From Methanosarcina barkeri str. Wiesmoor (GTDB lineage Archaea > Halobacteriota > Methanosarcinia > Methanosarcinales > Methanosarcinaceae), in contig NZ_CP009526.1 of NCBI RefSeq assembly GCF_000969985.1, positions 3,472,001 to 3,536,000 on the forward strand: a stretch of 64,000 nucleotides of DNA, given 5' to 3'. The position numbers were made by a program, and so were the translations under genes. Shown in pieces: positions 1 through 64,000 of this stretch (position 1 is the stretch's first letter; each line of letters begins with the position of its first letter). The notes under the pieces are model-generated. The model saw only the letters and a list, made by a program, of their open reading frames with translations. It was not told the DNA's origin and ran no database searches.

Positions 1-159
1 GGCATTGAAGTTACAGCTCTTCACAGCCACATGATAACCGAGCAGCCACGGCTATTCTACGTACATTGCTGGGCTACAGGAGATGCCGCAGAACTCGCAG
101 GTATCATGCGTGAAGCTCTTAATGAAACAAATATTAAGATCGGAAGCGAGAGTTCTTAA
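1..159 (+). CDS. DUF1259 family protein, C-terminal fragment (5' end outside window)
   Basis: The reading frame is open from base 1 and ends at a TAA at 157-159, giving the last 52 residues of a protein. They read GIEVTALHSHM, then EQPRLFYVHCW and a helix-like tail. The pattern ALHxHM followed by a hydrophobic strand ending in xHxW resembles the conserved C-terminal repeat of DUF1259 (LppY/LpqO-type) proteins. Function of that family is unknown to me. The start, any signal peptide and the first domain lie outside the window. The family assignment rests on this short stretch only. Confidence 0.55.
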   Translation, partial: GIEVTALHSHMITEQPRLFYVHCWATGDAAELAGIMREALNETNIKIGSESS

Positions 160-608
160 ACTACAAATTGTTGAGAATACAAAACGTTTAATCGTGGGTG
201 CATAACTCACATTCTCTTTTATTTCAAACTGAAGATTTCCTGCGTTATCTGAATATATTACTACGAGTCTATTATCTACTATCTACTTTTGAAACTTGAC
301 CAAGAAATGAGATTATCCTCTCTCAAGGATAAGTAGGATTATTTGGATTGTGAAAGGCCGAGAAATCAAAGTTGCGCTGACTCCCCATACAAGGAACAGG
401 ATACTTTACTGAAATAAAACTTTTTTGAGCAAGATATCTTCGAGATAAAAGAGATGTCTTTGGGATAAAATATATTAAGCAAAGAATATATAATTAATAA
501 AATAAAAATTCCTTGACGAAAATCTCAAAACTTCTTCTGTGTTACACTAAAACTCTAAGTTTTGAGATCGAGGTCTATTTTGAAGCAGAATAATTTGGAA
601 GGGTAAGA
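160..608. other. AT-rich intergenic region
   Basis: About 450 bases between the DUF1259 gene and the first DUF1622 gene. I see no convincing open frame, RNA gene or strong inverted repeat. Its right end must carry the promoter of the 609 gene, whose ribosome site GGAAGGGT lies at about 597-604. Confidence 0.5.
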
Positions 609-941
609 ATGGTACTGGAACTCACAAATGTGATCCTGGAGATTTTTTTTAGATTCTTCGAGCTTGTGAGTGCACTTCTTGTAATATATGCAGGATTAAA
701 GGCTGCAACTAAAATCCTGCTTATGGAAGCCTTCAAAAGATCCTACAGATATGAACAAATAAGGAAAGAGTTTACAAATAAAATACTCTTCACTCTTGAA
801 CTGTTGATAGTTGGCGATATAATCGTAACGGTAAGAAACCCTACAGTAGATGACCTGCTACTTGTTGGAACTATTGTAGTAATCAGGACAGTTCTTGGCT
901 ACTTCCTGAGTAAAGAAGTTAAAGAATATCAGTTTGACTGA
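609..941 (+). CDS. DUF1622 family membrane protein, copy 1
   Basis: A 110-residue hydrophobic protein with three likely membrane segments (about residues 8-30, 58-76 and 80-100). The first segment ends in LVIYAGLKA, a charged linker follows (FKRSYRYEQIRKEF), and the tail reads YFLSKEVKEY. This layout matches the small DUF1622 membrane family; its function is not established. The ribosome site GGAAGGGT sits a few bases before the ATG. A clear paralogue follows at 1143 in the same orientation, separated by a minisatellite, so the pair arose by tandem duplication. Confidence 0.75.
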   Translation: MVLELTNVILEIFFRFFELVSALLVIYAGLKAATKILLMEAFKRSYRYEQIRKEFTNKILFTLELLIVGDIIVTVRNPTVDDLLLVGTIVVIRTVLGYFLSKEVKEYQFD

Positions 942-970
942 AAGTTCTGACTAAAAGTTTACGCGAATTT

Positions 971-1138
971 CAGTAAGCTAAATTCAGTAAGCTAATTTCA
1001 GTAAGCTAATTTCAGTAAGCTAATTTCAGTAAGCTAATTTCAGTAAGCTAATTTCAGTAAGCTAATTTCAGTAAGCTAATTTCAGTAAGCTAATTTCAGT
1101 AAGCTAATTTCAGTAAGCTAATTTCAGTAAGCTAATTA
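971..1138. repeat. 14-bp minisatellite, 12 copies
   Basis: Twelve head-to-tail copies of CAGTAAGCTAATTT. Copies 2 to 11 are identical; the first and last differ at their final bases. A thirteenth, decayed copy runs straight into the start codon of the next gene. Exact identity between copies points to recent slippage or active homogenisation. Confidence 0.97.
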
Positions 1139-1142
1139 CAGT

Positions 1143-1502
1143 ATGTATTTCCTGGGGAGTGATAAAAGGTTTTTATCTGGATTGTTTGATAAATTTCTGC
1201 TCTATTTCGAATGGATTTTCGAGGCAATAGGGACAACTATTATTATTTATGGAGGATTAAGGGCAATAATTCAGATTTTTTCCACAGAGGCATTAAAAAA
1301 GTCTCAAAACCTCGAAAAAATAAGAAAGGAACTTACGAATAGAATACTCTTTGGACTTGAGTTTTATATTGTAGTTGCAATTCTTGGAACCCTGAGAAAC
1401 CCGGATATACAGGATCTCACAGTACTGGGTACGATTGTACTGATCAGGACAATTCTTGGATATTTCCTGGGTAAAGAGGTAAAAGAGTATCATTTTGACT
1501 AA
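1143..1502 (+). CDS. DUF1622 family membrane protein, copy 2
   Basis: A 119-residue paralogue of the 609 gene: the aligned cores read IIIYGGLRA, RKELTNRILF and RTILGYFLGKEVKEY. It has the same three predicted membrane segments but about nine extra N-terminal residues. The ATG lies inside the last, decayed copy of the 14-bp repeat, and I see no ribosome binding site in front of it, unlike copy 1. Either the transcript is leaderless, or translation depends on reinitiation from upstream, or the repeat expansion has displaced the normal leader. The reading frame itself is intact. Confidence 0.7.
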   Translation: MYFLGSDKRFLSGLFDKFLLYFEWIFEAIGTTIIIYGGLRAIIQIFSTEALKKSQNLEKIRKELTNRILFGLEFYIVVAILGTLRNPDIQDLTVLGTIVLIRTILGYFLGKEVKEYHFD

Positions 1503-2011
1503 AAAAATATTTAATATCTCCGGGAAATTATAGATGGGTTTTGGCCTGCTTTTTAATGTTTTGAGTTACATTAAAATGTGTATAATGTTGACAGTAGTTT
1601 TGCTTTGATTTTATTTATATTCGCTATATGCAGAAGGAACAATTGAGAAAAGTGAGCTTGAACATACATTTTCTGACTATCAAATTCATAACCCATCTTA
1701 AGTTTGATTTTCGGTCCTTAAAGCTGTTTGTTTATAAGAGCAAATAATGCCCGAAACAGTATAATTTAAAAGCAAGTAGAGTATTAAGGATACAAAATAT
1801 TATTAAACTCTAATATTATACTAATTCGAAATCCAGATAATACTGAAGAAATCCAGATAATACTGAATTAAATCTCAGGTTATATTGACTTGGTTATATT
1901 GACTTAAATCTCAGGTTGTACTGACCTGAAACGGGCGCACATAAAAACCCGAAATCTGAACTATTCAAAATTACCATACACAGGAAAATCATCAGAAACA
2001 GGAGAAATTTA
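1503..2011. other. Intergenic region with short direct repeats upstream of thrC
   Basis: No gene is seen. Around 1829-1925 there are imperfect direct repeats: GAAATCCAGATAATACTGAA occurs twice, and AAATCTCAGGTT (1869 and 1905) and GGTTATATTGACTT each twice. They lie within 200 bases of the thrC start, so they could touch its promoter, but nothing shows that they are operators. Confidence 0.6.
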
Positions 2012-3229
2012 ATGTATCATCTCAAATGTATCGAATGCGGTGCAGAGTATTCCAAAGACGAAGTAATCTATACATGCAGCAAATGTGATGGGCTGCTTGA
2101 TGTAATTTATGATTATTCCTCAGTAAAAATTGACATGGAAAAACTGAAGACTGAATGCCCTTCGGTCTGGAAATATGCAAAACTTCTCCCTATTGAAAGA
2201 GAGCCTGTAACTATCCAGGAAGGCGGAACTCCCCTTTACAAATGCAACCGTCTGGCTGAGAAAATCGGAATTAAAGAACTCTACGTGAAGCACGAAGGCA
2301 TGAACCCTACAGGCTCTTTTAAGGACAGAGGAATGACTGTAGGAGTTACGAAAGCACTTGAATTGGGAATGAACACCGTTGCCTGTGCGTCTACTGGAAA
2401 TACCTCGGCAGCCCTTGCAATCTATGGGGCAAAAGCCGGAATTCCTGTAATCGTACTTTTGCCTGCAGGAAAAGTTGCTCTTGGAAAAGTAGCCCAGGCC
2501 CTTATGCACGGAGCAAAGGTCCTCAGCATTCGTGGAAATTTTGACGACGCTCTCGCCCTTGTGCGCACTCTCTGTTCCCAGGAAAAAATCTATCTCTTAA
2601 ACTCGATCAACCCCTACAGGCTGGAAGGCCAGAAGACTATCGGTTTTGAAATTGCAGACCAGCTCGGTTTCAAAGTACCTGACAGAGTTGTCCTGCCTGT
2701 AGGAAATGCAGGAAATATCACAGCTATCTGGAAGGGTTTCAGGGAGTTTAAGAAGCTCGGCATAACGGATTCGCTCCCGAAGATGACCGGGATTCAGGCC
2801 GCAGGCTCCTGTCCAATTGTAACAGCTATAAAGAGCGAGGCTCCTGAAATCACCCCTGAGGAAAAACCCGAAACCGTTGCAACAGCAATCAGGATAGGAA
2901 ACCCTGTTAACGCTAAAAAGGCTCTTGCTGCCATCCGGGAATCCGGTGGGACTGCGGAATCCGTTACTGACGAAGAAATCCTTACAGCCCAGAAAGACCT
3001 TGCAAGGCTTGAAGGAATAGGTGTCGAACCTGCAAGTGCAGCTTCGGTTGCAGGGCTTAAGAAACTTGTTGATATGGGTGTTATAAGCAGAGACGAGACC
3101 GTTGTCTGTATTACTACAGGACACCTGCTTAAAGACCCGCAGACTGTAATTGACATCTGTGAAAAACCTATTGTTGTGGATGCCAGTATAGAAGCCATCC
3201 GGGAAGCTATCTTCGGAAAGGCAGAATAA
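2012..3229 (+). CDS. thrC: Threonine synthase
   Basis: Converts O-phosphohomoserine to threonine with pyridoxal phosphate, the last step of threonine biosynthesis in the cytoplasm. The 405-residue protein starts with a zinc-ribbon-like motif (Cys6, Cys9, Cys22, Cys25), as in archaeal threonine synthases. The PLP lysine is Lys104 in NPTGSFKDRGM, followed by the SSG/STGN-type phosphate loop (ACASTGNTSAA) and the glycine-rich PVGNAGN loop that holds the cofactor phosphate. The ribosome site AGGAGA lies 7 bases before the ATG. It stands alone between long gaps, with a repeat-rich tail. Length and motifs are normal for the family. Confidence 0.95.
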   Translation: MYHLKCIECGAEYSKDEVIYTCSKCDGLLDVIYDYSSVKIDMEKLKTECPSVWKYAKLLPIEREPVTIQEGGTPLYKCNRLAEKIGIKELYVKHEGMNPTGSFKDRGMTVGVTKALELGMNTVACASTGNTSAALAIYGAKAGIPVIVLLPAGKVALGKVAQALMHGAKVLSIRGNFDDALALVRTLCSQEKIYLLNSINPYRLEGQKTIGFEIADQLGFKVPDRVVLPVGNAGNITAIWKGFREFKKLGITDSLPKMTGIQAAGSCPIVTAIKSEAPEITPEEKPETVATAIRIGNPVNAKKALAAIRESGGTAESVTDEEILTAQKDLARLEGIGVEPASAASVAGLKKLVDMGVISRDETVVCITTGHLLKDPQTVIDICEKPIVVDASIEAIREAIFGKAE

Positions 3230-3280
3230 GATCTGAAAAACGACAACAATAGAAGACAATAATAAAAATAACAATAGAGA

Positions 3281-3345
3281 ATAACCTAGAGACCTAGAAA
3301 ATAATCTAGAAAATAACCTAGAGACCTAGAAAATAATCTAGAGTA
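3281..3345. repeat. 32-bp direct repeat, two copies
   Basis: Two adjacent copies of a 32-base unit beginning ATAACCTAGAGACCTAGAAA, with further degenerate CTAGAAA motifs up to about 3380. It lies downstream of thrC, in the 365-base thrC-leuS gap, in which I see no gene. Confidence 0.85.
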
Positions 3346-3594
3346 CACTCAAAAATACTATAGAAAGCTAGGAAACTAGAAAATAATACTTGAAAAATAA
3401 TAGTAGAAAGATTGACCTGACCGGAATCCGGCTCCTTCAATCCTTCATGGTTTACTGGGAGAGGTTATAACTCCCAGAAACTTCTTACTGTTATTCAGAT
3501 TCAAACGATTTATCAAATTCTTTTGGTAATATCAAATTATTTTAATTGGACCAAATTTTTTCAACATAAGAATAATCGATGGGCGTGAACACGA

Positions 3595-6495
3595 ATGGAG
3601 CAGGATTATAAGCCTCACGAGATCGAAAAGAAATGGCAAAAAAAGTGGGATGAGAGCCAGATTTTCCAGGCCGAGCCCGATAAACGAGAAAAATTTTTCA
3701 TAACCATCCCTTACCCCTACCTGAACGGGAACCTGCATGCAGGGCATACCAGGACTTTTACCATAGGGGATGTTGTTGCAAGGCACAAACGGATGCTTGG
3801 GTATAACGTGCTTTACCCTATGGGCTTTCATGTGACAGGTACACCCATTGTAGGGCTTGCCGAACTGATTGCAAATCGGGATCCTCAGACTATGGACGTT
3901 TATGAGCGTCTTCATGGGATTCCCGGAGACATCCTGCCGACTCTAGATACCCCTGAAAAGATTGTTGATTACTTCAAGCGCGAATCCGAGAAAGCGATGC
4001 GTAATATCGGATATTCCATTGACTGGAGACGCAAGTTTACAACGACTGACCCGACATATAAAAAGTTCATAGAGTGGCAGTATATCCGGCTTGGAGAAAA
4101 GGGCCTGATCGTAAAAGGCTCCCATCCGGTAAAATGGTGCCCGAACGACAATAACCCTGTAGAGGATCATGATATCCTGTATGGGGAAGAAGCTACTATT
4201 GTTGAATATACGCTGATCAAGTTCCGATATAAAGACCTGGTCCTACCCTGCGCAACCCTCAGGCCGGAAACAACGTACGGAGTAACTAACCTGTGGGTCA
4301 ACCCTGATGTAACTTATGTAAAAGCAAAGGTCACACTGGACGGAAACGAGGAGTTCTGGGTTGTCAGCAAAGAAGCTTTCAGAAAACTGACTTTTACAGA
4401 CCGGACAGTCGAATATATCGAAGACGTGCCTGCAAAATCCATAATAGGAATAAAACTCACAAATCCGGTTACAGATGACGAAGTAATTTCCCTTCCTGCA
4501 TCCTTTGTCAGGCCTGAAAACGGAAGCGGAATAGTTATGAGCGTGCCTGCCCATGCACCTTTTGACTACCTGGCCCTTCGTGACCTTTACGATGTTGACC
4601 TGAGCGAGTACGGGATAACCGAAGACCTCAGGAAGATCAAACTGATTTCTCTTATCAAGGTGCCTGAATTCGGAGAATTCCCTGCAAAGGAAATCGTTGA
4701 AAGCATGGGAATTACAAGCCAGAAAGACCCGAAAGCTGAGGAAGCTACAAAAATCGTATACAGAAGAGAGTTCCACGGGGGAGTTCTTAAGGAGATAACA
4801 GGAAAATACGAAGGACAGGCTGTCTCCAAAATCAAGGATATCCTTACCAGAGACTTCATCAGCTCAAATACCGGGGAGACCTTTTATGAATTCAGTGAAC
4901 CTGTTGTCTGCCGCTGCGGCACTCCCTGTGTAGTAAACATGGTCAAAGGCCAGTGGTTCCTTAATTATTCAAATCCCGAATGGAAAGCAAAGGTCTATAA
5001 GTGCCTTGCCCAGATGCGAATTGTTCCCGAAGAGTACAGAGTCGAGTTTGAAAACAAGATCGACTGGCTTAAGGATAAAGCCTGCGCCCGCAGGAAAGGC
5101 CTTGGGACCCACCTTCCCTTTGATAAGGAATGGCTAATTGAATCTCTCGGGGATTCGACAATTTACATGAGCTATTATATCATTGCCAGGTTTATCGAAA
5201 ATGGCGAACTGAAGATAGAAAACCTTACTCTGTCATTCTTCGACTACGTCCTGCTTGGAAAGGGCGATTCTGCAGCAGCCAGTGCAGATACTGGCCTCAG
5301 TCCGGAGCTTCTTGAAGAGATCCGCAGACATTTCAACTACTGGTATCCTGTTGACCTGCGCTCTTCAGGAAAAGACCTTGTCCCTAACCACCTGCTCTTT
5401 TTCCTATTCCACCACGTAGCTCTCTTTGAAGAGGACAAGTGGCCTAAAGCTCTTGCAGTAAACGGCTTTGTTTCCCTTGAGGGGCAGAAAATGAGCAAGT
5501 CCAAAGGCCCGATCCTGACGATGGAAAGTGCAGTCAGCAAATATGGTGCGGATATAACAAGAATGTATATCCTTTCCACAGCCGAGCAGACGCAGGACGC
5601 AGACTGGCAGAGGACAGGAATCGAGTCTGCCAGAAGGCAGGTAGACAGGTTCTATTCTTTTGCAAAAGGTGTTATAGAGAGTGGAAAACGTGCAGATCTG
5701 AGCACGGAATTAAAGCAGATCGACCGCTGGATACTCTCGAGGATACAGAACTATATCCGGGATACAAATTCAGCTCTCTACTCTATCCAGACAAGGGAAG
5801 CAATTCAGAATTCGTTTTTCCTGCTGCAAAACGATGTCAAGTGGTACCAGAGAAGGGGTGGGGAGACCCTGCTTTACTATGTGCTGGACAACTGGGTCAG
5901 GCTCATGGCTCCTTTTACCCCGCACCTCTGTGAGGAAATATGGGAAGCAATGGGGCATAAGGACCCGGTCTCCCTTGCCCAGTATCCACTCTATAATGAA
6001 GGCCTGATAGATGACGGTGCGGAGCTTGCCGAAGAGATGATAAAGGGAACCCTGGAGGACGTTGAGGAGATTATAAGGGTAACAAAGATGACCCCGCAGA
6101 AGGTCCACCTCTACACAGCACCTACCTGGAAAGCCGAAGCGATCAGGTGCGCCTGTGAGATGCAGCTTGAATGCTCACTCGAAGTAGGCAACCTTATTAA
6201 AAAACTGATGGCAAACCCTGACCTCAAACGCTTTGGCAAGGAAATCCCGAAGTTCGTACAGAAAATCGTTCCAGAGTTCAAAAGCGGAAGTTCAGACAGG
6301 TATGAAATCCTTACAGGCCCTGATATTGATGAACAGGCCCTCCTGAAAGAGTCAATTTCATTCCTGGAAAAAGAAATTGGCTGCTCTGTTGAAGTCCACA
6401 GTGCCGACTCTCCTGCCTTTGACCCTGAAAAGAAGGCAAGGTTTGCAGAACCCCTGAGGCCTGCAATTTACATTGAAGGAAAGAAGAAAGAGTAA
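3595..6495 (+). CDS. leuS: Leucyl-tRNA synthetase
   Basis: Charges tRNA-Leu with leucine in the cytoplasm. The 966-residue length is usual for the archaeal/eukaryotic LeuRS type. Class I signatures are present: the HIGH-type motif HAGH at residues 48-51 in NGNLHAGHTRTF, and KMSKS at about 632-636. The CP1 editing domain lies between them (threonine-rich LRPETTYG and the PAHAPFDY segment). The C-terminal anticodon-binding part includes MAPFTPHLCEEIWE. The ATG at 3595 gives the normal N-terminus; no strong ribosome site precedes it. It is monocistronic, followed by a T-rich terminator-like run. Confidence 0.96.
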   Translation: MEQDYKPHEIEKKWQKKWDESQIFQAEPDKREKFFITIPYPYLNGNLHAGHTRTFTIGDVVARHKRMLGYNVLYPMGFHVTGTPIVGLAELIANRDPQTMDVYERLHGIPGDILPTLDTPEKIVDYFKRESEKAMRNIGYSIDWRRKFTTTDPTYKKFIEWQYIRLGEKGLIVKGSHPVKWCPNDNNPVEDHDILYGEEATIVEYTLIKFRYKDLVLPCATLRPETTYGVTNLWVNPDVTYVKAKVTLDGNEEFWVVSKEAFRKLTFTDRTVEYIEDVPAKSIIGIKLTNPVTDDEVISLPASFVRPENGSGIVMSVPAHAPFDYLALRDLYDVDLSEYGITEDLRKIKLISLIKVPEFGEFPAKEIVESMGITSQKDPKAEEATKIVYRREFHGGVLKEITGKYEGQAVSKIKDILTRDFISSNTGETFYEFSEPVVCRCGTPCVVNMVKGQWFLNYSNPEWKAKVYKCLAQMRIVPEEYRVEFENKIDWLKDKACARRKGLGTHLPFDKEWLIESLGDSTIYMSYYIIARFIENGELKIENLTLSFFDYVLLGKGDSAAASADTGLSPELLEEIRRHFNYWYPVDLRSSGKDLVPNHLLFFLFHHVALFEEDKWPKALAVNGFVSLEGQKMSKSKGPILTMESAVSKYGADITRMYILSTAEQTQDADWQRTGIESARRQVDRFYSFAKGVIESGKRADLSTELKQIDRWILSRIQNYIRDTNSALYSIQTREAIQNSFFLLQNDVKWYQRRGGETLLYYVLDNWVRLMAPFTPHLCEEIWEAMGHKDPVSLAQYPLYNEGLIDDGAELAEEMIKGTLEDVEEIIRVTKMTPQKVHLYTAPTWKAEAIRCACEMQLECSLEVGNLIKKLMANPDLKRFGKEIPKFVQKIVPEFKSGSSDRYEILTGPDIDEQALLKESISFLEKEIGCSVEVHSADSPAFDPEKKARFAEPLRPAIYIEGKKKE

Positions 6496-6555
6496 TATAA
6501 AAAAGTTATTTCTGACTAAACAATATGTATCCGGGTAGGTTGAGGAAGCCCGGAA

Positions 6556-6618
6556 ATTTTTATTTTTTATTTTTTATTTTTTGGCTCAGTTATAAAATGG
6601 CTCAGTTATAAAATTATT
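6556..6618 (+). terminator. Oligo-T terminator region and 17-bp repeat after leuS
   Basis: Several runs of five to six T separated by TTA lie about 60-90 bases after the leuS stop, the usual form of archaeal termination signal. They are followed by two direct copies of GGCTCAGTTATAAAAT (about 6582-6614). The rest of the gap to 6891 shows nothing I can name. Confidence 0.5.
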
Positions 6619-6891
6619 CTTTACTGTTTTCAATAACAATATTCGCCTACATCTAATTATTCGGTAAAAATTCCTATTACTTTTAGTAATTAAGCAGCAT
6701 TTAGGTTTAGACTGCATGTATGAAATATAAGTAAATAAATTGAATGGACAAACGTCATCTAGCCGGATAATTAGCTTCACCTACCTCGAAAATAGCATAA
6801 AAGGCGAATCCAGGCAAAAACAACATTAGAAAAATGTCGTTCTCAGCTATCGGGAAGTAACTGTCAAAGAACAAAGAAGAGGGGAGTAGTA

Positions 6892-7833
6892 GTGAAACAA
6901 CAAAGTATCATTACAAATGTGCTTGAAAAAGCAGGCAACAAAAATTTAATAAATGAACTTACAACCAGGCTGTCACAATCTGAAATTAATACACTTCTGC
7001 TTGCTCTTTCAAAAGAAATAGCGAACAAAAACACTCCTAATGATATCTTAAACAAGTACGAATCTAACCGATTTGTAAAACCATCTGAACTTAGTCCTAT
7101 TAAGGTGAAGCAAGTAGAAATTTTAATGCTCGAAATGGCTGAAGCCTCAGGTTTTTCGTCTGTTTTGCTTTCTCCTGCAAGCCTTTTGGGAAGCTGTTCT
7201 GTTATAGCTAAAGTTGATCAAAACAATGTTATCTCTGCAACAAGAGGATTGGAGCTCATTGCAGACAGTACCAACATGCTTGCTATATACCTTGCAGATA
7301 AAATAAAAAATAAAACCATTGATAATACAAAAAATCTTGTTCATTTATCCGCGACCTGCAGAGTTACTCGTGGACAAATGTTCAAGGTTGATGCTTTTGT
7401 TCCTCACTTTAGCTTGTTTACCCTTGTCAGTTCTGGAAAAGATACGGGTTCTTATGGCTTTGAAAAAGCTGCAATAACCAGTCAGATACAGTACTATACA
7501 AACTATTTCGAAGAGATATTAGGACATAAAATCAAAGTAACCATGAACCTGAGAAATGGCTATACCGATAAAATTGGATTTATTGATAGGGTTCACTGCT
7601 ATCTTCGTGAGACATATCCAGATACTGAAATCACATTAAATAAGGAAGAAACTGATAATAGTTATTATCAGGGTATTAATTTCAAGATTATTGTTGAAGG
7701 TATAGAACTTGTAGATGGTGGCTTCGTTGACTGGACACAGAAGTTACTTGGCAATAAAAAAGAACGCTTACTAATCAGTGGAACAGGAATTGACTTACAG
7801 CTTATTACTGGAATGCTGAACAAGATAATTTGA
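6892..7833 (+). CDS. HisRS/HisZ-like class II synthetase-fold protein (orphan paralogue)
   Basis: A 313-residue protein with a GTG start. I do not recognise it as a named gene. Its second half carries what look like degenerate histidyl-tRNA synthetase landmarks in order: a motif-2-like strand pair (ATCRVTRGQMF, then HFSLFTLVSSG at about 157-183), SYYQGINFKI (compare the YYTGxxFE strand of HisRS), VDGGFVDW (compare GGRYD), then a loop and LLISGTGIDLQLI (compare the GxGxGxxR-type end of motif 3). The canonical GGRYD and final motif-3 arginine are not conserved, so aminoacylation is unlikely. HisZ, the HisG regulatory subunit, is the closest known type of catalytically dead relative. The first 70 residues are unrelated and helical. 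The gene is AT-rich and monocistronic. The fold assignment is inference. Confidence 0.6.
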   Translation: MKQQSIITNVLEKAGNKNLINELTTRLSQSEINTLLLALSKEIANKNTPNDILNKYESNRFVKPSELSPIKVKQVEILMLEMAEASGFSSVLLSPASLLGSCSVIAKVDQNNVISATRGLELIADSTNMLAIYLADKIKNKTIDNTKNLVHLSATCRVTRGQMFKVDAFVPHFSLFTLVSSGKDTGSYGFEKAAITSQIQYYTNYFEEILGHKIKVTMNLRNGYTDKIGFIDRVHCYLRETYPDTEITLNKEETDNSYYQGINFKIIVEGIELVDGGFVDWTQKLLGNKKERLLISGTGIDLQLITGMLNKII

Positions 7834-8229
7834 TAGTCTGGTAACTGAGACTTGTAACTCACTTTCCGCAGTAAAATTTACAGATATTTTACAGATTTTG
7901 TATTTTTTAAAAGCATGTGAATAATTTTAATAAAATTTTTACCAGTTATGAAGATTTCCTTCATTGACCCCCCCTAAAAGAAGCAAATTACAAGTTATTT
8001 TGGGTCATTATAACATGATCTGCTATACTGGATCATTCTTGCAAGTCCGCCGCATAAACAGGCAGGAGGTCATGGTTGAAGTCATTAGTGAAGGAAGGCC
8101 ATTAGTGAAGGGAGGTCATTAGTGAAGTTTGAGTGAAATGGTTCCTATGGGCAGGAAAATTTCCATTGAGTCAGGAAGTATTTCTCATAAATTTTTTTCT
8201 TGATAAACAGGTGAATTCCTGCTAATTTA
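7834..8229. other. Convergent intergenic region
   Basis: The gap between two convergent genes. A short tandem repeat, three copies of roughly GTCATTAGTGAAGGGAG, lies at about 8074-8125. No RNA gene or clear terminator hairpin was seen. Confidence 0.5.
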
Positions 8230-9576
8230 TCAGCCTGGCTGAAAGGATAAGTCTATGCCAGAATCCTGACTTTCAACATATTCTAATCTTTTTATTTTCT
8301 TGTTTTGCCAGATCAATAAAGCAATCATAGAGATCATTAATCCGGAGATTATAAACATAAAGGCAATTCCCCTGTTTTCCCCGGTTCCAGTGATAAAACC
8401 TGCCGTTTCAACCATTAGACCATCCACTTCTAAAAGAGGATTGAAAATTTTATCTGCTAAGAAACCTGCAACTGCAAAAGCCATTATGGAGCCAAGATAA
8501 GTAATCATGGAAATGAGAGACCATACACGCCCCTGTTTTTTATTGTCAATGTTTTTTCTAATTAAGACCTCAATAGAGGTGTTAATAAAAGGCAAAGTGG
8601 CAAAAAACATGAATCCTGCTAGAGTAACAAATAGGATATTTTTTGAAATTCCTAGATTTGCAAAGAATATACCTGACAGAAACAAAGAGATAGATAATGT
8701 TTTTACATACCTGTTCTTGCTGCCAAATACTCCAATAAACAGGCTTCCGATTAGTATGCCTGAAGCACATATTGATTGAGAGATCCCTGCTGTTTTTACT
8801 GTTGTTAAGCTCAGCAGCAGTGGAATAAAAAGAGACTGAAGCAATCCGACAAAAAAAAGTGTGATCATGGTAATAATAACCAGATTAACTACGCCTCTAT
8901 TATTAGAGAACTCTTTCATTCCCTCTTTAAGGTCCGCTATAATGTTTTGTTTATGCTGGTCTATTTTTACCTTGCCTGAAATATTTCTTATCCAGATGAC
9001 AATAGAACTGGAAATTAAGAGAGTTGTAGTATCGATTAAAAATATAAATTTAATATCAATTATTGTTAACAAAATTCCGGCTAAAAAAGGAGAAATTAAA
9101 TATTGAGCAGAACTTGCTAACTGCACCAGCCCACTTGCTCTGGCATATTGAGCTTCAGGTAAGAGGTCAGTAATTAAAGCTTTATAGGCTGGTTCCTGAA
9201 AAGCCGAAAAAACAGAACTTGTTGCAATCCCAAGGTAAATTTGCCAGAGTTGAATGTTTCCTTTTAGCATCATAAAAAATATGAAAAGAAGCCCAAGGGT
9301 TGCTCCTAAGTCTCCTAAGATCATCATTAAACGTCTGTCATAACGGTCTGCCAGTATCCCTCCATAAGGCTTTAGCAGAAAGGGTGGTAAAAAGACACAC
9401 ATTAGTATAAAAACATAGCTAGAAGCAGTATTTGTTTGCTGATATACGTATACCCCTAAGGAGAAAACAGTAAGCCCAGTACCTATTACTGAGATAAATT
9501 GTCCAAACCAGATAAAAAGGAATCTGGAATAAAGATTTTTTTGTTCAGCCGTCATTTTTTCGGATTCATCTGCCAT
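8230..9576 (-). CDS. MFS transporter (drug/siderophore exporter type)
   Basis: A 448-residue inner-membrane transporter with 12 predicted membrane segments. The cytoplasmic loop after the second segment reads GGILADRYDRRLMMILGD, the MFS motif A (GxLaDRxGRR). The pattern of loops resembles the EntS/MFS_3 exporter group. The substrate cannot be told from sequence. Its ATG directly follows the TAA of the upstream CPBP gene (TAAATG junction), so the two are cotranscribed and probably translationally coupled. It ends at a convergent gap. Confidence 0.85.
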   Translation of the reverse strand: MADESEKMTAEQKNLYSRFLFIWFGQFISVIGTGLTVFSLGVYVYQQTNTASSYVFILMCVFLPPFLLKPYGGILADRYDRRLMMILGDLGATLGLLFIFFMMLKGNIQLWQIYLGIATSSVFSAFQEPAYKALITDLLPEAQYARASGLVQLASSAQYLISPFLAGILLTIIDIKFIFLIDTTTLLISSSIVIWIRNISGKVKIDQHKQNIIADLKEGMKEFSNNRGVVNLVIITMITLFFVGLLQSLFIPLLLSLTTVKTAGISQSICASGILIGSLFIGVFGSKNRYVKTLSISLFLSGIFFANLGISKNILFVTLAGFMFFATLPFINTSIEVLIRKNIDNKKQGRVWSLISMITYLGSIMAFAVAGFLADKIFNPLLEVDGLMVETAGFITGTGENRGIAFMFIISGLMISMIALLIWQNKKIKRLEYVESQDSGIDLSFQPG

Positions 9577-10452
9577 TTAGTGAGCCTCAGAAGCAGGATT
9601 TTGAGTTTCAGGAGCGAGATTTTTAGTCTCAGGAACAGGGCTTACTTTTGAAAAAAACATCTCTTTGTCTAATACAATAATAACAACGACAACTACAGTA
9701 ATAACCAGAGTCTCAATGCACTTGGTCGTCTGAGTCACATTCAGTGCCTCCTGGCAAATATTTACAATAAAGTGAAAGAGAATTGCTGCAGGAATACTTT
9801 TTCTATTTTTAATGCATATCCAGCTGATTAATACTCCCATAGGGATAATGCCGACAAAAAAATTCACTGCATACCATATGTTTTCATGAAGAATGTTATA
9901 CGGATAGAAGTTGTTGACAAATATAAGAGGAAAGTGCCAGAGCGACCATAGTATGCCGAAAACTATTGATGCCATGAAGTAGGTGTACCGGCTCTGCAGA
10001 CTATCAAATGCATATCCTCTCCACCCAAGCTCTTCAAAACATGCAGTAAGCATAAGAAAAAACAACGTAGGTACAGCCCCTGTCGAGAAAGAGAAACCAT
10101 CAACAAGTTGAAACTGCGAAACTGATCCTCCAAACAGAAGTGAAATAAAAATAGATACGAGAACAGTTAGAGGCATTACCAAGAAAAATACTGGAAGCAT
10201 TTTTGGCCTTATTAGCCTAAGGTTGATAAGCCTGTTAATAAAATTCTTTTTTAAATCTGAATTTTTTGAAGCAAAAATCATAAAAAATGAGATTAGAAAA
10301 GGCACCATCAGTGCAAGAAGTATTAATATCATATAAAGTCCATCATTTTCGTCCTGAAAACTTAGATATGCTGCTGCAAACAAGAAAGCATAAGTTAAGA
10401 TAAAGGTCGCAGCAAAAAAGACCCTGGGTTTGTATCTGTAGTTAGGGATCAT
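9577..10452 (-). CDS. CPBP family intramembrane metalloprotease
   Basis: A 291-residue polytopic membrane protein of the CAAX protease/bacteriocin-processing (Abi) family. The signature motifs are visible: EELGWRGYAF (the EExxxR motif), then LWHFPLIF (FxxxH-like) and LFHFIVN (HxxxN/D-type third motif). These place a likely metal site within the membrane. Family members either cleave prenylated or peptide substrates or give immunity to bacteriocin-like peptides. It is first of a two-gene operon with an MFS exporter, which suggests a shared substrate or self-protection, though nothing here proves this. The C-terminus is a short P/E/T repeat (PETKNLAPETQNPASEAH). Confidence 0.85.
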   Translation of the reverse strand: MIPNYRYKPRVFFAATFILTYAFLFAAAYLSFQDENDGLYMILILLALMVPFLISFFMIFASKNSDLKKNFINRLINLRLIRPKMLPVFFLVMPLTVLVSIFISLLFGGSVSQFQLVDGFSFSTGAVPTLFFLMLTACFEELGWRGYAFDSLQSRYTYFMASIVFGILWSLWHFPLIFVNNFYPYNILHENIWYAVNFFVGIIPMGVLISWICIKNRKSIPAAILFHFIVNICQEALNVTQTTKCIETLVITVVVVVIIVLDKEMFFSKVSPVPETKNLAPETQNPASEAH

Positions 10453-10707
10453 CTATCTGTTCCTCCAAATTTTAAATATCACGGCATCGTTTGTATTTTT
10501 CAACTCAACGCAGACTTGACAACCAAAAGTAACAAACTGTTTTTAATTTTGATATCTTAGACAAAAAAAATATAGTGAATTCTATCAATTTATTGCATTG
10601 TTCATGATATATACATTTTTTTATTTGGTGAGTATGTTGTATTCTGAAACATGAGGATGAAATATAAAAAAGCAGTATCTAAATTAGTATAATGAAACTA
10701 GTCTTTA

Positions 10708-10825
10708 AATGGACATAATGAACAAACTTCGGGTTGAGCATAATGAAAGAAATCTCGGATTGGACATAATGAAAGAAACCTCGGGTTGGACATAATGAAA
10801 GCAGCCTCTAACTGGACATAATGTT
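10708..10825. repeat. 26-bp degenerate tandem repeat
   Basis: Five spaced copies of TGGACATAATGAA (one as TTGAGCATAATG) form a 26-base period with an intervening arm like AGAAACCTCGGGT. It lies in the 560-base gap between the divergent CPBP promoter and the convergent end of the nitrilase gene. No gene was found in this gap. Confidence 0.85.
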
Positions 10826-11014
10826 ATCTGAGAGATGATTTACAAAAAGAAGTGAAAATTAGCAAATCGGAACAATTTAAAACTTTAAGCTGTCAATGAA
10901 GAGATTAATAACTAAAACTCCGCAAAAATCGAAAAATAAGATTCAACCAATTAAGATGAACCAGTTACAGTTAATATGAGTAAGTAATACAGTTACAGAA
11001 ATTATTATCGAAAC

Positions 11015-11878
11015 TTAAATAATCTTTAGATCTTCAGAATAAAGCTCAATTCTCTGATTCTCAAAAACGGGAATCATTTTACGAACTTCATTTTTCCTGG
11101 ACAGGTCAAGGTCATGCACTATTAAGCACTCTTTATTGCCGGCATCGGCTTTTACCTCACCCCAGGCGTCGATTATCATGGAGTTGCCGAAATAACTGCA
11201 GTCAGGAGCAGAACCTATCCGGTTGCAGGCAATATGTGGGATCTGGTTTTCAATCGCCCTTGCCTTTGCAAGAATATTCCAGTGTTCAGACCTTGGATTG
11301 GGGAATGCAGCTGTGGTCACAAGCAGGTCAGAACCGGCAAGGGAAAGTTTTCTTGCAACCTCGGGAAAGCGGAGGTCATAGCAGATCTCAAAACCGATTT
11401 TCAGGTTTTGCTTTTTAAGAGAGATGGGCTCTATAGAGTCGCCTTTTGAGAAATAATTGTTTTCGGTTTTGAAGGGGTGAGTTTTCCGGTAACTACCTGC
11501 AAGAGTTCCTGATTCAAAGCAAAAGCCGAGATTGTAGTAAAATGGGGAATTACTGGAATTCGAAAGAGTAGAATTTTCAGAATCCGCAGGTGTTCCACTG
11601 TCAGAAGTCTCTTCCAAAGCGACTTTTTCAATTACTGAGCCCATGATAATACAGTCGTTGGCCTCGGAAAAACAGGCCAGGTTTTCAAGGAGAGGAGAAG
11701 GCAAAGTCTCTGCTGCATGGTCAAAATGCTCGTAGCAAAACCCTGTTGAGAAGACCTCGGGTAAAACAATAAGTTCGGCTCCTTTTCTTACAGCTTTAAG
11801 AGCCATATGCAGAGCTTTTTCAAGGTTTTCCTGTTTTCTGCAATGCAGCACGTCCATCTGTATACAGGCAACTTTCAT
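11015..11878 (-). CDS. Carbon-nitrogen hydrolase (nitrilase superfamily)
   Basis: A 287-residue cytoplasmic hydrolase with the complete Glu-Lys-Cys triad: Glu41 in LIVLPEVF, Lys132 in SYRKTHPF and Cys166 in GFEICYDLRFPE. The FEICYDLRFP context is typical of the omega-amidase/NIT2-like branch, which hydrolyses alpha-keto acid amides. The exact substrate is not readable from sequence. A Ser/Thr-rich insert at about residues 88-111 is unusual and probably a surface loop. The ATG is preceded by GGTG about 8 bases upstream. It appears monocistronic. Confidence 0.88.
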   Translation of the reverse strand: MKVACIQMDVLHCRKQENLEKALHMALKAVRKGAELIVLPEVFSTGFCYEHFDHAAETLPSPLLENLACFSEANDCIIMGSVIEKVALEETSDSGTPADSENSTLSNSSNSPFYYNLGFCFESGTLAGSYRKTHPFKTENNYFSKGDSIEPISLKKQNLKIGFEICYDLRFPEVARKLSLAGSDLLVTTAAFPNPRSEHWNILAKARAIENQIPHIACNRIGSAPDCSYFGNSMIIDAWGEVKADAGNKECLIVHDLDLSRKNEVRKMIPVFENQRIELYSEDLKII

Positions 11879-12003
11879 ATCATAAACACCAGCTAACCGT
11901 TAGCAAACGGCTCGAATCCTTTGAAGTAAAATCTCAGTAAATAATATGAATTTGAAGAGACGAATTGAAAAAAGTGAATTTCAATTCATTGGTCATCAGT
12001 TAG

Positions 12004-12087
12004 GGATCTTATTCTTTCCTTACTGGATCTTATTCTTTCCTTACTGGATCTTATTCTTTCCTTACTGGATCTTATTCTTTCCTTACT
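12004..12087. repeat. 21-bp tandem repeat, four copies
   Basis: Four perfect head-to-tail copies of GGATCTTATTCTTTCCTTAC plus T. It lies between the nitrilase promoter side and the TnpB insertion sequence; otherwise the stretch 11879-12234 shows no gene. Confidence 0.95.
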
Positions 12088-12214
12088 TTTTGAATCAATA
12101 CTTTTATTTCAGTTGAATGCCCTGCAACTTGCTGCGGGGATGGAAAACTTTCCCAATAACCTTTAGTAAGTAATCAATTTATATTTTAGCTATATTTATA
12201 TTGTGAATGGAACT

Positions 12215-12430
12215 CAGACACGCAATCATTGTATGTGAACTACCCCTAAGCTAAAGACTTAGTGGCTTCCTGGTTCATTCCTCCCTCCATTGAGGGCAAG
12301 TCCCCAGGCTCGTCCCCACGTTCCGTAGGTGTTACAACCCAATTAGATTTTGATCTATGAGAACGAATTTCTTGATATTGATAGCGGCATTTATATCTCT
12401 ATCATGTTTTGTTTTACAGTCTGGACAAGT
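12215..12430 (-). ncRNA. Predicted omega RNA (reRNA) with 20-nt guide
   Basis: By analogy with characterised TnpB elements, the guide RNA scaffold overlaps the 3' end of tnpB and runs through the right end. Here the minus strand from the tnpB stop (12332) to 12235 holds GC-rich, pairable segments (CCCTCAATGGAGGG at 12280-12293; the end hairpin at 12244-12265) and closes with GTTCAC. The next 20 bases outward (12234 to 12215, minus strand) read ATACAATGATTGCGTGTCTG and would be the guide. The 5' limit is not visible; 12430 is approximate. Confidence 0.45.
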
Positions 12431-13586
12431 CCATTCTCTATCTTTTAATGTCAAATCTGAATTATGATATCCGCAGACATTACAAAGCTTAGAAGATGGC
12501 TCAAACTGTCCAATTCTCAGGGTGGTTTTTCCGAACCATGCCGCTTTGTATTCTAATTTTGTAACAAAGCTACTCCATGCAGAATCACTTATAGACTGTG
12601 ATAAGTGGTGATTCTTAACCATTCCTTTAACGTTCAGAGTTTCCAGAGCTATAGCTTGGTTTTCGCTTATAAGTTTAAAAGAGAGTTTGTTCTGGAAATC
12701 ATGTCTCTGATTGCTTATTTTCTCATGGAGTACAGCAACCCTCTTTTTGGCTTTTGCTCTGTTCTTTGAACCTTTTTGTTTCCTTGAAACTCTTTTCTGA
12801 AGTACTTTAAGTCTCTTGAGGGAGTTTTTAAGATACATAGGATTCGATATTTTTTCACCTGTAGAGAGTATAGCAAAATCTTTGATACCTACATCTATTC
12901 CTACGGTAGTTGATTCTGTGAAAGGTTGCTTTGCTGAAAGTTCTTTTCCGTCTTCAACAAGGATACTAATGTAGTAATTCCCTTTACAAAACCTTGATAC
13001 TGTAGCTGTTTTAAGCTCGCCTTCAAACTTTCGGTGAAGAACTGCTTTAATCGGTTCGATTTTTGGAAGCTTAACTGTGTTGTTTTCAAAATTCACAGAA
13101 TAGTGTTGAGGTATAGGAAAAGATTGAATTGGATTTTTCTTTGATTTAAACTTAGGAAATCCATTCTTTTCTCTGAAAAATCTGGTGAAAGCAGATTCTA
13201 CCTGCTTAGTCATTCCTTGTAATGACTGTGAGTTTACTTTTCCCAACCATTCATTAGAAGCTTTCAAGACAGGAATCTTTTTGTTTAAGTCAAATCTGGA
13301 AATAGATTTTCCTGTTTGTTCGTAAGTTTTAATTTTTTGATCCAACGCCCAATTGTAGACAAATCTACAGCTACCTATATGCTGATTCAATTGAACAGAC
13401 TGCGTAGTTGTAGGATAGAGTCTAAATTTGAACGCTTTCATCATACAGAGTAGTATACGCTTTAACAATATATAGAGTTTTTGGTAAATATAAAAGAGGC
13501 GGCAGAATATTATATACGAAATCAGGGGTGAAGTTGACGCTTATATCCCACGAAGCTAAAGACTTCGGGGTTTTACGCTTCTACCT
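12235..13586 (-). mobile_element. IS200/IS605-superfamily element with tnpB only (IS1341 type)
   Basis: The element carries one gene, tnpB, and no tnpA. Both ends keep a subterminal imperfect hairpin with the identical loop CTAAAGA: the left end at 13547-13570 (stem CGAAG/CTTCG plus CCC/GGG with one bulge) and the right end at 12244-12265 (CTAAG/CTTAG plus CC/GG with one bulge). On the minus strand the right end finishes GGGGTAGTTCAC, a common ending of this group. The left boundary is a guess: it may follow TTTTAT (minus strand of 13587-13592), which would then be the target-adjacent motif. Mobility would need a TnpA supplied from elsewhere. Confidence 0.8.
12332..13441 (-). CDS. tnpB: TnpB RNA-guided nuclease (IS605 OrfB)
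   Basis: TnpB proteins are RNA-guided DNA nucleases, the ancestors of Cas12, that cut the donor site and favour IS retention. From the ATG at 13441 it has 369 residues. An upstream ATG at 13468 would add nine poorly conserved residues; the family usually starts MKAFKFRLYPT. The RuvC triad is complete: Asp183 in GIDVGIKDFAI, Glu267 in ALETLNVKGM and Asp349 in HDRDINAAINI. The zinc ribbon is intact (Cys320, Cys323, Cys339, Cys342). With no stop or frameshift, it looks functional. It is the only gene in its element. Confidence 0.93.
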   Translation of the reverse strand: MKAFKFRLYPTTTQSVQLNQHIGSCRFVYNWALDQKIKTYEQTGKSISRFDLNKKIPVLKASNEWLGKVNSQSLQGMTKQVESAFTRFFREKNGFPKFKSKKNPIQSFPIPQHYSVNFENNTVKLPKIEPIKAVLHRKFEGELKTATVSRFCKGNYYISILVEDGKELSAKQPFTESTTVGIDVGIKDFAILSTGEKISNPMYLKNSLKRLKVLQKRVSRKQKGSKNRAKAKKRVAVLHEKISNQRHDFQNKLSFKLISENQAIALETLNVKGMVKNHHLSQSISDSAWSSFVTKLEYKAAWFGKTTLRIGQFEPSSKLCNVCGYHNSDLTLKDREWTCPDCKTKHDRDINAAINIKKFVLIDQNLIGL

Positions 13587-13831
13587 ATAAAAGAAGATAC
13601 TGCATTCTTTTTTGAATAAAGTACCGTAAAAAATTTCTTTCGATAAATAATTTGTAAATTTTTTGAAAAACGTATGCTTTGAAATTAGTGAAAGATATTG
13701 AACACTTTATAAGAAGGCCATTTGCAGGAAAGACAGAAAAAAATTGTGCTGGAAGTAAAACAAGTCACTTTTGGCTTAATCATTATTACAAGGTTTGCAC
13801 CCAGTTCTGAATTAATATAACAATCTTTGTC
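13587..13831. other. Short gap between insertion sequence and aquaporin 3' end
   Basis: AT-rich sequence with no gene seen. The run TTCTTTTTTGAATAAA at about 13606-13621 is T-rich but without a stem. Confidence 0.4.
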
Positions 13832-14581
13832 TTAATCTGCCTTTTTTGGTTCAGCTATAAAATCATAAAGGAACGCTGCAACCAGTGCTCCCGCTATGGG
13901 GCCTATGATATAAATCGGGAACTGAGCCCAGAGGTTAGCTCCACCCAGCAAGGATTCAGCAAGATAAGGGCCGAAGGTGCGGGCTGGGTTCAGAGAAGAA
14001 CCTGTAATGTTGCCTACAACAATCACATCCGCCGCTACCACAAGCCCTATTGCAAGCCCAGCAAATCCAGGGGGAGCCCTTCGGTCCACGGCTGTACCCA
14101 TAATGGTAAGCATAAGGAAAAAGGTACATACAGCTTCGCAGAAGATTGCCTGCCCATAACCGACTCCGTAGAACATGGACGTGGCCCCTAGACCTGCATC
14201 AACAGCCCTCATTCCCAGAATCGCTACAAGCGTAAAGGACGCAAGGCTTGCACCTATAAGCTGGGAGATAATATACGCAGGGAGGTCTTTTGTGGGAAAG
14301 CGGCCTGTGGCCCAGAGAGCAAGACTTACCGCAGGGTTGATGTGGGTACCTGAAATGTGGCCGAAAGCATAGATCATGGAGGTGATTGCAATTGCAAAAG
14401 ACATTCCTATGGCAAACCAGGCCGCAATGTCAATCCCTATGTAAAACTGGTTTCCGGGAAAAGCCTCCCAGCCCTCCATAAGAAGTACGGTTGTTATCAC
14501 CGAACCCGTACCCAGGAACACCAGGACATAAGTCCCGACTAGTTCCGCAAGCGCACGTTTCATGAGGTTTGGTACTGTCAT
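13832..14581 (-). CDS. Aquaporin / MIP family channel
   Basis: A 249-residue membrane channel with six predicted membrane segments and the two half-helix pore motifs: NPA at 82-84 (GTHINPAVSLALW) and NPA at 198-200 followed by Arg201 (GSSLNPARTFGPY). It should pass water and perhaps glycerol or other small neutral solutes, like archaeal AqpM. The second half carries the expected AEF-like repeat (EAVCTFFLML). A ribosome site GAGGAG stands 7 bases before the ATG. It may use a promoter of its own in the 270-base gap that follows DUF2193. Confidence 0.93.
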   Translation of the reverse strand: MTVPNLMKRALAELVGTYVLVFLGTGSVITTVLLMEGWEAFPGNQFYIGIDIAAWFAIGMSFAIAITSMIYAFGHISGTHINPAVSLALWATGRFPTKDLPAYIISQLIGASLASFTLVAILGMRAVDAGLGATSMFYGVGYGQAIFCEAVCTFFLMLTIMGTAVDRRAPPGFAGLAIGLVVAADVIVVGNITGSSLNPARTFGPYLAESLLGGANLWAQFPIYIIGPIAGALVAAFLYDFIAEPKKAD

Positions 14582-14784
14582 ATCAAGCTCCTCACTAATA
14601 AGTTTGGGACAAAGAGAACTGTAAGAAAGGGCTGTACTATATTCATTTACTTAAAGAATTACACTTGAAATTGAAACTACTCATTTCCTGATCCGAAGCA
14701 TTGTGTTTCTAGTTCGTTATGAGAATCCAGGTGTAAATAGTTGCATTCAAAACTATAGAAAGGATTTGAGAGAAAGATTTTTCC

Positions 14785-14828
14785 TCAGCTACCCTTTTAC
14801 CCAGCTACCCTTTCCCCAGCTACCCTTC
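14785..14828. repeat. Short CAGCTACCCTT tandem repeat
   Basis: Three spaced copies of CAGCTACCCTT lie just after the stop of the minus-strand DUF2193 gene. The rest of the 14582-14850 gap shows nothing further. Confidence 0.85.
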
Positions 14829-14850
14829 GCACTCTCTTTGTCGTTATCCG

Positions 14851-16350
14851 TTACACTGCCTCTGACCAGTTGCAGTAGTTGCACTTGTAGTCAAAATAGT
14901 TCGCCGAACAGAACTTGCAAACCCTTGCCGGAGAATGTGCCTGCTGCTTGTGCAGTGCGATGATATTTGTCATAAGCGTTGCAGTCACAGGCTCACTTGT
15001 CAGGAGGCAGGGGAAATCAGCCAGGCGCATGAGAGCCGAGAAACGGACAGTGATTGCACAGGACGGATAGGTGTAACGCTGAGGATTTTGCAGGACCTCG
15101 TTCCTTTCAATAGGGCTCAGGTCAATAGGCACACCCTGTACAACGCACCCGGCCCCCCTTGGAATATGGTCAATGATTCGTTCACCCTTTTCAATCATGT
15201 CAATGAAATCCACGTTATGCAGCTCAGCTGCTGCCCCGCGCCTTGGGTTGGTCAGCACAAGATTGTGGAAGCGTTTGACCAGCAGGTCAAGCACCATCAT
15301 GGTGGTAAATCCGTCCATCCAGAGGATTTTGGTGACTGCAGCGGCTGTTGCGTCCGTACCGATGGTCAAGGGTGAGTATTCGTCCCTGAACTTACCTTTT
15401 GCCCGGTTCATGGTACTTTCAAGGACGTCTGTGACAGCATTGATAACTGCCAGCACGACGTCGTCTTTTGTCATATTGTACATGGACTGGGAAATGTGGT
15501 GGGCTACGTCACCTACTCCATAAGCAGGTACTGTCACAATATTACCATAGAAAACATCGGCATTCATAGCAGCCTTCACGGTTTTCCGTATCCTCTGCTT
15601 ATATGTCTCCATATACTTCCTGGTATCAAAGGACGTATGCCCTGCTTCTTCCATGAGCTTAACCTGTGCGTCCACCGGAGACTCATAGACCATCTTGAGC
15701 ATATCAATTTCTTCTTTTATGGCTTCAGATGGAGTTTTTCCATCTTCGATAGCAGTCTGGAACTTCGCCCCTACGCCATAGGAGGTGTTCATCCCCCAGG
15801 ACTTTGAAGACAGGATCGTACGCTTGTGCTCCACAGGGATGTCCATCTTCTGGAGAATCCTATTTACGACATTACTCGTGCTTCCGGGCACAAAGGCAAA
15901 GTCTACTACACAGGTCGGGCCGTAAAAGCCTCCGTACCGGCGAATTGATTCTTTTCCTATCAGGGCTTCGGATTTTCCAATTTCCTCCACGAACTTCATG
16001 ACCGATTCATGGAAAGCCGGGTCCTCCTCATAGAGGATCTCTAGGATTGGAGGTGTCTGGTAATGCTCTACAAAAGGATCATCCTCAGGCCTGACCGTGT
16101 CCGTAAGGCTCGTAAGAGTTTCGTAGTGAGTATTTACAGAATCGATATGCAGGTCGAAGACCTCCTTACACTGCCCTCCGACCGGCTTCATTTTGTTTAC
16201 TGCATCTACGTAGGGTTTTGCATCTTTTACCTTGAACTCAGTGCCCCGCTTTTTATTAATTACTCCCACAACAGCTTTCTGGGCACCTACAGCCTCATCT
16301 GCCATCTTATTATACATTTCCTGAATGTCAGCTCTAATTTCCGATACCAT
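14851..16350 (-). CDS. DUF2193 domain protein (methanogen-type)
   Basis: A 499-residue soluble protein matching the DUF2193 family, which I know mainly from methanogens and whose function is unknown. The start ATG at 16350 is favoured: GAGGAG at 16356-16361 lies five bases upstream of it and overlaps the alternative GTG at 16356. Visible features are a glycine-rich YGGFYGPTCVVDF segment, a serine-rich SSKSWGMNTSYG stretch, the TIGTDATAAAVTKILWMDG segment and a C-terminal four-cysteine ribbon (CKFCSANYFDYKCNYC), which probably binds zinc or iron. It appears to be a single-gene unit. Confidence 0.85.
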   Translation of the reverse strand: MVSEIRADIQEMYNKMADEAVGAQKAVVGVINKKRGTEFKVKDAKPYVDAVNKMKPVGGQCKEVFDLHIDSVNTHYETLTSLTDTVRPEDDPFVEHYQTPPILEILYEEDPAFHESVMKFVEEIGKSEALIGKESIRRYGGFYGPTCVVDFAFVPGSTSNVVNRILQKMDIPVEHKRTILSSKSWGMNTSYGVGAKFQTAIEDGKTPSEAIKEEIDMLKMVYESPVDAQVKLMEEAGHTSFDTRKYMETYKQRIRKTVKAAMNADVFYGNIVTVPAYGVGDVAHHISQSMYNMTKDDVVLAVINAVTDVLESTMNRAKGKFRDEYSPLTIGTDATAAAVTKILWMDGFTTMMVLDLLVKRFHNLVLTNPRRGAAAELHNVDFIDMIEKGERIIDHIPRGAGCVVQGVPIDLSPIERNEVLQNPQRYTYPSCAITVRFSALMRLADFPCLLTSEPVTATLMTNIIALHKQQAHSPARVCKFCSANYFDYKCNYCNWSEAV

Positions 16351-16779
16351 ACTCACTCCTCAAAATCACTTTAAAGCTGTTAGGACATCCGCGAGGGATT
16401 ATTCTTAATACCCTTAAAAAATCCAGGAATTCAGACCTCAAAGGCCTGATAACTTAAATCCAATGGCCAGATTTAATAGAAATAAATCCCCCATAATGAA
16501 AACCAAAGATATCCAATCCAGATAATTTCTGTTATTAATTTTCTAGATTCTACAGCTACTTGTATGTCCCCATTTTTATACTAAGATTATTTTTCATTCT
16601 ATAAATAGTTTGATTTAAAGAATAAACCTTGATTTAAATATTCAAAAACTGATTTAAAAGTCCCAATTTGAGAATTGTTGTTAAGCTATTAGAGGTGAAA
16701 CACCCAGATATTGGCTTTTGGAGAATAAGAAACAAAAAATCATCAATGGTATGAAAATGTCTTAGGAGCTATCTGAAAA
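16351..16779. other. Intergenic region upstream of DUF2193
   Basis: AT-rich leader and promoter region. No gene or RNA was recognised. Confidence 0.4.
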
Positions 16780-16974
16780 TTAAATAATGCTTGCGCCTTG
16801 ATTATTCGTTAATGTTAAAACGATTTTGACCATATCAGATAGATAGATTCCTGTATACACCAACGAAGCAAGCTTTTTAATTTTCTCCATACCGTATCTG
16901 GTAGAACAGGAGCCGTAACCCATTACAAAAAAAACCATCCTATCCCCGAATAATAACCTTGTTACGGCACTCAT
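16780..16974 (-). CDS. Doubtful small protein of 64 residues
   Basis: An open frame with an ATG start and a mildly hydrophobic product containing VFFVMGYGSCSTRYG and LVYTGIYLSDMVKIVL. I do not recognise it. Codon use is not clearly different from noise, and no good ribosome site was seen. It could be a real small gene or a remnant of a larger one. Confidence 0.2.
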   Translation of the reverse strand: MSAVTRLLFGDRMVFFVMGYGSCSTRYGMEKIKKLASLVYTGIYLSDMVKIVLTLTNNQGASII

Positions 16975-16994
16975 CTTTTAAGAAATATATTCAG

Positions 16995-17070
16995 GATTCT
17001 GGTCTAGTATTATGATTCTGGTCTGGTATTATGATTCTGATCTGGTATTATGATTCTGATCTGGTATTAT
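16995..17070. repeat. 19-bp tandem repeat, four copies
   Basis: Four head-to-tail copies of GATTCTGGTCTGGTATTAT with single-base differences (GTCTAG in copy 1, GATCTGG in copies 3 and 4). No gene is seen between here and 17238. Confidence 0.95.
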
Positions 17071-17238
17071 CCTTCATGAGTTCATCTATTGTAACCAGAA
17101 CAAAAATCTTCAAGAATAGATAAGGTGAGGAGACATAGATAAAGAGATATTAATGTATTAGTTTAAAAAATATACAGAAGACTGAATTTAATGTTTAACC
17201 AATGATGCATGAATTTTAATTTAAACAACCAAAGATCT

Positions 17239-17904
17239 TCAGGGAAGCAGAGTGGTTTGTTTACTCTTTGCTACCAGGCCATCAAGGTCAAGCCTGCGTT
17301 TTATCAACCCTGCAAGGACTTCATTCGCAAGTCTGACTACTTCTTCTTTATTTCCCCGTATTTCGTATGCAGGGTCATCGGGAGGGATCTCAATTTTCGT
17401 AATATCGGCTCTGGCTTTTTTCAAATGTGCATCCTGAGCTTCACAGACTATGCCGGGTTTTTCCAGGTACTGTTCAAGATGTTTTTGAGTAATTCCTATA
17501 AGCTTCAATTCCCTGCGGAAACAGGGCCTTTCAAACAGTTTGGAAACCACATATACTCCCACAGGAATTCTGAAATCCAGATTGATTTTAAGAAGCTGAG
17601 ACCTGAGAATAGAATAAATTTCTTCCGGATCGGAAAGTTCAGGAGACCTGGACTCTTTGCCTTTTTCGGATAAAGGCTCTGTGGCTTTTTCAGGCAGGGC
17701 ATAAATCTTCGAAGGGGGAACTTCAGTTTCTTCCAGAATGTCAAGGTCTCTGAGCGCCCTGAGATAGCCCGTAAGAACCAGGCGATGCTCGTCTATGCCT
17801 CTGGCTTTCAGTTCTCTGGAAAGCCCACTGATTGAGAGCTGCTTGCCTTCAAGTAGTTCCAGGAGTTTAAGGTTAAGTTTGTCTTCCATCTTCACCGACA
17901 TCAT
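17239..17904 (-). CDS. Winged-helix domain protein, archaeal
   Basis: A 221-residue protein. The N-terminal 60 residues look like a winged helix (LELLEGKQLSISGLSRELKARG, then a recognition-helix-like HRLVLTGYLRALRDLDILEE and a wing). The second half, about 90-221, holds a conserved-looking helical domain (PVGVYVVSKLFERPCFRRELK, then ADITKIEIPPDDPAYEIRGNKEEVVRLANEVLAGLI). It is probably a DNA-binding protein of unknown target. The start is ambiguous: the ATG at 17889 (MEDKLNL) has GGTGAAG just before it, and two ATGs lie upstream at 17904 and 17901. Confidence 0.6.
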   Translation of the reverse strand: MMSVKMEDKLNLKLLELLEGKQLSISGLSRELKARGIDEHRLVLTGYLRALRDLDILEETEVPPSKIYALPEKATEPLSEKGKESRSPELSDPEEIYSILRSQLLKINLDFRIPVGVYVVSKLFERPCFRRELKLIGITQKHLEQYLEKPGIVCEAQDAHLKKARADITKIEIPPDDPAYEIRGNKEEVVRLANEVLAGLIKRRLDLDGLVAKSKQTTLLP

Positions 17905-18372
17905 GTTTTATTGTTGTTAATTAATTCTTCAGGATCCCAGCCGGAAAAAACATTGTTTTTAAGAGTAACCAGGCAAAAGAGCCCGTATTTTCCCGAATCT
18001 TTGAAAAGACCTGACCTTTTCCTATCTGTGAGAGGAGTAAGCAAGAAAATTGCAGGGAGTAATACACGATGTAACTATTCTGCATAATATAAAGCTTATG
18101 AGAGAGCCTGTAAGGTAGAAGTATAGAAAATGTAGGAAGAGATTGATAAATTCATATAAAAAAATCTGTGAAACTTTCAAAAGAAACATTAAGGAAGTTT
18201 AATTTGGGAAAAATATTGAGACGAATAAAAGAATTAGTATAATTTTTATATCCACAGTTAACTAAATAAATAAGAATTAAGCTTTTTTCCAGCAGAATTG
18301 AAGGGCAATGCTTAAAAATAATAATCGCCATCTGGATTAGGCTTAAATTGATTATTTCGCAAGGCTGCAAAG
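17905..18372. other. Divergent promoter region before pdaD
   Basis: A gap between the divergent winged-helix gene and pdaD. AT-rich TATA-like stretches occur near 18236-18252. No gene was found. Confidence 0.45.
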
Positions 18373-18870
18373 ATGATTACAAAATTAATTCCTAGAAAAG
18401 TATTTTTTACAAGTGGAGTTGGCACACACCCTGAAAATCTTGAATCATTTGAAGTTGCACTCAGGGATGCAGGTATTGAGAAATTTAATCTTGTAACTGT
18501 AAGTTCTATCCTGCCCCCTGAATGTGAGATTGTATCCAGAAAGGAAGGGCTTGAAGAGTTAAGTCCCGGAGAGATTGTATTTTGCGTAATGTCCAGGATT
18601 TCTTCCAATGAACCAAGAAGGACGCTCAGTACATCGGTTGGTTGTGCACTCCCGCAAAGCATAAACAGGCACGGTTACATATCAGAATATCATGCCTATG
18701 GAGAAACCGCTCAGGACGTTGGGGAACATTCAGAGAAACTTGCAAGAAGCATGTACAGCACCTGGACAAATGAATCTCCTCTCAGGACACTCAGTTTTCC
18801 CAGGTCATCTTCTGTAGATGAACATGGAAACTGGATGACCGTGATATCCGCAGCAGTCTTCACTATCTGA
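18373..18870 (+). CDS. pdaD: Pyruvoyl-dependent arginine decarboxylase
   Basis: Makes agmatine from arginine, the first step to putrescine and spermidine in archaea. The 165-residue proenzyme is expected to cleave itself between Ser44 and Ser45 in LVTVSSILPP, turning Ser45 into the catalytic pyruvoyl group of the larger subunit. Other family landmarks are the N-terminal PRKVFFTSGVG, the SRKEGLEELSPGEIVFCVM segment, the glutamate-containing SEYHAYGE and the C-terminal SSSVDEHGNWMTVISAAVF. Length is normal for the trimeric enzyme. The deoxyhypusine synthase gene follows 300 bases downstream; its substrate, spermidine, derives from agmatine. Confidence 0.94.
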   Translation: MITKLIPRKVFFTSGVGTHPENLESFEVALRDAGIEKFNLVTVSSILPPECEIVSRKEGLEELSPGEIVFCVMSRISSNEPRRTLSTSVGCALPQSINRHGYISEYHAYGETAQDVGEHSEKLARSMYSTWTNESPLRTLSFPRSSSVDEHGNWMTVISAAVFTI

Positions 18871-19060
18871 ACATTTAACAGTATGCCTGTAATAGTTTCT
18901 GCAATTGTTTACGAACTCTACTTTAGAAATAAAATATACTCATCATGCTGTCAATTTCACATTCTTTGATCCTGATTCAAACCTGGCAAATTAGTTTTCC
19001 TGAAATAATCTCTAGTAATATCGTCAGGAGAAGAGTCCGCATATATTGATATTCAATAGA

Positions 19061-19076
19061 ATTATATAATTATATA
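19061..19076 (+). promoter_or_regulatory. TATA-like box for dys
   Basis: ATTATATAATTATATA lies about 100 bases before the dys start, within a 300-base gap after pdaD. This suggests that dys has its own promoter and a leader of about 70-80 bases. Inferred from sequence only. Confidence 0.4.
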
Positions 19077-19171
19077 GCGTTATTTGCATTTCTTACCGCC
19101 TGTCGACAAATATCTTCAGGTATTAGAAATCACATGCAAAACTATCATTATCTGCTTATTAGGAGAATGGT

Positions 19172-20209
19172 ATGCATCTTAATGTGCTCACAGATAACCC
19201 AACCGTTCCGATAGATGTAAAGGACAGGTCTATAAGCGAATTGATGGAAGGAATGCTTAAGACAGGCTTCCAGGGAAGAAAGCTGGCCGAATCTGTCCAG
19301 GCATGGCACAACATGCTAAAAGAAAAGAATGTGACCGTGCTTATGGGCCTGTCAGGAGCTATGGTCCCTGCTGGCATGCGTAGGGTTATTTCCTATATGA
19401 TCCGGGAGAGGATGATAGACTGCCTTGTGAGCACAGGAGCAAATCTGTTCCATGATTCACACGAAGCTCTCGGCAAGAAACATTATGTGGGTTCACATCT
19501 GGTTGACGATGAAGACCTCTTTGAGCACGGCGTTGACAGGATCTATGACGTTTTTGCAGTTGAAGAGGAGTTCAGAACCGCGGATAACCTGATTGCAGAT
19601 TTTGCAGAAAAAATTGGAGAAATTTCCTGTTCCTCAAGGGAATTCATGTACCTGCTCGGAAAAGAACTGGAAAGGCGCGGAGCGGCCGAGGATTCTATAG
19701 TCGTAAGTGCATACAGGCACAATATTCCCATCTTCGTTCCTGCACTTTCGGACAGTTCAATAGGAATCGGGCTAACCATTGCAAGAAGAAGAGGATTGAA
19801 ACTTGATATTGACCAGATAAAAGACGTTGATGAGGTCACTCAGATTGTAGAAAAATCAGGGAAAACAGGAGTTGTCTACATTGGAGGTGGAGTCCCTAAG
19901 AATTTTATCCAGCAGACCGAAGTAATAGCTTCTATTCTTGGAATACAAACCGGAGGGCATGATTATGCAATTCAGTACACTACTGATGCTCCTCACTGGG
20001 GAGGACTTTCAGGCTGCACTTTCGATGAAGCCGTTTCCTGGGGAAAAATTGCAGCTCAGGCAAAAAAAGTGCAGGTCTTCGTGGATGCTACTATTGCTCT
20101 CCCTATTGTAGCCCATGCACTTCATGAAAAATGCCGCGAACTGAAGCGGAATGCCCCGATTTTTAACTGGGAAGGGCCTGAAGGGCTTGATATTGATTAT
20201 AGAGAGTAA
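19172..20209 (+). CDS. dys: Deoxyhypusine synthase (or homologous spermidine-dependent enzyme)
   Basis: Transfers the aminobutyl group of spermidine to the conserved lysine of translation factor aIF5A. The 345-residue protein has the NAD-binding Rossmann pattern (MGLSGAMVPAGMRRVI; VSTGANLFHD; YIGGGVPKNF), the acidic substrate pocket HWGGLSGCTFDEAVSWGK and the catalytic lysine, Lys292, in VSWGKI. The tail reads FNWEGPEGLDIDY. Homospermidine synthases share this fold, but the intact SWGK lysine and archaeal context favour deoxyhypusine synthase. AGGAGA precedes the ATG. It follows pdaD and precedes two regulators in the same orientation. Confidence 0.93.
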   Translation: MHLNVLTDNPTVPIDVKDRSISELMEGMLKTGFQGRKLAESVQAWHNMLKEKNVTVLMGLSGAMVPAGMRRVISYMIRERMIDCLVSTGANLFHDSHEALGKKHYVGSHLVDDEDLFEHGVDRIYDVFAVEEEFRTADNLIADFAEKIGEISCSSREFMYLLGKELERRGAAEDSIVVSAYRHNIPIFVPALSDSSIGIGLTIARRRGLKLDIDQIKDVDEVTQIVEKSGKTGVVYIGGGVPKNFIQQTEVIASILGIQTGGHDYAIQYTTDAPHWGGLSGCTFDEAVSWGKIAAQAKKVQVFVDATIALPIVAHALHEKCRELKRNAPIFNWEGPEGLDIDYRE

Positions 20210-20269
20210 AATTACAAATCTTTATTATATTTGAAAGCTTATAACGTAAGACGAGAAGGAGAGGAGTAA

Positions 20270-20791
20270 ATGGGTAAAAGAACTCGAATAATTAACGATC
20301 CTTCCTATTTAGTACCATTACTCAGGACTTTTGGGTCAAGAACTCACAAAAGAATATTTGACGCACTTTCAAGCAAATGGATGACAAAAGCAGAAATAGA
20401 TGAATTCATGGGCGCAGACTCATCAAAAAGCCTTCATATTCTGAAAAAAGCCGGGCTCCTGGAAAGCCAGTGGAGAGTTCCGGAAGCAGGACAAAAACCC
20501 TCTAAAGAATACCACAGTTCCTACTCCAAGGTTCAGGTTAATTTCCAGTGTTCTTTTGAGGATTTGAGCGATATCATCATGCTGACCTTCAAGCCATACG
20601 AAGAAGTCAAAGATGCGATGGAAGAACTGGAAAAGCTGGTAGAAGAAGGCAATACCTCCATGAGCAACCTCACAAGGACGCTTAATAGAAACCCATTTTA
20701 TATTTGTGCCGTCGCCCGTAGATCTGAAAGGCTTTCTGTAATGGGACAAAGGTTAAAAGTAATTGAAGATGTAGAGGAGAACTACGATTGA
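20270..20791 (+). CDS. ArsR-like winged-helix regulator
   Basis: A 173-residue protein with an N-terminal winged helix (SRTHKRIFDALSSKWMTKAEIDEFMG, then SSKSLHILKKAGLLESQW and a wing ending in PSKEYHSSYSKVQ) and a C-terminal helical, acidic region (DAMEELEKLVEEGNTSMSN). It resembles methanogen ArsR-type regulators without an obvious metal site. GGAGAGGAG precedes the ATG. Its stop overlaps the start of the next regulator, so the two are co-translated. It lies 60 bases after dys; readthrough from dys is possible. Confidence 0.8.
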   Translation: MGKRTRIINDPSYLVPLLRTFGSRTHKRIFDALSSKWMTKAEIDEFMGADSSKSLHILKKAGLLESQWRVPEAGQKPSKEYHSSYSKVQVNFQCSFEDLSDIIMLTFKPYEEVKDAMEELEKLVEEGNTSMSNLTRTLNRNPFYICAVARRSERLSVMGQRLKVIEDVEENYD

Positions 20792-21579
20792 TGATCAAAA
20801 TCCTCCAGACTAAAAGCGGAGTAACCAAGTTTCAGGTGCTTATCGAAATTGCAGCCCACCAGCCGAATGTAAGACAAAAAGAAATTGCCGCAAAGATAGG
20901 AATAACTCCCCAGGCAGTTTCCGAATATATTAAAGAACTTGTAAATGACGGGCTGATAGTTACTGAGGGCCGGGTCAGGTACAGGATTACAAAAGAGGGT
21001 GTGGAATGGGTCCTTGAAAATGCCACAGAAATGAAGCAGTACGCCCGTTTTGTCATGGAGGATATAATCAGCCATGTTTCAACCTGGACAGCGATTGCAA
21101 AAGAGAATGTAAAGAAAGACCAGCGAGTATACCTGAAAATGGAAAAAGGACTCCTGTACGTAAGCAGCACGGAAAAAACAGGTGCATCAGGCAATGTAAT
21201 TTCCGACGCACCTGCTGGGGAAGATGTAGGAGTAACGAGCCTGCGAGGCCTAATCGACCTGGAAAATGCTACAATTACAATCTGCAAAGTTCCGAGGATT
21301 GAGCGTGGAGGCTCAAGAAAGGTAGATATCGAACGCTTGAGGATCCTGACAAGCTCAAAACCCTATATAGCAGCTATAGGCGTGGAAGCACTTATCGCCC
21401 TGCGCAAGCTCGACATAACCCCAAATGTTATGTTTGGAAGTAATGAATCAGTTATTGAGGCTGCATACCATGGTTTATCATCCATTGTAGTCTCAGTAGA
21501 TGAACAGGTTCCTTCCCTACTTAACAGGCTGGAAACCGAAAATCTTGAGTACGAACTCGTAGACTTGGCTCTCGAATAA
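20791..21579 (+). CDS. Winged-helix transcriptional regulator with DUF7839-like C-terminal domain
   Basis: A 262-residue protein from the ATG at 20791, which shares its A with the TGA of the preceding gene. A TTG at 20788 would add one residue and is better spaced from GAGGAG at 20773, so the exact start is open. Residues 12-70 form a MarR/IclR-like winged helix (RQKEIAAKIGITPQAVSEYIKELVNDGLI). The C-terminal 150 residues hold an alpha/beta domain with repeated hydrophobic strands and GSRKVDIERL, perhaps sensing a ligand. Cotranslated with the ArsR-like protein; targets unknown. Confidence 0.8.
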   Translation: MIKILQTKSGVTKFQVLIEIAAHQPNVRQKEIAAKIGITPQAVSEYIKELVNDGLIVTEGRVRYRITKEGVEWVLENATEMKQYARFVMEDIISHVSTWTAIAKENVKKDQRVYLKMEKGLLYVSSTEKTGASGNVISDAPAGEDVGVTSLRGLIDLENATITICKVPRIERGGSRKVDIERLRILTSSKPYIAAIGVEALIALRKLDITPNVMFGSNESVIEAAYHGLSSIVVSVDEQVPSLLNRLETENLEYELVDLALE

Positions 21580-21636
21580 TTCCCACTAATTTTTAAAAAA
21601 ACGTTGGCCTGCAACCTTTAAGATCTTGGTCCCATC

Positions 21637-21990
21637 GTTGCTGAGATTTTCGCTCAAGTCTTTTCAAAAAAGGGTTGTGCCACAACCGTTGCGCCGGTTG
21701 ATCACGCCGAGTAGGGTTTGGGGATAAGGACCTCAAATTCAAATGTTGCTGGGATTTTCGGTCAAGCCTTTTTTGAAAAGGGTTGTGTCACAACCGTTGC
21801 CCGGCTGATTATGCCGACCGGATTGTTGCTGGAGATCTTACTCAAGCTTTTTTTTGAAAAGACTTGCGTTACATCGGTTGATCACGCCGTTGTTCGGAAT
21901 TTTCGGTCAAGCCTTTTTGAAAAAGGTTGCAAGCAAGCAGTTTTTTCAAAAAGCTTGCAGCATAGATTTATCTTTAAAGGATATATTTTA
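21637..21990. repeat. Degenerate array of four ~45-76 bp modules with hairpins
   Basis: Four modules start at about 21637, 21745, 21825 and 21889. Each contains GTTGCTGGGATTTTCGGTCA or a relative, then AAGCCTTTTTTGAAAAGG. The first two also contain the palindromes GGTTGTGCCACAACC (21673-21687) and GGTTGTGTCACAACC (21781-21795), followed by a CGGTTGATCACGCCG-type arm. The array ends in GCAAGC-N14-GCTTGC (21935-21960). It fills the gap between the regulator and the phosphodiesterase gene and has only chance reading frames. Confidence 0.85.
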
Positions 21991-22007
21991 TAATCAGGAG
22001 ATTACCC

Positions 22008-22568
22008 ATGAAGTTGATTGTGCTTTCCGATACTCATATGAAAAACGGAGAAATCCCCCAGCAACTTAAAACACTCCTGAAAGAGTGTGACATTATAGTC
22101 CATGCAGGGGATTTCAGTACTGTAAAAGCCTATAACGCCTTCAACGCCAGCGGCAAATTAAAGGCTGTTTTTGGAAACGATGACACTTCTGAACTCAAAA
22201 GGCTCCTTCCAGAAAGGTTGAAATTCGAAGTTGAAGGTGTAAAAATCGGAGTTGTACACGAAGGAGGGCTTTCGGTTAACGATACAACTGCACAGGGTTA
22301 CCTGGCAAAAGAAATGGATGTAGACATTCTGATTTTCGGCCATCTGCACAGGCCTTTGATAGAGAAAAGAGATGTTGTGCTTGTTTGCCCTGGTTCCCCT
22401 ACCAGACCCAGGATGTCAAACCCAAGTGTTGTAGAACTTGTAATTGAAAAAGGAAGCATTAATGGCAGGATAATTACCCTTGAGGGAGATACCTGCGATT
22501 ATATAAAGTTCCGGGATTCCCTGGAGATACGCAAGCAGGAAAAAAGCCGGAAAAATAAAAAGGCTTAA
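22008..22568 (+). CDS. YfcE/MJ0936-type metallophosphodiesterase
   Basis: A 186-residue phosphodiesterase of the calcineurin-like family. Metal ligands are visible in order: Asp8 and His10 in VLSDTHMK, HAGDFS (about 32-37), GNDD (in place of GNxD/GNH), the histidine in GVVHEGG, and FGHLHRP. The archaeal homologue MJ0936 hydrolyses simple phosphodiesters; the natural substrate is unknown. GGAGATTACCC precedes the ATG. The C-terminus is a short lysine-rich tail (KQEKSRKNKKA), a little unusual. It is monocistronic, after the repeat array. Confidence 0.9.
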   Translation: MKLIVLSDTHMKNGEIPQQLKTLLKECDIIVHAGDFSTVKAYNAFNASGKLKAVFGNDDTSELKRLLPERLKFEVEGVKIGVVHEGGLSVNDTTAQGYLAKEMDVDILIFGHLHRPLIEKRDVVLVCPGSPTRPRMSNPSVVELVIEKGSINGRIITLEGDTCDYIKFRDSLEIRKQEKSRKNKKA

Positions 22569-22618
22569 GCATTTCTGAGACTGAAAAGGAAGACCGAAAG
22601 GAATCACACTCTGGACTA

Positions 22619-22686
22619 CCTGTAGAATAAACCCTGTGCCTAACTGTAAAATAAACCCTGTGCCTAACTGTAAAATAACCCTGAAC
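22619..22686. repeat. 24-bp tandem repeat, nearly three copies
   Basis: Copies of ACTGTAAAATAAACCCTGTG plus CCTA follow one another (first copy CTGTAGAATAAACCC). The repeat lies between two convergent genes. Confidence 0.9.
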
Positions 22687-22765
22687 AGTAGTTTATTTGC
22701 TGCTTGAAATCAGGCACATGCCCTGCTAAGCGGGGTTAGAGAAATTCGATATTCACAAGCAAGGT

Positions 22766-22987
22766 TTACAGTGTTTCCAGTTTGAACATAGCACCTGTAC
22801 CTTGAAGGCTCAGATATACTTTGTCCCCAAATTCGAGAATTCTCTCGACACTGACATTGCTATTCCAGTTGTATACAAAATCGTAGCTGCCCTTCACGGG
22901 TTCGAATCCCAGAGACATTAGCCGCTGGTTTACTTCTGACGGACGTGCTCCTTCACTACTGAACCAGACCAGAAGATAGGTTTTCAC
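22766..22987 (-). CDS. Small conserved-looking hypothetical protein
   Basis: A 73-residue protein with a GTG start. The leader GATGATCC just upstream matches the archaeal ribosome site GGTGATCC. It begins KTYLLVWFSSEGARPSEV and ends in a beta-rich stretch (KVYLSLQGTGAMFKLETL). Codon use and the alternating hydrophobic pattern look like a real small alpha/beta protein. I do not recognise a family. It faces the phosphodiesterase gene. Confidence 0.65.
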   Translation of the reverse strand: MKTYLLVWFSSEGARPSEVNQRLMSLGFEPVKGSYDFVYNWNSNVSVERILEFGDKVYLSLQGTGAMFKLETL

Positions 22988-23233
22988 AGGATCATCTCAC
23001 TTATAAGTTTGTTATTTTACCCCTAAGCTTCATTCAAACACAAGTTACTCATTTTATACCATGTCTCGTTTATTTATGTATATTTTGCCTATTCTGGCTC
23101 TAAAAAAATTAACAATAAAGATATTAATATAATGTAGTAGAAGTTAAAAATTAAATAGAAGAGTTGCAGGGAAAATGGCTCTTCGCTATTCTCTATGGAT
23201 AAAATGATTTTCAATTCAAGACCGCATTGGTTT

Positions 23234-23650
23234 TTTAGACCCCTTGAAAAATGATTCATTTTTTAAGGGATATTAAACCTTATTTGCCAAATATAATGTA
23301 GTGTTAGCCCTCCCCCAGTTAAGGTACATTTATTAAATGATCTATTTGCTGTTTAAATGACTTAAGTACTTTAATTGTTAAATTAAACGTTGATTTATCC
23401 TTACTTTTAACATTGAATTTTGTATGGATGAAAATGACATCAGATGCCTTATTTATAAATAAACATAAATTGTAAAAGAATAAAGTATTTATCTCAATTT
23501 TTTCTTGATTTAAAAGAGTATTATAGATTATTTATCTAAAAAATTGATTTTTAGAGTGTACCTTAATTGGGGAAACTCTAAATGCATACCTATCATCTAA
23601 AATAAGCATTGTATGCCCTTAGTTTTAATACTGATTTGGAAGAACCCTAT
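23234..23650. repeat. 417-bp dispersed repeat, copy A
   Basis: Nearly identical (by eye well over 90%) to 44511-44929 in the same orientation. It opens with a hairpin (CCCTTGAAAAATGA/TTCATTTTTTAAGGG) and ends at ACCCTAT, where the copies diverge sharply. The last 60 bases share a frame, after a common TAA, reading YALSFxTDLExPY; in copy B that frame runs on into a zinc-finger motif. The repeat is probably the end of a decayed insertion element. Confidence 0.9.
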
Positions 23651-23714
23651 GGTTTTTATAAGGAAATTATGAGAATATCCACACAAAACAACGAGGAGCC
23701 AAAAGTTTTTCATG

Positions 23715-24035
23715 CAACAGCAGGTGCCGTAAATAGTTAAACACCGAGCAAATTCCAATTCCATTTTGGTACTTTGGAATGATCGAGGTCATCCCAAAAC
23801 TTGAAATTTGCTTCTTGGACCTTGTATTTTGAATAATCAATCAAGCTCATGATCATGAAAATAATTCTGAGAATTCCCAATGATTAAGAGTAAAGTGGCT
23901 TTTGGGATAGGCTCATCATGTAAAAGGAAGAAATTCGAAGTTGAGGTAGAACGGTGTGTCACATGTATATGATATTTAATTACAATAAAAGAAATTAAAA
24001 AAGCGAAATAATTTCGGGATAAAACAGCTACCTAC
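23715..24035. repeat. Dispersed repeat 2, copy A (interrupted by a MITE)
   Basis: Homologous by eye (roughly 70-80%) to 56939-57122. Shared landmarks are CAACAG.AGG.GCCG.AAA, AGTTAAAC, GGAATGATC, ATCATGTAA, and an AT-rich tail ending near CAGCTACCT. Copy A is longer only because 130 bases are inserted at 23785. Confidence 0.7.
23785..23914. mobile_element. 130-bp MITE with IS5-like termini and ATC target duplication
   Basis: The left end reads GAGGTCATCCCAAAAC and the right end, reverse-complemented, GAGCCTATCCCAAAAG: 12 of 16 match, including the 9-base core ATCCCAAAA (23791-23799 and 23900-23908). ATC flanks it on both sides (23782-23784 and 23915-23917). The homologous site at about 57004-57007 has a single ATC and no insert. 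The GAGNNTNTCCCAAAA terminus style is typical of IS5-superfamily elements. It has no coding capacity, so it would be mobilised in trans. Confidence 0.85.
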
Positions 24036-24208
24036 ATCAACCTGATTCACGACTGAAGAATAGTTTTTGCCCGGTATTCAGGAAGTTCTGTCAAGTCTAC
24101 GAGGAATGAACAAATTATAAATTTGAGTTATGTTGGAAATGATTTTTATCCCTTGTAGACCTAACAGTGCCGCTCTGAAATACTTAAAAAGCCTCAAAAC
24201 AATTATGC

Positions 24209-25117
24209 TCAAGCTTGACAGAAACGTTTGTTTTCTAGAGGAAATATCGGTTCATTAAGGCCCCTGATATCCTCAGTTTGTTTTTCCCACCACATTTTTA
24301 CTCTGGTGGACCACCCTTTTTGAATAAGATTTCCATTATCAACCTTAAGAATGCTTTTCAGATAGTTCCTGAGAATGGGCTCCTGGGTACTGGAGGTTAC
24401 ATTGTAATACGACTTGAAATCCTCAACTGCTTCTTCAAAAGTTGAATACCTGTGGACGTGCTCGAAAGGGAAAACTTCAACATTTGGGTAGATTCCCATA
24501 TTGTAGAGAACGTTGTAGAGAACATCGCACTTAGGGGCTGGCTGATACTCACATCCGTGAAGGAAAGGCCAGAGTCTCCGAGAATGCGCATCCCATGAAG
24601 TTTCCCCTGCAAACCAGTACAGATAAATATACCTTGAAGAAGCATCTATCATCTTTTGAACCGAAGTCCGTATGTCTTTCATGCCCAAGGAATAAGAAGC
24701 AAAAACCACATCATAAGGAGCCGAAAGGTCGGATTCGACATCAACGGCTTCCCAATCTTTATGTACACAATCGATGTTCTCGATTTCGTACTCTTTAATG
24801 TTTTCCAGCATGATGTTCATCATGCCTTCAGAAGGTTCAACAGCAGTTACATGAGCTACCTGCTGTGCAATCGGAATTGCAAGGGTACCGGGTCCTGACC
24901 CTATATCAAGAACTCTGGAGTCAGAAGAGAGTTTCATGCCCTTTATCCTCTTTTCGGTTATCACCCTTGCGTTATTATCCTGAAACATCTTCCAGAAGCG
25001 TCTGGCTCTTTCCTTATTCTGCCATATAGATGAACAATCTACATTTTTGTTAGATTTTAACTGTCTTTCCAACGTCCCTTTCCAGACTTCATTCCAGTCA
25101 ATGTTACACGGGTCCAT
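24209..25117 (-). CDS. Class I SAM-dependent methyltransferase
   Basis: A 302-residue protein with the SAM-binding motif I VLDIGSGPGTLAIP at 69-82, acidic motif II VTAVEPSEGMM and the motif-IV-like YDVVFASYSLGM. The N-terminal 60 residues are helical (NKERARRFWKMFQDN), as in small-molecule methyltransferases. The substrate is unknown. It lies divergent from the Nik/Opp-type importer 630 bases away. In Methanosarcina I recall such methyltransferases beside metal or peptide importers, but a functional link is only an inference from position. Confidence 0.85.
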   Translation of the reverse strand: MDPCNIDWNEVWKGTLERQLKSNKNVDCSSIWQNKERARRFWKMFQDNNARVITEKRIKGMKLSSDSRVLDIGSGPGTLAIPIAQQVAHVTAVEPSEGMMNIMLENIKEYEIENIDCVHKDWEAVDVESDLSAPYDVVFASYSLGMKDIRTSVQKMIDASSRYIYLYWFAGETSWDAHSRRLWPFLHGCEYQPAPKCDVLYNVLYNMGIYPNVEVFPFEHVHRYSTFEEAVEDFKSYYNVTSSTQEPILRNYLKSILKVDNGNLIQKGWSTRVKMWWEKQTEDIRGLNEPIFPLENKRFCQA

Positions 25118-25318
25118 AGTATCAGCTCAAACTATTTACATATGTAGTTACTTAAAATTATCAAAATATAAATTATCAAAATATGTTACAAAAATGAATA
25201 CAAATATGAATATATATAATTTATTAAATGGTAAAACAAATGCATTAGAGCTGACAACCAATGGAGTTATACTTGTTGAATTCTGATTGACATTACAGAA
25301 AAATGGAGCTTTTCTTGA

Positions 25319-25337
25319 ATTGCACTGCAAGTGCAAT
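25319..25337. promoter_or_regulatory. Perfect 8-bp inverted repeat (operator-like)
   Basis: ATTGCACT-GCA-AGTGCAAT lies 200 bases upstream of the divergent methyltransferase start and 410 bases before the transporter. Its compact dyad is compatible with a dimeric regulator site. No regulator is implied by the sequence. Confidence 0.35.
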
Positions 25338-25580
25338 GACATACCACCCATTTCACCAATTGAGTACGATATTTTACCCCGATTTTTGAGATAATTGAGA
25401 ATTAGCTTATTTGTTCAGGCTTTCAGCCAGATATCATTTCTGTTAACAATGTTTACATTTAGTTTTATAAGAAAACTCTTTTATCTAACAAAGTATTACA
25501 ATAATTTATTAAACTCATATTTATTATAATAATTTACTCACAATAAAAAGATATTAGAAATTATCTGTCGTTCTAGCCTA

Positions 25581-25701
25581 TAAAGTGTTTAAATTGGTTT
25601 TAATTTCGAGATAAATCGTGTTCTGCGATTTCTTCTCGAATAAAGTGTTTAAATTGGTTTTTAATTTTGAGATAAATCGTGTTCTGCGATTTCTTCTCGA
25701 A
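25581..25701 (+). repeat. 60-bp tandem duplication carrying two identical hairpins, upstream of the importer
   Basis: Two adjacent copies (25581-25640 and 25641-25701). Each contains AAATCG-TGTTCTG-CGATTT framed by TTCGAGA and TCTCGAA (in copy 1: arms 25605-25611/25634-25640 and 25613-25618/25626-25631). In copy 2 the outer arm is TTTGAGA, so pairing is slightly weaker. The second hairpin ends 45 bases before the start codon, so both would lie in the mRNA leader or at the promoter. The remainder of 25118-25746 has no gene. Confidence 0.85.
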
Positions 25702-25746
25702 AAAGCCGCTTTTAGAAGTCCTTTTAGCTGAATTGAGGATTATTTT

Positions 25747-27321
25747 ATGGATCGGAATTTCAAGCTTATTTTACTAACCTGCATGCTGCTTGCAGTAATT
25801 GGTGCAAGTGCCTGCATAGGCGGAGAAAAGGATGAAACTGCCAAAGGAGACAGTTTCGGGGAAAACTCTCAGGAACTTGTTGTGGGCATAAGTTCAGACG
25901 TTAACAACTGGTATCTTGACAAGTTTGCGGATGGTGATGCCAGGTTTGTTTGGTCTCAAGTCTATGAAACCCTTGTAAGGCTTGACTCTAACCTGAATAT
26001 TACCCCAGGACTTGCCGAGTCCTGGGAAACGCCTGACAACGGGACAACATGGCTCTTCCACTTACGCAAGAATGTGACCTTCCATGATGGTACATCTTTT
26101 AACGCAGATTCTGTCGTGTTTTCCTACTCTAACAAATCCTATGTGAGACAGGCAGTACTGAAACCGATTAAAAGTGTAGAGGCCCTTGATAATTATACCG
26201 TGAAATTTGTCCTCCAAAAACCCATGTCTCTGCCTTTTTACCTGACTCATGTAGCCTGGCCCATAATGGGGCCTGGCTGTCTTGATAAAGCAGGAAATTT
26301 TGTTAAACCGATAGGGACAGGGCCTTTTAAGTTTGAATCGCAGACAAAAGACCAGGAAATAGTGCTTATAAGAAATGACGCTTACTGGGGAAATAAGTCT
26401 CTGCTTGACAAGGTTATTTTTAAAGTTATCCCTGATCCTTCTACGCAAGTTATGGCTTTTGAGAACGGGGAACTGGATATGATTATCAAGGTTCCAGAGT
26501 ACGATGTCAAGAGGCTCGAAGCCAAAAAAGGTATCCAAATTCAAAGGAAGCTAAGTACCTTTACGGATTTCCTTCAATTCAATTGCAATAAAACTCCTTT
26601 TAACGACACAAAAGTACGCCAGAGTGTTGCCTATGCAATCGATACCAAAGCCCTGGTGAACGGTGTTCTCAATGACATTGGAAAACCGGCAGGAGGAAGA
26701 CCGTATTCTCCCAACATGATGTACTCTGACCCTGACCTGAAAACATATTCGCAAGACCTTGATAAATCAAAGGCTCTACTTAAAGAAGCAGGATGGGAAG
26801 ATTCCAATGGGGATGGAATTCTAGAAAAGGATGGAAGTCCCTTGAATTGTACCTTGCTTGTAAGTAAGGGTGCATGGGCAGCCAGGCATACTCTTATGGC
26901 TCAGGTTGTGCAAGAAGACCTCAGGAAATTAGGAATAGATGTGGAAATTCAAGTACTTGATGAGGGAGCGATCAGCAAACTAGAAGGTGTGGAAAACTTT
27001 GGCATGATACTCAGAACTGGCTATTTTGTCTGGGGTCCCTATCCAAAACATTTCTTTATTCACCATTCTAAAAGTCCTTACTCTCACTACTACAATGAAA
27101 CCTATGACCAGCTTGTAGATGCAGCAGATTCAACCGTAGATCCGCAGAAGCAGAAGGAACTCTATTACGCCTTACAGGCTTTTGTAATAAAAGAAGTCCC
27201 TGCTTTCTATCTTGTACATGAAGAAAAGGTGGTAGCAACCGGCCCTTCTGTAAAAGGCTTTGTGATAACAGCAGAAGATCCCTGGCTGGACCTTTCGGGA
27301 GTTTATCTTGAAAAGAAATAA
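25747..27321 (+). CDS. ABC importer substrate-binding lipoprotein (SBP family 5; NikA/DppA type)
   Basis: A 524-residue lipoprotein with a hydrophobic signal and lipid cysteine at Cys23 (IGASAC). The mature part shows family-5 landmarks: LAESWETPDNGTTWLFHLRKNVTFHDG, PIGTGPFKF, RNDAYWGNK, then VIPDPSTQVMAFENGELDM. The IPDP...AFE.GE.D pattern is also found in the nickel protein NikA. Family 5 binds peptides, nickel chelates or other small ligands, so nickel is only a suggestion. Nickel demand is high in methanogens (factor F430, hydrogenases, CODH). It is the first gene of a five-gene importer operon and is preceded by GAGGATT. Confidence 0.92.
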   Translation: MDRNFKLILLTCMLLAVIGASACIGGEKDETAKGDSFGENSQELVVGISSDVNNWYLDKFADGDARFVWSQVYETLVRLDSNLNITPGLAESWETPDNGTTWLFHLRKNVTFHDGTSFNADSVVFSYSNKSYVRQAVLKPIKSVEALDNYTVKFVLQKPMSLPFYLTHVAWPIMGPGCLDKAGNFVKPIGTGPFKFESQTKDQEIVLIRNDAYWGNKSLLDKVIFKVIPDPSTQVMAFENGELDMIIKVPEYDVKRLEAKKGIQIQRKLSTFTDFLQFNCNKTPFNDTKVRQSVAYAIDTKALVNGVLNDIGKPAGGRPYSPNMMYSDPDLKTYSQDLDKSKALLKEAGWEDSNGDGILEKDGSPLNCTLLVSKGAWAARHTLMAQVVQEDLRKLGIDVEIQVLDEGAISKLEGVENFGMILRTGYFVWGPYPKHFFIHHSKSPYSHYYNETYDQLVDAADSTVDPQKQKELYYALQAFVIKEVPAFYLVHEEKVVATGPSVKGFVITAEDPWLDLSGVYLEKK

Positions 27322-27344
27322 ATTCAAACAAGATTCCGAAAAGA

Positions 27345-27487
27345 TGGAACATTAAAAAACTGCACCGACGGGAAGATAAACATTAAAAAACTGCACAGAT
27401 GGAAGATAAACATTAAAATGGAACTTCATAGACGGAAAAATAAACATTAAAATGGAACTTCACAGACGGGAAGATAAACATTAAAAT
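27345..27487. repeat. Tandem repeat of 34-37 bp between SBP and permease genes
   Basis: About four imperfect copies of AACATTAAAAAACTGCAC-N-GACGGGAAGATAA; later copies read AACATTAAAATGGAACTTCA. It expands the SBP-permease spacer to 235 bases, unlike the overlapping downstream junctions, and may set the SBP:permease expression ratio. Confidence 0.85.
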
Positions 27488-27556
27488 GAATGTCTGAGAG
27501 CATCAGAAGTTAAGAGACCGATATCAGAAAATGACAGAAACGTAAGAAGAATATCT

Positions 27557-28498
27557 ATGTGGAAGTACATTACAAAGCGCTTGGCCATGGTATCAGTAGT
27601 AATAGCAGGGGTCACTCTTGTTTCTTTTTTTGCGATGTACCTCGCGCCAGGAGATCCTGCTGAGCTCATAGCCCTTGAGAGATATGGACAGGATCTCGAT
27701 GCAAGCCAGATTGAATCCGTCAGGGAAGCAGAAGGACTTGATGCTCCTGTTTATTTCCAGTACTTTATATGGCTGGATCATCTCTTACATCTTGATCTTG
27801 GAAGATCTATTATAACCTCTGATGATGTCCTTGAAGAAATTCTCTTGAAGTTACCGGCGACTATAGAACTTACAGTTGCCGGCTTATTAATCTCTCTCCT
27901 AATCGCCTTACCGATAGGAATTCTGAGCGCTCTCCAGAAAAATACTCTGCTTAACAATTGTTGCGCGTTTTTTTCCCTGATAGGTATTTCTATCCCTAAC
28001 TTCTGGCTTGGAATTCTTCTGATCTGGCTTTTTTCCCTGACTCTTCATATTTTCCCTAGCTATGGATATGGAAGCCTGAGTCAACTTGCTCTTCCTGCTC
28101 TAACCCTTGGAATTTCAATGTCTTCAATTACGGCCAGACTTACCCGAGCTAGCCTTATGGAGGTGATGGAGAAGGAATATATTTTGGCTGCACGTGCCAG
28201 AGGATTTGATGAGTATACTGTCGTTTTACGGCATGCACTGAAAAATGCCTTACTCCCTGTTGTTACATTTGCAGGAATGCAATTGGGTTATCTTCTTGGA
28301 GGAGCTGTTATTGTGGAAACAATTTTCTCCTGGCCAGGTATCGGAAAACTTCTTGTTGACTCGATCTTTGCAAGAGACTTCTCTATGGTTCAGGGCTGTG
28401 TTCTTTTTATCGCAGTGCTCTTTTCTCTTTCCAGCCTTGCAGTAGATATATTGTATGCAGTGCTTGACCCGAGAATCAGGTATGACATGTATGATTGA
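27557..28498 (+). CDS. ABC importer permease 1 (NikB/DppB type)
   Basis: A 313-residue inner-membrane permease with six predicted membrane segments. It starts MWKYITKRLAMVSVVIAGVT, the usual DppB/NikB N-terminus, and has the large outer loop with FxWL (YFQYFIWLDHLLHLDLGRS) and the EAA coupling loop KEYILAARARGFDEYTVVLRHALKNALLP. The C-terminus reads DPRIRYDMYD. It overlaps the next permease by 8 bases (ATGATTGA). The ribosome site is weak. Confidence 0.93.
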   Translation: MWKYITKRLAMVSVVIAGVTLVSFFAMYLAPGDPAELIALERYGQDLDASQIESVREAEGLDAPVYFQYFIWLDHLLHLDLGRSIITSDDVLEEILLKLPATIELTVAGLLISLLIALPIGILSALQKNTLLNNCCAFFSLIGISIPNFWLGILLIWLFSLTLHIFPSYGYGSLSQLALPALTLGISMSSITARLTRASLMEVMEKEYILAARARGFDEYTVVLRHALKNALLPVVTFAGMQLGYLLGGAVIVETIFSWPGIGKLLVDSIFARDFSMVQGCVLFIAVLFSLSSLAVDILYAVLDPRIRYDMYD

Positions 28499-29393
28499 AA
28501 ATATAAAAATGGCTGAAAAACTTTCTATGAATAAAAAAAGGCTAAGTCTATGGCTAAGTCTATGGGAGTTTAAAAAAAACAAACTTGCGCTCTTTGGCAT
28601 TTTGTTTATTGCTATCCTATGTTTTCTGGCCCTATTTGCTCCCTATATCTCTCCAAATGATCCTTTTGTCCAGAAAATTGACGACCAATTTCTTGGCCCC
28701 TGTCATGAATACCCTTTAGGAACTGATGAATTTGGACGCTGCATCTTTTCAAGAATAATTTATGGCACACGTATCTCTCTTGGCATTGGAATTCTCGTTG
28801 TTGCAGCTACATCCATTGCAGGTACCTCTCTTGGGTTGCTTTCAGGGTACAAAGGAGGCCTGTTTGATGAAATCCTTATGAGAGGTGTAGACGTAATACT
28901 GGCTTTTCCCAATATTATTCTTGCCCTTATGATAGCAGGACTGCTGGGACCTGGGTTTTTAAGTGTCGTCCTTTCCCTTTCCCTTACTCAGTGGCCTGTT
29001 TATGCAAGGCTTGTACGTGGACAGGTTCTCTCTTTGAAAAAGAGAGATTTTGTGGAAGCGACAAGGGCTCTTAGACCCTCAAATTTCTACATCATGCGAA
29101 AACATATACTTCCAAACTGCATGGAACCTGTAATCGTTCTTGGAACTCTTGAGATTGCCCATGTAATAATCTTTGCCTCTGCTCTGAGTTTTCTAGGACT
29201 TGGAATCCAGCCTCCTACGCCTGAATGGGGCTCTATGCTCAAATCTGGGATTCCCTACCTACTCACATATCCTTACCTTTGTTTTATTCCAGGTCTCATG
29301 ATTATGCTTACAGTTTTTGCTTTCAATTTTGCAGCAGACGGATTAAGAGCCGGCTTGGGACAGTCTGCTAAACAGGAGGTGCTGGATAGATGA
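28491..29393 (+). CDS. ABC importer permease 2 (NikC/DppC type)
   Basis: A 300-residue partner permease. The ATG at 28491 overlaps the end of permease 1 and is preferred to the more distant in-frame ATG at 28455; ATG 28509 is also possible. Features are the N-terminal OppC-like segment (FKKNKLALFGILFIAILCFLALFAPYISP), HEYPLGTDEFGRCIFSR and the EAA loop KRDFVEATRALRPSNFYIMRKHILPNCMEPVIV, then FLGLGIQPPTPEWGSML. It forms the heterodimeric channel with permease 1. Its TGA overlaps the next ATG (ATGA). Confidence 0.92.
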   Translation: MIENIKMAEKLSMNKKRLSLWLSLWEFKKNKLALFGILFIAILCFLALFAPYISPNDPFVQKIDDQFLGPCHEYPLGTDEFGRCIFSRIIYGTRISLGIGILVVAATSIAGTSLGLLSGYKGGLFDEILMRGVDVILAFPNIILALMIAGLLGPGFLSVVLSLSLTQWPVYARLVRGQVLSLKKRDFVEATRALRPSNFYIMRKHILPNCMEPVIVLGTLEIAHVIIFASALSFLGLGIQPPTPEWGSMLKSGIPYLLTYPYLCFIPGLMIMLTVFAFNFAADGLRAGLGQSAKQEVLDR

Positions 29394-30457
29394 GTATTCC
29401 TTCCTTCTCCACTCAATTTCTTTCAGTAGAAAACCTGAGCGTCTCTTTCAAAACCTCAAAGGGCCTTGTAAAAGCAAACGAGAACATTTCCTTTGAGATC
29501 AAAGAAGGAGAAATTTTTGGGCTTATTGGAGAAACAGGCTGTGGAAAAACTACTCTTGGAAAAGCCCTTTTGAGGCTGCTCTCAAATAATGCAAGGATAG
29601 AAGGGAGAATCGTTTACAGGGGTAAGAATATATTAAGTCTTTCTGAAAAAGAAATGAGGAGCCTGAGAGGAAAGGAAATCGGGATCATGCTACAGGATCC
29701 TTCAGTCTGTTTTAACCCAGTGCTCTCTATAGGAAGTCAAATTGCTGAAATTTATCGATACCATGAAGGCATGAGAAAAAAAGATGCAAAAAAGAAAGCG
29801 TCAGAGATGCTTGAGCTTGTTGGAATAGATTCCTCAAGAAAGTCTGAATACCCTCACCAGTTCAGTGGTGGGATGCTGCAGAGAGTTATGATAGCAGTAG
29901 CGCTTGCTCTCAAGCCAAGACTTCTTATTGCAGACGAACCTACAAAGGGGCTTGATCCTGATATGAAATTGCAAATTCTAGAAATTATTACCAAGCTTGT
30001 CCGGAAGGAAAATTCTTCCATGCTCTTAATTACTCATGATCTGGATGTAGCCACTAAACTTACAGATAGGACTGCAGTGATGTATGCAGGAGAAATCGTT
30101 GAAATCGGGAAGACAGCAACGGTCATTTCCGATCCAAAACACCCTTATACTTTTGCACTACTGCATTCTCTTCCAGAAAAAGGGCTAATGACTGTTTTAG
30201 GTCAGTCTCCAAGCCTGATCTCCCCTCCTTCCGGTTGCAGGTACCATCCCCGATGTAGTAACCAGCTGGCAGACTGCTCAAAGATCCACCCTGAACTATT
30301 GGAACATGTAGATGATCATTTTGTCCGCTGCTTATTATCTGAAAAAAACAGTAAGAATGTAAGAAGAAAAGACAGTAAGAATGTAAGAAGAGAAGCACAA
30401 TTGATCCCAGATACTCCCTCTCCTGGGTGTGCGGAGGTGGGCTTATGGCATTGTTAG
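29390..30457 (+). CDS. ABC importer ATPase 1 (NikD/DppD type)
   Basis: A 355-residue ATPase. Walker A is GETGCGKTT at 47-55, the Q-loop MLQDPSVCFNPV, the signature FSGGMLQR, Walker B LLIADEPT and the H-loop THD. The C-terminal oligopeptide-transporter extension is present, with the CRYHPRC...C...C cysteine cluster, a likely Fe-S or metal site in this family. A small in-frame duplication gives NSKNVRRKDSKNVRRE near the end. It begins inside the previous gene's stop and its own end overlaps the start of the second ATPase gene by 13 bases. Confidence 0.93.
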   Translation: MSIPSFSTQFLSVENLSVSFKTSKGLVKANENISFEIKEGEIFGLIGETGCGKTTLGKALLRLLSNNARIEGRIVYRGKNILSLSEKEMRSLRGKEIGIMLQDPSVCFNPVLSIGSQIAEIYRYHEGMRKKDAKKKASEMLELVGIDSSRKSEYPHQFSGGMLQRVMIAVALALKPRLLIADEPTKGLDPDMKLQILEIITKLVRKENSSMLLITHDLDVATKLTDRTAVMYAGEIVEIGKTATVISDPKHPYTFALLHSLPEKGLMTVLGQSPSLISPPSGCRYHPRCSNQLADCSKIHPELLEHVDDHFVRCLLSEKNSKNVRRKDSKNVRREAQLIPDTPSPGCAEVGLWHC

Positions 30458-31155
30458 AAGTGAAAAATCTGAAAAAGCATTATTATTCCGGGCTTTTCCA
30501 GATTCAGGTTAACAAGGCTGTAGACGGGGTCAGTTTTAGGATAGAAAAAGGGAAAACTCTAGGTCTTGTTGGAAAAAGTGGTTGCGGAAAATCCACACTT
30601 GGAAGAACAGTGTTGAGATTGCTTGAACCGACAGAAGGTAGCATTATCTTTGATGGTCAGGACATTTCAGGACTTAAAGGCCACTCTTTAAAATACCTGG
30701 GAACCAGGATGCAAATTATATTTCAAAACCCTAAATCATGCTTGAACCCAAAGATGAAAGTTTATGATATAATTGCAGAACCTTTAAAGCTTCACAGGCT
30801 TTGCGCTAAAGACAAAGAATTGGAGAGGGTAAAGGAACTTATTGAAATTGTATCCCTTAATGAAGAGCTTCTTTTTCGCTATCCCAAAGAGCTAAGTGGA
30901 GGTCAGCTTCAGAGAATTGCAATTGCAAGAGTCCTTAGCATGAAACCAGAATTAATAGTAGCGGATGAGCCTACTTCGATGCTAGATCCACTTGTCCAGG
31001 CTCAAATTCTTTCGCTTCTTAAGGGACTGCAAATCAAGTTCAAGATAAGTTTTCTGTTTATCTCCCACGATATTAAGGTTGTTGAATGGATGAGTGACGA
31101 GATTGCCTTTATGGAGAAAGGAAAAATTGTTAATTTTAAAATAGTGTCACGTTAA
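30445..31155 (+). CDS. ABC importer ATPase 2 (NikE/DppF type)
   Basis: A 236-residue ATPase. The ATG at 30445 is chosen because GGAGGTG ends 6 bases before it; an upstream GTG at 30427 has no such site. Walker A GKSGCGKST, Q-loop IIFQNPKSCLNPK, signature LSGGQLQRIAIARVL, Walker B LIVADEPTSMLD and H-loop SHD are all intact. It is short: the usual C-terminal oligopeptide extension is missing, so the pair of ATPases is asymmetric. It is the last gene of the operon. Confidence 0.92.
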   Translation: MALLEVKNLKKHYYSGLFQIQVNKAVDGVSFRIEKGKTLGLVGKSGCGKSTLGRTVLRLLEPTEGSIIFDGQDISGLKGHSLKYLGTRMQIIFQNPKSCLNPKMKVYDIIAEPLKLHRLCAKDKELERVKELIEIVSLNEELLFRYPKELSGGQLQRIAIARVLSMKPELIVADEPTSMLDPLVQAQILSLLKGLQIKFKISFLFISHDIKVVEWMSDEIAFMEKGKIVNFKIVSR

Positions 31156-31407
31156 CCCTCAAAGACAAAAGAATTCTGAACCATTTTAAGTAATTATATA
31201 TGACATTTTAATGCTGACGAGATAGTATTTTACTGAAGGATTTTTTTCCTACGAGCTATTGAATTCCCTTTGCAGATTCATTTTCTTTGGAAGTTATGTT
31301 AAAGAGAAAGACATAAAACACCTGAAAAAATATACAGGGTGACCGGAAAAAGAAAAGGAACGGAAATTACTGAAAATAAAAGCAGATTTTCTGAATAAAA
31401 AAGATTA

Positions 31408-31423
31408 AGGGGCATTTACCCCT
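31408..31423 (-). terminator. Stem-loop terminator of the RPA operon
   Basis: AGGGG-CATTTA-CCCCT lies 35 bases after the stop of the minus-strand RPA-partner gene. On the minus strand it is followed by TTAATCTTTTTT. The rest of the 31156-31457 convergent gap has no feature. Confidence 0.55.
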
Positions 31424-31457
31424 GATTTTGATAGTATGGTTTTTACTCTTTTTGGTT

Positions 31458-32027
31458 TCATTCCATTTCTTTGAGAGACTCAAGAGCCTTTTTGACTATA
31501 GTGCGGTAGTAACCGGTATCAGTCGAATAGTGTTCTTTTGCAAGTTTTGAGTTTTGATCTTCCTCTGATTCAATTGCCCTTATCCTCTCAAGAGTCTGTT
31601 TTGCAGTATCAAGCACCCAGAGGTCCCGGGTAAGTTCATCTACATGCTGGATAGACTCTGGACGGATAGAAGTCAGGACATTCCCATCATCTGTGGTATA
31701 GGTACTGGTTTTGCCCACAACTGCTACAAAAGCTGGCAGTTCGCACTCGGCAAGGAATTGAGCAGCTTCGGGCTGATACTGTCCGGCATAGACCAGGAAA
31801 GAACCTGTCGGGTCTGAAACTCTTCCCCTCCAGTACTCGGAATCAGTACCGATATCTTCTTTTTCGATAAGTGTGCCAACAAGGAAGATACGATTTACTT
31901 TAGCTCCTGTGGGTGTCAGGACATACTGTGGAGCATACTGATCACTTTCATCCCTTGAGGTCAGATTCGAATCCTTCATTTCCTGGGCAAAAACCCTGCG
32001 GGCAACTTCTCTGAAAAAACCTGGCAT
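31458..32027 (-). CDS. RPA-associated OB-fold protein (COG3390)
   Basis: A 189-residue partner of archaeal replication protein A. Residues 35-125 form an OB fold (VNRIFLVGTLIEKEDIG, WRGRVSDPTGSFLVYAGQYQPEAAQFL, AFVAVVGKTSTY), and a helical C-terminus follows. Genes of this family sit next to rpa in haloarchaea and methanogens and their products bind RPA on single-stranded DNA. Its ATG directly follows the TAA of rpa, and GGAGGTG lies 6 bases before that stop (9 bases before the ATG), so translation is coupled. Confidence 0.88.
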   Translation of the reverse strand: MPGFFREVARRVFAQEMKDSNLTSRDESDQYAPQYVLTPTGAKVNRIFLVGTLIEKEDIGTDSEYWRGRVSDPTGSFLVYAGQYQPEAAQFLAECELPAFVAVVGKTSTYTTDDGNVLTSIRPESIQHVDELTRDLWVLDTAKQTLERIRAIESEEDQNSKLAKEHYSTDTGYYRTIVKKALESLKEME

Positions 32028-33299
32028 TTACTGCACCTCCAGCTTGGTAAGTGTTTCATTAAGCGCAAGCATTTCATCAAGCATCTCTATATCCAGAGAA
32101 GTCTTGGGAGTAATGGAATCCACAAGAATATAGCGGTCAAGCTTGTGCCCGGTCACAGTATAATACCTGCCCAGCAGTTCCTGTTTTAGATTATCCAGCA
32201 CTACCCCGGGATCGAGAGCGTCAGCGGCCATTGCAATTGCAGTATCGAGAGAAAGCCCTGAAAGCTTCTCAGTAAGTTCTCTGTTAATCAGGATATCCTG
32301 AGTGGAAGTTCCGGAATCCAGAACCGCTTTTATCCTCAGGTCGTATTCCCCTTTTACTTTTCCGTGCTCCGGGCAGGCACCCTTAACCAGAGCCCTTTTA
32401 CACTCGGGACAGCGTTTTATGAGACCTGAACCGGTCTGAATGTCCACCATTGCTCCAAAGTATGTGGAAGTTAAGGATCCGACTTTGATATCCTCATCAA
32501 GGTCTTCTATGGAACTTGACCTGTTAAGCTGAATTTGGATCTTACCTCCCCATTCGTTGACAACTACATTTTTCAACATGTAGCTCTTGCCCTCTTCCAT
32601 ATCAGGAAGCTCGGAACTGGCCCAGTTAGTGAATTTGATAACCCCTGTGGGATCTCCTATAAGCCCTGCCTGCTCAATCGATTCATGAGAGTTTTCCCAG
32701 AGTTGAACCACTTTTCCTTTAACTGTAGCCCACTGGCCTCCTGCAAGATCGGAGATGTTCCTGAGTTCAGACTCTCTTGCAGATGGTATGAAGTCCCCAC
32801 CTCCAACTCCAATGGCTTCATCCAGCTTTTCTATAGAAGTATTCTTGTTAAGCTGAACCTGGAACCTGTCGTTGTACTCTCCTACAACAACGCTCCTGAA
32901 GAAATAACTCTCTCCCTGTTCAAGCTCAGGCAGTTCGGCATTTTTCCATGCAGTGAACTTTATAATTCCTGTTTCATCCCCCAGTAGCCCTACCTGAGAG
33001 ATTGATTCGTGTGTGTTTTCCCAGAGCTGGACAACCCTTGCCTTAAGATTTGCCCACTGCCCATTTTCCGAAATATCCATAATCTTTGTAAGCTGCGGTT
33101 CAGCCTGCCTTGTGTAAAACTCATTCTTAGGAATAGAATATTTCTTCAAAAAGTAATTGGTCACACTGCGCTGGGCTTCATTTGAAGGAACTTTAAATTT
33201 GGTAATCAGTTCATCAAGTCTACTTTCGATATCCTCTACAGGTACGTCGATGCCAAGCTTTAAAAATCGATCTCGAATAGATTCAGCTGTCTGTTTCAT
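32028..33299 (-). CDS. rpa: Replication protein A, two OB folds and a zinc finger
   Basis: Binds single-stranded DNA in replication and repair. The ATG at 33299 (MKQTAESIRDRF) has GAGGTAGGAAG just upstream; an ATG ten codons earlier is less likely. Residues 50-270 contain two closely similar OB folds (GQWANLKARVVQLWENTHES and GQWATVKGKVVQLWENSHES), so the gene arose by internal duplication. A zinc finger follows (CPECKRALVKGACPEHG) and then a C-terminal domain. The 423-residue, two-OB plus zinc-finger layout matches the RPA2/RPA3 type of Methanosarcina, not the four-OB RPA1. Confidence 0.92.
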   Translation of the reverse strand: MKQTAESIRDRFLKLGIDVPVEDIESRLDELITKFKVPSNEAQRSVTNYFLKKYSIPKNEFYTRQAEPQLTKIMDISENGQWANLKARVVQLWENTHESISQVGLLGDETGIIKFTAWKNAELPELEQGESYFFRSVVVGEYNDRFQVQLNKNTSIEKLDEAIGVGGGDFIPSARESELRNISDLAGGQWATVKGKVVQLWENSHESIEQAGLIGDPTGVIKFTNWASSELPDMEEGKSYMLKNVVVNEWGGKIQIQLNRSSSIEDLDEDIKVGSLTSTYFGAMVDIQTGSGLIKRCPECKRALVKGACPEHGKVKGEYDLRIKAVLDSGTSTQDILINRELTEKLSGLSLDTAIAMAADALDPGVVLDNLKQELLGRYYTVTGHKLDRYILVDSITPKTSLDIEMLDEMLALNETLTKLEVQ

Positions 33300-33827
33300 T
33301 CTTCCTACCTCAAGCCTCTTGTTTATCATTATTTATAGAGAGGCGTTTTAATCTACAACGCCACAGCATATAAAGTTAAGGAAAGCGGAGTGAAAGTATT
33401 TGCATCAAGGTCATAATTGGTGTCTGGCAAAGCTTTTCTTAAAGACTGAGAAACCATGAAATTAACCCCTGAGATTCAATCCCATGCAGTGGAAAGACTA
33501 TTATTGAAACTGTTTTTAAATTCCCTATGCATAATACCTGCTTCCTGCTTGAGTTCAATTTTGAAGTTACTTCAATGATTCATTCAAATTTTTTTAAGAG
33601 ACTATGTATATACTATACTTAAACTTATTTACCCAGAGATTTTGCATCATTATTACAAAGAGCCAACTCGTCTTTTATGAAGAATTAAAAATATGCCAAT
33701 TTTTGTAAATTTCTATTTCAGTAGGCTCTCTTCGGACGCTTATATAAGCTGTTCCAAGTTGTTTTCTGTTTTTGGAGCTGAGTCCCATAAAGGTCAGCTC
33801 TATTAATATATTTCTTGTTAATATATT
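33300..33827. other. Upstream region of rpa
   Basis: A 530-base gap carrying the rpa promoter side. It contains only AT-rich sequence and the 3' end of the broken pilin gene; no feature was recognised. Confidence 0.4.
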
Positions 33828-35347
33828 TCATTTAACCATGATGCTTCCAGAGTAGATTAAGGATTTGCTCTGGACATCCACTATTTTTATAGATAAACGA
33901 TCCCCCTGACTAAAGTTAAGCTGTTCATTAGTGCCATACTCTTTAGGAATTAAAGTAGCTCTATCTCCGCTTTTGAAAACTCCAAGCCCCGTGAAATTGA
34001 GGTAACGTTGTTCGTCTCCTTTCTGAAGTATAACCCTGGTCTCCTCAGAAGATTTGAAATTAATTGTATCTCCCCCAAGGTGCTCGATTACGAGCTTGAA
34101 GACCATTTCATTTGGAGTTTCATCTTGGGTTTTATCTTGAGTTTCATCCGGGGTTCTATCTTGGGTTTTATCTTGAGTTTCACCCGGAGTTTCACTCGAG
34201 TCCGCGTCCTGAGATTCAACTATAGACTTTGAGGAATCTGCTCCGTTTAATGAAACCAAAAGGACAAGGTCCTGAAAATCAGCACCATTGGTTTTTAGGA
34301 TTTTATTTCCCAGCTCAATTTTGTTACCCAGCTCAAAAATATAGATAGCTTCATTTTCCTTGAGACTGAGACTACCATTTTCAATGTAGTCTTTTACAAA
34401 GTCTTCAATCGAGTCCTGACCTTGAAATCCGTGGATATTAGGAACAGCGTCTCCGTTCGTAAGGACCTTTAAATTGGACGGACTAGTCGAAGTGTTAACT
34501 GTAAGGATTTGTACCGGTTCATTATTCGGTTCATTATTCGACCCATGATTTGATTCATGACTCGGTGCATGATTCTGGTTATTATTCGGTTCATAAAATT
34601 CCCAAGAGCAAGCCTCGACCGTTACATTTGTATCTGCCTTAAAGGAAATTGGAGATCCCCATAAGCGAGGATTTTTCCCGTAATTGATATTCCCTTCTGA
34701 TGGATTCTTGTAGTCTCCCCAGGGATCATAAGTATAGTTCCCTAACTTGAGACGGCAAGTAATCGGAAACGGTACCATAGTTTATTTACCATTCACATTA
34801 GCTTCCCTAATAGAAGCACAACCAAGCACAGTTGCATTGACCGTGAAGTTTTCTTTCGGTACTACCATATTGTTGTTTATCACATCGAAATTCACGGTAA
34901 AACTCGCTTGAATACTTGACTAGACGACACACTATTGAAGGTATAAGTGAAAACCGGCCCAAAGGAATTTTCGTCCACCAGCACATCAAGAACTTTATAG
35001 TTTTCATCCGGTATCATACTGAAGATCTTGTTGCCACCGGCGGGAACATAGGTACTTCCTGCGGGAGAAATATTACCCCCGAACCCTGAAGAAGCATCAA
35101 TTGAATAGCCATCTGACGTCGTTGAGTTCTGCGTTGGCGTCGCTGCGTTCTGCGTTGATATCGTCTCATTTTGCGTAAAATTATGAGCTTCGATCAAGAG
35201 ACTTGCCCTGGGTGCACTTTCCGAGATATTGGGTTACACCAGTGATGCAGCAAGTATGATGGTCACCACAACCATTAATATTTGCCCGTATACTTCTGAG
35301 ACTGCCTGGCATTTCTCGCCAAGAGTCCTTGACTTTTTACCCTCCAC
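33828..35347 (-). pseudogene. Broken archaeal pilin-like secreted protein gene
   Basis: Read from a GTG at 35347, the N-terminus is VEGKKSRTLGEKCQAVSEVY followed by a hydrophobic stretch (GQILMVVVTIILAASLV), typical of archaeal type IV pilin-like proteins with class III signal peptides. A TAA follows at 35234-35236. The same frame continues with IEAHNFTQNET and a bacterial-repeat-like domain (GGNISPAGSTYVPAGG...YKVLDVLVDE). Near 34920 the frame shifts by one base: IQASFTVNFDVINNNM continues in another frame until a TAA at 34782-34784, after which the last 316 codons stay open. They include Asn/His- and Thr/Gln/Asp-rich repeats. There are three lesions. Both stops are TAA, so pyrrolysine readthrough of TAG cannot rescue it. 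Confidence 0.8.
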
Positions 35348-35979
35348 GATAAAAACAACTTTATAAAAATTTAATTTATGATCATTAAATTAATACTTTT
35401 TGAGATTAATATTTGAGAGAAAGAACATGAACGCAGATTTTCAGGGCTGACCGAAAAAGTGACCCTCCGGAACTAATCTCCCAGAAACTACAATACAATT
35501 CAAGGTTTTTTATTATTTGGCTTTGTAGAAATTATAGAGTATTCCGAAGGATTTTAAGAAGTGCATTGATATTTTTAAGAAGTTGTCGCAACTATTTATC
35601 AAATGTATGTCAGTTATTAAACTTTCAATAGAAAGGGTTCCTCAAGAATTGCCCGGATTCTCAAAGGTTGGGAAGCATAAAACATAAAAAGTAGGAAATA
35701 CATACAGGATTTTATGAAATAAATAAGTTTCGACACTTTTAAAAAGATAAAATAGCCTTTAAAAATTAGAAATGGGATGGAATTCTTTTTAGAGTTCCTG
35801 GATTCATGTTATGGAGCTGTTTATCCTGTAGTAAGAACTTATTTCTTAATGATAGGGATTACTTTTTATTGATAGCTATCCCTTATACAGGCATAGTACT
35901 CTAGATATATTTAGGCATAGTGATCTTGTTTAAAACTTTTGAAGGTAATATATAAATTCTAAAAAAGGTTCTTAAAATT
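35348..35979. other. Divergent gap before the glm operon
   Basis: A 630-base AT-rich region with the promoters of the pilin-like pseudogene and of glmU1. No gene was seen. Confidence 0.45.
35947..35957 (+). promoter_or_regulatory. TATA box of the glm operon; transcript probably leaderless
   Basis: AATATATAAAT is centred about 28 bases before the glmU1 ATG. Archaeal transcription starts about 22-27 bases after the box centre, which puts the start at or just before the ATG. No good ribosome site is present before the ATG, in agreement with a leaderless transcript. Inference from sequence. Confidence 0.55.
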
Positions 35980-37197
35980 ATGAAAGCTATTATCCTTGCA
36001 GCCGGAGAAGGGCTGCGCTGCAGGCCTCTTACTCTAACTCGTTCAAAAGTAATGCTTCCCATAGCCAACAGGCCTATTTTAGAGCATGTAATAGGTTCGC
36101 TTGAAAAAAATGGAATAACTGACATTATATTGATTGTTGGATATAAAAAAGAACGCATAATGGACTATTTCGAGGACGGGCTAAATTTTGGAGTGAAAAT
36201 AAAATATGTCGAACAGAAAGCTCAGCTAGGTACTGCACATGCAATTGAGCAGGCAAAAAAATGGATTGAACCCGAGGACTCGGAATTTCTCGTGCTCAAT
36301 GGAGACAACCTGGTGGAACCGAAAACTATAGCGGACCTTCTGAATAATTATGAAGGAGATGCAAGCCTTCTAACTGTTCAGATGGAAGAGACTGCTGGCT
36401 ATGGAGTAGTTCTGAAAGAAAAAAAGAGAGTCACGAGAATTCTGGAAAAAAGACCTGGAGACCTGAGCCGTATTGTAAATACCGGAATTTATATTTTTAC
36501 GCCGCAGGTCTTTGAAACCATCGAAAAAACCCCGATATCCGAAAACGGTGAATATGCAATAACCGATACCCTCCAGCTTATGATTGACGAAGGAAAAATC
36601 GTTACTTCTGTTTCTACCAAATCAAAATGGATTGACGCTGTTCATTCCTGGGATTTATTAAAAGCTAATGCCATAGTCTTAAATTCAGCCAGGAACCTGA
36701 AGCTTGAAGGAGAAGTTGAAGAGGGAGTTTTCCTCAGTGGAAAGGTGGCAGTAGGAAAGAATACCAGGATTCGTTCAGGAACTTACATTGTAGGCCCTGT
36801 GGTCATAGGGGAAAATTGTGATATCGGTCCCAATGTAGTTATTCTGCCCTCCACAACAATAGGAGACAATGTATCGATCAGGTCATTTACCGAAATACAG
36901 AACAGTATAATAATGAATGACTGCAGGATATACTCTCATGGGCGTATCTCGAATTCCATAATTGGAAGCAACAATACAATTGGCTCAGGTTTCTTTGTTG
37001 AAGAAAAAGAAGGTCTATCGATCATTATGAATGGAACGATTCATCGAGCTCCCAGACTCGGCACCATCTTCGGAGACGACAACCGTATTGGGAATAGCGT
37101 ACTTGTAAAGGCCGGAGTAACAATAGCTGTTGACTGCCAGGTTGAATCTGGGAATACCATATATAGGGATCTGTCCCGTCATTCGGTTGTTCTTTAA
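35980..37197 (+). CDS. GlmU-like sugar-1-phosphate nucleotidylyltransferase, paralogue 1 (acetyltransferase site altered)
   Basis: A 405-residue protein with an N-terminal nucleotidylyltransferase domain (MKAIILAAGEGLRCRPLT, GTAHAIEQA, VLNGDNLV, NTGIYIF, SKWIDAVHSWDLL), expected to make UDP-GlcNAc or another UDP/dTDP sugar from the 1-phosphate. The C-terminal left-handed beta-helix has hexapeptide repeats, but the acetyltransferase catalytic region differs from paralogue 2: where paralogue 2 has [13 protein letters not shown], this one has IYSHGRISNSIIG, so the conserved histidine is not in register and GAGT is replaced by GSGF. It may have lost acetyltransferase activity or act on another sugar. 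First gene of the operon. Confidence 0.85.
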   Translation: MKAIILAAGEGLRCRPLTLTRSKVMLPIANRPILEHVIGSLEKNGITDIILIVGYKKERIMDYFEDGLNFGVKIKYVEQKAQLGTAHAIEQAKKWIEPEDSEFLVLNGDNLVEPKTIADLLNNYEGDASLLTVQMEETAGYGVVLKEKKRVTRILEKRPGDLSRIVNTGIYIFTPQVFETIEKTPISENGEYAITDTLQLMIDEGKIVTSVSTKSKWIDAVHSWDLLKANAIVLNSARNLKLEGEVEEGVFLSGKVAVGKNTRIRSGTYIVGPVVIGENCDIGPNVVILPSTTIGDNVSIRSFTEIQNSIIMNDCRIYSHGRISNSIIGSNNTIGSGFFVEEKEGLSIIMNGTIHRAPRLGTIFGDDNRIGNSVLVKAGVTIAVDCQVESGNTIYRDLSRHSVVL

Positions 37198-37215
37198 CCC
37201 TAAAAAGGTGGAAAA

Positions 37216-39069
37216 ATGTGTGGAATTGTAGGATATGCAGGGGAAAACTCTGCTGCATCTGTCATCATAGAGTCTCTCAAAAAACTCGAGTACCGTGGAT
37301 ACGATTCTGCTGGGATTTCAATTCTGGGCAGCGGAATCGATACTTATAAGTCAGTAGGTAAAATTGTAAACCTTGAAGCCACAATCCCAGATGGAATAAG
37401 TGGTAACATTGGAATAGGGCACACCCGCTGGGCAACCCACGGAAGACCCAGCACAATAAATGCTCATCCGCATACCTCCGGAAACCCATGTAAAATCTCG
37501 GTTGTGCATAACGGAATCATAGAGAACTACATGGCATTGAAGGAACAACTGACTGCAGAAGGATATGAATTTAAATCGGAAACCGATACCGAAGTGATCG
37601 CCCACCTTCTGCATAAACACATATACGGCAAACCCGATGGAAGAGAAGCAAAATGCGAACTTCTTACAGGACTGCGGGAAGCGCTAAAAGAGATAGAGGG
37701 TTCTTATGCCCTTGCAGTTATCTGTGCTGACGAACAGGGAAAACTCATAGTTGCCCGGAAAGACAGCCCACTTGTTATAGGACTCGGCAAAAGAGAGAAC
37801 TTTGCCGCATCGGATGTAACTGCTTTTTTGAATTATACGAGGGATGTAATTTTCGTAAATGACTTTGAAACCGCAGTCCTGACTCCTACCAGTGTAGAGA
37901 TCTTTGACAGAGAAGGAAAAGTCCGCGAAAAGAAGATAGAAAAGATCGAGTGGGACTTTGAAGCTGCTGAAAAGGCCGGTTACGAACATTTCATGCTCAA
38001 GGAAATTCACGAGCAGGTGAGTGCGATTCACAATACACTTGCAGGCAAGGTCTCGGAACTTGAAGGAACAATAGATCTCAAAGAACTTAATATGACCGAT
38101 GAAGAGATAAGAAAACTTTCAAGGGTCCAGATTCTGGCATGTGGAACCTCCTGGCACGCAGGGCTACTTGGGAAATACCTTTTTGAGCAGCTTGCCGGAA
38201 TTCATTGCGATATAGACATTTGCTCGGAGTACAGGTACAGAAGCCCGGTTATAAGTGATGGAACTCTTGCCATCGCAATCACCCAATCCGGGGAGACTGC
38301 AGATACTCTCGCGGCCGTCAGGGAAATAATGTCCTACAACTGCCCTACGCTTGCAATTACAAACGTTGTAGGAAGCACCATTACAAGAGAAGCTAACAGT
38401 GTGCTATATACCAGAGCAGGACCTGAGATTGGAGTTGCTGCGACCAAAACCTTCAGCACCCAGATTACACTTCTTTATCTGCTTGCTGTCAAGTTCGCCC
38501 TGTCAAGAGGTAAGCTAAGTCCTGATTATGTTAAAGGATTCATTACAGGTCTAAGAAAAATACCAGGCCAGATTCAGCAGATTCTCAACCAGAAAGAAGC
38601 AGTAAAGGAATGTGCAGAGAATTTTGCTCATGAAGAGAACTACTTCTTCCTCGGCAGGCACCTTAACTATCCGATTGCCCTTGAAGGAGCTCTCAAATTA
38701 AAAGAAATCTCATATTTGCATGCTGAAGGTTTTGCCGCAGGCGAACTTAAACATGGACCAATTGCGCTGCTTGAGAAAGGAACGCCTGTAGTTACCATCG
38801 CAACAAGAGGGCAGACTTACGAGAAGGTGCTGAGCAATATAAAGGAAGTAAAAGCCAGGGATGCGACGGTTATCGCAGTTGCTGATAACAAAGACACCGA
38901 GATCGGAAAATATGCGGATGTTGTCCTTACAATTCCCCAAAGTAGCGAACTGCTTTCTCCGCTGCTCAGTGTTGTAGTCCTCCAGCTGCTTGCTTATTAT
39001 ACTGCTCTTGCTCGGGGATGCTCTATTGACAAGCCACGTAATCTTGCAAAAAGTGTCACAGTTGAATAA
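37216..39069 (+). CDS. glmS: Glutamine-fructose-6-phosphate aminotransferase
   Basis: Makes glucosamine-6-phosphate from fructose-6-phosphate and glutamine, the entry into UDP-GlcNAc synthesis. The 617-residue protein starts MCGIVGYAGE; the cysteine is the glutaminase nucleophile after methionine removal. The glutaminase domain has GIGHTRWATHG and HNGIIENY. Two SIS domains follow (ACGTSWHAGLL, TQSGETADTLAAV, HAEGFAAGELKHGPIALL), and the canonical C-terminus ends DKPRNLAKSVTVE. AGGTGG precedes the ATG, 18 bases after glmU1. No glmS ribozyme is seen or expected in archaea. Confidence 0.96.
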   Translation: MCGIVGYAGENSAASVIIESLKKLEYRGYDSAGISILGSGIDTYKSVGKIVNLEATIPDGISGNIGIGHTRWATHGRPSTINAHPHTSGNPCKISVVHNGIIENYMALKEQLTAEGYEFKSETDTEVIAHLLHKHIYGKPDGREAKCELLTGLREALKEIEGSYALAVICADEQGKLIVARKDSPLVIGLGKRENFAASDVTAFLNYTRDVIFVNDFETAVLTPTSVEIFDREGKVREKKIEKIEWDFEAAEKAGYEHFMLKEIHEQVSAIHNTLAGKVSELEGTIDLKELNMTDEEIRKLSRVQILACGTSWHAGLLGKYLFEQLAGIHCDIDICSEYRYRSPVISDGTLAIAITQSGETADTLAAVREIMSYNCPTLAITNVVGSTITREANSVLYTRAGPEIGVAATKTFSTQITLLYLLAVKFALSRGKLSPDYVKGFITGLRKIPGQIQQILNQKEAVKECAENFAHEENYFFLGRHLNYPIALEGALKLKEISYLHAEGFAAGELKHGPIALLEKGTPVVTIATRGQTYEKVLSNIKEVKARDATVIAVADNKDTEIGKYADVVLTIPQSSELLSPLLSVVVLQLLAYYTALARGCSIDKPRNLAKSVTVE

Positions 39070-39147
39070 TGAAAAGCCCGACAATTTAAAAATTAAAAAA
39101 CGAGAAAATTCAAGGAAATAACTTCAGGAAATTTCGGGATGGGATAT

Positions 39148-40452
39148 ATGAAACTCTTCGGATCTTCAGGAATAAGAGGGATAGCAAACAAAGAAATTAC
39201 GCCCGAACTTGCACTTAATGTAGGGCTTGTACTGGGAAGCCGGAAAAAAACTGCGGTTATCGGGAGGGACCCAAGAGTTTCGGCCCCTATGATCGAGCAT
39301 GCCCTGATTGCGGGAATGACTGCCACAGGCTGTGCTGTTACAGAAATAGGCCTTGTATCTACCCCAACCCTGGCATATGCAGCCAGAGAATACGAATGCG
39401 GTGTAATGGTTACAGCCTCCCACAACCCCTCAGAGTATGTAGGGATCAAACTCTGGAACCCTGATGGCATGGCCTTTGACTCGGCGCAGCAGGAAGAGAT
39501 AGAAAAAGCGATTGAAGATGCAGACTTTTCCCTGGTTCCCTGGAACCTGATAGGCAAGTTCGAAGAAGACGGAAATGCTATCCGAGCCCATATGAATATG
39601 ATCAAAAAGCTTGTAGGAAGTTCCAGTCTAAAAGTCGTACTGGACTGCGGATGTGGAGCAGGAGGGACAATTACCCCATATCTCCTTCAGGAGCTTGGTT
39701 GTGAGGTAATAACCCTGAACGCTCAGCCTGATGGCCATTTTCCTGCGAGAAACCCTGAGCCAAACGATGAAAACCTTACCATGCTCAAAAAAGCTGTTGT
39801 GGATTTCGGAGCCGATCTTGGAATCGCACACGACGGTGATGCGGACCGGATGATGGCCGTAGACGAGAAAGGCAATTTTGTATCAGGAGATGAAATGCTT
39901 GCAATTTTCGGGCTATACGAGTGCAGTGGTAAGAAAGGAACAGTCGTCGTGCCTGTGGACACTTCAATGATGGTTGGCGATTCTCTTCAAGGTTCAGAGA
40001 TTGTGAGGACAAGAGTCGGGGACGTTTACGTCGCAGAGGGCATAAAACAGAGTGGTGCTATCTATGGAGGCGAGCCATCAGGAAGCTGGATTTTCCCGAA
40101 GATTTCCTACTGTCCGGATGGGATTTATGCAGCCGCAAAACTTGTTGAGATTGTCAAGGAAAAAAAGTTAAGCGAGCTTCGCGAAGAGCTTCCCAGGTAC
40201 GCCACAAAAAGAGGAGCTCTCCCCTGTGCAAATGACAAAAAGGCAGAGTTTATGGAAAAAGTTAAGGCTAAACTCGAGCCCCTGGGAAAAGTCCTTGATA
40301 TAGACGGTATTCGCGTGGAAATGGACAATGGATGGGTACTTGTCCGCCCCTCAGGGACGGAAGCAAAAGTTAGAATCACAGCTGAAGCCCGAGAAAACGT
40401 TGATGAGATTTTCGATATGGCTGAAAAGATAGCAAAGGAGGCACTCAAATGA
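39148..40452 (+). CDS. glmM: Phosphoglucosamine mutase
   Basis: Interconverts glucosamine-6-phosphate and glucosamine-1-phosphate. From the ATG at 39148 the protein is 434 residues and begins [11 protein letters not shown], the family norm; an ATG at 39139 would add three residues. The phosphoserine is Ser91 in [10 protein letters not shown], the metal loop is [10 protein letters not shown], the sugar-binding loop [10 protein letters not shown] and the phosphate loop [10 protein letters not shown]. It overlaps the next gene by 4 bases (ATGA). The pairing with glmS and two glmU genes fixes the substrate as glucosamine phosphate rather than mannose phosphate. Confidence 0.93.
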
Positions 40453-41642
40453 AAGCGGTTGTCCTTGTAGCAGGCAAAGGCACAAGGATGGAACCTCTAA
40501 CTTCCGGCTGTCCTAAAGTTATGCTCCAGGTTGCAAATAAACCCATCCTCGAACATATACTTAATTCAGCCATCGAAGCAGGCATCGAAGGCTTTGTCTT
40601 CATTACCGGTTATCTCGAAAAGCAGATAAAAGAGTACTTCGGGGACGGAAACAAATGGGGAGTAAGCATAGAGTATGTACAGCAAAAGGAGCAGCTAGGG
40701 ACTGCAAATGCGATAGGCTGTGCAAAAGGCTATGTTGATGGGACTTTCCTTGTACTTAACGGGGATATGCTCATAGAGCAGGAGGACTTAAAAGCCCTGG
40801 TCTCAAGGACAGAAGAAGCTGTCATCTGTGTAAAAGAGGTGGAAAACCCGGCGGATTTCGGAGTGCTTGAAACCGAGAATAATAGAGTTGTCAGGATAAT
40901 AGAAAAACCTAAAAATCCCCCTACTAACCTTGCAAATGCCGGGATATATCTTTTCAGGGAATCTATTTTTGACTTTATTGACAGAACCAAGGCCTCAGTG
41001 AGAAATGAGTTCGAGATTACGGACTCCATCCAGATGCTGATTGATAGTGGAACAGCCGTGGGTTACAGCCCTCTCGAAGGTAGATGGATAGATATAGGGT
41101 ATCCCTGGGACCTCTTGAAAGCAAACGAATACCTTCTGAAAGGCCTTAAGAGCAGCTGTGAAGGTACTGTAGAGCCGAATGCTACCATAAAAGGAGAGGT
41201 TGTAATCGGAAAAGGCACTATTATCAGGAACGGTTCTTATATCGAAGGCCCAGTAGTGATAGGAGAGAATTGCGATATCGGGCCTAATTGTTTTATCCGC
41301 CCTTCCACTGCAATCGGGAACCATATTAGGGTAGGAAATGCTGTGGAGATAAAAAATACGATTGTCATGGAAGATACTCATGTGGGACATCTGAGTTATG
41401 TTGGGGACAGCATTATTGGGCACCACTGCAACTTTGGAGCGGGTACGAAAGTTGCAAACCTCCGCCATGATGGGAAAAACATAAAAGTAATGATAAAAAG
41501 CAGGATTCTTGACACGGGCAGGAGAAAACTCGGAGTGATTATGGGAGATGACGTGCATACCGGTATCAACACAAGCATAAATATCGGTACGATAATGGAA
41601 AAAGGAAGATATACATATCCTGGAGAGATTGTCAAACATTAA
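40449..41642 (+). CDS. glmU: Bifunctional GlmU-like enzyme, paralogue 2
   Basis: A 397-residue protein expected to acetylate glucosamine-1-phosphate and couple it to UTP, giving UDP-GlcNAc. The nucleotidylyltransferase domain shows [36 protein letters not shown] and NAGIYLFRE. The C-terminal beta-helix keeps the acetyltransferase site: [14 protein letters not shown] with the catalytic-type histidine, [14 protein letters not shown] and the tail [21 protein letters not shown]. It resembles the dual-function archaeal enzyme type (ST0452). Last gene of the operon, joined to glmM by ATGA. Confidence 0.93.
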
Positions 41643-41734
41643 CCTTTGATGCTAAATAGATTCATGGTAACTATCTAGCCTACAAAAAAGTCGAATAATA
41701 TCAATTACGAGGAAAACAAGGAGTTTGATAACTA

Positions 41735-41935
41735 ACTAATGAACAGCGAAAAAGCACCATAATCCTCTTTTATTCTTTCTATTTGGCTCATTATTTCTAT
41801 ATCAAGCTTCTTGATTTTATTTTGAATTTCTTCCATTAGATCCAATGTCGCTTCAATCCTCAAAGATTTGACGATTCTGAATAGTTGCTTCTGAATAATT
41901 GAAATCGATTTTATACGGCATTTTGCGGTTGACTC
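41735..41935 (-). pseudogene. Possible decayed transposase fragment
   Basis: About 65 codons are open on the minus strand without a start, ending at a TAG (41732-41734). The sequence is lysine-rich and amphipathic (RIVKSLRIEATLDLMEEIQ, then KIKKLDIEIMSQIERIKEDY). This style recalls the coiled stretch of IS110-like transposases, but the match is weak. It could equally be chance. Confidence 0.25.
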
Positions 41936-42199
41936 GACACTATTGTCATGGAAATTTAATTATTGAGCATAATTTTTGATCTATTCTCATTAATATATAG
42001 CAATAAAGAGTTAACATGTGACCAATAACTAAATATTCTTGCCACTATTTTTGTGGAGGCTCGGAGAAGTATATCTGAACGTCTGAACACAGTTACAATG
42101 ATTCACGAAACATTTCTAATATATTAAAACTCTTGTACGACATTCATTTAAATCACGCTGATTATTATAAAAATATAACCATAGATTGAGAGGAAACTT

Positions 42200-42715
42200 A
42201 TTCCTTGTGTTCTTAAGGGAAAATTTTTATCATTAGATAAATAGACGTGAAAAACGGAGAACTTTATCCAAAGTTTTATATTTTATCGTATGTACTCGAA
42301 TCCAGCAGTTCTCGTTCCAAATAATTTATTCAGGATCTTTTTTTAGATTCTCAAAGCCCAGAAAATAGTAACATACTTTTAGATTTTATCAAACATTCTT
42401 ATTAGAGTTAGATGTTCATCTATACAAATATTCGTACATTGATAATAAATTTAAGTATGACAGCTTTCAGACAACCTCGATTTTGTAACAGAGACAGGGA
42501 ATCTTTTTATTGGAGAATTGCTTTATAATTGCCAACATTTCTATAGTTTTATTCTTTATGTTCTCAAGAGGAAATTCATGTAAGTAAGAGGAATTGGCTT
42601 GAAAAACAGAGAGATTTGTTCTAAATTCTGTATATATAGCATGCTTTTGGGTTCAACAATTCCTGATGTAAATAATTCCTCCAGAATATTTTTTTATAGT
42701 CATAGAATCCGAGAT
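42200..42715. repeat. Diverged direct duplication (~155 bp units, ~350 bp apart)
   Basis: 42205-42362 and 42556-42712 align by eye at about 60-65%: GTTCTTAAGGGAAA/GTTCTCAAGAGGAAA, GTGAAAAACGGAGA/TTGAAAAACAGAGA, TCCAAATAATTTATTCAGGA/TGTAAATAATTCCTCCAGAA. The second copy contains TGTATATATAGCATGC, a TATA-like stretch. The remaining 41643-42876 sequence has no gene I can support. Confidence 0.5.
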
Positions 42716-42876
42716 ATACACATATATTTTAAAATATTATCTAGTATGTTTCAGAAACGACTCATATTTCATAGTGTTTAGTAAGCAGTCACAAATTTTA
42801 AGGAGATGTATACACGTCACTTGACCAATATCTGCCTATTAAGAATAGTAATGAATTTCATTATGATCTCCTCCAG

Positions 42877-44373
42877 ATGACGCCATTGTTAACACGAGAA
42901 TTAGGAATTTTTTTATTGGTAGGTTTCTTCCTTCTTGCAAGTGTTCCTACAACTTTATGCGCAACTAGCTCATCAATAGTATACGTTGCTGGAGATGGCA
43001 CTGGAAAATATAATTGTGATGGAAAAGATGATCAAGTGCAGATCAATCAAGCCCTGAAGCTTGTGGCAAACAATCCTACAAAATATACTACTGTACACCT
43101 CAAAGGACCTTTTACATACGTTATTGACGATACTATTTTAATCGGTAGTAATACTATTCTTGAAGGAGATTCGAGTGCTGTGATCAAACTTGCTAACAAT
43201 GCAGGTTGGGTTGCAATGAAACCCTTGATCAAGCAGATGAGTAGTTCTGGAAATAGTAATATTGTAGTAAGAGGTTTCGAGATTAATGGAAACCGTAACG
43301 GTAATTCCAAAGTTTCTTTGGGTGACGGATACTATAATATGATGTACTTCACGAAATGCAACAACGTGAAAATATACAATATGTGTATGCATGACGGTCA
43401 CGGGGATGGGCTGAGGATAAAATATGGAAAAAATATTAAATTTTATAAAAACAGGATATACAAGCTCGGGCATGATGGTCTTTTTACAATTCAGTGTAAG
43501 AACGTAAAGGCCTGGAAAAACAGGATAAGCTGCAGGACTAACAGCGGTCTTAGAATCTGGAACTCAAACCATGTAAAAATCTACGGTAATATAATTGATT
43601 CTTTCTACCACTGGAGTGCAGGCGGGCCAGGCATTCAGATCGAAAAAGGAGGGACTGGTACGGGTCTTATGACTGATATTAGTATCTACGATAATATTAT
43701 CCATAACACCTATGGTCCTGGAATCTGGATTTTCAATTATGATACCAATCCTGCTACTAAAAATTATGGAAAAAATGTTCTTATTCACAATAATGTCTTT
43801 TACAGCACAGGCACCAATCCTAGCATTACCTGGGTTGGCGGTATTGTAATTAGTGGATTCCGCAACACTTATATTGAAAACAATGTCTTTGATGGCATAT
43901 ATCATGTGGCTATTGCCAATTTATATCCAGAAAATTATCACCCAAGTTACACGGCATCTGTATATGCAACAATTGCCCGCAACAATATAATCGTAAACAC
44001 CCTGAAACGTAAAAAGAGTCCAAGTGGAACAGGGTATGGTGTGATAAATTATCTCGCCAGTAAAAACCATAAAATATATCTGCAATATAACTGCTTCTAC
44101 AAAAACGCAGTAGGAAATTATAAAAGTTGCACTTCGTTAAAGGACATCCGTGTAAATCCACTATTTGCGAGCCAGACGAAACATGATTACCATCTAAAAT
44201 CAACAACTGGAAGATGGAATGGAAAAAGATGGGTTAAAGACACAGTAATCTCTCCCTGTATTGACACCGGACATCCGTCTTGGAGCTATTCTAATGAACC
44301 GAAACCCAACGGAAAAAGGATTAACATGGGCACGTACGGAAATACAAAATATGCATCAAAATCAAAGAGTTAA
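42877..44373 (+). CDS. Secreted right-handed parallel beta-helix protein (disaggregatase-like)
   Basis: A 498-residue exported protein with a signal peptide (about 1-29, ending PTTLCA). The first mature segment, SIVYVAGDGTGKYNCDGKDDQVQINQAL, matches the start of the pectate-lyase-like domain found in Methanosarcina disaggregatase and related surface proteins. About ten beta-helix coils follow, with asparagine ladders (NIVVRGFEINGN, NVKIYNMCMHDGHGDG, HVKIYGNIID, NTYIENNVF). His-Asp-Gly-His-Gly-Asp could be a catalytic cluster. It may act on the polysaccharide matrix; the substrate is not provable. No C-terminal anchor is seen; the tail is lysine-rich. No ribosome site precedes the ATG. Confidence 0.8.
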   Translation: MTPLLTRELGIFLLVGFFLLASVPTTLCATSSSIVYVAGDGTGKYNCDGKDDQVQINQALKLVANNPTKYTTVHLKGPFTYVIDDTILIGSNTILEGDSSAVIKLANNAGWVAMKPLIKQMSSSGNSNIVVRGFEINGNRNGNSKVSLGDGYYNMMYFTKCNNVKIYNMCMHDGHGDGLRIKYGKNIKFYKNRIYKLGHDGLFTIQCKNVKAWKNRISCRTNSGLRIWNSNHVKIYGNIIDSFYHWSAGGPGIQIEKGGTGTGLMTDISIYDNIIHNTYGPGIWIFNYDTNPATKNYGKNVLIHNNVFYSTGTNPSITWVGGIVISGFRNTYIENNVFDGIYHVAIANLYPENYHPSYTASVYATIARNNIIVNTLKRKKSPSGTGYGVINYLASKNHKIYLQYNCFYKNAVGNYKSCTSLKDIRVNPLFASQTKHDYHLKSTTGRWNGKRWVKDTVISPCIDTGHPSWSYSNEPKPNGKRINMGTYGNTKYASKSKS

Positions 44374-44510
44374 TGCGTCATATCTGTGTTGCTCCTTTTA
44401 TCGAGAATTACAAAGAATTGGATAGTCAATTTGTATCTGATTGGCATTATATATTTAAAAATCATATGTTTCTATATGGAAAAAAAGCAAAAAACCACAA
44501 TTCATTAATG

Positions 44511-44929
44511 TTTAGACCCCTTGAAAAAGGATTAGTTTTTTAAGGGATATTAAACTTATTTTCCAAATATAATATAGTGTCAGCTCTCCCTCAGTTAAAG
44601 TACATTCATTAAATGATCTATTTGCTGTTTAAATGACTTAAGTACTTTAATTGGAAAATTAAACGTTGATTTATCCTTACTTTTAACATTGAATTTTGTA
44701 TGGATGAAAATGACATCAGATGCCTTATTTATAGATAAACATAAATTGTAAAAGAATAAAGTATTTATTTCGATTTTTTCTTGATTTAAAAAAGTATTAT
44801 GGATTATTTATATAAAAAATTGATTTTTAGAATGTACCTTAATTGGGGAAACTCTAAATGCATACCTATTATCCAAAATAAGCATTTTATGCCCTTAGTT
44901 TTGGTACTGATTTGGAAGGACCCTATAAT
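44511..44929. repeat. 417-bp dispersed repeat, copy B
   Basis: Same-orientation partner of 23234-23650, with scattered substitutions only. Its hairpin arm is slightly altered (CCCTTGAAAAAGGATTAG). It runs directly into the transposase-like remnant at 44930, unlike copy A, which suggests that B keeps more of the original element. Confidence 0.9.
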
Positions 44930-45006
44930 GTTACCTGTCCGAACAAAGACTGCAAGCTCTATAGTATTACTAATCAAGGCAATGTTACTGAAAATGTTAC
45001 ATAAGT
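44898..45006 (+). pseudogene. N-terminal zinc-finger remnant of a probable transposase
   Basis: In the frame after the TAA at 44879 the sequence reads ALSFGTDLEGPYNVTCPNKD, then CKLYSITNQGNVTENVT and a TAA. The CPNKDC knuckle with NQGN resembles the N-terminal zinc finger of archaeal IS transposases. Nothing of the catalytic domain follows. A terminator-like hairpin (TGAGGAG-TTTTAA-CTCCTCA) lies at 45034-45053. The family is not certain. Confidence 0.45.
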
Positions 45007-45053
45007 CATGGAAAAAAATATCACCTCAAAAAATGAGGAGTTTTAACTCCTCA

Positions 45054-45378
45054 CATATATGTGGTCAGCTTCAGAAGTGATTCCCAATAAGCCATACTTA
45101 ATGACGTGGGACAGGGGTCACCGATACGCAAATATTAACTTACATTATTTCATCCGAAATTTCCTCAGAATAGAACATCTTAACTCGTATTCAAAAATAT
45201 ATATAAAAAAGATTTTGTAAATTCTAAAATTTTGAGAATAAAACTATAAATTCTGAAAAAATTGTACCCTTTTCCCAGAAAGGAAAGGGATATTTCAAAT
45301 CAATAATTTTTAGAGTTCAGGGTTCTAAAACTCAAGGTTCTAAAACTCAAGGTTCTAAAACTCAGGAATAAATCTATT
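45054..45378. other. Gap with a 15-bp tandem repeat
   Basis: Three copies of GGTTCTAAAACTCAA lie at 45319-45363, directly downstream of the minus-strand gene at 45379. Nothing else was recognised. Confidence 0.6.
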
Positions 45379-45912
45379 TTATTTATAAAATGTCTTTAAA
45401 GTTGAGAGCATCAGTTTTCGGAAAAGCCCTTCGGTTTCCACCTTTAGAGAGTCATCATTCATGCTTTTTACGGCTTCTTTTAAGGGTTCTTTCGAATCAA
45501 GCACTTTTTGTATGGTTTTTTCGTCGGTTTCCACTGTAATGGAAGGCCCGAACTTTGAATTTGGATCTTCAGAAGTTTCATAGCTGTAGAAATCCCTTAT
45601 TTTTCCTCCTCCCATAAGTAAAGTAACGTAAAGCATCTCGCCGTTATCAAGTTTGATTTTCCCGGCAATTTCCTCACTGGCTACAAATCTCTGCAGAACT
45701 CCAGGAACTTTATCAAAATTGTTATTATAAAGATCAGCTTTTTCACTCAGTTCTGCAAAGAGAGCGTTTTCAGTAGTAGAATTCTCAGAAGCCTCATAAA
45801 GGTCGGCTTTTTTGATATTCCCTGCGTTCGAGACTGCCCCTGCTATCGGGACAAACAAAAGCATAATAAGAATGAAAAGACTCAGAAATCTTGTTTTGCT
45901 GCAATGAGACAT
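45379..45912 (-). CDS. Secreted protein of unknown function
   Basis: A 177-residue protein with a clear signal peptide (RFLSLFILIMLLFVPIAGAVS, cleavage near residue 26). The mature part has a short helix-rich repeat (KKADLYEASEN and EKADLYNNNFD), then a small alpha/beta domain (GKIKLDNGEMLYVTLLMGGGKI; VETDEKTIQKVLDS). No cysteine or transmembrane anchor is seen in the mature part. I do not recognise a family. It is isolated between long gaps. Confidence 0.65.
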   Translation of the reverse strand: MSHCSKTRFLSLFILIMLLFVPIAGAVSNAGNIKKADLYEASENSTTENALFAELSEKADLYNNNFDKVPGVLQRFVASEEIAGKIKLDNGEMLYVTLLMGGGKIRDFYSYETSEDPNSKFGPSITVETDEKTIQKVLDSKEPLKEAVKSMNDDSLKVETEGLFRKLMLSTLKTFYK

Positions 45913-46481
45913 ATCTGAGAATAAGAGGCAGAAATATAAAAAAGTTATTGATACAAAGTGAACTGAAGCAGGACAAAAAAATTAGAATATAGGACTATAC
46001 GCAGTTGGAAAAATCAACATTAACAGACCATTAACTGTTTAAAATATGACTTTAATCCACAGTGCTTACTGTAATTGATTTTGTACCTCAAGTGTGTAAG
46101 TCCTATAAAGTAATTAGATATTTACCCCAGATAAAGTTAAATTGTGTATAAAATTAAAAAAGAAAGAGAAAACGAAAAAATAAAAATGGAGGTTATAATT
46201 AGAGATTGAGCCCGTTTTTAGAGACCTGGAAGACAGGCAATAAAAATGGATCAAAGCAATAAAATCAATTAAATTTGCTTTAACAATTAAATATTGTACC
46301 ATGGATTATATAAAGATATCTATTTTTATCACCGAGAAAAGAATTACCTGGGCGAATTATACAGAAGAAAAGAATTACTTAAAAGAATAAAAATTAATAG
46401 GAATAAAAATTAATAAAAAATTGTTTAAATTAATAAAACTTAAGAAAAATAATAAGTTAAGTTTATCTCGAAAATCCTAAA
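45913..46481. other. AT-rich gap
   Basis: A 570-base gap. Short direct repeats of GAATTAC/TAAAAATTAAT occur near 46330-46420. No gene or RNA was recognised. Confidence 0.45.
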
Positions 46482-46937
46482 TCAATTGCTAAAAAGAACT
46501 GTTATATAAGCAATAGCAAAATAACGCCCGAATTTCCCAAGAAAAACCAGAATAGAAAAATATCGGAAAGAAAGCTGCATAAGTCCTGCAACCATGGTAA
46601 TCGCGTCTCCGATACCTGGCACCCAGGTAAAAAGAAGGGTGTAAAGACCATATTTTTTAAAGAGCTTTTCACTTTTCTCAAGCTTCTCAGGAGAAGGAGA
46701 AAGGAACTTCTCAAGTACCGGACGCCCTTTAAGCCCGAGATAGTACGTTGTGCACGATCCGAGATAATTGCCTGAAGTCGCTACCAAAACAACAGCAAAA
46801 GGATTAAAGCCCTGATAAATGAGAGCTACTACCAGCGCTTCCGATCCTAACGGCAAAACCGTGGAAGCCAGGAAGCTCAGGACAAAGAGGTTCAGGTAAC
46901 CGTAGTCGGTAATAAAGGAACTCAAAGCTTCAAGCAT
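46482..46937 (-). CDS. DedA/YqaA-family membrane protein
   Basis: A 151-residue membrane protein with the SNARE-associated (DedA-like) core: SFLASTVLPLGSEALVVALI, the re-entrant loop GNYLGSCTTYYLGLKG, the basic linker KLEKSEKLFKKYG and FTWVPGIGDAITMVAGLMQLSFRYF. The short YqaA type matches in length and motif order. DedA proteins are linked to lipid-carrier flipping and membrane homeostasis, fitting the surface-biogenesis genes around, but the substrate is unknown. Confidence 0.85.
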   Translation of the reverse strand: MLEALSSFITDYGYLNLFVLSFLASTVLPLGSEALVVALIYQGFNPFAVVLVATSGNYLGSCTTYYLGLKGRPVLEKFLSPSPEKLEKSEKLFKKYGLYTLLFTWVPGIGDAITMVAGLMQLSFRYFSILVFLGKFGRYFAIAYITVLFSN

Positions 46938-47026
46938 TCAGTTTTACACTCGTAATTCAGTATTTTAAGCTGTCGTTTCAGGCATCAAAACAAACACTAT
47001 TTTTGTAATGGATCAATCTTTATTTG

Positions 47027-47178
47027 GAAGATCAGCCATTACTTTGAAGATCAACCATTACTTTGAAGATCAACCATTACTTTGAAGATCAATCGTTACT
47101 TTGAAGATCAACCATTACTTTGAAGATCAATCGTTACTTTGAAGATCAACCGTTACTTTGTAGATCAACCGTCATTTT
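47027..47178. repeat. 19-bp tandem repeat, eight copies
   Basis: Eight head-to-tail copies of GAAGATCAACCATTACTTT, with A/G changes in two arms (CAACCATT versus CAATCGTT). It lies upstream of the DedA-like gene. No other feature was seen in 46938-47320. Confidence 0.95.
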
Positions 47179-47320
47179 TGACATTTCTGCTTCTAACTAA
47201 GAATTTCTGATCAAAAAAAAAGAAATTCCACTCAGGATTAAGACCGGAAAAAATAAGCGGAGAGCCGGATATCCGAAATCTGATTTTCAGCTCTTACCGC
47301 AACAAAGGTATTAAAGTTAT

Positions 47321-47366
47321 ATTATAGCTGTATGTTCATTTCGTAATGAACCCATAAAGCTATAAT
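47321..47366 (-). terminator. Long stem-loop after the S-layer-domain gene
   Basis: ATTATAGCT/AGCTATAAT outer arms (47321-47329, 47358-47366) and GTTCATT/AATGAAC inner arms (47334-47340, 47345-47351) around TCGT. It lies 33 bases past the stop of the minus-strand gene and may terminate or stabilise its mRNA. No T run follows directly. Confidence 0.6.
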
Positions 47367-47398
47367 ACAAGCTTTAATATGAAAGCCAGAAGCGTTAA

Positions 47399-50005
47399 TT
47401 AGTTTCTTCTCTTCCGCAGAATAACAAATGCTATGGAGAGTATACCAAGTGTAGCCATCCCACTGAAGAAAGGAGCTTTCTTTGTCACCTCATAACTTTC
47501 GCTCAGACCTCCTACTTCAACAGTATATGTCCCTGGCGTGTCCTCAGTGTGTGAGAATTCGATTGATTTGTTCTCACCCGGATTAAGGGTTACATTCTCA
47601 GAATCAACTGATTCGTTATTAACCAGCAATTCCACTGTGGATTCTCCTGTGACGTCTCCATTGTTCATAGCGTTCACCCTGATATTTACCGCGGTTCCGG
47701 CCTCAACTGAAGCAGGCTGTATCGTGAGGTCTGAGAAGGTGAACTGTGTTGCGGCTTTCTCCGCCACCTCGACCTGGGTTTCTCCGTCTTCATAACCGGT
47801 CTTTGTAGCATTTACTACATACGTTCCCGGAGCAGTAACCATGTAGGATGTGATACCTTTTTCGTCTGTCTGTGCGTCAATTATCTGTCCACCGAAAAAG
47901 ACATCCGCCCCGGAAACAGGCTTGTTTTCCTCAGAGTCCGTGACCTTTATGTCAATCTGGTCTCCTTCCCGGACGGTTTCTGGAGAAACTGAAACTAAGA
48001 GTTTCAGGACACCTTGTGCGAGGACATCCACCTTCTTGGTTCCGGAAACATAACCTTCCCGGCTCGCAGTTACAGTGAAGCTGCCTTCATTGCTGGGAGT
48101 GAAGGTGAGATTTCCGCTGTCTCCAGTAGTACCTATGCTTTTGTTTCCAACAGAAACTTCAGCACCGACGACTAAAACATTTCTCGCAGTTACCAAAATT
48201 TCGGTCGGCTTACCGACTACAAGCGCATCGGGTATTTCAATATCCAGTTGATCTCCTGCCTCGGTTTCGGTTTCGACAAAGGGATAAAAGCGCAGGACTG
48301 AAGCATCTGCAACCCTGAATTTGACATTGCCCATCAGGTCTACGACATCACCCTTTGAAAGGGAGATTGAGTCCTCGTTTTTCATTGTGATGCCTGAGTC
48401 GGAGATCGAAGTTATTTTCATTTCACCGAAAGAATCTCCCCCAGAAATTTCCAGGAAATCATCCGAAATCTGGAAGATTCCCTCCACAAACACGGCATCT
48501 GTTTCTGTGGAACGGAAGACCGTACTTATATGGACCGCAATCATCGGAACATTTTCAGCCCCACCTATATCGGCTTCATAAATATAGTCCCCGCCCTGGG
48601 AAACTATTCCCGAATCTAAGAGTTTTCCATTCTTGTAAAGCTCAAAGAGTACGTTTTTCCCATTAACATCAACCTCAGCTGCCTTAAGGGAGTAGCCGTT
48701 CTCCAGGACTAAAGAAGAACCAGTGAACAGGGATTTTTTGTCATCGTCATCAATCAGAACTTTTGAAAGAACACGGTCCGACAACACACTTATGCCCTTT
48801 GAATTGCCAAGAGTGTTTTCAGGATATCCTGCAAAATATTTCTCTGCCATGAAGCCGATAACTTCATAACTTCCCCAGCCCTCATGTTCAAATTTGACAT
48901 TTTCAGGCCTTGTAGAATAGACGAGGGATTCATCATCAATTGTCCTGCCATCGAGATTTTCAATAGCAAGGCTTTCAGTGGAAATATTTTCGTCGATGTT
49001 ATAATAGAAACCTTCGAAGTTAAAAGGCGTCCAGACCATAGTATCAAACTTATCATCGTGTACCGTTCCTCTTAATTCATAGGTTCCGGGCTCGGAGGTT
49101 TCAACTATTGGTGCAAAACGAAGTTCATTGGAATCAGCCACAACAAAACTCAGCTTACCCATGATGTCAATAGTATCGCCCTTGCTAAGCGAGATTGAGT
49201 CGCTGTTTCTCATTTTTATGCCTGAACTTGAGGTGGAACTTACCTCCATTTCCCCAAATTCATCACCATTCTGGACTTTCACGTACTGGTCTGAGATCTG
49301 GAAAATTCCTTCCACGAAAACCGCATTGGTTTCGCTGCCGCTGAAGATCTGGGCAAAATGGACTGCAATTATGGGCACATCTTCAGTATCCCCGATGTCG
49401 GCTTTGTATACATAGTCGCTATTGGAGGATAGGAAAGCTTCGTCGACTATCTTGCCGTCCTTTTCAAGCTGTACCCAGACGGTATTTCCGTTAATATCAA
49501 CCTCAACCATGTTCAGAGAGTATCCTTCGTCAAGAACAAGAGAGGAACCAGTGTACAGGGATTTCCTATCATCGGTGTCTATCAGGACTTTTGAAAGCTG
49601 TCCGTCCGAGATAACGCTAATTTCTTTATTTGCAAAGCTTGAGTTTGTGGTGTACCCTGCAAAATAGCGCTCTGCCATAAACCCTATGACATCATAAGAT
49701 CCCCACTTTCCATACTCAAAGTCGGTCTGTATGGGTACTGTTTCGTACTGCAGATTTCTCTTATTAATTGTCCGGCTGCCCTTACTTAGCTGGACTGTCA
49801 GATTTTCAGAACCTTCTCCGGTATCCAGATCATAATAAAAGCCCGAGTAAGTCTGAGGCGTCCATGTGTAGGTAAGGCTCTCATTTGCATTTTCATCCCA
49901 GATGCGATTGCCTGTCGAATCTGAAGCCTGAGCAGCTACACTTAGACAAAGCAACCCAAATGCCAGAAATAAGCATAAAATCTTGATATAGTTTTTAATC
50001 CCCAA
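47399..50005 (-). CDS. Large S-layer-domain surface protein with Ig-like repeats
   Basis: An 868-residue exported protein. The TTG start at 50005 is supported by AAGGAGGT six bases upstream; no ATG fits better. After a signal peptide (about 1-27) come two Methanosarcina-type S-layer (DUF1608) domains, about 30-310 and 315-595, sharing GFYYDLDTGEGSENL/GFYYNIDENISTESL and WGSYDVIGFMAE/WGSYEVIGFMAE. Two PEGA/carboxypeptidase-like beta domains and a CARDB-like domain follow (about 600-845), then a membrane anchor ending RKRRN. The anchor is preceded by APFF rather than the PGF of PGF-CTERM proteins. Probably a minor or accessory S-layer component, perhaps extending outward. Confidence 0.88.
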   Translation of the reverse strand: MGIKNYIKILCLFLAFGLLCLSVAAQASDSTGNRIWDENANESLTYTWTPQTYSGFYYDLDTGEGSENLTVQLSKGSRTINKRNLQYETVPIQTDFEYGKWGSYDVIGFMAERYFAGYTTNSSFANKEISVISDGQLSKVLIDTDDRKSLYTGSSLVLDEGYSLNMVEVDINGNTVWVQLEKDGKIVDEAFLSSNSDYVYKADIGDTEDVPIIAVHFAQIFSGSETNAVFVEGIFQISDQYVKVQNGDEFGEMEVSSTSSSGIKMRNSDSISLSKGDTIDIMGKLSFVVADSNELRFAPIVETSEPGTYELRGTVHDDKFDTMVWTPFNFEGFYYNIDENISTESLAIENLDGRTIDDESLVYSTRPENVKFEHEGWGSYEVIGFMAEKYFAGYPENTLGNSKGISVLSDRVLSKVLIDDDDKKSLFTGSSLVLENGYSLKAAEVDVNGKNVLFELYKNGKLLDSGIVSQGGDYIYEADIGGAENVPMIAVHISTVFRSTETDAVFVEGIFQISDDFLEISGGDSFGEMKITSISDSGITMKNEDSISLSKGDVVDLMGNVKFRVADASVLRFYPFVETETEAGDQLDIEIPDALVVGKPTEILVTARNVLVVGAEVSVGNKSIGTTGDSGNLTFTPSNEGSFTVTASREGYVSGTKKVDVLAQGVLKLLVSVSPETVREGDQIDIKVTDSEENKPVSGADVFFGGQIIDAQTDEKGITSYMVTAPGTYVVNATKTGYEDGETQVEVAEKAATQFTFSDLTIQPASVEAGTAVNIRVNAMNNGDVTGESTVELLVNNESVDSENVTLNPGENKSIEFSHTEDTPGTYTVEVGGLSESYEVTKKAPFFSGMATLGILSIAFVILRKRRN

Positions 50006-50671
50006 ATTAAACCTCCTTTATGCTGTATTAACCGGGAGCATAACTTTCAGGCTTCCGAAAGAAAAAATAGGAAAAAATTTCCTGAACATCCGGAATACAC
50101 CCTGACCAGGATACCCCCGCCTATCTGAGTTATGTCAAAGATATTCAACTATATGTGTTTTCTAATATCTCAGACATCAAATAAAAAATTTTTGGGCATA
50201 ATAAGAAATATTTTTCAGAAATCGGAAATAAAAAAATTAAATATGGCAAAAGAAGGAATTGAAAACCTTGAACACCATAAAACTGTTTTCAATTGCCTTT
50301 TAAACACCAGAAGAGTAAATATCAGGCAGCGTCTGTCAGGAAGACAATTCAGAACATCCAGAAAATGTCTTTATCACAACCAGTTTTTGCTCAGAGTCAG
50401 GTTTTATTCAGAAACACCGTTTTTATTCAGAACCCGATTTATTCTAAAGCGACTTTTTATTCACGTTTGAGAGAAAAGTCTGAAAACAAATTAAAAAGTC
50501 CTTTTTCCTCGAGAATCAATTTGATATACACAAATTATAAGTTTGAAGAAGCGATTTCTGACACTTATAAGCAAAAATCAGCATAATTGGATTCATTAAG
50601 ATCCATTATAAGATTCATAAAGATTCATTCTGCAAAGTAAGACAGAGTAAAAATATGGAGCCGTCTCTGGC
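50006..50671. other. Divergent region between S-layer-domain gene and cca
   Basis: A 660-base AT-rich gap with no gene I accept. Direct copies of TTTTTATTCAG occur near 50400-50465. It holds promoters for both flanking genes. Confidence 0.45.
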
Positions 50672-52036
50672 ATGGAAACGTATACAGGTATTCCCGAAGA
50701 ATTAAAATTTGCAGTCCTTGAAAGAATACAACCCACTGAACCTGAAAGAGAAAAACTTTTTGCGATCCAGGAAGAACTCGCCTCACAGGTTAAAATCGCA
50801 GCAGAAAAACTTGGCATCCCAGGCGTGCTTGTAAAAATGGTGGGATCTGCTGCCAGAGGTACCTGGCTTTCAGGAACTCACGATATTGATGTTTTTATCA
50901 GCTTTCCTGAAGAAACCTCCAGAAAAGACCTGGAAACCCTGGGTATGGCAATTGCAAGAGAGGTGGCAAGATATGCCGAGCATGCCGAAGACCGCCACGC
51001 TGAGCATCCCTATCTGAATATTACATACAAAGGCTTTGACGTAGATCTTGTTCCCTGCTTCAGGGTTGCTTCGGCTTCCCAGATCAAATCTGCGGTTGAC
51101 AGAACGCCTTTTCATAACGATTTTGTCAAACCACGCATAAAAGGGCATGAAGACGAAGTCCTGCTTTTGAAGCAGTTTATGCGCGGAGGCGGAGTCTATG
51201 GTTCAGAACTCAAGACCCAGGGCTTTTCAGGCTACCTGACCGAACTCCTTGTAATTCGCTACGGCTCCTTCAAAAACACTATCTACGCAGCCTGTTCCTG
51301 GAAGCCAGGTGAGAAAATAGATATAATGCAGCATGGGGAAATCGAGCACGAAGAACCTCTTGTAGTGATCGACCCAACTGATCCCAGGCGAAACGTGGCA
51401 GCAGCCCTTTCTCTTGACAAATTCTGCACGTTCATAGACCACTGTCGGGAATTCCTAAAAAACCCGGAGCTCAGTTTCTTTTTCCCAGCCCCCATCCTGC
51501 CCCTTGAGGACAGCGAAATCCTGGAAAAGCTTGAAAGTAGGAAGAGTACTCAGCTTGCAGTCGTTTTCAAAACCCCGGACGTGGTAGAGGATGTCCTCTT
51601 TCCGCAGCTTTATAAAATGGAGCAGGCAGTAGCTGCCCTTCTGAAAGAATATGATTTTACAGTGATAAAAACCGGCGTCTGGTCAGGAAATACCGAAACC
51701 GCAGTTATGATGGAACTCATTTCAGGTACCCTGCCCAACGTGAAAAAACACATCGGTCCCCCGGTCTGGGTCAAAGTACACGCAGAGAAGTTCAAGGAAA
51801 AATATCAGGCAGCAGACGGCGTTTTTGGAGGTTATATCGAAAACGGAAAATACATCTTTGAAATCCTGCGCAAGTACCCGACGGCAAGAGGGCTTCTCGA
51901 AGACCGGCTCATGAGCTGTTCTCTTGGAAAACAGGTACATCAGAGCGTGAATGAGGGTTTTGAGATTATAGAGAATGCCGGGATTTGCAGATTAAAAGAG
52001 TATGACTTTAGGATTTATTTGAGGAAATGGATATAA
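50672..52036 (+). CDS. cca: CCA-adding tRNA nucleotidyltransferase, archaeal class I
   Basis: Adds and repairs the 3' CCA of tRNAs. The 454-residue length is normal for the archaeal enzyme. The nucleotidyltransferase signature is GSAARGTWLSGTHDIDVFISFP (about 59-80), with the paired aspartates DID; the third carboxylate is in FDVDLVPCF. The palm and body domains follow (VLLLKQFMRGGGVYGSELKTQGFSGYLTELLVIRYGSF; DPTDPRRNVAAALSLDKF). The gene is intact and monocistronic. A second, partial copy of its last ~70 codons lies 8.6 kb downstream at 60510-60717. Confidence 0.95.
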   Translation: METYTGIPEELKFAVLERIQPTEPEREKLFAIQEELASQVKIAAEKLGIPGVLVKMVGSAARGTWLSGTHDIDVFISFPEETSRKDLETLGMAIAREVARYAEHAEDRHAEHPYLNITYKGFDVDLVPCFRVASASQIKSAVDRTPFHNDFVKPRIKGHEDEVLLLKQFMRGGGVYGSELKTQGFSGYLTELLVIRYGSFKNTIYAACSWKPGEKIDIMQHGEIEHEEPLVVIDPTDPRRNVAAALSLDKFCTFIDHCREFLKNPELSFFFPAPILPLEDSEILEKLESRKSTQLAVVFKTPDVVEDVLFPQLYKMEQAVAALLKEYDFTVIKTGVWSGNTETAVMMELISGTLPNVKKHIGPPVWVKVHAEKFKEKYQAADGVFGGYIENGKYIFEILRKYPTARGLLEDRLMSCSLGKQVHQSVNEGFEIIENAGICRLKEYDFRIYLRKWI

Positions 52037-52248
52037 AAGAGATTATAATGTGGACAATAGTAATAGCCAATTAATTGATATTACACAAAACGAGAGATAG
52101 GGATATACTTTCGCAAAAGTTTTTAAATGGGCCTTTTCAATTGACCAATTATAAGTCTGCAGTTGTCTCACCCACAGGACTGCCATAATTAAAATAATTT
52201 ATTCAAAAACATAGCCACGTTTGGAGAAATAATTACAAATGGTATATT

Positions 52249-52282
52249 GATTCTGGCATAGTATTCGAATATTAGTATAATA
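52249..52282 (+). promoter_or_regulatory. Shared upstream motif, copy 1 (before the winged-helix operon)
   Basis: GATTCTGG-N6-ATTCGAATATTAGTATAAT ends 280 bases before the membrane-protein/winged-helix gene pair. Almost the same sequence occurs at 54213-54245, 320 bases before the S-layer gene. It could be a regulator site or a common promoter element with a long leader. Confidence 0.5.
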
Positions 52283-52561
52283 CACGACTTATCTGAAAAA
52301 TGGGCCCTACTATTAATAAGAACTTCATCTGAAGTTTTTATTTTTGTGTAAGCATTATTAGTAACATAGCATAGATTTCAAATACTTCGTTGTGGTATGA
52401 CAGACTATTTTGGTGAGATATAAAAACGAATTTGACCAGATATAAAAACGAATAAAATTCCCCCAAAACATTTAAAAATATATTTTTCTGGAGTGCATCT
52501 CAAAACTTGACATCTTAACGTTTGATTTAATGTAATGCGTTGATGGAGGCAACTAAAGTCT

Positions 52562-52831
52562 ATGATGACTGAACCCGATCAAATAATCCAACTTGTATCA
52601 AGTTTATTAGCGTTAATCCTTTTTGTTATCTCCCATCTTGCATATCGTCGAGAACGTAGAAAGAAACTTTTTATTTTATCTTTAGCATTTTTTTTCTATT
52701 CGGCGATGAATTTTCTGGATGCAGCAGATATTTTTTTCCCTCAAGCAGGTGAATATCCCGAAATTTGGGGAAGTCTACTAAATTTCGTAGTTCTTGCATT
52801 GTTTTTTCTTTCCATGGTAACAAAAGAGTAA
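52562..52831 (+). CDS. Small membrane protein paired with a winged-helix regulator
   Basis: An 89-residue protein with three predicted membrane segments (about 7-27, 36-55, 66-85) and a basic loop after the first (YRRERRKKLF). GGAGG lies 11-12 bases before the ATG. I do not recognise the family by name. It ends 6 bases before a winged-helix regulator gene; small membrane proteins next to such regulators in archaea may sense the envelope and control the regulator. This is inference from gene order. Confidence 0.7.
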   Translation: MMTEPDQIIQLVSSLLALILFVISHLAYRRERRKKLFILSLAFFFYSAMNFLDAADIFFPQAGEYPEIWGSLLNFVVLALFFLSMVTKE

Positions 52832-52837
52832 GGTAAA

Positions 52838-53362
52838 ATGGAATTCGAACTAGAGACTAGAAGAAGAATTTACGAACAAATTAAAAAATCTCCTGGTATT
52901 CACTTCCGGGAACTTGAGCGGAGGCTGCAGATGGTAGTTGGCAACCTGCAGTACCACCTTCAATATATGGAAAAGAAAAATCTGATAAGGGCTTTGAATG
53001 ATGGAGATTATGTACGTTATTTCGTAAAAGACAGGAGCTTAAACGAAACCGAGAGAAAAATAATGTCTTTCTTAAGAAGATCTGGTTGCAGGCATATCCT
53101 TCTTCAGCTCCTCAATAATCCGGAAATGAATAACAAAGAAATCTCTCAAGCTGTTGGTCTCTCTCCTTCAACCGTTTCCTGGAACCTGAACAAACTTGTA
53201 GAAGCCGGAATAATTAAAAGGGAAAAAACCGGCAGGATAAGTAAATTCACAGTCATTGATCCTTCCGCGATTGCAGAACTCCTTATATGCTACAAAGAAA
53301 GCTTTCTCGATACTCTGGTTGACGGTTTTATAGAAATGTGGGAATTCAAGAACTCTAAATAA
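52838..53362 (+). CDS. Transcriptional regulator with two winged-helix domains
   Basis: A 174-residue protein. Residues 1-70 form one winged helix (RRRIYEQIKKSPGIHFRELERRLQMVVGNLQYHLQYMEKKNLIR) and residues 73-145 a second (GCRHILLQLLNNPEMNNKEISQAVGLSPSTVSWNLNKLVEAGIIKRE). The tandem arrangement is common in archaeal ArsR/MarR-like regulators. AAGGTAAA precedes the ATG. It is cotranscribed with the small membrane protein upstream. A motif shared between this operon's upstream region and that of the S-layer gene makes the latter a candidate target. Confidence 0.85.
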   Translation: MEFELETRRRIYEQIKKSPGIHFRELERRLQMVVGNLQYHLQYMEKKNLIRALNDGDYVRYFVKDRSLNETERKIMSFLRRSGCRHILLQLLNNPEMNNKEISQAVGLSPSTVSWNLNKLVEAGIIKREKTGRISKFTVIDPSAIAELLICYKESFLDTLVDGFIEMWEFKNSK

Positions 53363-53628
53363 TTTGATCGTCCATCGTTTGATTGCTATTATTCCAATAT
53401 GAGAAACACAGCTTCTAGCCATTCGTTTCTAGAAAACTTATCACTTTTTTAAGAAACCTTCAATATGGCATTTAAACGGAATCACAAACCATGTTGTAGG
53501 TAACGTAAGGAAAACATCAAGCATGTATTGCTAGGCGATCAAAATTTTGAGTTAGTCTCATTATATGGGTCCTTTTTCACTGGTTTTAAACTAGTATATT
53601 GATTCCAAATTATGTCCGAAATGAACTT

Positions 53629-53723
53629 TTGACAACCACTGAAAGTACGGAAGACACGGAAATAAGTAGTAAAGGTGTGCTTCTGCTGTGCTTTCCGTGG
53701 TTTCAGTGGTTTCAGTGGTTGTA
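53629..53723. repeat. ~95-bp palindromic CACGGAA-type element
   Basis: The left arm TTGACAACCACTGAAAGTAC and the reverse complement of the right arm, TTACAACCACTGAAACCACT, match in their first 15 bases bar one; both then run into CGGAA-containing repeats. Similar ACCACTGAAACCACGGAA sequences are familiar as dispersed repeats in many prokaryote genomes. It lies 850 bases upstream of the S-layer gene. The rest of 53363-54212 has no gene. Confidence 0.7.
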
Positions 53724-54212
53724 ATATCCAGATCGAATCACTCTGCGACCGGTTGCATTTTCCATGTTACAGAATTCCATCTGACTTTAAAATAATATTT
53801 GCGTCATAAGCTGCAATTATTTTTTTATTATGTATTTATTTTAGAATCGATGCACTAGATTGAGATATCCTGCTTAGTTAACTTTGATGATAGATACACC
53901 AGCTTCAAGATACACTTACAAAAGAATGTTGAATAATGAAGGTAAATTTTATCAAAAAGTCCGCTGAATTATACGTTTTTAAAAATCAACCGAATAAAAA
54001 TAGACGAAACTTTTACGCTTACTGAGCAAAAATTGAAATTATTTATGGTGGCGGGAAACATGGAAGAAACTTGGAAAACCCGCCACATTCTCCTATGGAA
54101 GAAGGTTCCGCCACATTCTTCTAGGGAGGAAGGTTTGAAATATTTTGTAGTGTTGATCCCGATCATTCACCACAATAACCTTCAGTTTTCAGTCTTCATT
54201 AGACATAATAAC

Positions 54213-54275
54213 GATTCTGGTACATTATTCGAATATTAGTACAATCGTCGAACATTAGTACAATATTCGAATAAT
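54213..54275 (+). promoter_or_regulatory. Shared upstream motif, copy 2, and perfect 14-bp inverted repeat before the S-layer gene
   Basis: The GATTCTGG-N6-ATTCGAATATTAGTACAAT motif (54213-54245) is part of a larger dyad: ATTATTCGAATATT (54224-54237) and AATATTCGAATAAT (54262-54275) are perfect inverted copies. Between them TTAGTACAAT occurs twice. It lies about 290-350 bases before the S-layer start. Confidence 0.6.
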
Positions 54276-54566
54276 CAAAATTTTAAATAGATATAGAGTT
54301 AAATTTTAAGATTTCGTTGGAGCATATCGGAAATAGGAAAAGTTTCCTCCGAATATCTAAATAGAGGACCAAAAGAGATTTATAAGACACCATTTTATAA
54401 AACGGTGTAAACCAATTTTCGGGATGAGGAGAAACGAAACTATCTTCGACAATAAACGTAATAAATAGATCGGATTGATGAAGAATAGTGAACAGCCTTA
54501 AATTATTGATCCCGATGATTCTTCTTACATATAATAGATTTTAACAAATATGGAGGAAACAACAAA

Positions 54567-56612
54567 ATGAAGAGATTTGTAGCCAGTGCAATGGCAGCTC
54601 TCATGCTTCTGACTGTATTTGCATCCGCCGCAATGGCTGATGATAATACAACCTCAGCAGCGAGTACAGTTGAGATCCGCGGCCCTGTGTACAATGGCTC
54701 AAGTTTAACCGACATCCTTGCAAATACTGCATACGGTAACGATACAGCTATTACAATGGATGCTAACAAATTTGCAGCATTCTATTACGACATTGACAAC
54801 AATGTGACAACCGAGTCTCTTTCCATTAAGAACGTTGCTGGTACTTCTGGCAGGACTATAGGAGATAACGGTTTAGTATACAAGACAACAATCGGAAAAG
54901 CTGAATACGAGAATAAAGATGTCGACTGGGGCAACTACAGTGTGATTGGCTTCTTCGCAGACAAGTATATCCCACTGAAGTCCAACGCTGCTGACAAGCT
55001 CGCCAAACTCGTTCTTGACAGTGACGACAAGTACACTCTCAAGACCGGCGAATCCCTTGACCTCGGTGATGGGTACTCTCTCCAGGCCAAGCAGGTCGAT
55101 GTTGACGGTAATAAGGTCTGGCTTGAATTCGACAAGGACGGAGAATACGTCGATGACGAGATAGTCTCAACTGACTCTGGTGATCATACCTGGACTTGCA
55201 AAGTTGACGACGTGCAGGGCGAAGACGATGTTCCTGTCTTGAAAGTACATGTCAACCAGGTATTCCAGGGCGCAGTTGACAGCATTGCACAGATTGATGC
55301 TGTCTGGCTCATTGACTACGCAAACGCAATAAAAATCAACTCTGACGATGAATTCGGCAAACTCAACGATGTTTCCATTAATGGTCCAACCATTACCATC
55401 ACAAATGATGATACATTCAGTCTGACTAAAGACTCGGATCAGGAAATCGGGCAAGGGTTATACTTCAAGGTTGCTGACTCCAATGATCTCAGGTTCTATG
55501 CCTACAAGCAGCAGACAACTCCTGGAACCTATGATGTAAGAGGAACCGTTGTTTCCGGCACGCAGCCTTACACCTGGACTTCAGACAACTTTGCTGGATT
55601 CTTCTACGACCTGAAAAAGAATGTTGGAACCGAAACTCTGAGTGTTTCTGACGTGAACGGAAGAACTATTCCTAAAAACGGCCTCAACTACAGCACTACT
55701 ATAAGCAAGGTTGATTATAATGCCGATGACATTTTCAATGGAACGTACCCTGTTCTTGGCTTCTTTGCACAGAAGTATGTCCCGCTGAAATCCACAGACG
55801 CCAGCAAGCTTGCCAAACTCGTTCTTGACAGTGACGACAAGTACACTCTCAAGACCGGTGACACACTTGACCTCGGTGATGGGTACTCTCTCCAGGCCAA
55901 GCAGGTCGATGTTGACGGTAATAAGGTCTGGCTTGAATTCGACAAGGAAGGAGAATACGTCGATGACGAGATCGTCTCAACTGACTCTGGCGATCATACC
56001 TGGACTTGCAAAGTTGACGACGTGCAGGGCGAAGACGATGTTCCTGTCCTGAAGGCACATGTCAACCAGGTATTCCAGGGCGCAGTTGACAGCATTGCAC
56101 AGATCGATGGTGTCTGGCTCATTGACTATGCAAACGCAATAAAGATCAACTCTGACGATGAATTCGGCAAACTCAACGATGTTTCCATTAATGGTCCAAC
56201 CATTACCATCACAAATGATGATACATTCAGTCTGACTAAAGACTCGGATCAAGAAATCGGAGAGGGAATGTACTTCAAGGTCGCCGACTCCAGTGATCTC
56301 AGATACTACCCATACGTTGAGCAGACCCTTGGTAACGGAACAGTTACAACCACCCTGGGTAACACAACCAGCATCGATAACACAACAGTCACCGATAACA
56401 TGAGTGTTACTCCAACTCCAGTTGTGAACAGCACTGAAACTCCAGATGTAAACGCGAGCACTCCTACAAACATGGAGACCCAAACAACTACAGATACATC
56501 AGCTACTGCAAACAACACAACCGAAACAAAGAACAAATCTCCTGGCTTTGAGATTGTCCCAGCAATCTTCGGGCTGCTGTCAGTCTTCTACATTGTCAGG
56601 AAGAACAGATAA
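54567..56612 (+). CDS. Major S-layer protein, two DUF1608 domains with PGF-CTERM anchor
   Basis: A 681-residue surface-lattice protein of the type shown to be the main S-layer protein in Methanosarcina. The signal peptide ends AMA at residue 24. Two S-layer domains (about 30-310 and 312-590) share long identical runs. A Thr/Asn-rich, probably glycosylated spacer follows (about 590-655), then the sorting signal SPGFEIVPAIFGLLSVFYIV and RKNR, where PGF marks archaeosortase processing. GGAGG precedes the ATG. Codon use is strongly biased, in keeping with very high expression. A perfect terminator follows. Confidence 0.95.
   Translation: MKRFVASAMAALMLLTVFASAAMADDNTTSAASTVEIRGPVYNGSSLTDILANTAYGNDTAITMDANKFAAFYYDIDNNVTTESLSIKNVAGTSGRTIGDNGLVYKTTIGKAEYENKDVDWGNYSVIGFFADKYIPLKSNAADKLAKLVLDSDDKYTLKTGESLDLGDGYSLQAKQVDVDGNKVWLEFDKDGEYVDDEIVSTDSGDHTWTCKVDDVQGEDDVPVLKVHVNQVFQGAVDSIAQIDAVWLIDYANAIKINSDDEFGKLNDVSINGPTITITNDDTFSLTKDSDQEIGQGLYFKVADSNDLRFYAYKQQTTPGTYDVRGTVVSGTQPYTWTSDNFAGFFYDLKKNVGTETLSVSDVNGRTIPKNGLNYSTTISKVDYNADDIFNGTYPVLGFFAQKYVPLKSTDASKLAKLVLDSDDKYTLKTGDTLDLGDGYSLQAKQVDVDGNKVWLEFDKEGEYVDDEIVSTDSGDHTWTCKVDDVQGEDDVPVLKAHVNQVFQGAVDSIAQIDGVWLIDYANAIKINSDDEFGKLNDVSINGPTITITNDDTFSLTKDSDQEIGEGMYFKVADSSDLRYYPYVEQTLGNGTVTTTLGNTTSIDNTTVTDNMSVTPTPVVNSTETPDVNASTPTNMETQTTTDTSATANNTTETKNKSPGFEIVPAIFGLLSVFYIVRKNR
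54990..56280 (+). repeat. Near-identical internal direct repeat of the S-layer gene (810-bp offset)
   Basis: About 480 bases (54990-55470) recur 810 bases downstream (55800-56280) with very few differences, while the flanking parts of the two domains are clearly diverged. This patchy identity is the mark of gene conversion between the two domain halves rather than of recent duplication. Confidence 0.85.
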
Positions 56613-56623
56613 ATTCTCTGAAT

Positions 56624-56651
56624 GAAGGATTTTCTTAATCCTTCTTTTTTT
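56624..56651 (+). terminator. Strong terminator of the S-layer gene
   Basis: GAAGGATT-TTCTT-AATCCTTC followed by a run of seven T, 12 bases after the stop codon. The stem is a perfect 8 base pairs. Confidence 0.85.
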
Positions 56652-57250
56652 AATTTATTACTAAAATTCCAATTGCCTGTTGTGTACCAAAATCCGCATT
56701 TTTAGGCTCATAAACATTTCTTGATATCAGTATATGCGCTTAAATTTAAGCACATTACCATGCCACAGAATTTTAAAATCATGATCAATTAACCTCATAT
56801 AGTGTCATAACTCACATGTGCGCTTAATATTTGGGAACTAAGGATTGTATCCTGAAATGATTTTGCAGATTCATAATTTATGTTGTATCCTGAAATGATT
56901 TCGCAGATTCAAAACGTTTGGAAGTTCAATACACGATACAACAGTAGGCGCCGCAAAAAGTTAAACGCTGAGTAAATTCTGTTACATTCCGATACTGTGG
57001 AATGATCATGTAAGAGAAAAAAATTCTAGTTAAAGTAAATAGTGGGTCGCCTGCATACAATAGATAACTATAATATAAAATTTAAAAATAAAATAATTTT
57101 GGAATAAGATAATTGTAGCTTTTTTCTCCACAATTAATATATAGTTGTTTTATTCTATGGAAAAAACCTAATAAATTGAATAACAGTGAGAGATATTTCA
57201 TAATTATCTATTTTCGGGTTAATGTATTCAAACACTGAGGCGCACATTAA
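56652..57250. other. Gap with several repeats before the PAP2 gene
   Basis: No gene is seen. It holds a perfect palindrome GCTTAAATTTAAGC (56738-56751), a 29-bp direct repeat starting TTGTATCCTGAAATGATTT at 56845 and 56883 (38-base period), and dispersed repeat 2 copy B (56939-57122). Confidence 0.7.
56939..57122. repeat. Dispersed repeat 2, copy B (without MITE)
   Basis: Partner of 23715-24035. It keeps the uninterrupted target GGAATGATCATGTAA at about 56998-57012 and so acts as the empty-site reference for the MITE in copy A. It lies about 130 bases upstream of the PAP2 gene. Confidence 0.7.
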
Positions 57251-58081
57251 ATGATATCCTCAAATCAATTAGACTTTATGATAATGCTGTCTCTGATATT
57301 TTCAGTGCCAGCAGGCTATTATATTTTTGTGCCGGAACCTCTTCGGCCCAAATACTATTATGGAAACCTTGAGTCGCCTGGAATTTTGGAGATTCTACCT
57401 TATGTATCTTCGGCTGCATTTATCTTCATACTTATGGATTCACAAAGAGAAATTTCAAACCTCCTGGGTCTCAGTCCCTCTCTCAATTATGATAGATATA
57501 TGTTGATGCTAGAAGGCACTAAAGTGAGTATTTTCCAGAGCATAGCCAATCCAACGCTGACATACTTTTGCGGAGCAGTTTATCTGGTTGGATTTCCATT
57601 CCTTTTGATCTTTACATTTATATTATTCCTGTTTAGCCAAGATGATGAGGCTCTTAAAGAGTATACAATTACTTTTATACTTATATATTTGATAGCCTAC
57701 GTTTTTTACATATTTTTCCCAGTAAATGTGACCGGACATGTATTGCCAGGAGTGATCCCTTTGCTATATCAATTGAATCCGGCCATCTTGGGGATAGTAA
57801 CTATCTGTAGTCCCCGTCTTAACAATTGCTTCCCAAGCCTGCATGCAGCACTCTCGGTAATGGCAACGATGTTTATACTTTTTAAGACAGATCTCAGGCG
57901 TTACAAGGTTTTTGCAGTAGGAACAACCATTTTCATCCTTTTTTCAATACTGTATCTTGGCATACACTGGATTACGGATATGATTGGTGGGATTATACTC
58001 GCTCTTGTTTCTTATTTCGTAGCTATTCGAATTTTTAAAAAGAGGTTCAAGGATGAAAGTACTCGTTTTTATATGCGGTGA
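57251..58081 (+). CDS. PAP2-superfamily membrane phosphatase / phospho-head-group transferase
   Basis: A 276-residue membrane protein with about six membrane segments. The C-terminal half has the PAP2 motifs NNCFPSLHAALSVMA (motif 2, histidine) and YLGIHWITDMIGGII (motif 3, histidine and aspartate). Motif 1 (KxxxxxxRP) is only weakly represented, as in the inositol-phosphorylceramide-synthase-like subgroup. It may remove phosphate from a lipid carrier or exchange lipid head groups. GAGG precedes the ATG. It overlaps the following glycosyltransferase by 29 bases, so the two act together. Confidence 0.8.
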   Translation: MISSNQLDFMIMLSLIFSVPAGYYIFVPEPLRPKYYYGNLESPGILEILPYVSSAAFIFILMDSQREISNLLGLSPSLNYDRYMLMLEGTKVSIFQSIANPTLTYFCGAVYLVGFPFLLIFTFILFLFSQDDEALKEYTITFILIYLIAYVFYIFFPVNVTGHVLPGVIPLLYQLNPAILGIVTICSPRLNNCFPSLHAALSVMATMFILFKTDLRRYKVFAVGTTIFILFSILYLGIHWITDMIGGIILALVSYFVAIRIFKKRFKDESTRFYMR

Positions 58082-59195
58082 AGGGTTAGGTCATACCAGC
58101 CGCGGTATCGCGTTGGGCCGGGAGTTGTTGGCTGCAGGCCATGAAGTTTATTTAGGAGCATATGGTTATTCAAAGGAGTTTATCGAGAGAAAAGGATACA
58201 AGACCGTTGAAATACCTCCGGAAATCAAACTTGTGGGTGAATCCGGTTCTCTGAACCTGAAAAGATCAATTATATCCACCCTAAAAGGCGGGAATGTTTT
58301 TGGCATTTTTAAGGTTCTGAGCTTATTAAAAGAAAAGAAACCTGATATTGTAGTTTCAGATAGTTATTTTACAGGAGTAGTTGCCTCTAAAATCAGAGGA
58401 ATTCCTGTTTATCTTATAGTTAATCAGTCAAATATGGAAACTTTCTTTAAAAATGGAGGCATTGCCCTAAGAACGATGGGCGGAATAATTAAACAGTTTT
58501 ATAGCTGCATTTTCAGAAGAGTTGACAGGATAGTAATTCCGGATTTTCCAATGCCTTATACCGTATGCCGGCTAAATCTTGCTTTTGAAGAGAAGGTTTC
58601 CAAAAATCTGTTTTTCAGTGGCCCTCTTACCCTTAAAAAATTTGATGATGTGAAGGCTGAAGTCTTACAAAAACCCCATGTATTATCTTTAATCGGGGGA
58701 TTTGGATATCGAGAGCCCATATTCAGAAAAGTTATCGAAGTTGCAAAACTTGACAAAAGCATAAATTACACTCTCCTTTCGGGACCGAGCCTAAATCCTG
58801 ATGTTTTCTCAAACCTTCCAGAAAATGTTACAATCAAGCGTTTTATTAATGACCAGTTCCCTTACCTCAAGGCTTCTGATCTTGTAATCGCCCCGGGAGG
58901 GCATAGCACTATAATGGAAGCTCTTACTTTTGGGGTTCCAGTGCTTTCGTTTCCGGATATAAACCATAGTGAGCAGGAAAGTAATGCTACTGTGGTAGAC
59001 CTTGCAGGTTATGGTAAACGTTTGGATTACAGCGCATCTCCAGAAGAGATCCTCCGGTCGATAAAAGAGCTTTTAAAGGATGAAAAGATTCACCAGAAGG
59101 TTGAAATTATGAAAAAACTATCTAAAGACCTCAATGCTACTGCAACATTCAAAGAACTCCTTGAATCAAACAGTAAGAGAAGTCAAAAAGTATAG
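58053..59195 (+). CDS. Glycosyltransferase, GT28/MGT-like GT-B fold
   Basis: A 380-residue enzyme. The N-terminus KVLVFICGEGLGHTSRGIALGRELLAAGHEV is the acceptor-domain start of the MurG/UDP-glucosyltransferase type. The C-terminal half carries the donor site LSLIGGFGYREPIF, then PENVTIKRF and APGGHSTIMEALTFGVPVLSFPDINHSEQESNA. It probably glycosylates a lipid, given the PAP2 gene it overlaps and the flippase-like gene after it. AGAGGTTCAAGG precedes the ATG inside the PAP2 gene. Sugar donor unknown. Confidence 0.87.
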   Translation: MKVLVFICGEGLGHTSRGIALGRELLAAGHEVYLGAYGYSKEFIERKGYKTVEIPPEIKLVGESGSLNLKRSIISTLKGGNVFGIFKVLSLLKEKKPDIVVSDSYFTGVVASKIRGIPVYLIVNQSNMETFFKNGGIALRTMGGIIKQFYSCIFRRVDRIVIPDFPMPYTVCRLNLAFEEKVSKNLFFSGPLTLKKFDDVKAEVLQKPHVLSLIGGFGYREPIFRKVIEVAKLDKSINYTLLSGPSLNPDVFSNLPENVTIKRFINDQFPYLKASDLVIAPGGHSTIMEALTFGVPVLSFPDINHSEQESNATVVDLAGYGKRLDYSASPEEILRSIKELLKDEKIHQKVEIMKKLSKDLNATATFKELLESNSKRSQKV

Positions 59196-59218
59196 TTATG
59201 TTATTGTAATGGACTATG

Positions 59219-59335
59219 GAAGTTAAATATTGAAGTTAAATATTGAAGTTAAATATTGAAGTTAAATATTGAAGTTAAATATTGAAGTTAAATATTGAAG
59301 TTAAATATTGAAGTTAAATATTGAAATTGAATAAT
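59219..59335. repeat. 13-bp minisatellite, eight perfect copies plus one decayed
   Basis: GAAGTTAAATATT is repeated exactly from 59219 to 59322, then once as GAAATTGAATAAT. It fills the 170-base space between the glycosyltransferase and the flippase-like gene. Confidence 0.97.
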
Positions 59336-59365
59336 TCTGAATAAGGTCTAACGGATTGTGTTTTC

Positions 59366-60412
59366 ATGAAAAATCACACAAAGTGGATAACAAGCTCAAT
59401 CTTGATCAGTATAATTTCAATAGTGTTTGTTCTCATCTTTACTCTTGATAAGACAACAATTGAAGTTGTTAGGGAGATCAAGCCTGGATATGTAATAGCT
59501 GCGCTTGTTATCCACCTGTTTTCTTTCGTTATCTGGGGACTGCGTATAAGGTCAATGGCGTCTGCACTGGGGCATAAAATAGATCTTAAAACCTCTATAG
59601 AAATGGTAATCTCCGGCACTTTTGTTGCAGCGCTTACGCCTTCTTCGATAGGTGGAGAACCTTTGAGAATTCATCTCCTGAGACAGAAAAAAATGCCTGT
59701 TGGACAGGCCACTGCAGTTGTCCTAGGAGAACGTATACTGGACGCTCTGTTGATCCTGTTAGCTGTACCTTTTTCGCTATATTTTCTCCGTGGCGTACTG
59801 TCAGATCCCAGAACGGATGCGGTGATTATACTAGGAGAACTCCTTTCAATAATTGTCTTTGCCCTTATGATATATGCGACCATGAAACCTCGCTTTATTA
59901 AGCTCGTCATAAATTGCCTTATAAGATGGATTGGACGTTTTAGTGGTAAGAAAATAGGATACAAACTACAGAGATTATCAGGATCGATTGACAGGGAAAT
60001 TGATGAGTTTCATTCAAGCGTGAATATCTTTCTGACAGAAGGGCGTAAAGGCATATACTCCGGGCTGATATACACAGTCATATACTGGATAGCAGAGTTT
60101 GCCTCACTTCCAATAACTCTTATGGGTCTTAATCAGTCTCCTTCAATACTCATTTCTTTCGCAGTACAGGTTTTACTCATGATTATTCTAGTTATGCCTT
60201 TGACCCCTGGTTCAAGTGGGGTGGCTGAACTTGCCGCAATTTCCCTCTTTTCAATCTTTGTGCCGGCAAATATTCTCGGAATTACAGTGGCAGCATGGAG
60301 AGCTTTTACATTTTATACGAATATTATTGCCGGAGGATTTGTAAGTTTTAAGTTACTGAAAGACACGGAGCTTGTGAAAAAATATCTAAAACAACCCCAA
60401 AGTGAAGCTTAG
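59366..60412 (+). CDS. Flippase-like membrane protein (UPF0104 / LPG synthase TM family)
   Basis: A 348-residue membrane protein with about eight membrane segments of the lysylphosphatidylglycerol-synthase TM (AglD-like) family. Signatures are GTFVAALTPSSIGGEPLRIHLLRQKKMPVGQATAVVLGERILD and, near the end, VMPLTPGSSGVAELAAISLFSIFVP. Relatives flip lipid-linked sugars or take part in N-glycosylation in archaea. It follows the glycosyltransferase in the same direction. No good ribosome site is seen; the spacer is a minisatellite. Confidence 0.88.
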   Translation: MKNHTKWITSSILISIISIVFVLIFTLDKTTIEVVREIKPGYVIAALVIHLFSFVIWGLRIRSMASALGHKIDLKTSIEMVISGTFVAALTPSSIGGEPLRIHLLRQKKMPVGQATAVVLGERILDALLILLAVPFSLYFLRGVLSDPRTDAVIILGELLSIIVFALMIYATMKPRFIKLVINCLIRWIGRFSGKKIGYKLQRLSGSIDREIDEFHSSVNIFLTEGRKGIYSGLIYTVIYWIAEFASLPITLMGLNQSPSILISFAVQVLLMIILVMPLTPGSSGVAELAAISLFSIFVPANILGITVAAWRAFTFYTNIIAGGFVSFKLLKDTELVKKYLKQPQSEA

Positions 60413-60433
60413 AGAAAATAAGAAGTATTTAAG

Positions 60434-60535
60434 GGTTAGAAGGCTATATCGAAAACGGAAAATTTGAGGTTTAGAAGGCTATATCAAAAACGGGGAATTT
60501 GAGGTTTAGAAAGCTATATCGAAAACGGAAAATAC
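60434..60535. repeat. Three tandem copies of a cca-derived ~36-bp segment
   Basis: AGAAGGCTATATCGAAAACG with the tail GAAAATTTGAGGTTT occurs three times; the third copy leads into the cca fragment. The core TATATCGAAAACGGAAAAT is also the sequence of cca at 51833-51852, so the start of the duplicated fragment has itself been amplified. Confidence 0.85.
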
Positions 60536-60717
60536 GTCTTTGAAATCCTGCGCAAGTACCCGACGGCAAAAGGGCTTCTCGAAGACCGGCTCATGAGCTG
60601 TTCTCTTGGAAAACAGGTACATCAGAGCGTGAATGAGGTTTTGAGATTATTGAGGACGCCGGAACTTGCAGATTAAAAGATTTGGATTTCAGGATTTTTT
60701 GAGGAAATGGACATAAA
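60510..60717 (+). pseudogene. Duplicated 3' end of cca
   Basis: Matches the last ~205 bases of cca (51831-52036), including GAAATCCTGCGCAAGTACCC and GAAAACAGGTACATCAGAGC, and continues through the cca stop into AAATGGACATAAAA. The first ~130 bases have only about three substitutions and a one-base deletion (GAGGTTTTGAG for GAGGGTTTTGAG) that breaks the frame; the last ~75 are more diverged. It is in the same orientation as cca, 8.6 kb away. Confidence 0.93.
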
Positions 60718-61518
60718 AAATCGATATCGTTTCGAGATTGTACCATGTTGGCCAGTTAATTAACCAGCATGGGATTTTCCCAAAGTCCTTATTTAATACG
60801 TCTTTCTTGCCAATTCCAAAAATTAAAAAGAAATCTTTTAAGATTATTTTTTAGACCTTATGATGTCTGAGAAGACTGTTAGAGTCTTTTCAAATCACCC
60901 AATAATCGAAATCTGCAGAATTTTACCCCTATGCATGAATAATAAAATGAGAATGTCGATATGGGAGTTTTGTTTCTTTTTGGATTTCCTGAATACTATG
61001 TGACATTTAGGGCTAAGGTCAATTAACTAAAGCGACGTTCCAAAAGAGTTTTACTTTAGGCATACATGAGCAGTCGCCTGAAACTAGAAAACAATAATTT
61101 AGTGAGAAATGTGTGTTAGAAATGTTGTCATTGAAATGATATCCGGGAAGCAGACTAAATAACATCTTTTTTTAATTAATATTGGATTCTGAATTATATT
61201 TCTGTAGAGATTATATGTTCTGAACAATTATTTCTTTTGCCGCGTGATTTCAAGTTACTTTCACTGGCATATAATATGGGGATAAATTTACCAGTAAGAT
61301 ATCAAGTACGATATCAAGTACGATATCAAGTACGATATCAAGTACGATATCAGAAACAACCCTGGAAAATTAAACCAAAACTTGTTGATTAATGGGGGAG
61401 ATGACTATTGGTAAACAAACATATCTGCCGGCAGATAGTGAACTGAGAAATCAACATGTATAATATTGCACTGAATTGTGCTAAAATTAATAAGCAAAGA
61501 TAAAAGGGGATAAAGATA
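60718..61518. other. Gap with inverted repeat and 12-bp tandem repeat
   Basis: No gene is seen. CCATGTTGG-N12-CCAGCATGG lies at about 60743-60772. GATATCAAGTAC is repeated four times plus a partial copy at 61298-61353. Confidence 0.7.
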
Positions 61519-61851
61519 ATGGGAGAACATACATTTACCAGAATGAAAAAGACTGTAACCATTTTGATAGCAGTCTTTTTTATAGCAACACTGACAGCGG
61601 TGTCAGTAAGTGCACAGCCCCATCCGACTTCTCGCGGTCCTGCAGGTCATCCGCATATGAGGTGGGATGGTCATAACATGTGGGATGATGACCACAACTG
61701 GAGATGGGATGGTCATAGCTGGTATGAACGTGAACATAACTGGAGATGGGATGGTCATAGCTGGTGGGACGATAGACACCACTGGAGATGGGACGGAAAC
61801 AGATGGTGGGACGGAAACAGATGGTGGGACGGAAACAAGTGGAGACACTAA
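61519..61851 (+). CDS. Secreted Trp/Asp/Gly/His-repeat protein
   Basis: A 110-residue exported protein. The signal peptide (KKTVTILIAVFFIATLTAVSVSA) ends near residue 34. The mature part is almost wholly repeats: three 14-residue units like WRWDGHSWWDDRHH, then three 6-residue units like RWWDGN, ending KWRH. About a quarter of mature residues are Trp and many are His or Asp, which could bind metal or sugar or stack as a compact beta structure. GGGGAT precedes the ATG at 61519; an ATG at 61543 (MKKTV) is the alternative start. I do not recognise a family. Confidence 0.7.
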   Translation: MGEHTFTRMKKTVTILIAVFFIATLTAVSVSAQPHPTSRGPAGHPHMRWDGHNMWDDDHNWRWDGHSWYEREHNWRWDGHSWWDDRHHWRWDGNRWWDGNRWWDGNKWRH

Positions 61852-61957
61852 TATTCTTTAATAATTTTCCAGGTTTTTGATTATAGTTCAGAACGTGGAA
61901 AAAAATTCCAAATTTGAAAAAAACTCTTGGAGGTTCTTGAAAATTAAGAAGAAGTCG

Positions 61958-61982
61958 AAAAGTCTCAAATTTCGAGACTTTT
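61958..61982. terminator. Bidirectional stem-loop between convergent genes
   Basis: AAAAGTCTC-AAATTTC-GAGACTTTT, a perfect 9-bp stem with T-rich flanks on the plus strand (TTTTATTATTTT). It lies between the repeat-protein gene and the convergent glycosylase gene. Confidence 0.75.
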
Positions 61983-62062
61983 TATTATTTTCCTAGTTTT
62001 GATTGAGATAAATTGCAAAGATTAACTGTTATTTCAATGCTGATTTTGACAAAATATAGAGT

Positions 62063-62914
62063 TTAATAAAGCTGCACAAACCCCTCCATCCTTTTTTGAT
62101 AATACAAATACTCCTGGGCATACCCACAGTAGTGTCCGAAATATTCCCTTCCCCAGTCCCCCATACAGCTCATGTTTTTGCAGGTTTCAAAGTAACTGTC
62201 ATCTATATGGTAATGCTGGATGATCTGTCTGATGTGGGTATCTACTGGAAAGGCTTCCATTTTATCAAAAGCGAAAAGAAGCACGCAGTCAGCAACCTTT
62301 TCCCCAATGCCCCTGAGCCTCATAAGGCGTTCCCGCGCATACCTGTATTCCAGGCGGAAAAGCACGTCAAGGTCCAGCTCGCCCGACGCAACTTCTTCGG
62401 CTGCGGCTATTATGTTCTGGGTCCTGAAGCCCAGCTTACATTTGTCAAGCTCGGCGGGATCGACATTTGCAAGAGTTTCAGGGTCAGGAAAGCTGAAATA
62501 GCCTGGCTCGATTTCTTGACCGAAAGACCGGCTGAGCAGGTAGATTCTTTTCTGGATTGTGGGAATGCTTGAGGCTGTTGAGAGCATATAGGAAATAAGG
62601 CATTCCCAGGGGTCCTGCCTGATCAGCCGCAGGCCCCGATATTTGCGGATTGCTCTGTCGATCAGCAGATCCCGGTTTATGCTTTCGTAGATTGAAGGCA
62701 GATTATCGTCAAGGCGGAAATAGCGAGTAAGAAACTCGGGCTGAAGATTTGAATCAACAATCAGTTGCCCTTGGTCCTGAGAAAGCCGGATAACCTGGTC
62801 TCCGACAACCCCTGTCCACCAATCTCCGTTTCGCTCCCATCGGAAGACCTGCCCGCAGTCGAGCGTATAGTTAAGATCAAAAAATTCGGGTTTAAGCCTG
62901 TACGTCCAACTCAA
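62063..62914 (-). CDS. OGG1-type 8-oxoguanine DNA glycosylase/lyase
   Basis: Removes 8-oxoguanine from DNA and nicks the strand. The 283-residue protein has the OGG N-domain (LDCGQVFRWERNGDWWTGVVGDQVIRL) and the HhH-GPD core: GIGEKVADCVLLFAFDKMEAFPVDTHIRQI, with the Schiff-base lysine Lys206 and catalytic Asp225. The C-terminal GHYCGYAQEYLYY is typical of the family. Translation appears to start at a TTG (62914) two bases after AGGGGGC, within the end of the upstream sugar-kinase gene; no ATG or GTG would give a full N-domain. Confidence 0.9.
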   Translation of the reverse strand: MSWTYRLKPEFFDLNYTLDCGQVFRWERNGDWWTGVVGDQVIRLSQDQGQLIVDSNLQPEFLTRYFRLDDNLPSIYESINRDLLIDRAIRKYRGLRLIRQDPWECLISYMLSTASSIPTIQKRIYLLSRSFGQEIEPGYFSFPDPETLANVDPAELDKCKLGFRTQNIIAAAEEVASGELDLDVLFRLEYRYARERLMRLRGIGEKVADCVLLFAFDKMEAFPVDTHIRQIIQHYHIDDSYFETCKNMSCMGDWGREYFGHYCGYAQEYLYYQKRMEGFVQLY

Positions 62915-64000
62915 GCCCCCTGAGAAAAGTCCCTGCAGTTAACGTATCTCCCAGCCCTACCGTGGTTACGGGAAATCTGGAAAGCATTGTAGGCAACATG
63001 CAGATAATATAGTTCCCTTTTAAAGTATAAGCCCCCTGCCCAAGAGTTTTTCCATTAAAAGCCTTAAGGAAAGCTTGAACCTGTTCTCTTCCAAATGGGC
63101 TCTCCTGAAGTTTCGAAGCTTCCTCTTCCACAAATTTCCGCCCATCAAGCCTGCCTGAAGCTGCATACACGCCTGCACACCTGACTCCGAATTCTAGGGC
63201 TTCAAGCTTTTCTCGGGCTGCCCTCTGCAAAATTGAATTTTCGAATTCATCCATTTCAAATTCAGAAACTGCTCTGGAATTAAACTCAAAATTGGTTTTA
63301 AACACAGCCAGCACAAATTCCCTGGTATGGATTATGAGCCTCTGAAGCCCATTACCTGATGCCAGCCTGAAAGCTGCACTGGATATAGCACCTGCCTCCA
63401 TATGCAGAAGCCCCTCTCCGGGAACTCCATGAAAGTTATAAAACATTGCAAGTTCGTCTTCATTCATCCCAAGGCTATCAGAAAGTTTTGCAAACTTCAG
63501 AAAGACCGAATTTGCAATTTCTTTACTCGAAAAATGTCCGAATTCCAGGTGAATCTGAAGCTTATTGTTTTTGGTTTTCCAGCTTTTTAGCTGAGAGAAG
63601 GTATCATCAAGAATTGTCTTATAAGTGCGGCCATTGGGATAGTTCTCAAGCAGGAGATGAAAACCCGATATAAGTACGCCATCAAGTTCGCAGGCATGTT
63701 GAAGGGCATACTGCTCAAACGCAGGGTTGACAAAGAGCCTGAGATTCAAATGATCGCAGGTAGCTATGAAGCGGTTTTCCCTCGGAACCCTAACCTCGGT
63801 TCCGTACAGGGAAAATGTCTCCCCCTCAGAGAAATCAAATACGAAATGTATGGGTTCCTGGCTGCTGGAAAAAGCACCTTTATTTTCTTCAGGCACTTTC
63901 TTTGCGTTTTCCGTTCTCTGCATGGAGGGTTCCGGAAAATAGATCGCCTTTTTTGAGAAGAGGGAAAGCTGTGTTTTAGAGGGCACTGCAACATTCGGTA
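62892..64000 (-). CDS. ADP-dependent phosphofructokinase/glucokinase, partial (5' end outside window)
   Basis: Phosphorylates glucose or fructose-6-phosphate with ADP in the modified archaeal glycolysis. The frame is open to the right edge; a GTG at 63986 is internal, because the upstream codons read PNVAVPSKTQLSLFS, which fits the middle of the family (VPxLSKxQAELF). The visible part contains HFVFDFSEGE, DGVLISGFHLL, HLEFGHFSS, EDELAMFYNFHG and, at the C-terminus, TTVGLGDTLTAGTFL with the catalytic aspartate. Roughly the first 100 residues are missing. It overlaps the glycosylase gene by 23 bases, so the two are cotranscribed. Confidence 0.9.
   Translation of the reverse strand, partial: PNVAVPSKTQLSLFSKKAIYFPEPSMQRTENAKKVPEENKGAFSSSQEPIHFVFDFSEGETFSLYGTEVRVPRENRFIATCDHLNLRLFVNPAFEQYALQHACELDGVLISGFHLLLENYPNGRTYKTILDDTFSQLKSWKTKNNKLQIHLEFGHFSSKEIANSVFLKFAKLSDSLGMNEDELAMFYNFHGVPGEGLLHMEAGAISSAAFRLASGNGLQRLIIHTREFVLAVFKTNFEFNSRAVSEFEMDEFENSILQRAAREKLEALEFGVRCAGVYAASGRLDGRKFVEEEASKLQESPFGREQVQAFLKAFNGKTLGQGAYTLKGNYIICMLPTMLSRFPVTTVGLGDTLTAGTFLRGLELDVQA

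Follow-up and report, generated by a model that had tools for sequence, protein, structure and literature searches.

An operator element tied to a winged-helix regulator beside an S-layer gene of Methanosarcina barkeri, and a candidate hairpin RNA

Previous work on the S-layer of Methanosarcina found a single S-layer paralogue expressed and left the silent paralogues unexplained (PMC3361143). A 64,000-nt stretch of the genome of M. barkeri Wiesmoor (the window) contains one such paralogue, slm, downstream of a two-gene operon that encodes a small membrane protein (mem) and a tandem winged-helix regulator (wHTH). The same sequence motif occurs ahead of the operon and ahead of slm, which raises the question of what the motif controls. 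A sequence-only reading of the window had proposed an envelope-sensing switch, in which the regulator acts through the two copies on its own operon and on the major S-layer gene.

The shared element and the S-layer gene

The motif ATTCGAATATTAGTAyAAT is matched exactly at 52263 and 54227, and a third copy with 3 mismatches is located at 54246. Only 0.06 matches are expected, and three were reached in none of 100 shuffles. The 41-base stretches starting at 52249 and 54213 share 32/41 positions, one fewer than the approximate count of the sequence-only reading. In 60 Markov-randomised versions of both gaps the best 41-base match was 28, so the agreement is real and exceeds chance. The repeated unit is TACAN4TCGAA, which forms a direct repeat with a 19-bp period in an array that follows GATTCTGG. 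The arrays contain 2–3 repeats: three in the copy at 54213 and two in the copy at 52249, one of these badly degraded (Table 1). The motif starts 313 and 354 bp upstream of the two start codons and ends 273 and 314 bp from them. The distances of 280 and 320 bases given earlier are therefore roughly right; their similarity is uninformative, since the GATTCTGG end at 54213 points away from the S-layer gene.

The slm product clearly belongs to the S-layer family (PF07752, 500 bits in two stretches; TIGR01567, 544 bits). It had been labelled the major S-layer protein, which is incorrect. The major S-layer protein of M. barkeri Fusaro is Mbar_A1758, with 668 residues and the mature N-terminus ADSVEIR; it alone is abundant, A1034 and A2016 are barely detected and A2011 is not among the detected transcripts (PMC3361143). 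Mbar_A1758 is one of the slmA1 genes of Methanosarcina, together with MA0829 and MM1976 (PMC3361143). In slm the signal peptide is followed by DDNTTSAASTVEIR instead of ADSVEIR, and slmA1 of this genome is found elsewhere (G000:C2:3907396-3909396). It has the ADSVEIR N-terminus, and its promoter and leader are the conserved ones of slmA1 genes. Both slm and the 868-aa paralogue across the cca gene match Mbar_A2011 and Mbar_A2016 in length and spacing. From length and neighbourhood we infer that slm is the Mbar_A2011 orthologue.

The genes slm and slmA1 share the protein family, the core promoter, the leader and the ribosome-binding site. They differ further upstream: slmA1 has a different conserved region without a copy of the operator, whereas slm has an element of its own. 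In M. barkeri the start of slmA1 has been mapped to 154 nt upstream (PMC3361143), and by homology the slm transcript is expected to begin near 54413. A leader hairpin with the loop TGATCCCG is present at 54503-54530 and in slmA1 leaders (L104, L106-L119). Its stem is AATTAT/ATAATT in slm and AAGTGT/ACACTT in slmA1, and the common hairpin with differing stems suggests that S-layer leaders have a conserved structure.

Table 1 Features of the locus, in window coordinates.
Feature	Position	Strand	Description
Second S-layer paralogue	47399-50005	-	868 aa, Mbar_A2016 type; across the cca gene
DUF347 gene relic (putative)	52153..52300	.	5' coding sequence (a few dozen bases) and promoter region with the 52249 copy
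Second operator copy, degenerate	52249..52288	-	Repeats 52257-52269 (2 mismatches) and 52276-52288 (3 mismatches)
mem	52562..52831	+	89-aa small membrane protein; first gene of the two-gene regulator operon
wHTH	52838..53362	+	174-aa tandem winged-helix regulator, PF24266 then HTH_24 (Pfam)
Candidate structured RNA, ~150 nt	54027..54183	-	Three hairpins, then a T-rich stretch
Hairpin C	54086-54048	-	
Hairpin C loop	54056..54078	-	Complementary to AAAYATGGAGGAA, the S-layer mRNA ribosome-binding site
Hairpin B	54128-54090	-	Cleanly missing in G012
Hairpin A	54183-54129	-	
Hairpin A loop	54153..54167	-	Complementary to TTGATCCCGA in S-layer leaders
TATA-like GTTATTATG	54204..54212	-	Abuts the operator; leftward transcript, predicted start ~54183
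Operator	54213..54271	-	GATTCTGG 54213-54220; repeats 54221-54233, 54240-54252, 54259-54271
slm core promoter and leader	54371..54566	+	TA-rich 54371-54402; aligned with slmA1
slm	54567..56612	+	681-aa DUF1608/PF07752 S-layer paralogue, Mbar_A2011 type

The regulator pair and its distribution

Mem contains three hydrophobic segments (residues 5-23, 36-54 and 66-84), and its orthologue adjoins wHTH in 10 genomes of Methanosarcina as well as at 11 loci of two other genera. The N-terminal HTH domain of wHTH scores 64.5 bits with PF24266 (curated cut-off 31), and the second winged-helix domain, HTH_24, covers residues 85-127 with 80.9 bits. Single-sequence structure prediction yields helices and a two-stranded wing for residues 70-142 with fair confidence, and models the N-terminal half poorly. 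The domain order is that of the HVO_0163-type tandem winged-helix proteins (PF24266 and HTH_24), and the regulator is a member of this known archaeal family, for which a literature search retrieved no operator. Its closest paralogues in the genus, of ~275 aa, are membrane-anchored through segments within the same chain; in the window this part is supplied by mem, a protein of its own with 89 aa. MsvR of methanogens is likewise a winged-helix regulator that acts locally and has repeated operator boxes. With the NCBIfam MsvR equivalog wHTH scores 29.3 bits against a cut-off of 220, and we take both the TACAN4TCGAA sequence and its 19-bp direct spacing to be unlike the MsvR boxes. In G002 (ERenArc_MAG2) the frame of the winged-helix gene is disrupted near residue 130 (L102 6119-6140, oriented strand); the gene is broken there or the assembly is wrong.

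Among the 11 Methanosarcina genomes with wHTH, most retain the mem-wHTH-slm order. A sequence-only model of the element detects 21 strong sites in these genomes, all at this locus, and none in the other 20 Methanosarcina genomes; true sites have E values of 1.5e-9 or better, and the next-best match in the genus has 0.007. On the slm side, all 10 genomes whose upstream sequence is readable have an intact element. The motif is thus conserved at the orthologous regions of Methanosarcina, which supports this part of the sequence-only reading.

Beyond Methanosarcina, three genera contribute to the 25 of 112 Methanosarcinaceae genomes with wHTH orthologues, and in two of the three mem lies immediately 5' of wHTH. 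The element is present at 13/14 loci examined in these genera; at the fourteenth (G093) it is located just beyond the examined stretch, upstream of an operon that ends in mem-wHTH. Downstream of the element are a gene for a secreted lipoprotein (g11, g7, g5), a DUF347 gene (G076) or an operon that encodes an exporter and a secreted TSP3 protein, to which G093 adds a glycosyltransferase and a polysaccharide deacetylase. The regulator itself mostly sits behind the lipoprotein gene in element-led operons. The pair travels with envelope genes, which supports the proposed envelope connection.

We scanned the 112 genomes with a whole-genome model that incorporated sites from the other genera. The element was found in 28 genomes: 25/25 with the regulator, counting G046 with its broken copy, and 3/87 without it (Fisher p 5e-22), a co-occurrence that is partly a single locus counted repeatedly, since element and regulator are mostly physically linked. 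For the same reason the association is strong and its support for binding is weaker. In G094 and G038 the element precedes a lipoprotein gene with no regulator adjoining. The element tracks mem-wHTH across genera, as the sequence-only reading had supposed for this locus, and wHTH is presumed to be its ligand.

A short motif recurring within one locus could also be a terminal inverted repeat or another end of a mobile element. Two inverted copies ~330 bp apart in G007 would fit such an origin, but dispersed copies are absent from the 31 Methanosarcina genomes, and in other genera the motif is found at promoters with conserved TATA spacing. The transposon-end reading was rejected for lack of dispersed copies, and we consider any mobile-element end highly improbable.

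Orientation of the element and the copy at 52249

At the lipoprotein and DUF347 genes the element is oriented with its CCAGAATC end, the reverse of GATTCTGG, proximal to the gene and abutting an A+T-rich TATA. The distance from this end is 58 to ~100 bp to the DUF347 start and ~70-110 bp to most lipoprotein starts. The CCAGAATC end likewise faces the operon at the exporter loci of G081 and G093, where it lies several hundred bases upstream of the first predicted gene. In the related Methanolobus psychrophilus, BRE/TATA elements are positioned ~19-22 nt from most starts (PMC5378194). By the orientation rule, neither copy in the window faces the gene to which the sequence-only reading had assigned it. 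The CCAGAATC end of the 54213 operator points left, towards a TATA-like sequence of its own. There, ATAATAAC stands beside GATTCTGG in most of 10 genomes and is one base off in the remainder; it also precedes the lipoprotein gene of G053 (genus g7), and ATATTAAC does so in g11.

The copy at 52249 has a different history. The region 52191-52300 aligns with the DUF347 promoter of G014 (81% identity over 113 columns, E 5e-24, blastn), and a remnant of DUF347 coding sequence is detectable from 52153 (E 1e-4). Intact, divergent genes for DUF347 membrane proteins are found just past the GATTCTGG end in G014, G030 and G007. The repeats carry no mismatches to TACAN4TCGAA at 4/4 DUF347 sites and 10/10 slm sites. 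In four genomes that lost DUF347 the mismatches are 2+3, 2+1, 2+2 and 1+2; in G021, also without DUF347, they are merely 1+0. Given the promoter homology and the decay of the repeats, the 52249 copy is best read as a relic: an element, now in decay, from the promoter of a DUF347 gene that has been deleted.

Self-regulation of mem-wHTH through this copy, as originally proposed, is consequently doubtful. The copy is intergenic and upstream of mem in most of 10 mem-carrying Methanosarcina genomes, and in other genera most mem-wHTH pairs lie downstream of the element in an apparent single operon, both of which would be expected of autoregulation. However, the copy is homologous to a DUF347 promoter here, it is degraded in G000, G003, G004 and G028, it is separated from mem by an IS605-like insertion (G014) or other sequence (G030), and G002 has mem without it. 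We regard autoregulation as unlikely, and the copy may still retain a residual role for mem-wHTH.

Several further features surround this region. A palindrome, ACTTCATCTGAAGT, followed by a T-rich run at 52325-52345, is part of a well-conserved block upstream of mem, and it may be here that the mem-wHTH operon is actually controlled. The insertion between the element and mem in G014 is IS200/IS605-like and carries two transposon genes (L094 8440-10120). In G007 the two inverted element copies (L098 12133-12505) are located upstream of a DUF347-PAP2 cluster, and one of them has no obvious gene on its promoter-proximal side.

A candidate hairpin RNA and the S-layer messages

The 54213 operator and the sequence to its left form a block (54003-54280) that is as conserved as coding sequence. 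Within it, the minus strand of 54027-54183 can fold into three hairpins. The candidate RNA region is present in a single copy per genome and is unique to the locus; an Rfam search of 52000-57300 returned nothing credible. Across the genomes, 99.7% of stem cells are paired on the minus strand versus 93.1% on the plus strand. The changes within stems preserve minus-strand pairs (UA/UG/CG, AU/GU, CG/UG) and disrupt plus-strand pairs; UA, UG and CG all occur at one minus-strand pair, and several A-to-G wobbles are found elsewhere. There are ~9 independent stem changes, one of them double, and a shuffle test for covariation is non-significant (282/500 shuffles as high), owing to the small number and close relatedness of the sequences. 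The main evidence for a minus-strand RNA is the strand asymmetry, which indicates that the minus strand of 54027-54183 probably specifies an RNA of ~150 nt. A scan for sigma-70-type promoters and terminators, which is of little use for archaea, gave no canonical terminator.

A conserved small ORF across 54010-54240, which is 74 aa long in G014 and G007, was also considered and rejected. Inside this interval G012 carries a deletion of 29 bases and an insertion of one base, which rule out a conserved reading frame, and the changes between species agree with RNA pairing.

Two loops of the candidate RNA are complementary to the beginning of S-layer messages. The loop of hairpin A holds the complement of AGTGTTGATCCCGA from the slmA1 leader; its plus strand equals the slmA1 leader over 14 nt in 7/9 genomes and over 13 nt in an eighth, and the complementarity is largely lost in G007. 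The loop of hairpin C is invariant across genomes, except for one C/T site and the 1-base insertion in G012, and its target is found at very few places in this genome. Among 40 start regions the two S-layer genes take ranks 1-2 with either loop (hairpin A: slmA1 -27.6, slm -24.3 kcal/mol; hairpin C: slm -19.4, slmA1 -16.8 kcal/mol), a ranking that is supportive rather than blind, as the complementarity had been noticed beforehand. The order of the two pairing sites does not suit a single continuous duplex.

The loop matches might reflect ancestry instead of targeting, if 54027-54183 were a decayed duplication of an S-layer leader. Although the plus-strand segments AAACATGGARGAAAC and AGTGTTGATCCCGA resemble the leader, their order is swapped and the remainder is unlike it. 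In addition, the block is better conserved than its surroundings and the stem changes preserve pairing on one strand only. We judge this origin to be rather improbable.

On balance, we lean towards a reading in which the mem-wHTH operator at 54213 drives a leftward hairpin RNA that acts on S-layer mRNAs, with the 52249 copy as a relic. Here, wHTH, perhaps held or informed by mem, would bind the 19-bp direct repeats beside the TATA box and switch the adjoining promoter in response to a membrane signal. The genes attached to this promoter would vary by lineage, from lipoprotein operons, ABC-exporter/glycan operons and DUF347 genes to the S-layer locus in M. barkeri. At 54213 the leftward promoter would produce the ~150-nt RNA, and its two invariant loops could pair with the leader and ribosome-binding site of the slm and slmA1 mRNAs. 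Pairing would lower or retune S-layer translation, the sign of control being conjectural. It is possible that the operator also affects slm transcription, from ~140 bp upstream. Because the loops match the start of S-layer messages, S-layer control may run partly via RNA. The complete chain, from a membrane-linked regulator through a small RNA that binds S-layer leaders and ribosome-binding sites to a post-transcriptional switch of S-layer composition, is a tentative proposal. The envelope switch as first conceived survives in its link between regulator and motif; the major S-layer label and the distance argument are set aside, and autoregulation through 52249 is doubtful.

Close to that first view is a reading in which the operator works forward: wHTH bound to the three repeats would activate or silence slm from upstream, and the left block would belong to the control region instead of being an RNA gene. 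The element is upstream of slm in 10/10 genomes with readable upstream sequence, and its third repeat reaches toward the gene. The slm upstream region also differs from that of slmA1 despite the shared core promoter, and the transcript of the M. barkeri orthologue went undetected (PMC3361143) despite a core promoter similar to the one of slmA1, which is strongly expressed. On the other hand, the repeats stop ~140 bp short of the inferred slm start and the intervening stretch is poorly conserved. In almost every other setting it is the other end of the element that adjoins the promoter, and stem changes in the left block are tolerated only as minus-strand wobble pairs. Forward action on slm does not convince us, and we assign it a low probability.

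The leftward RNA resembles haloarchaeal sRNA132, a small intergenic RNA that is likewise proposed to act on mRNAs encoded elsewhere (PMC6560208). It differs from archaeal antisense small RNAs of the sRNA132 type in being a candidate known from sequence alone. Our literature search yielded no precedent for RNA-based control of an archaeal surface coat. Among openly licensed papers we found no archaeal small RNA that targets the S-layer, and no description of the operator, the split membrane/DNA-binding pair or the candidate S-layer RNA; for Mbar_A2011 to A2014, PMC3361143 was the sole match.

The choice among several archaeal S-layer genes is now supplied with a defined operator, a candidate regulator pair and a candidate RNA. 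The pair has relatives in several genera, the pairing sites are explicit, and operator, regulator pair and RNA can all be addressed by deletion in the genetically tractable Methanosarcina. The archaeal regulator family gains an operator sequence, and the module appears to retain its wiring while the attached envelope genes vary.

The wider neighbourhood contains two other repeats. The CCA tRNA nucleotidyltransferase gene, cca, ends in 216 bases (51823-52038) that are repeated downstream at 60505-60718 with 91% identity. These copies, ~8.7 kb apart, flank the segment with the regulator, S-layer, PAP2 and glycosyltransferase genes, and similar downstream fragments are present in several relatives, which looks like an integration or duplication at the 3' end of cca. 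Downstream of slm, a direct repeat of TTGTATCCTGAAATGATTTYGCAGATTCA is located at 56850-56910.
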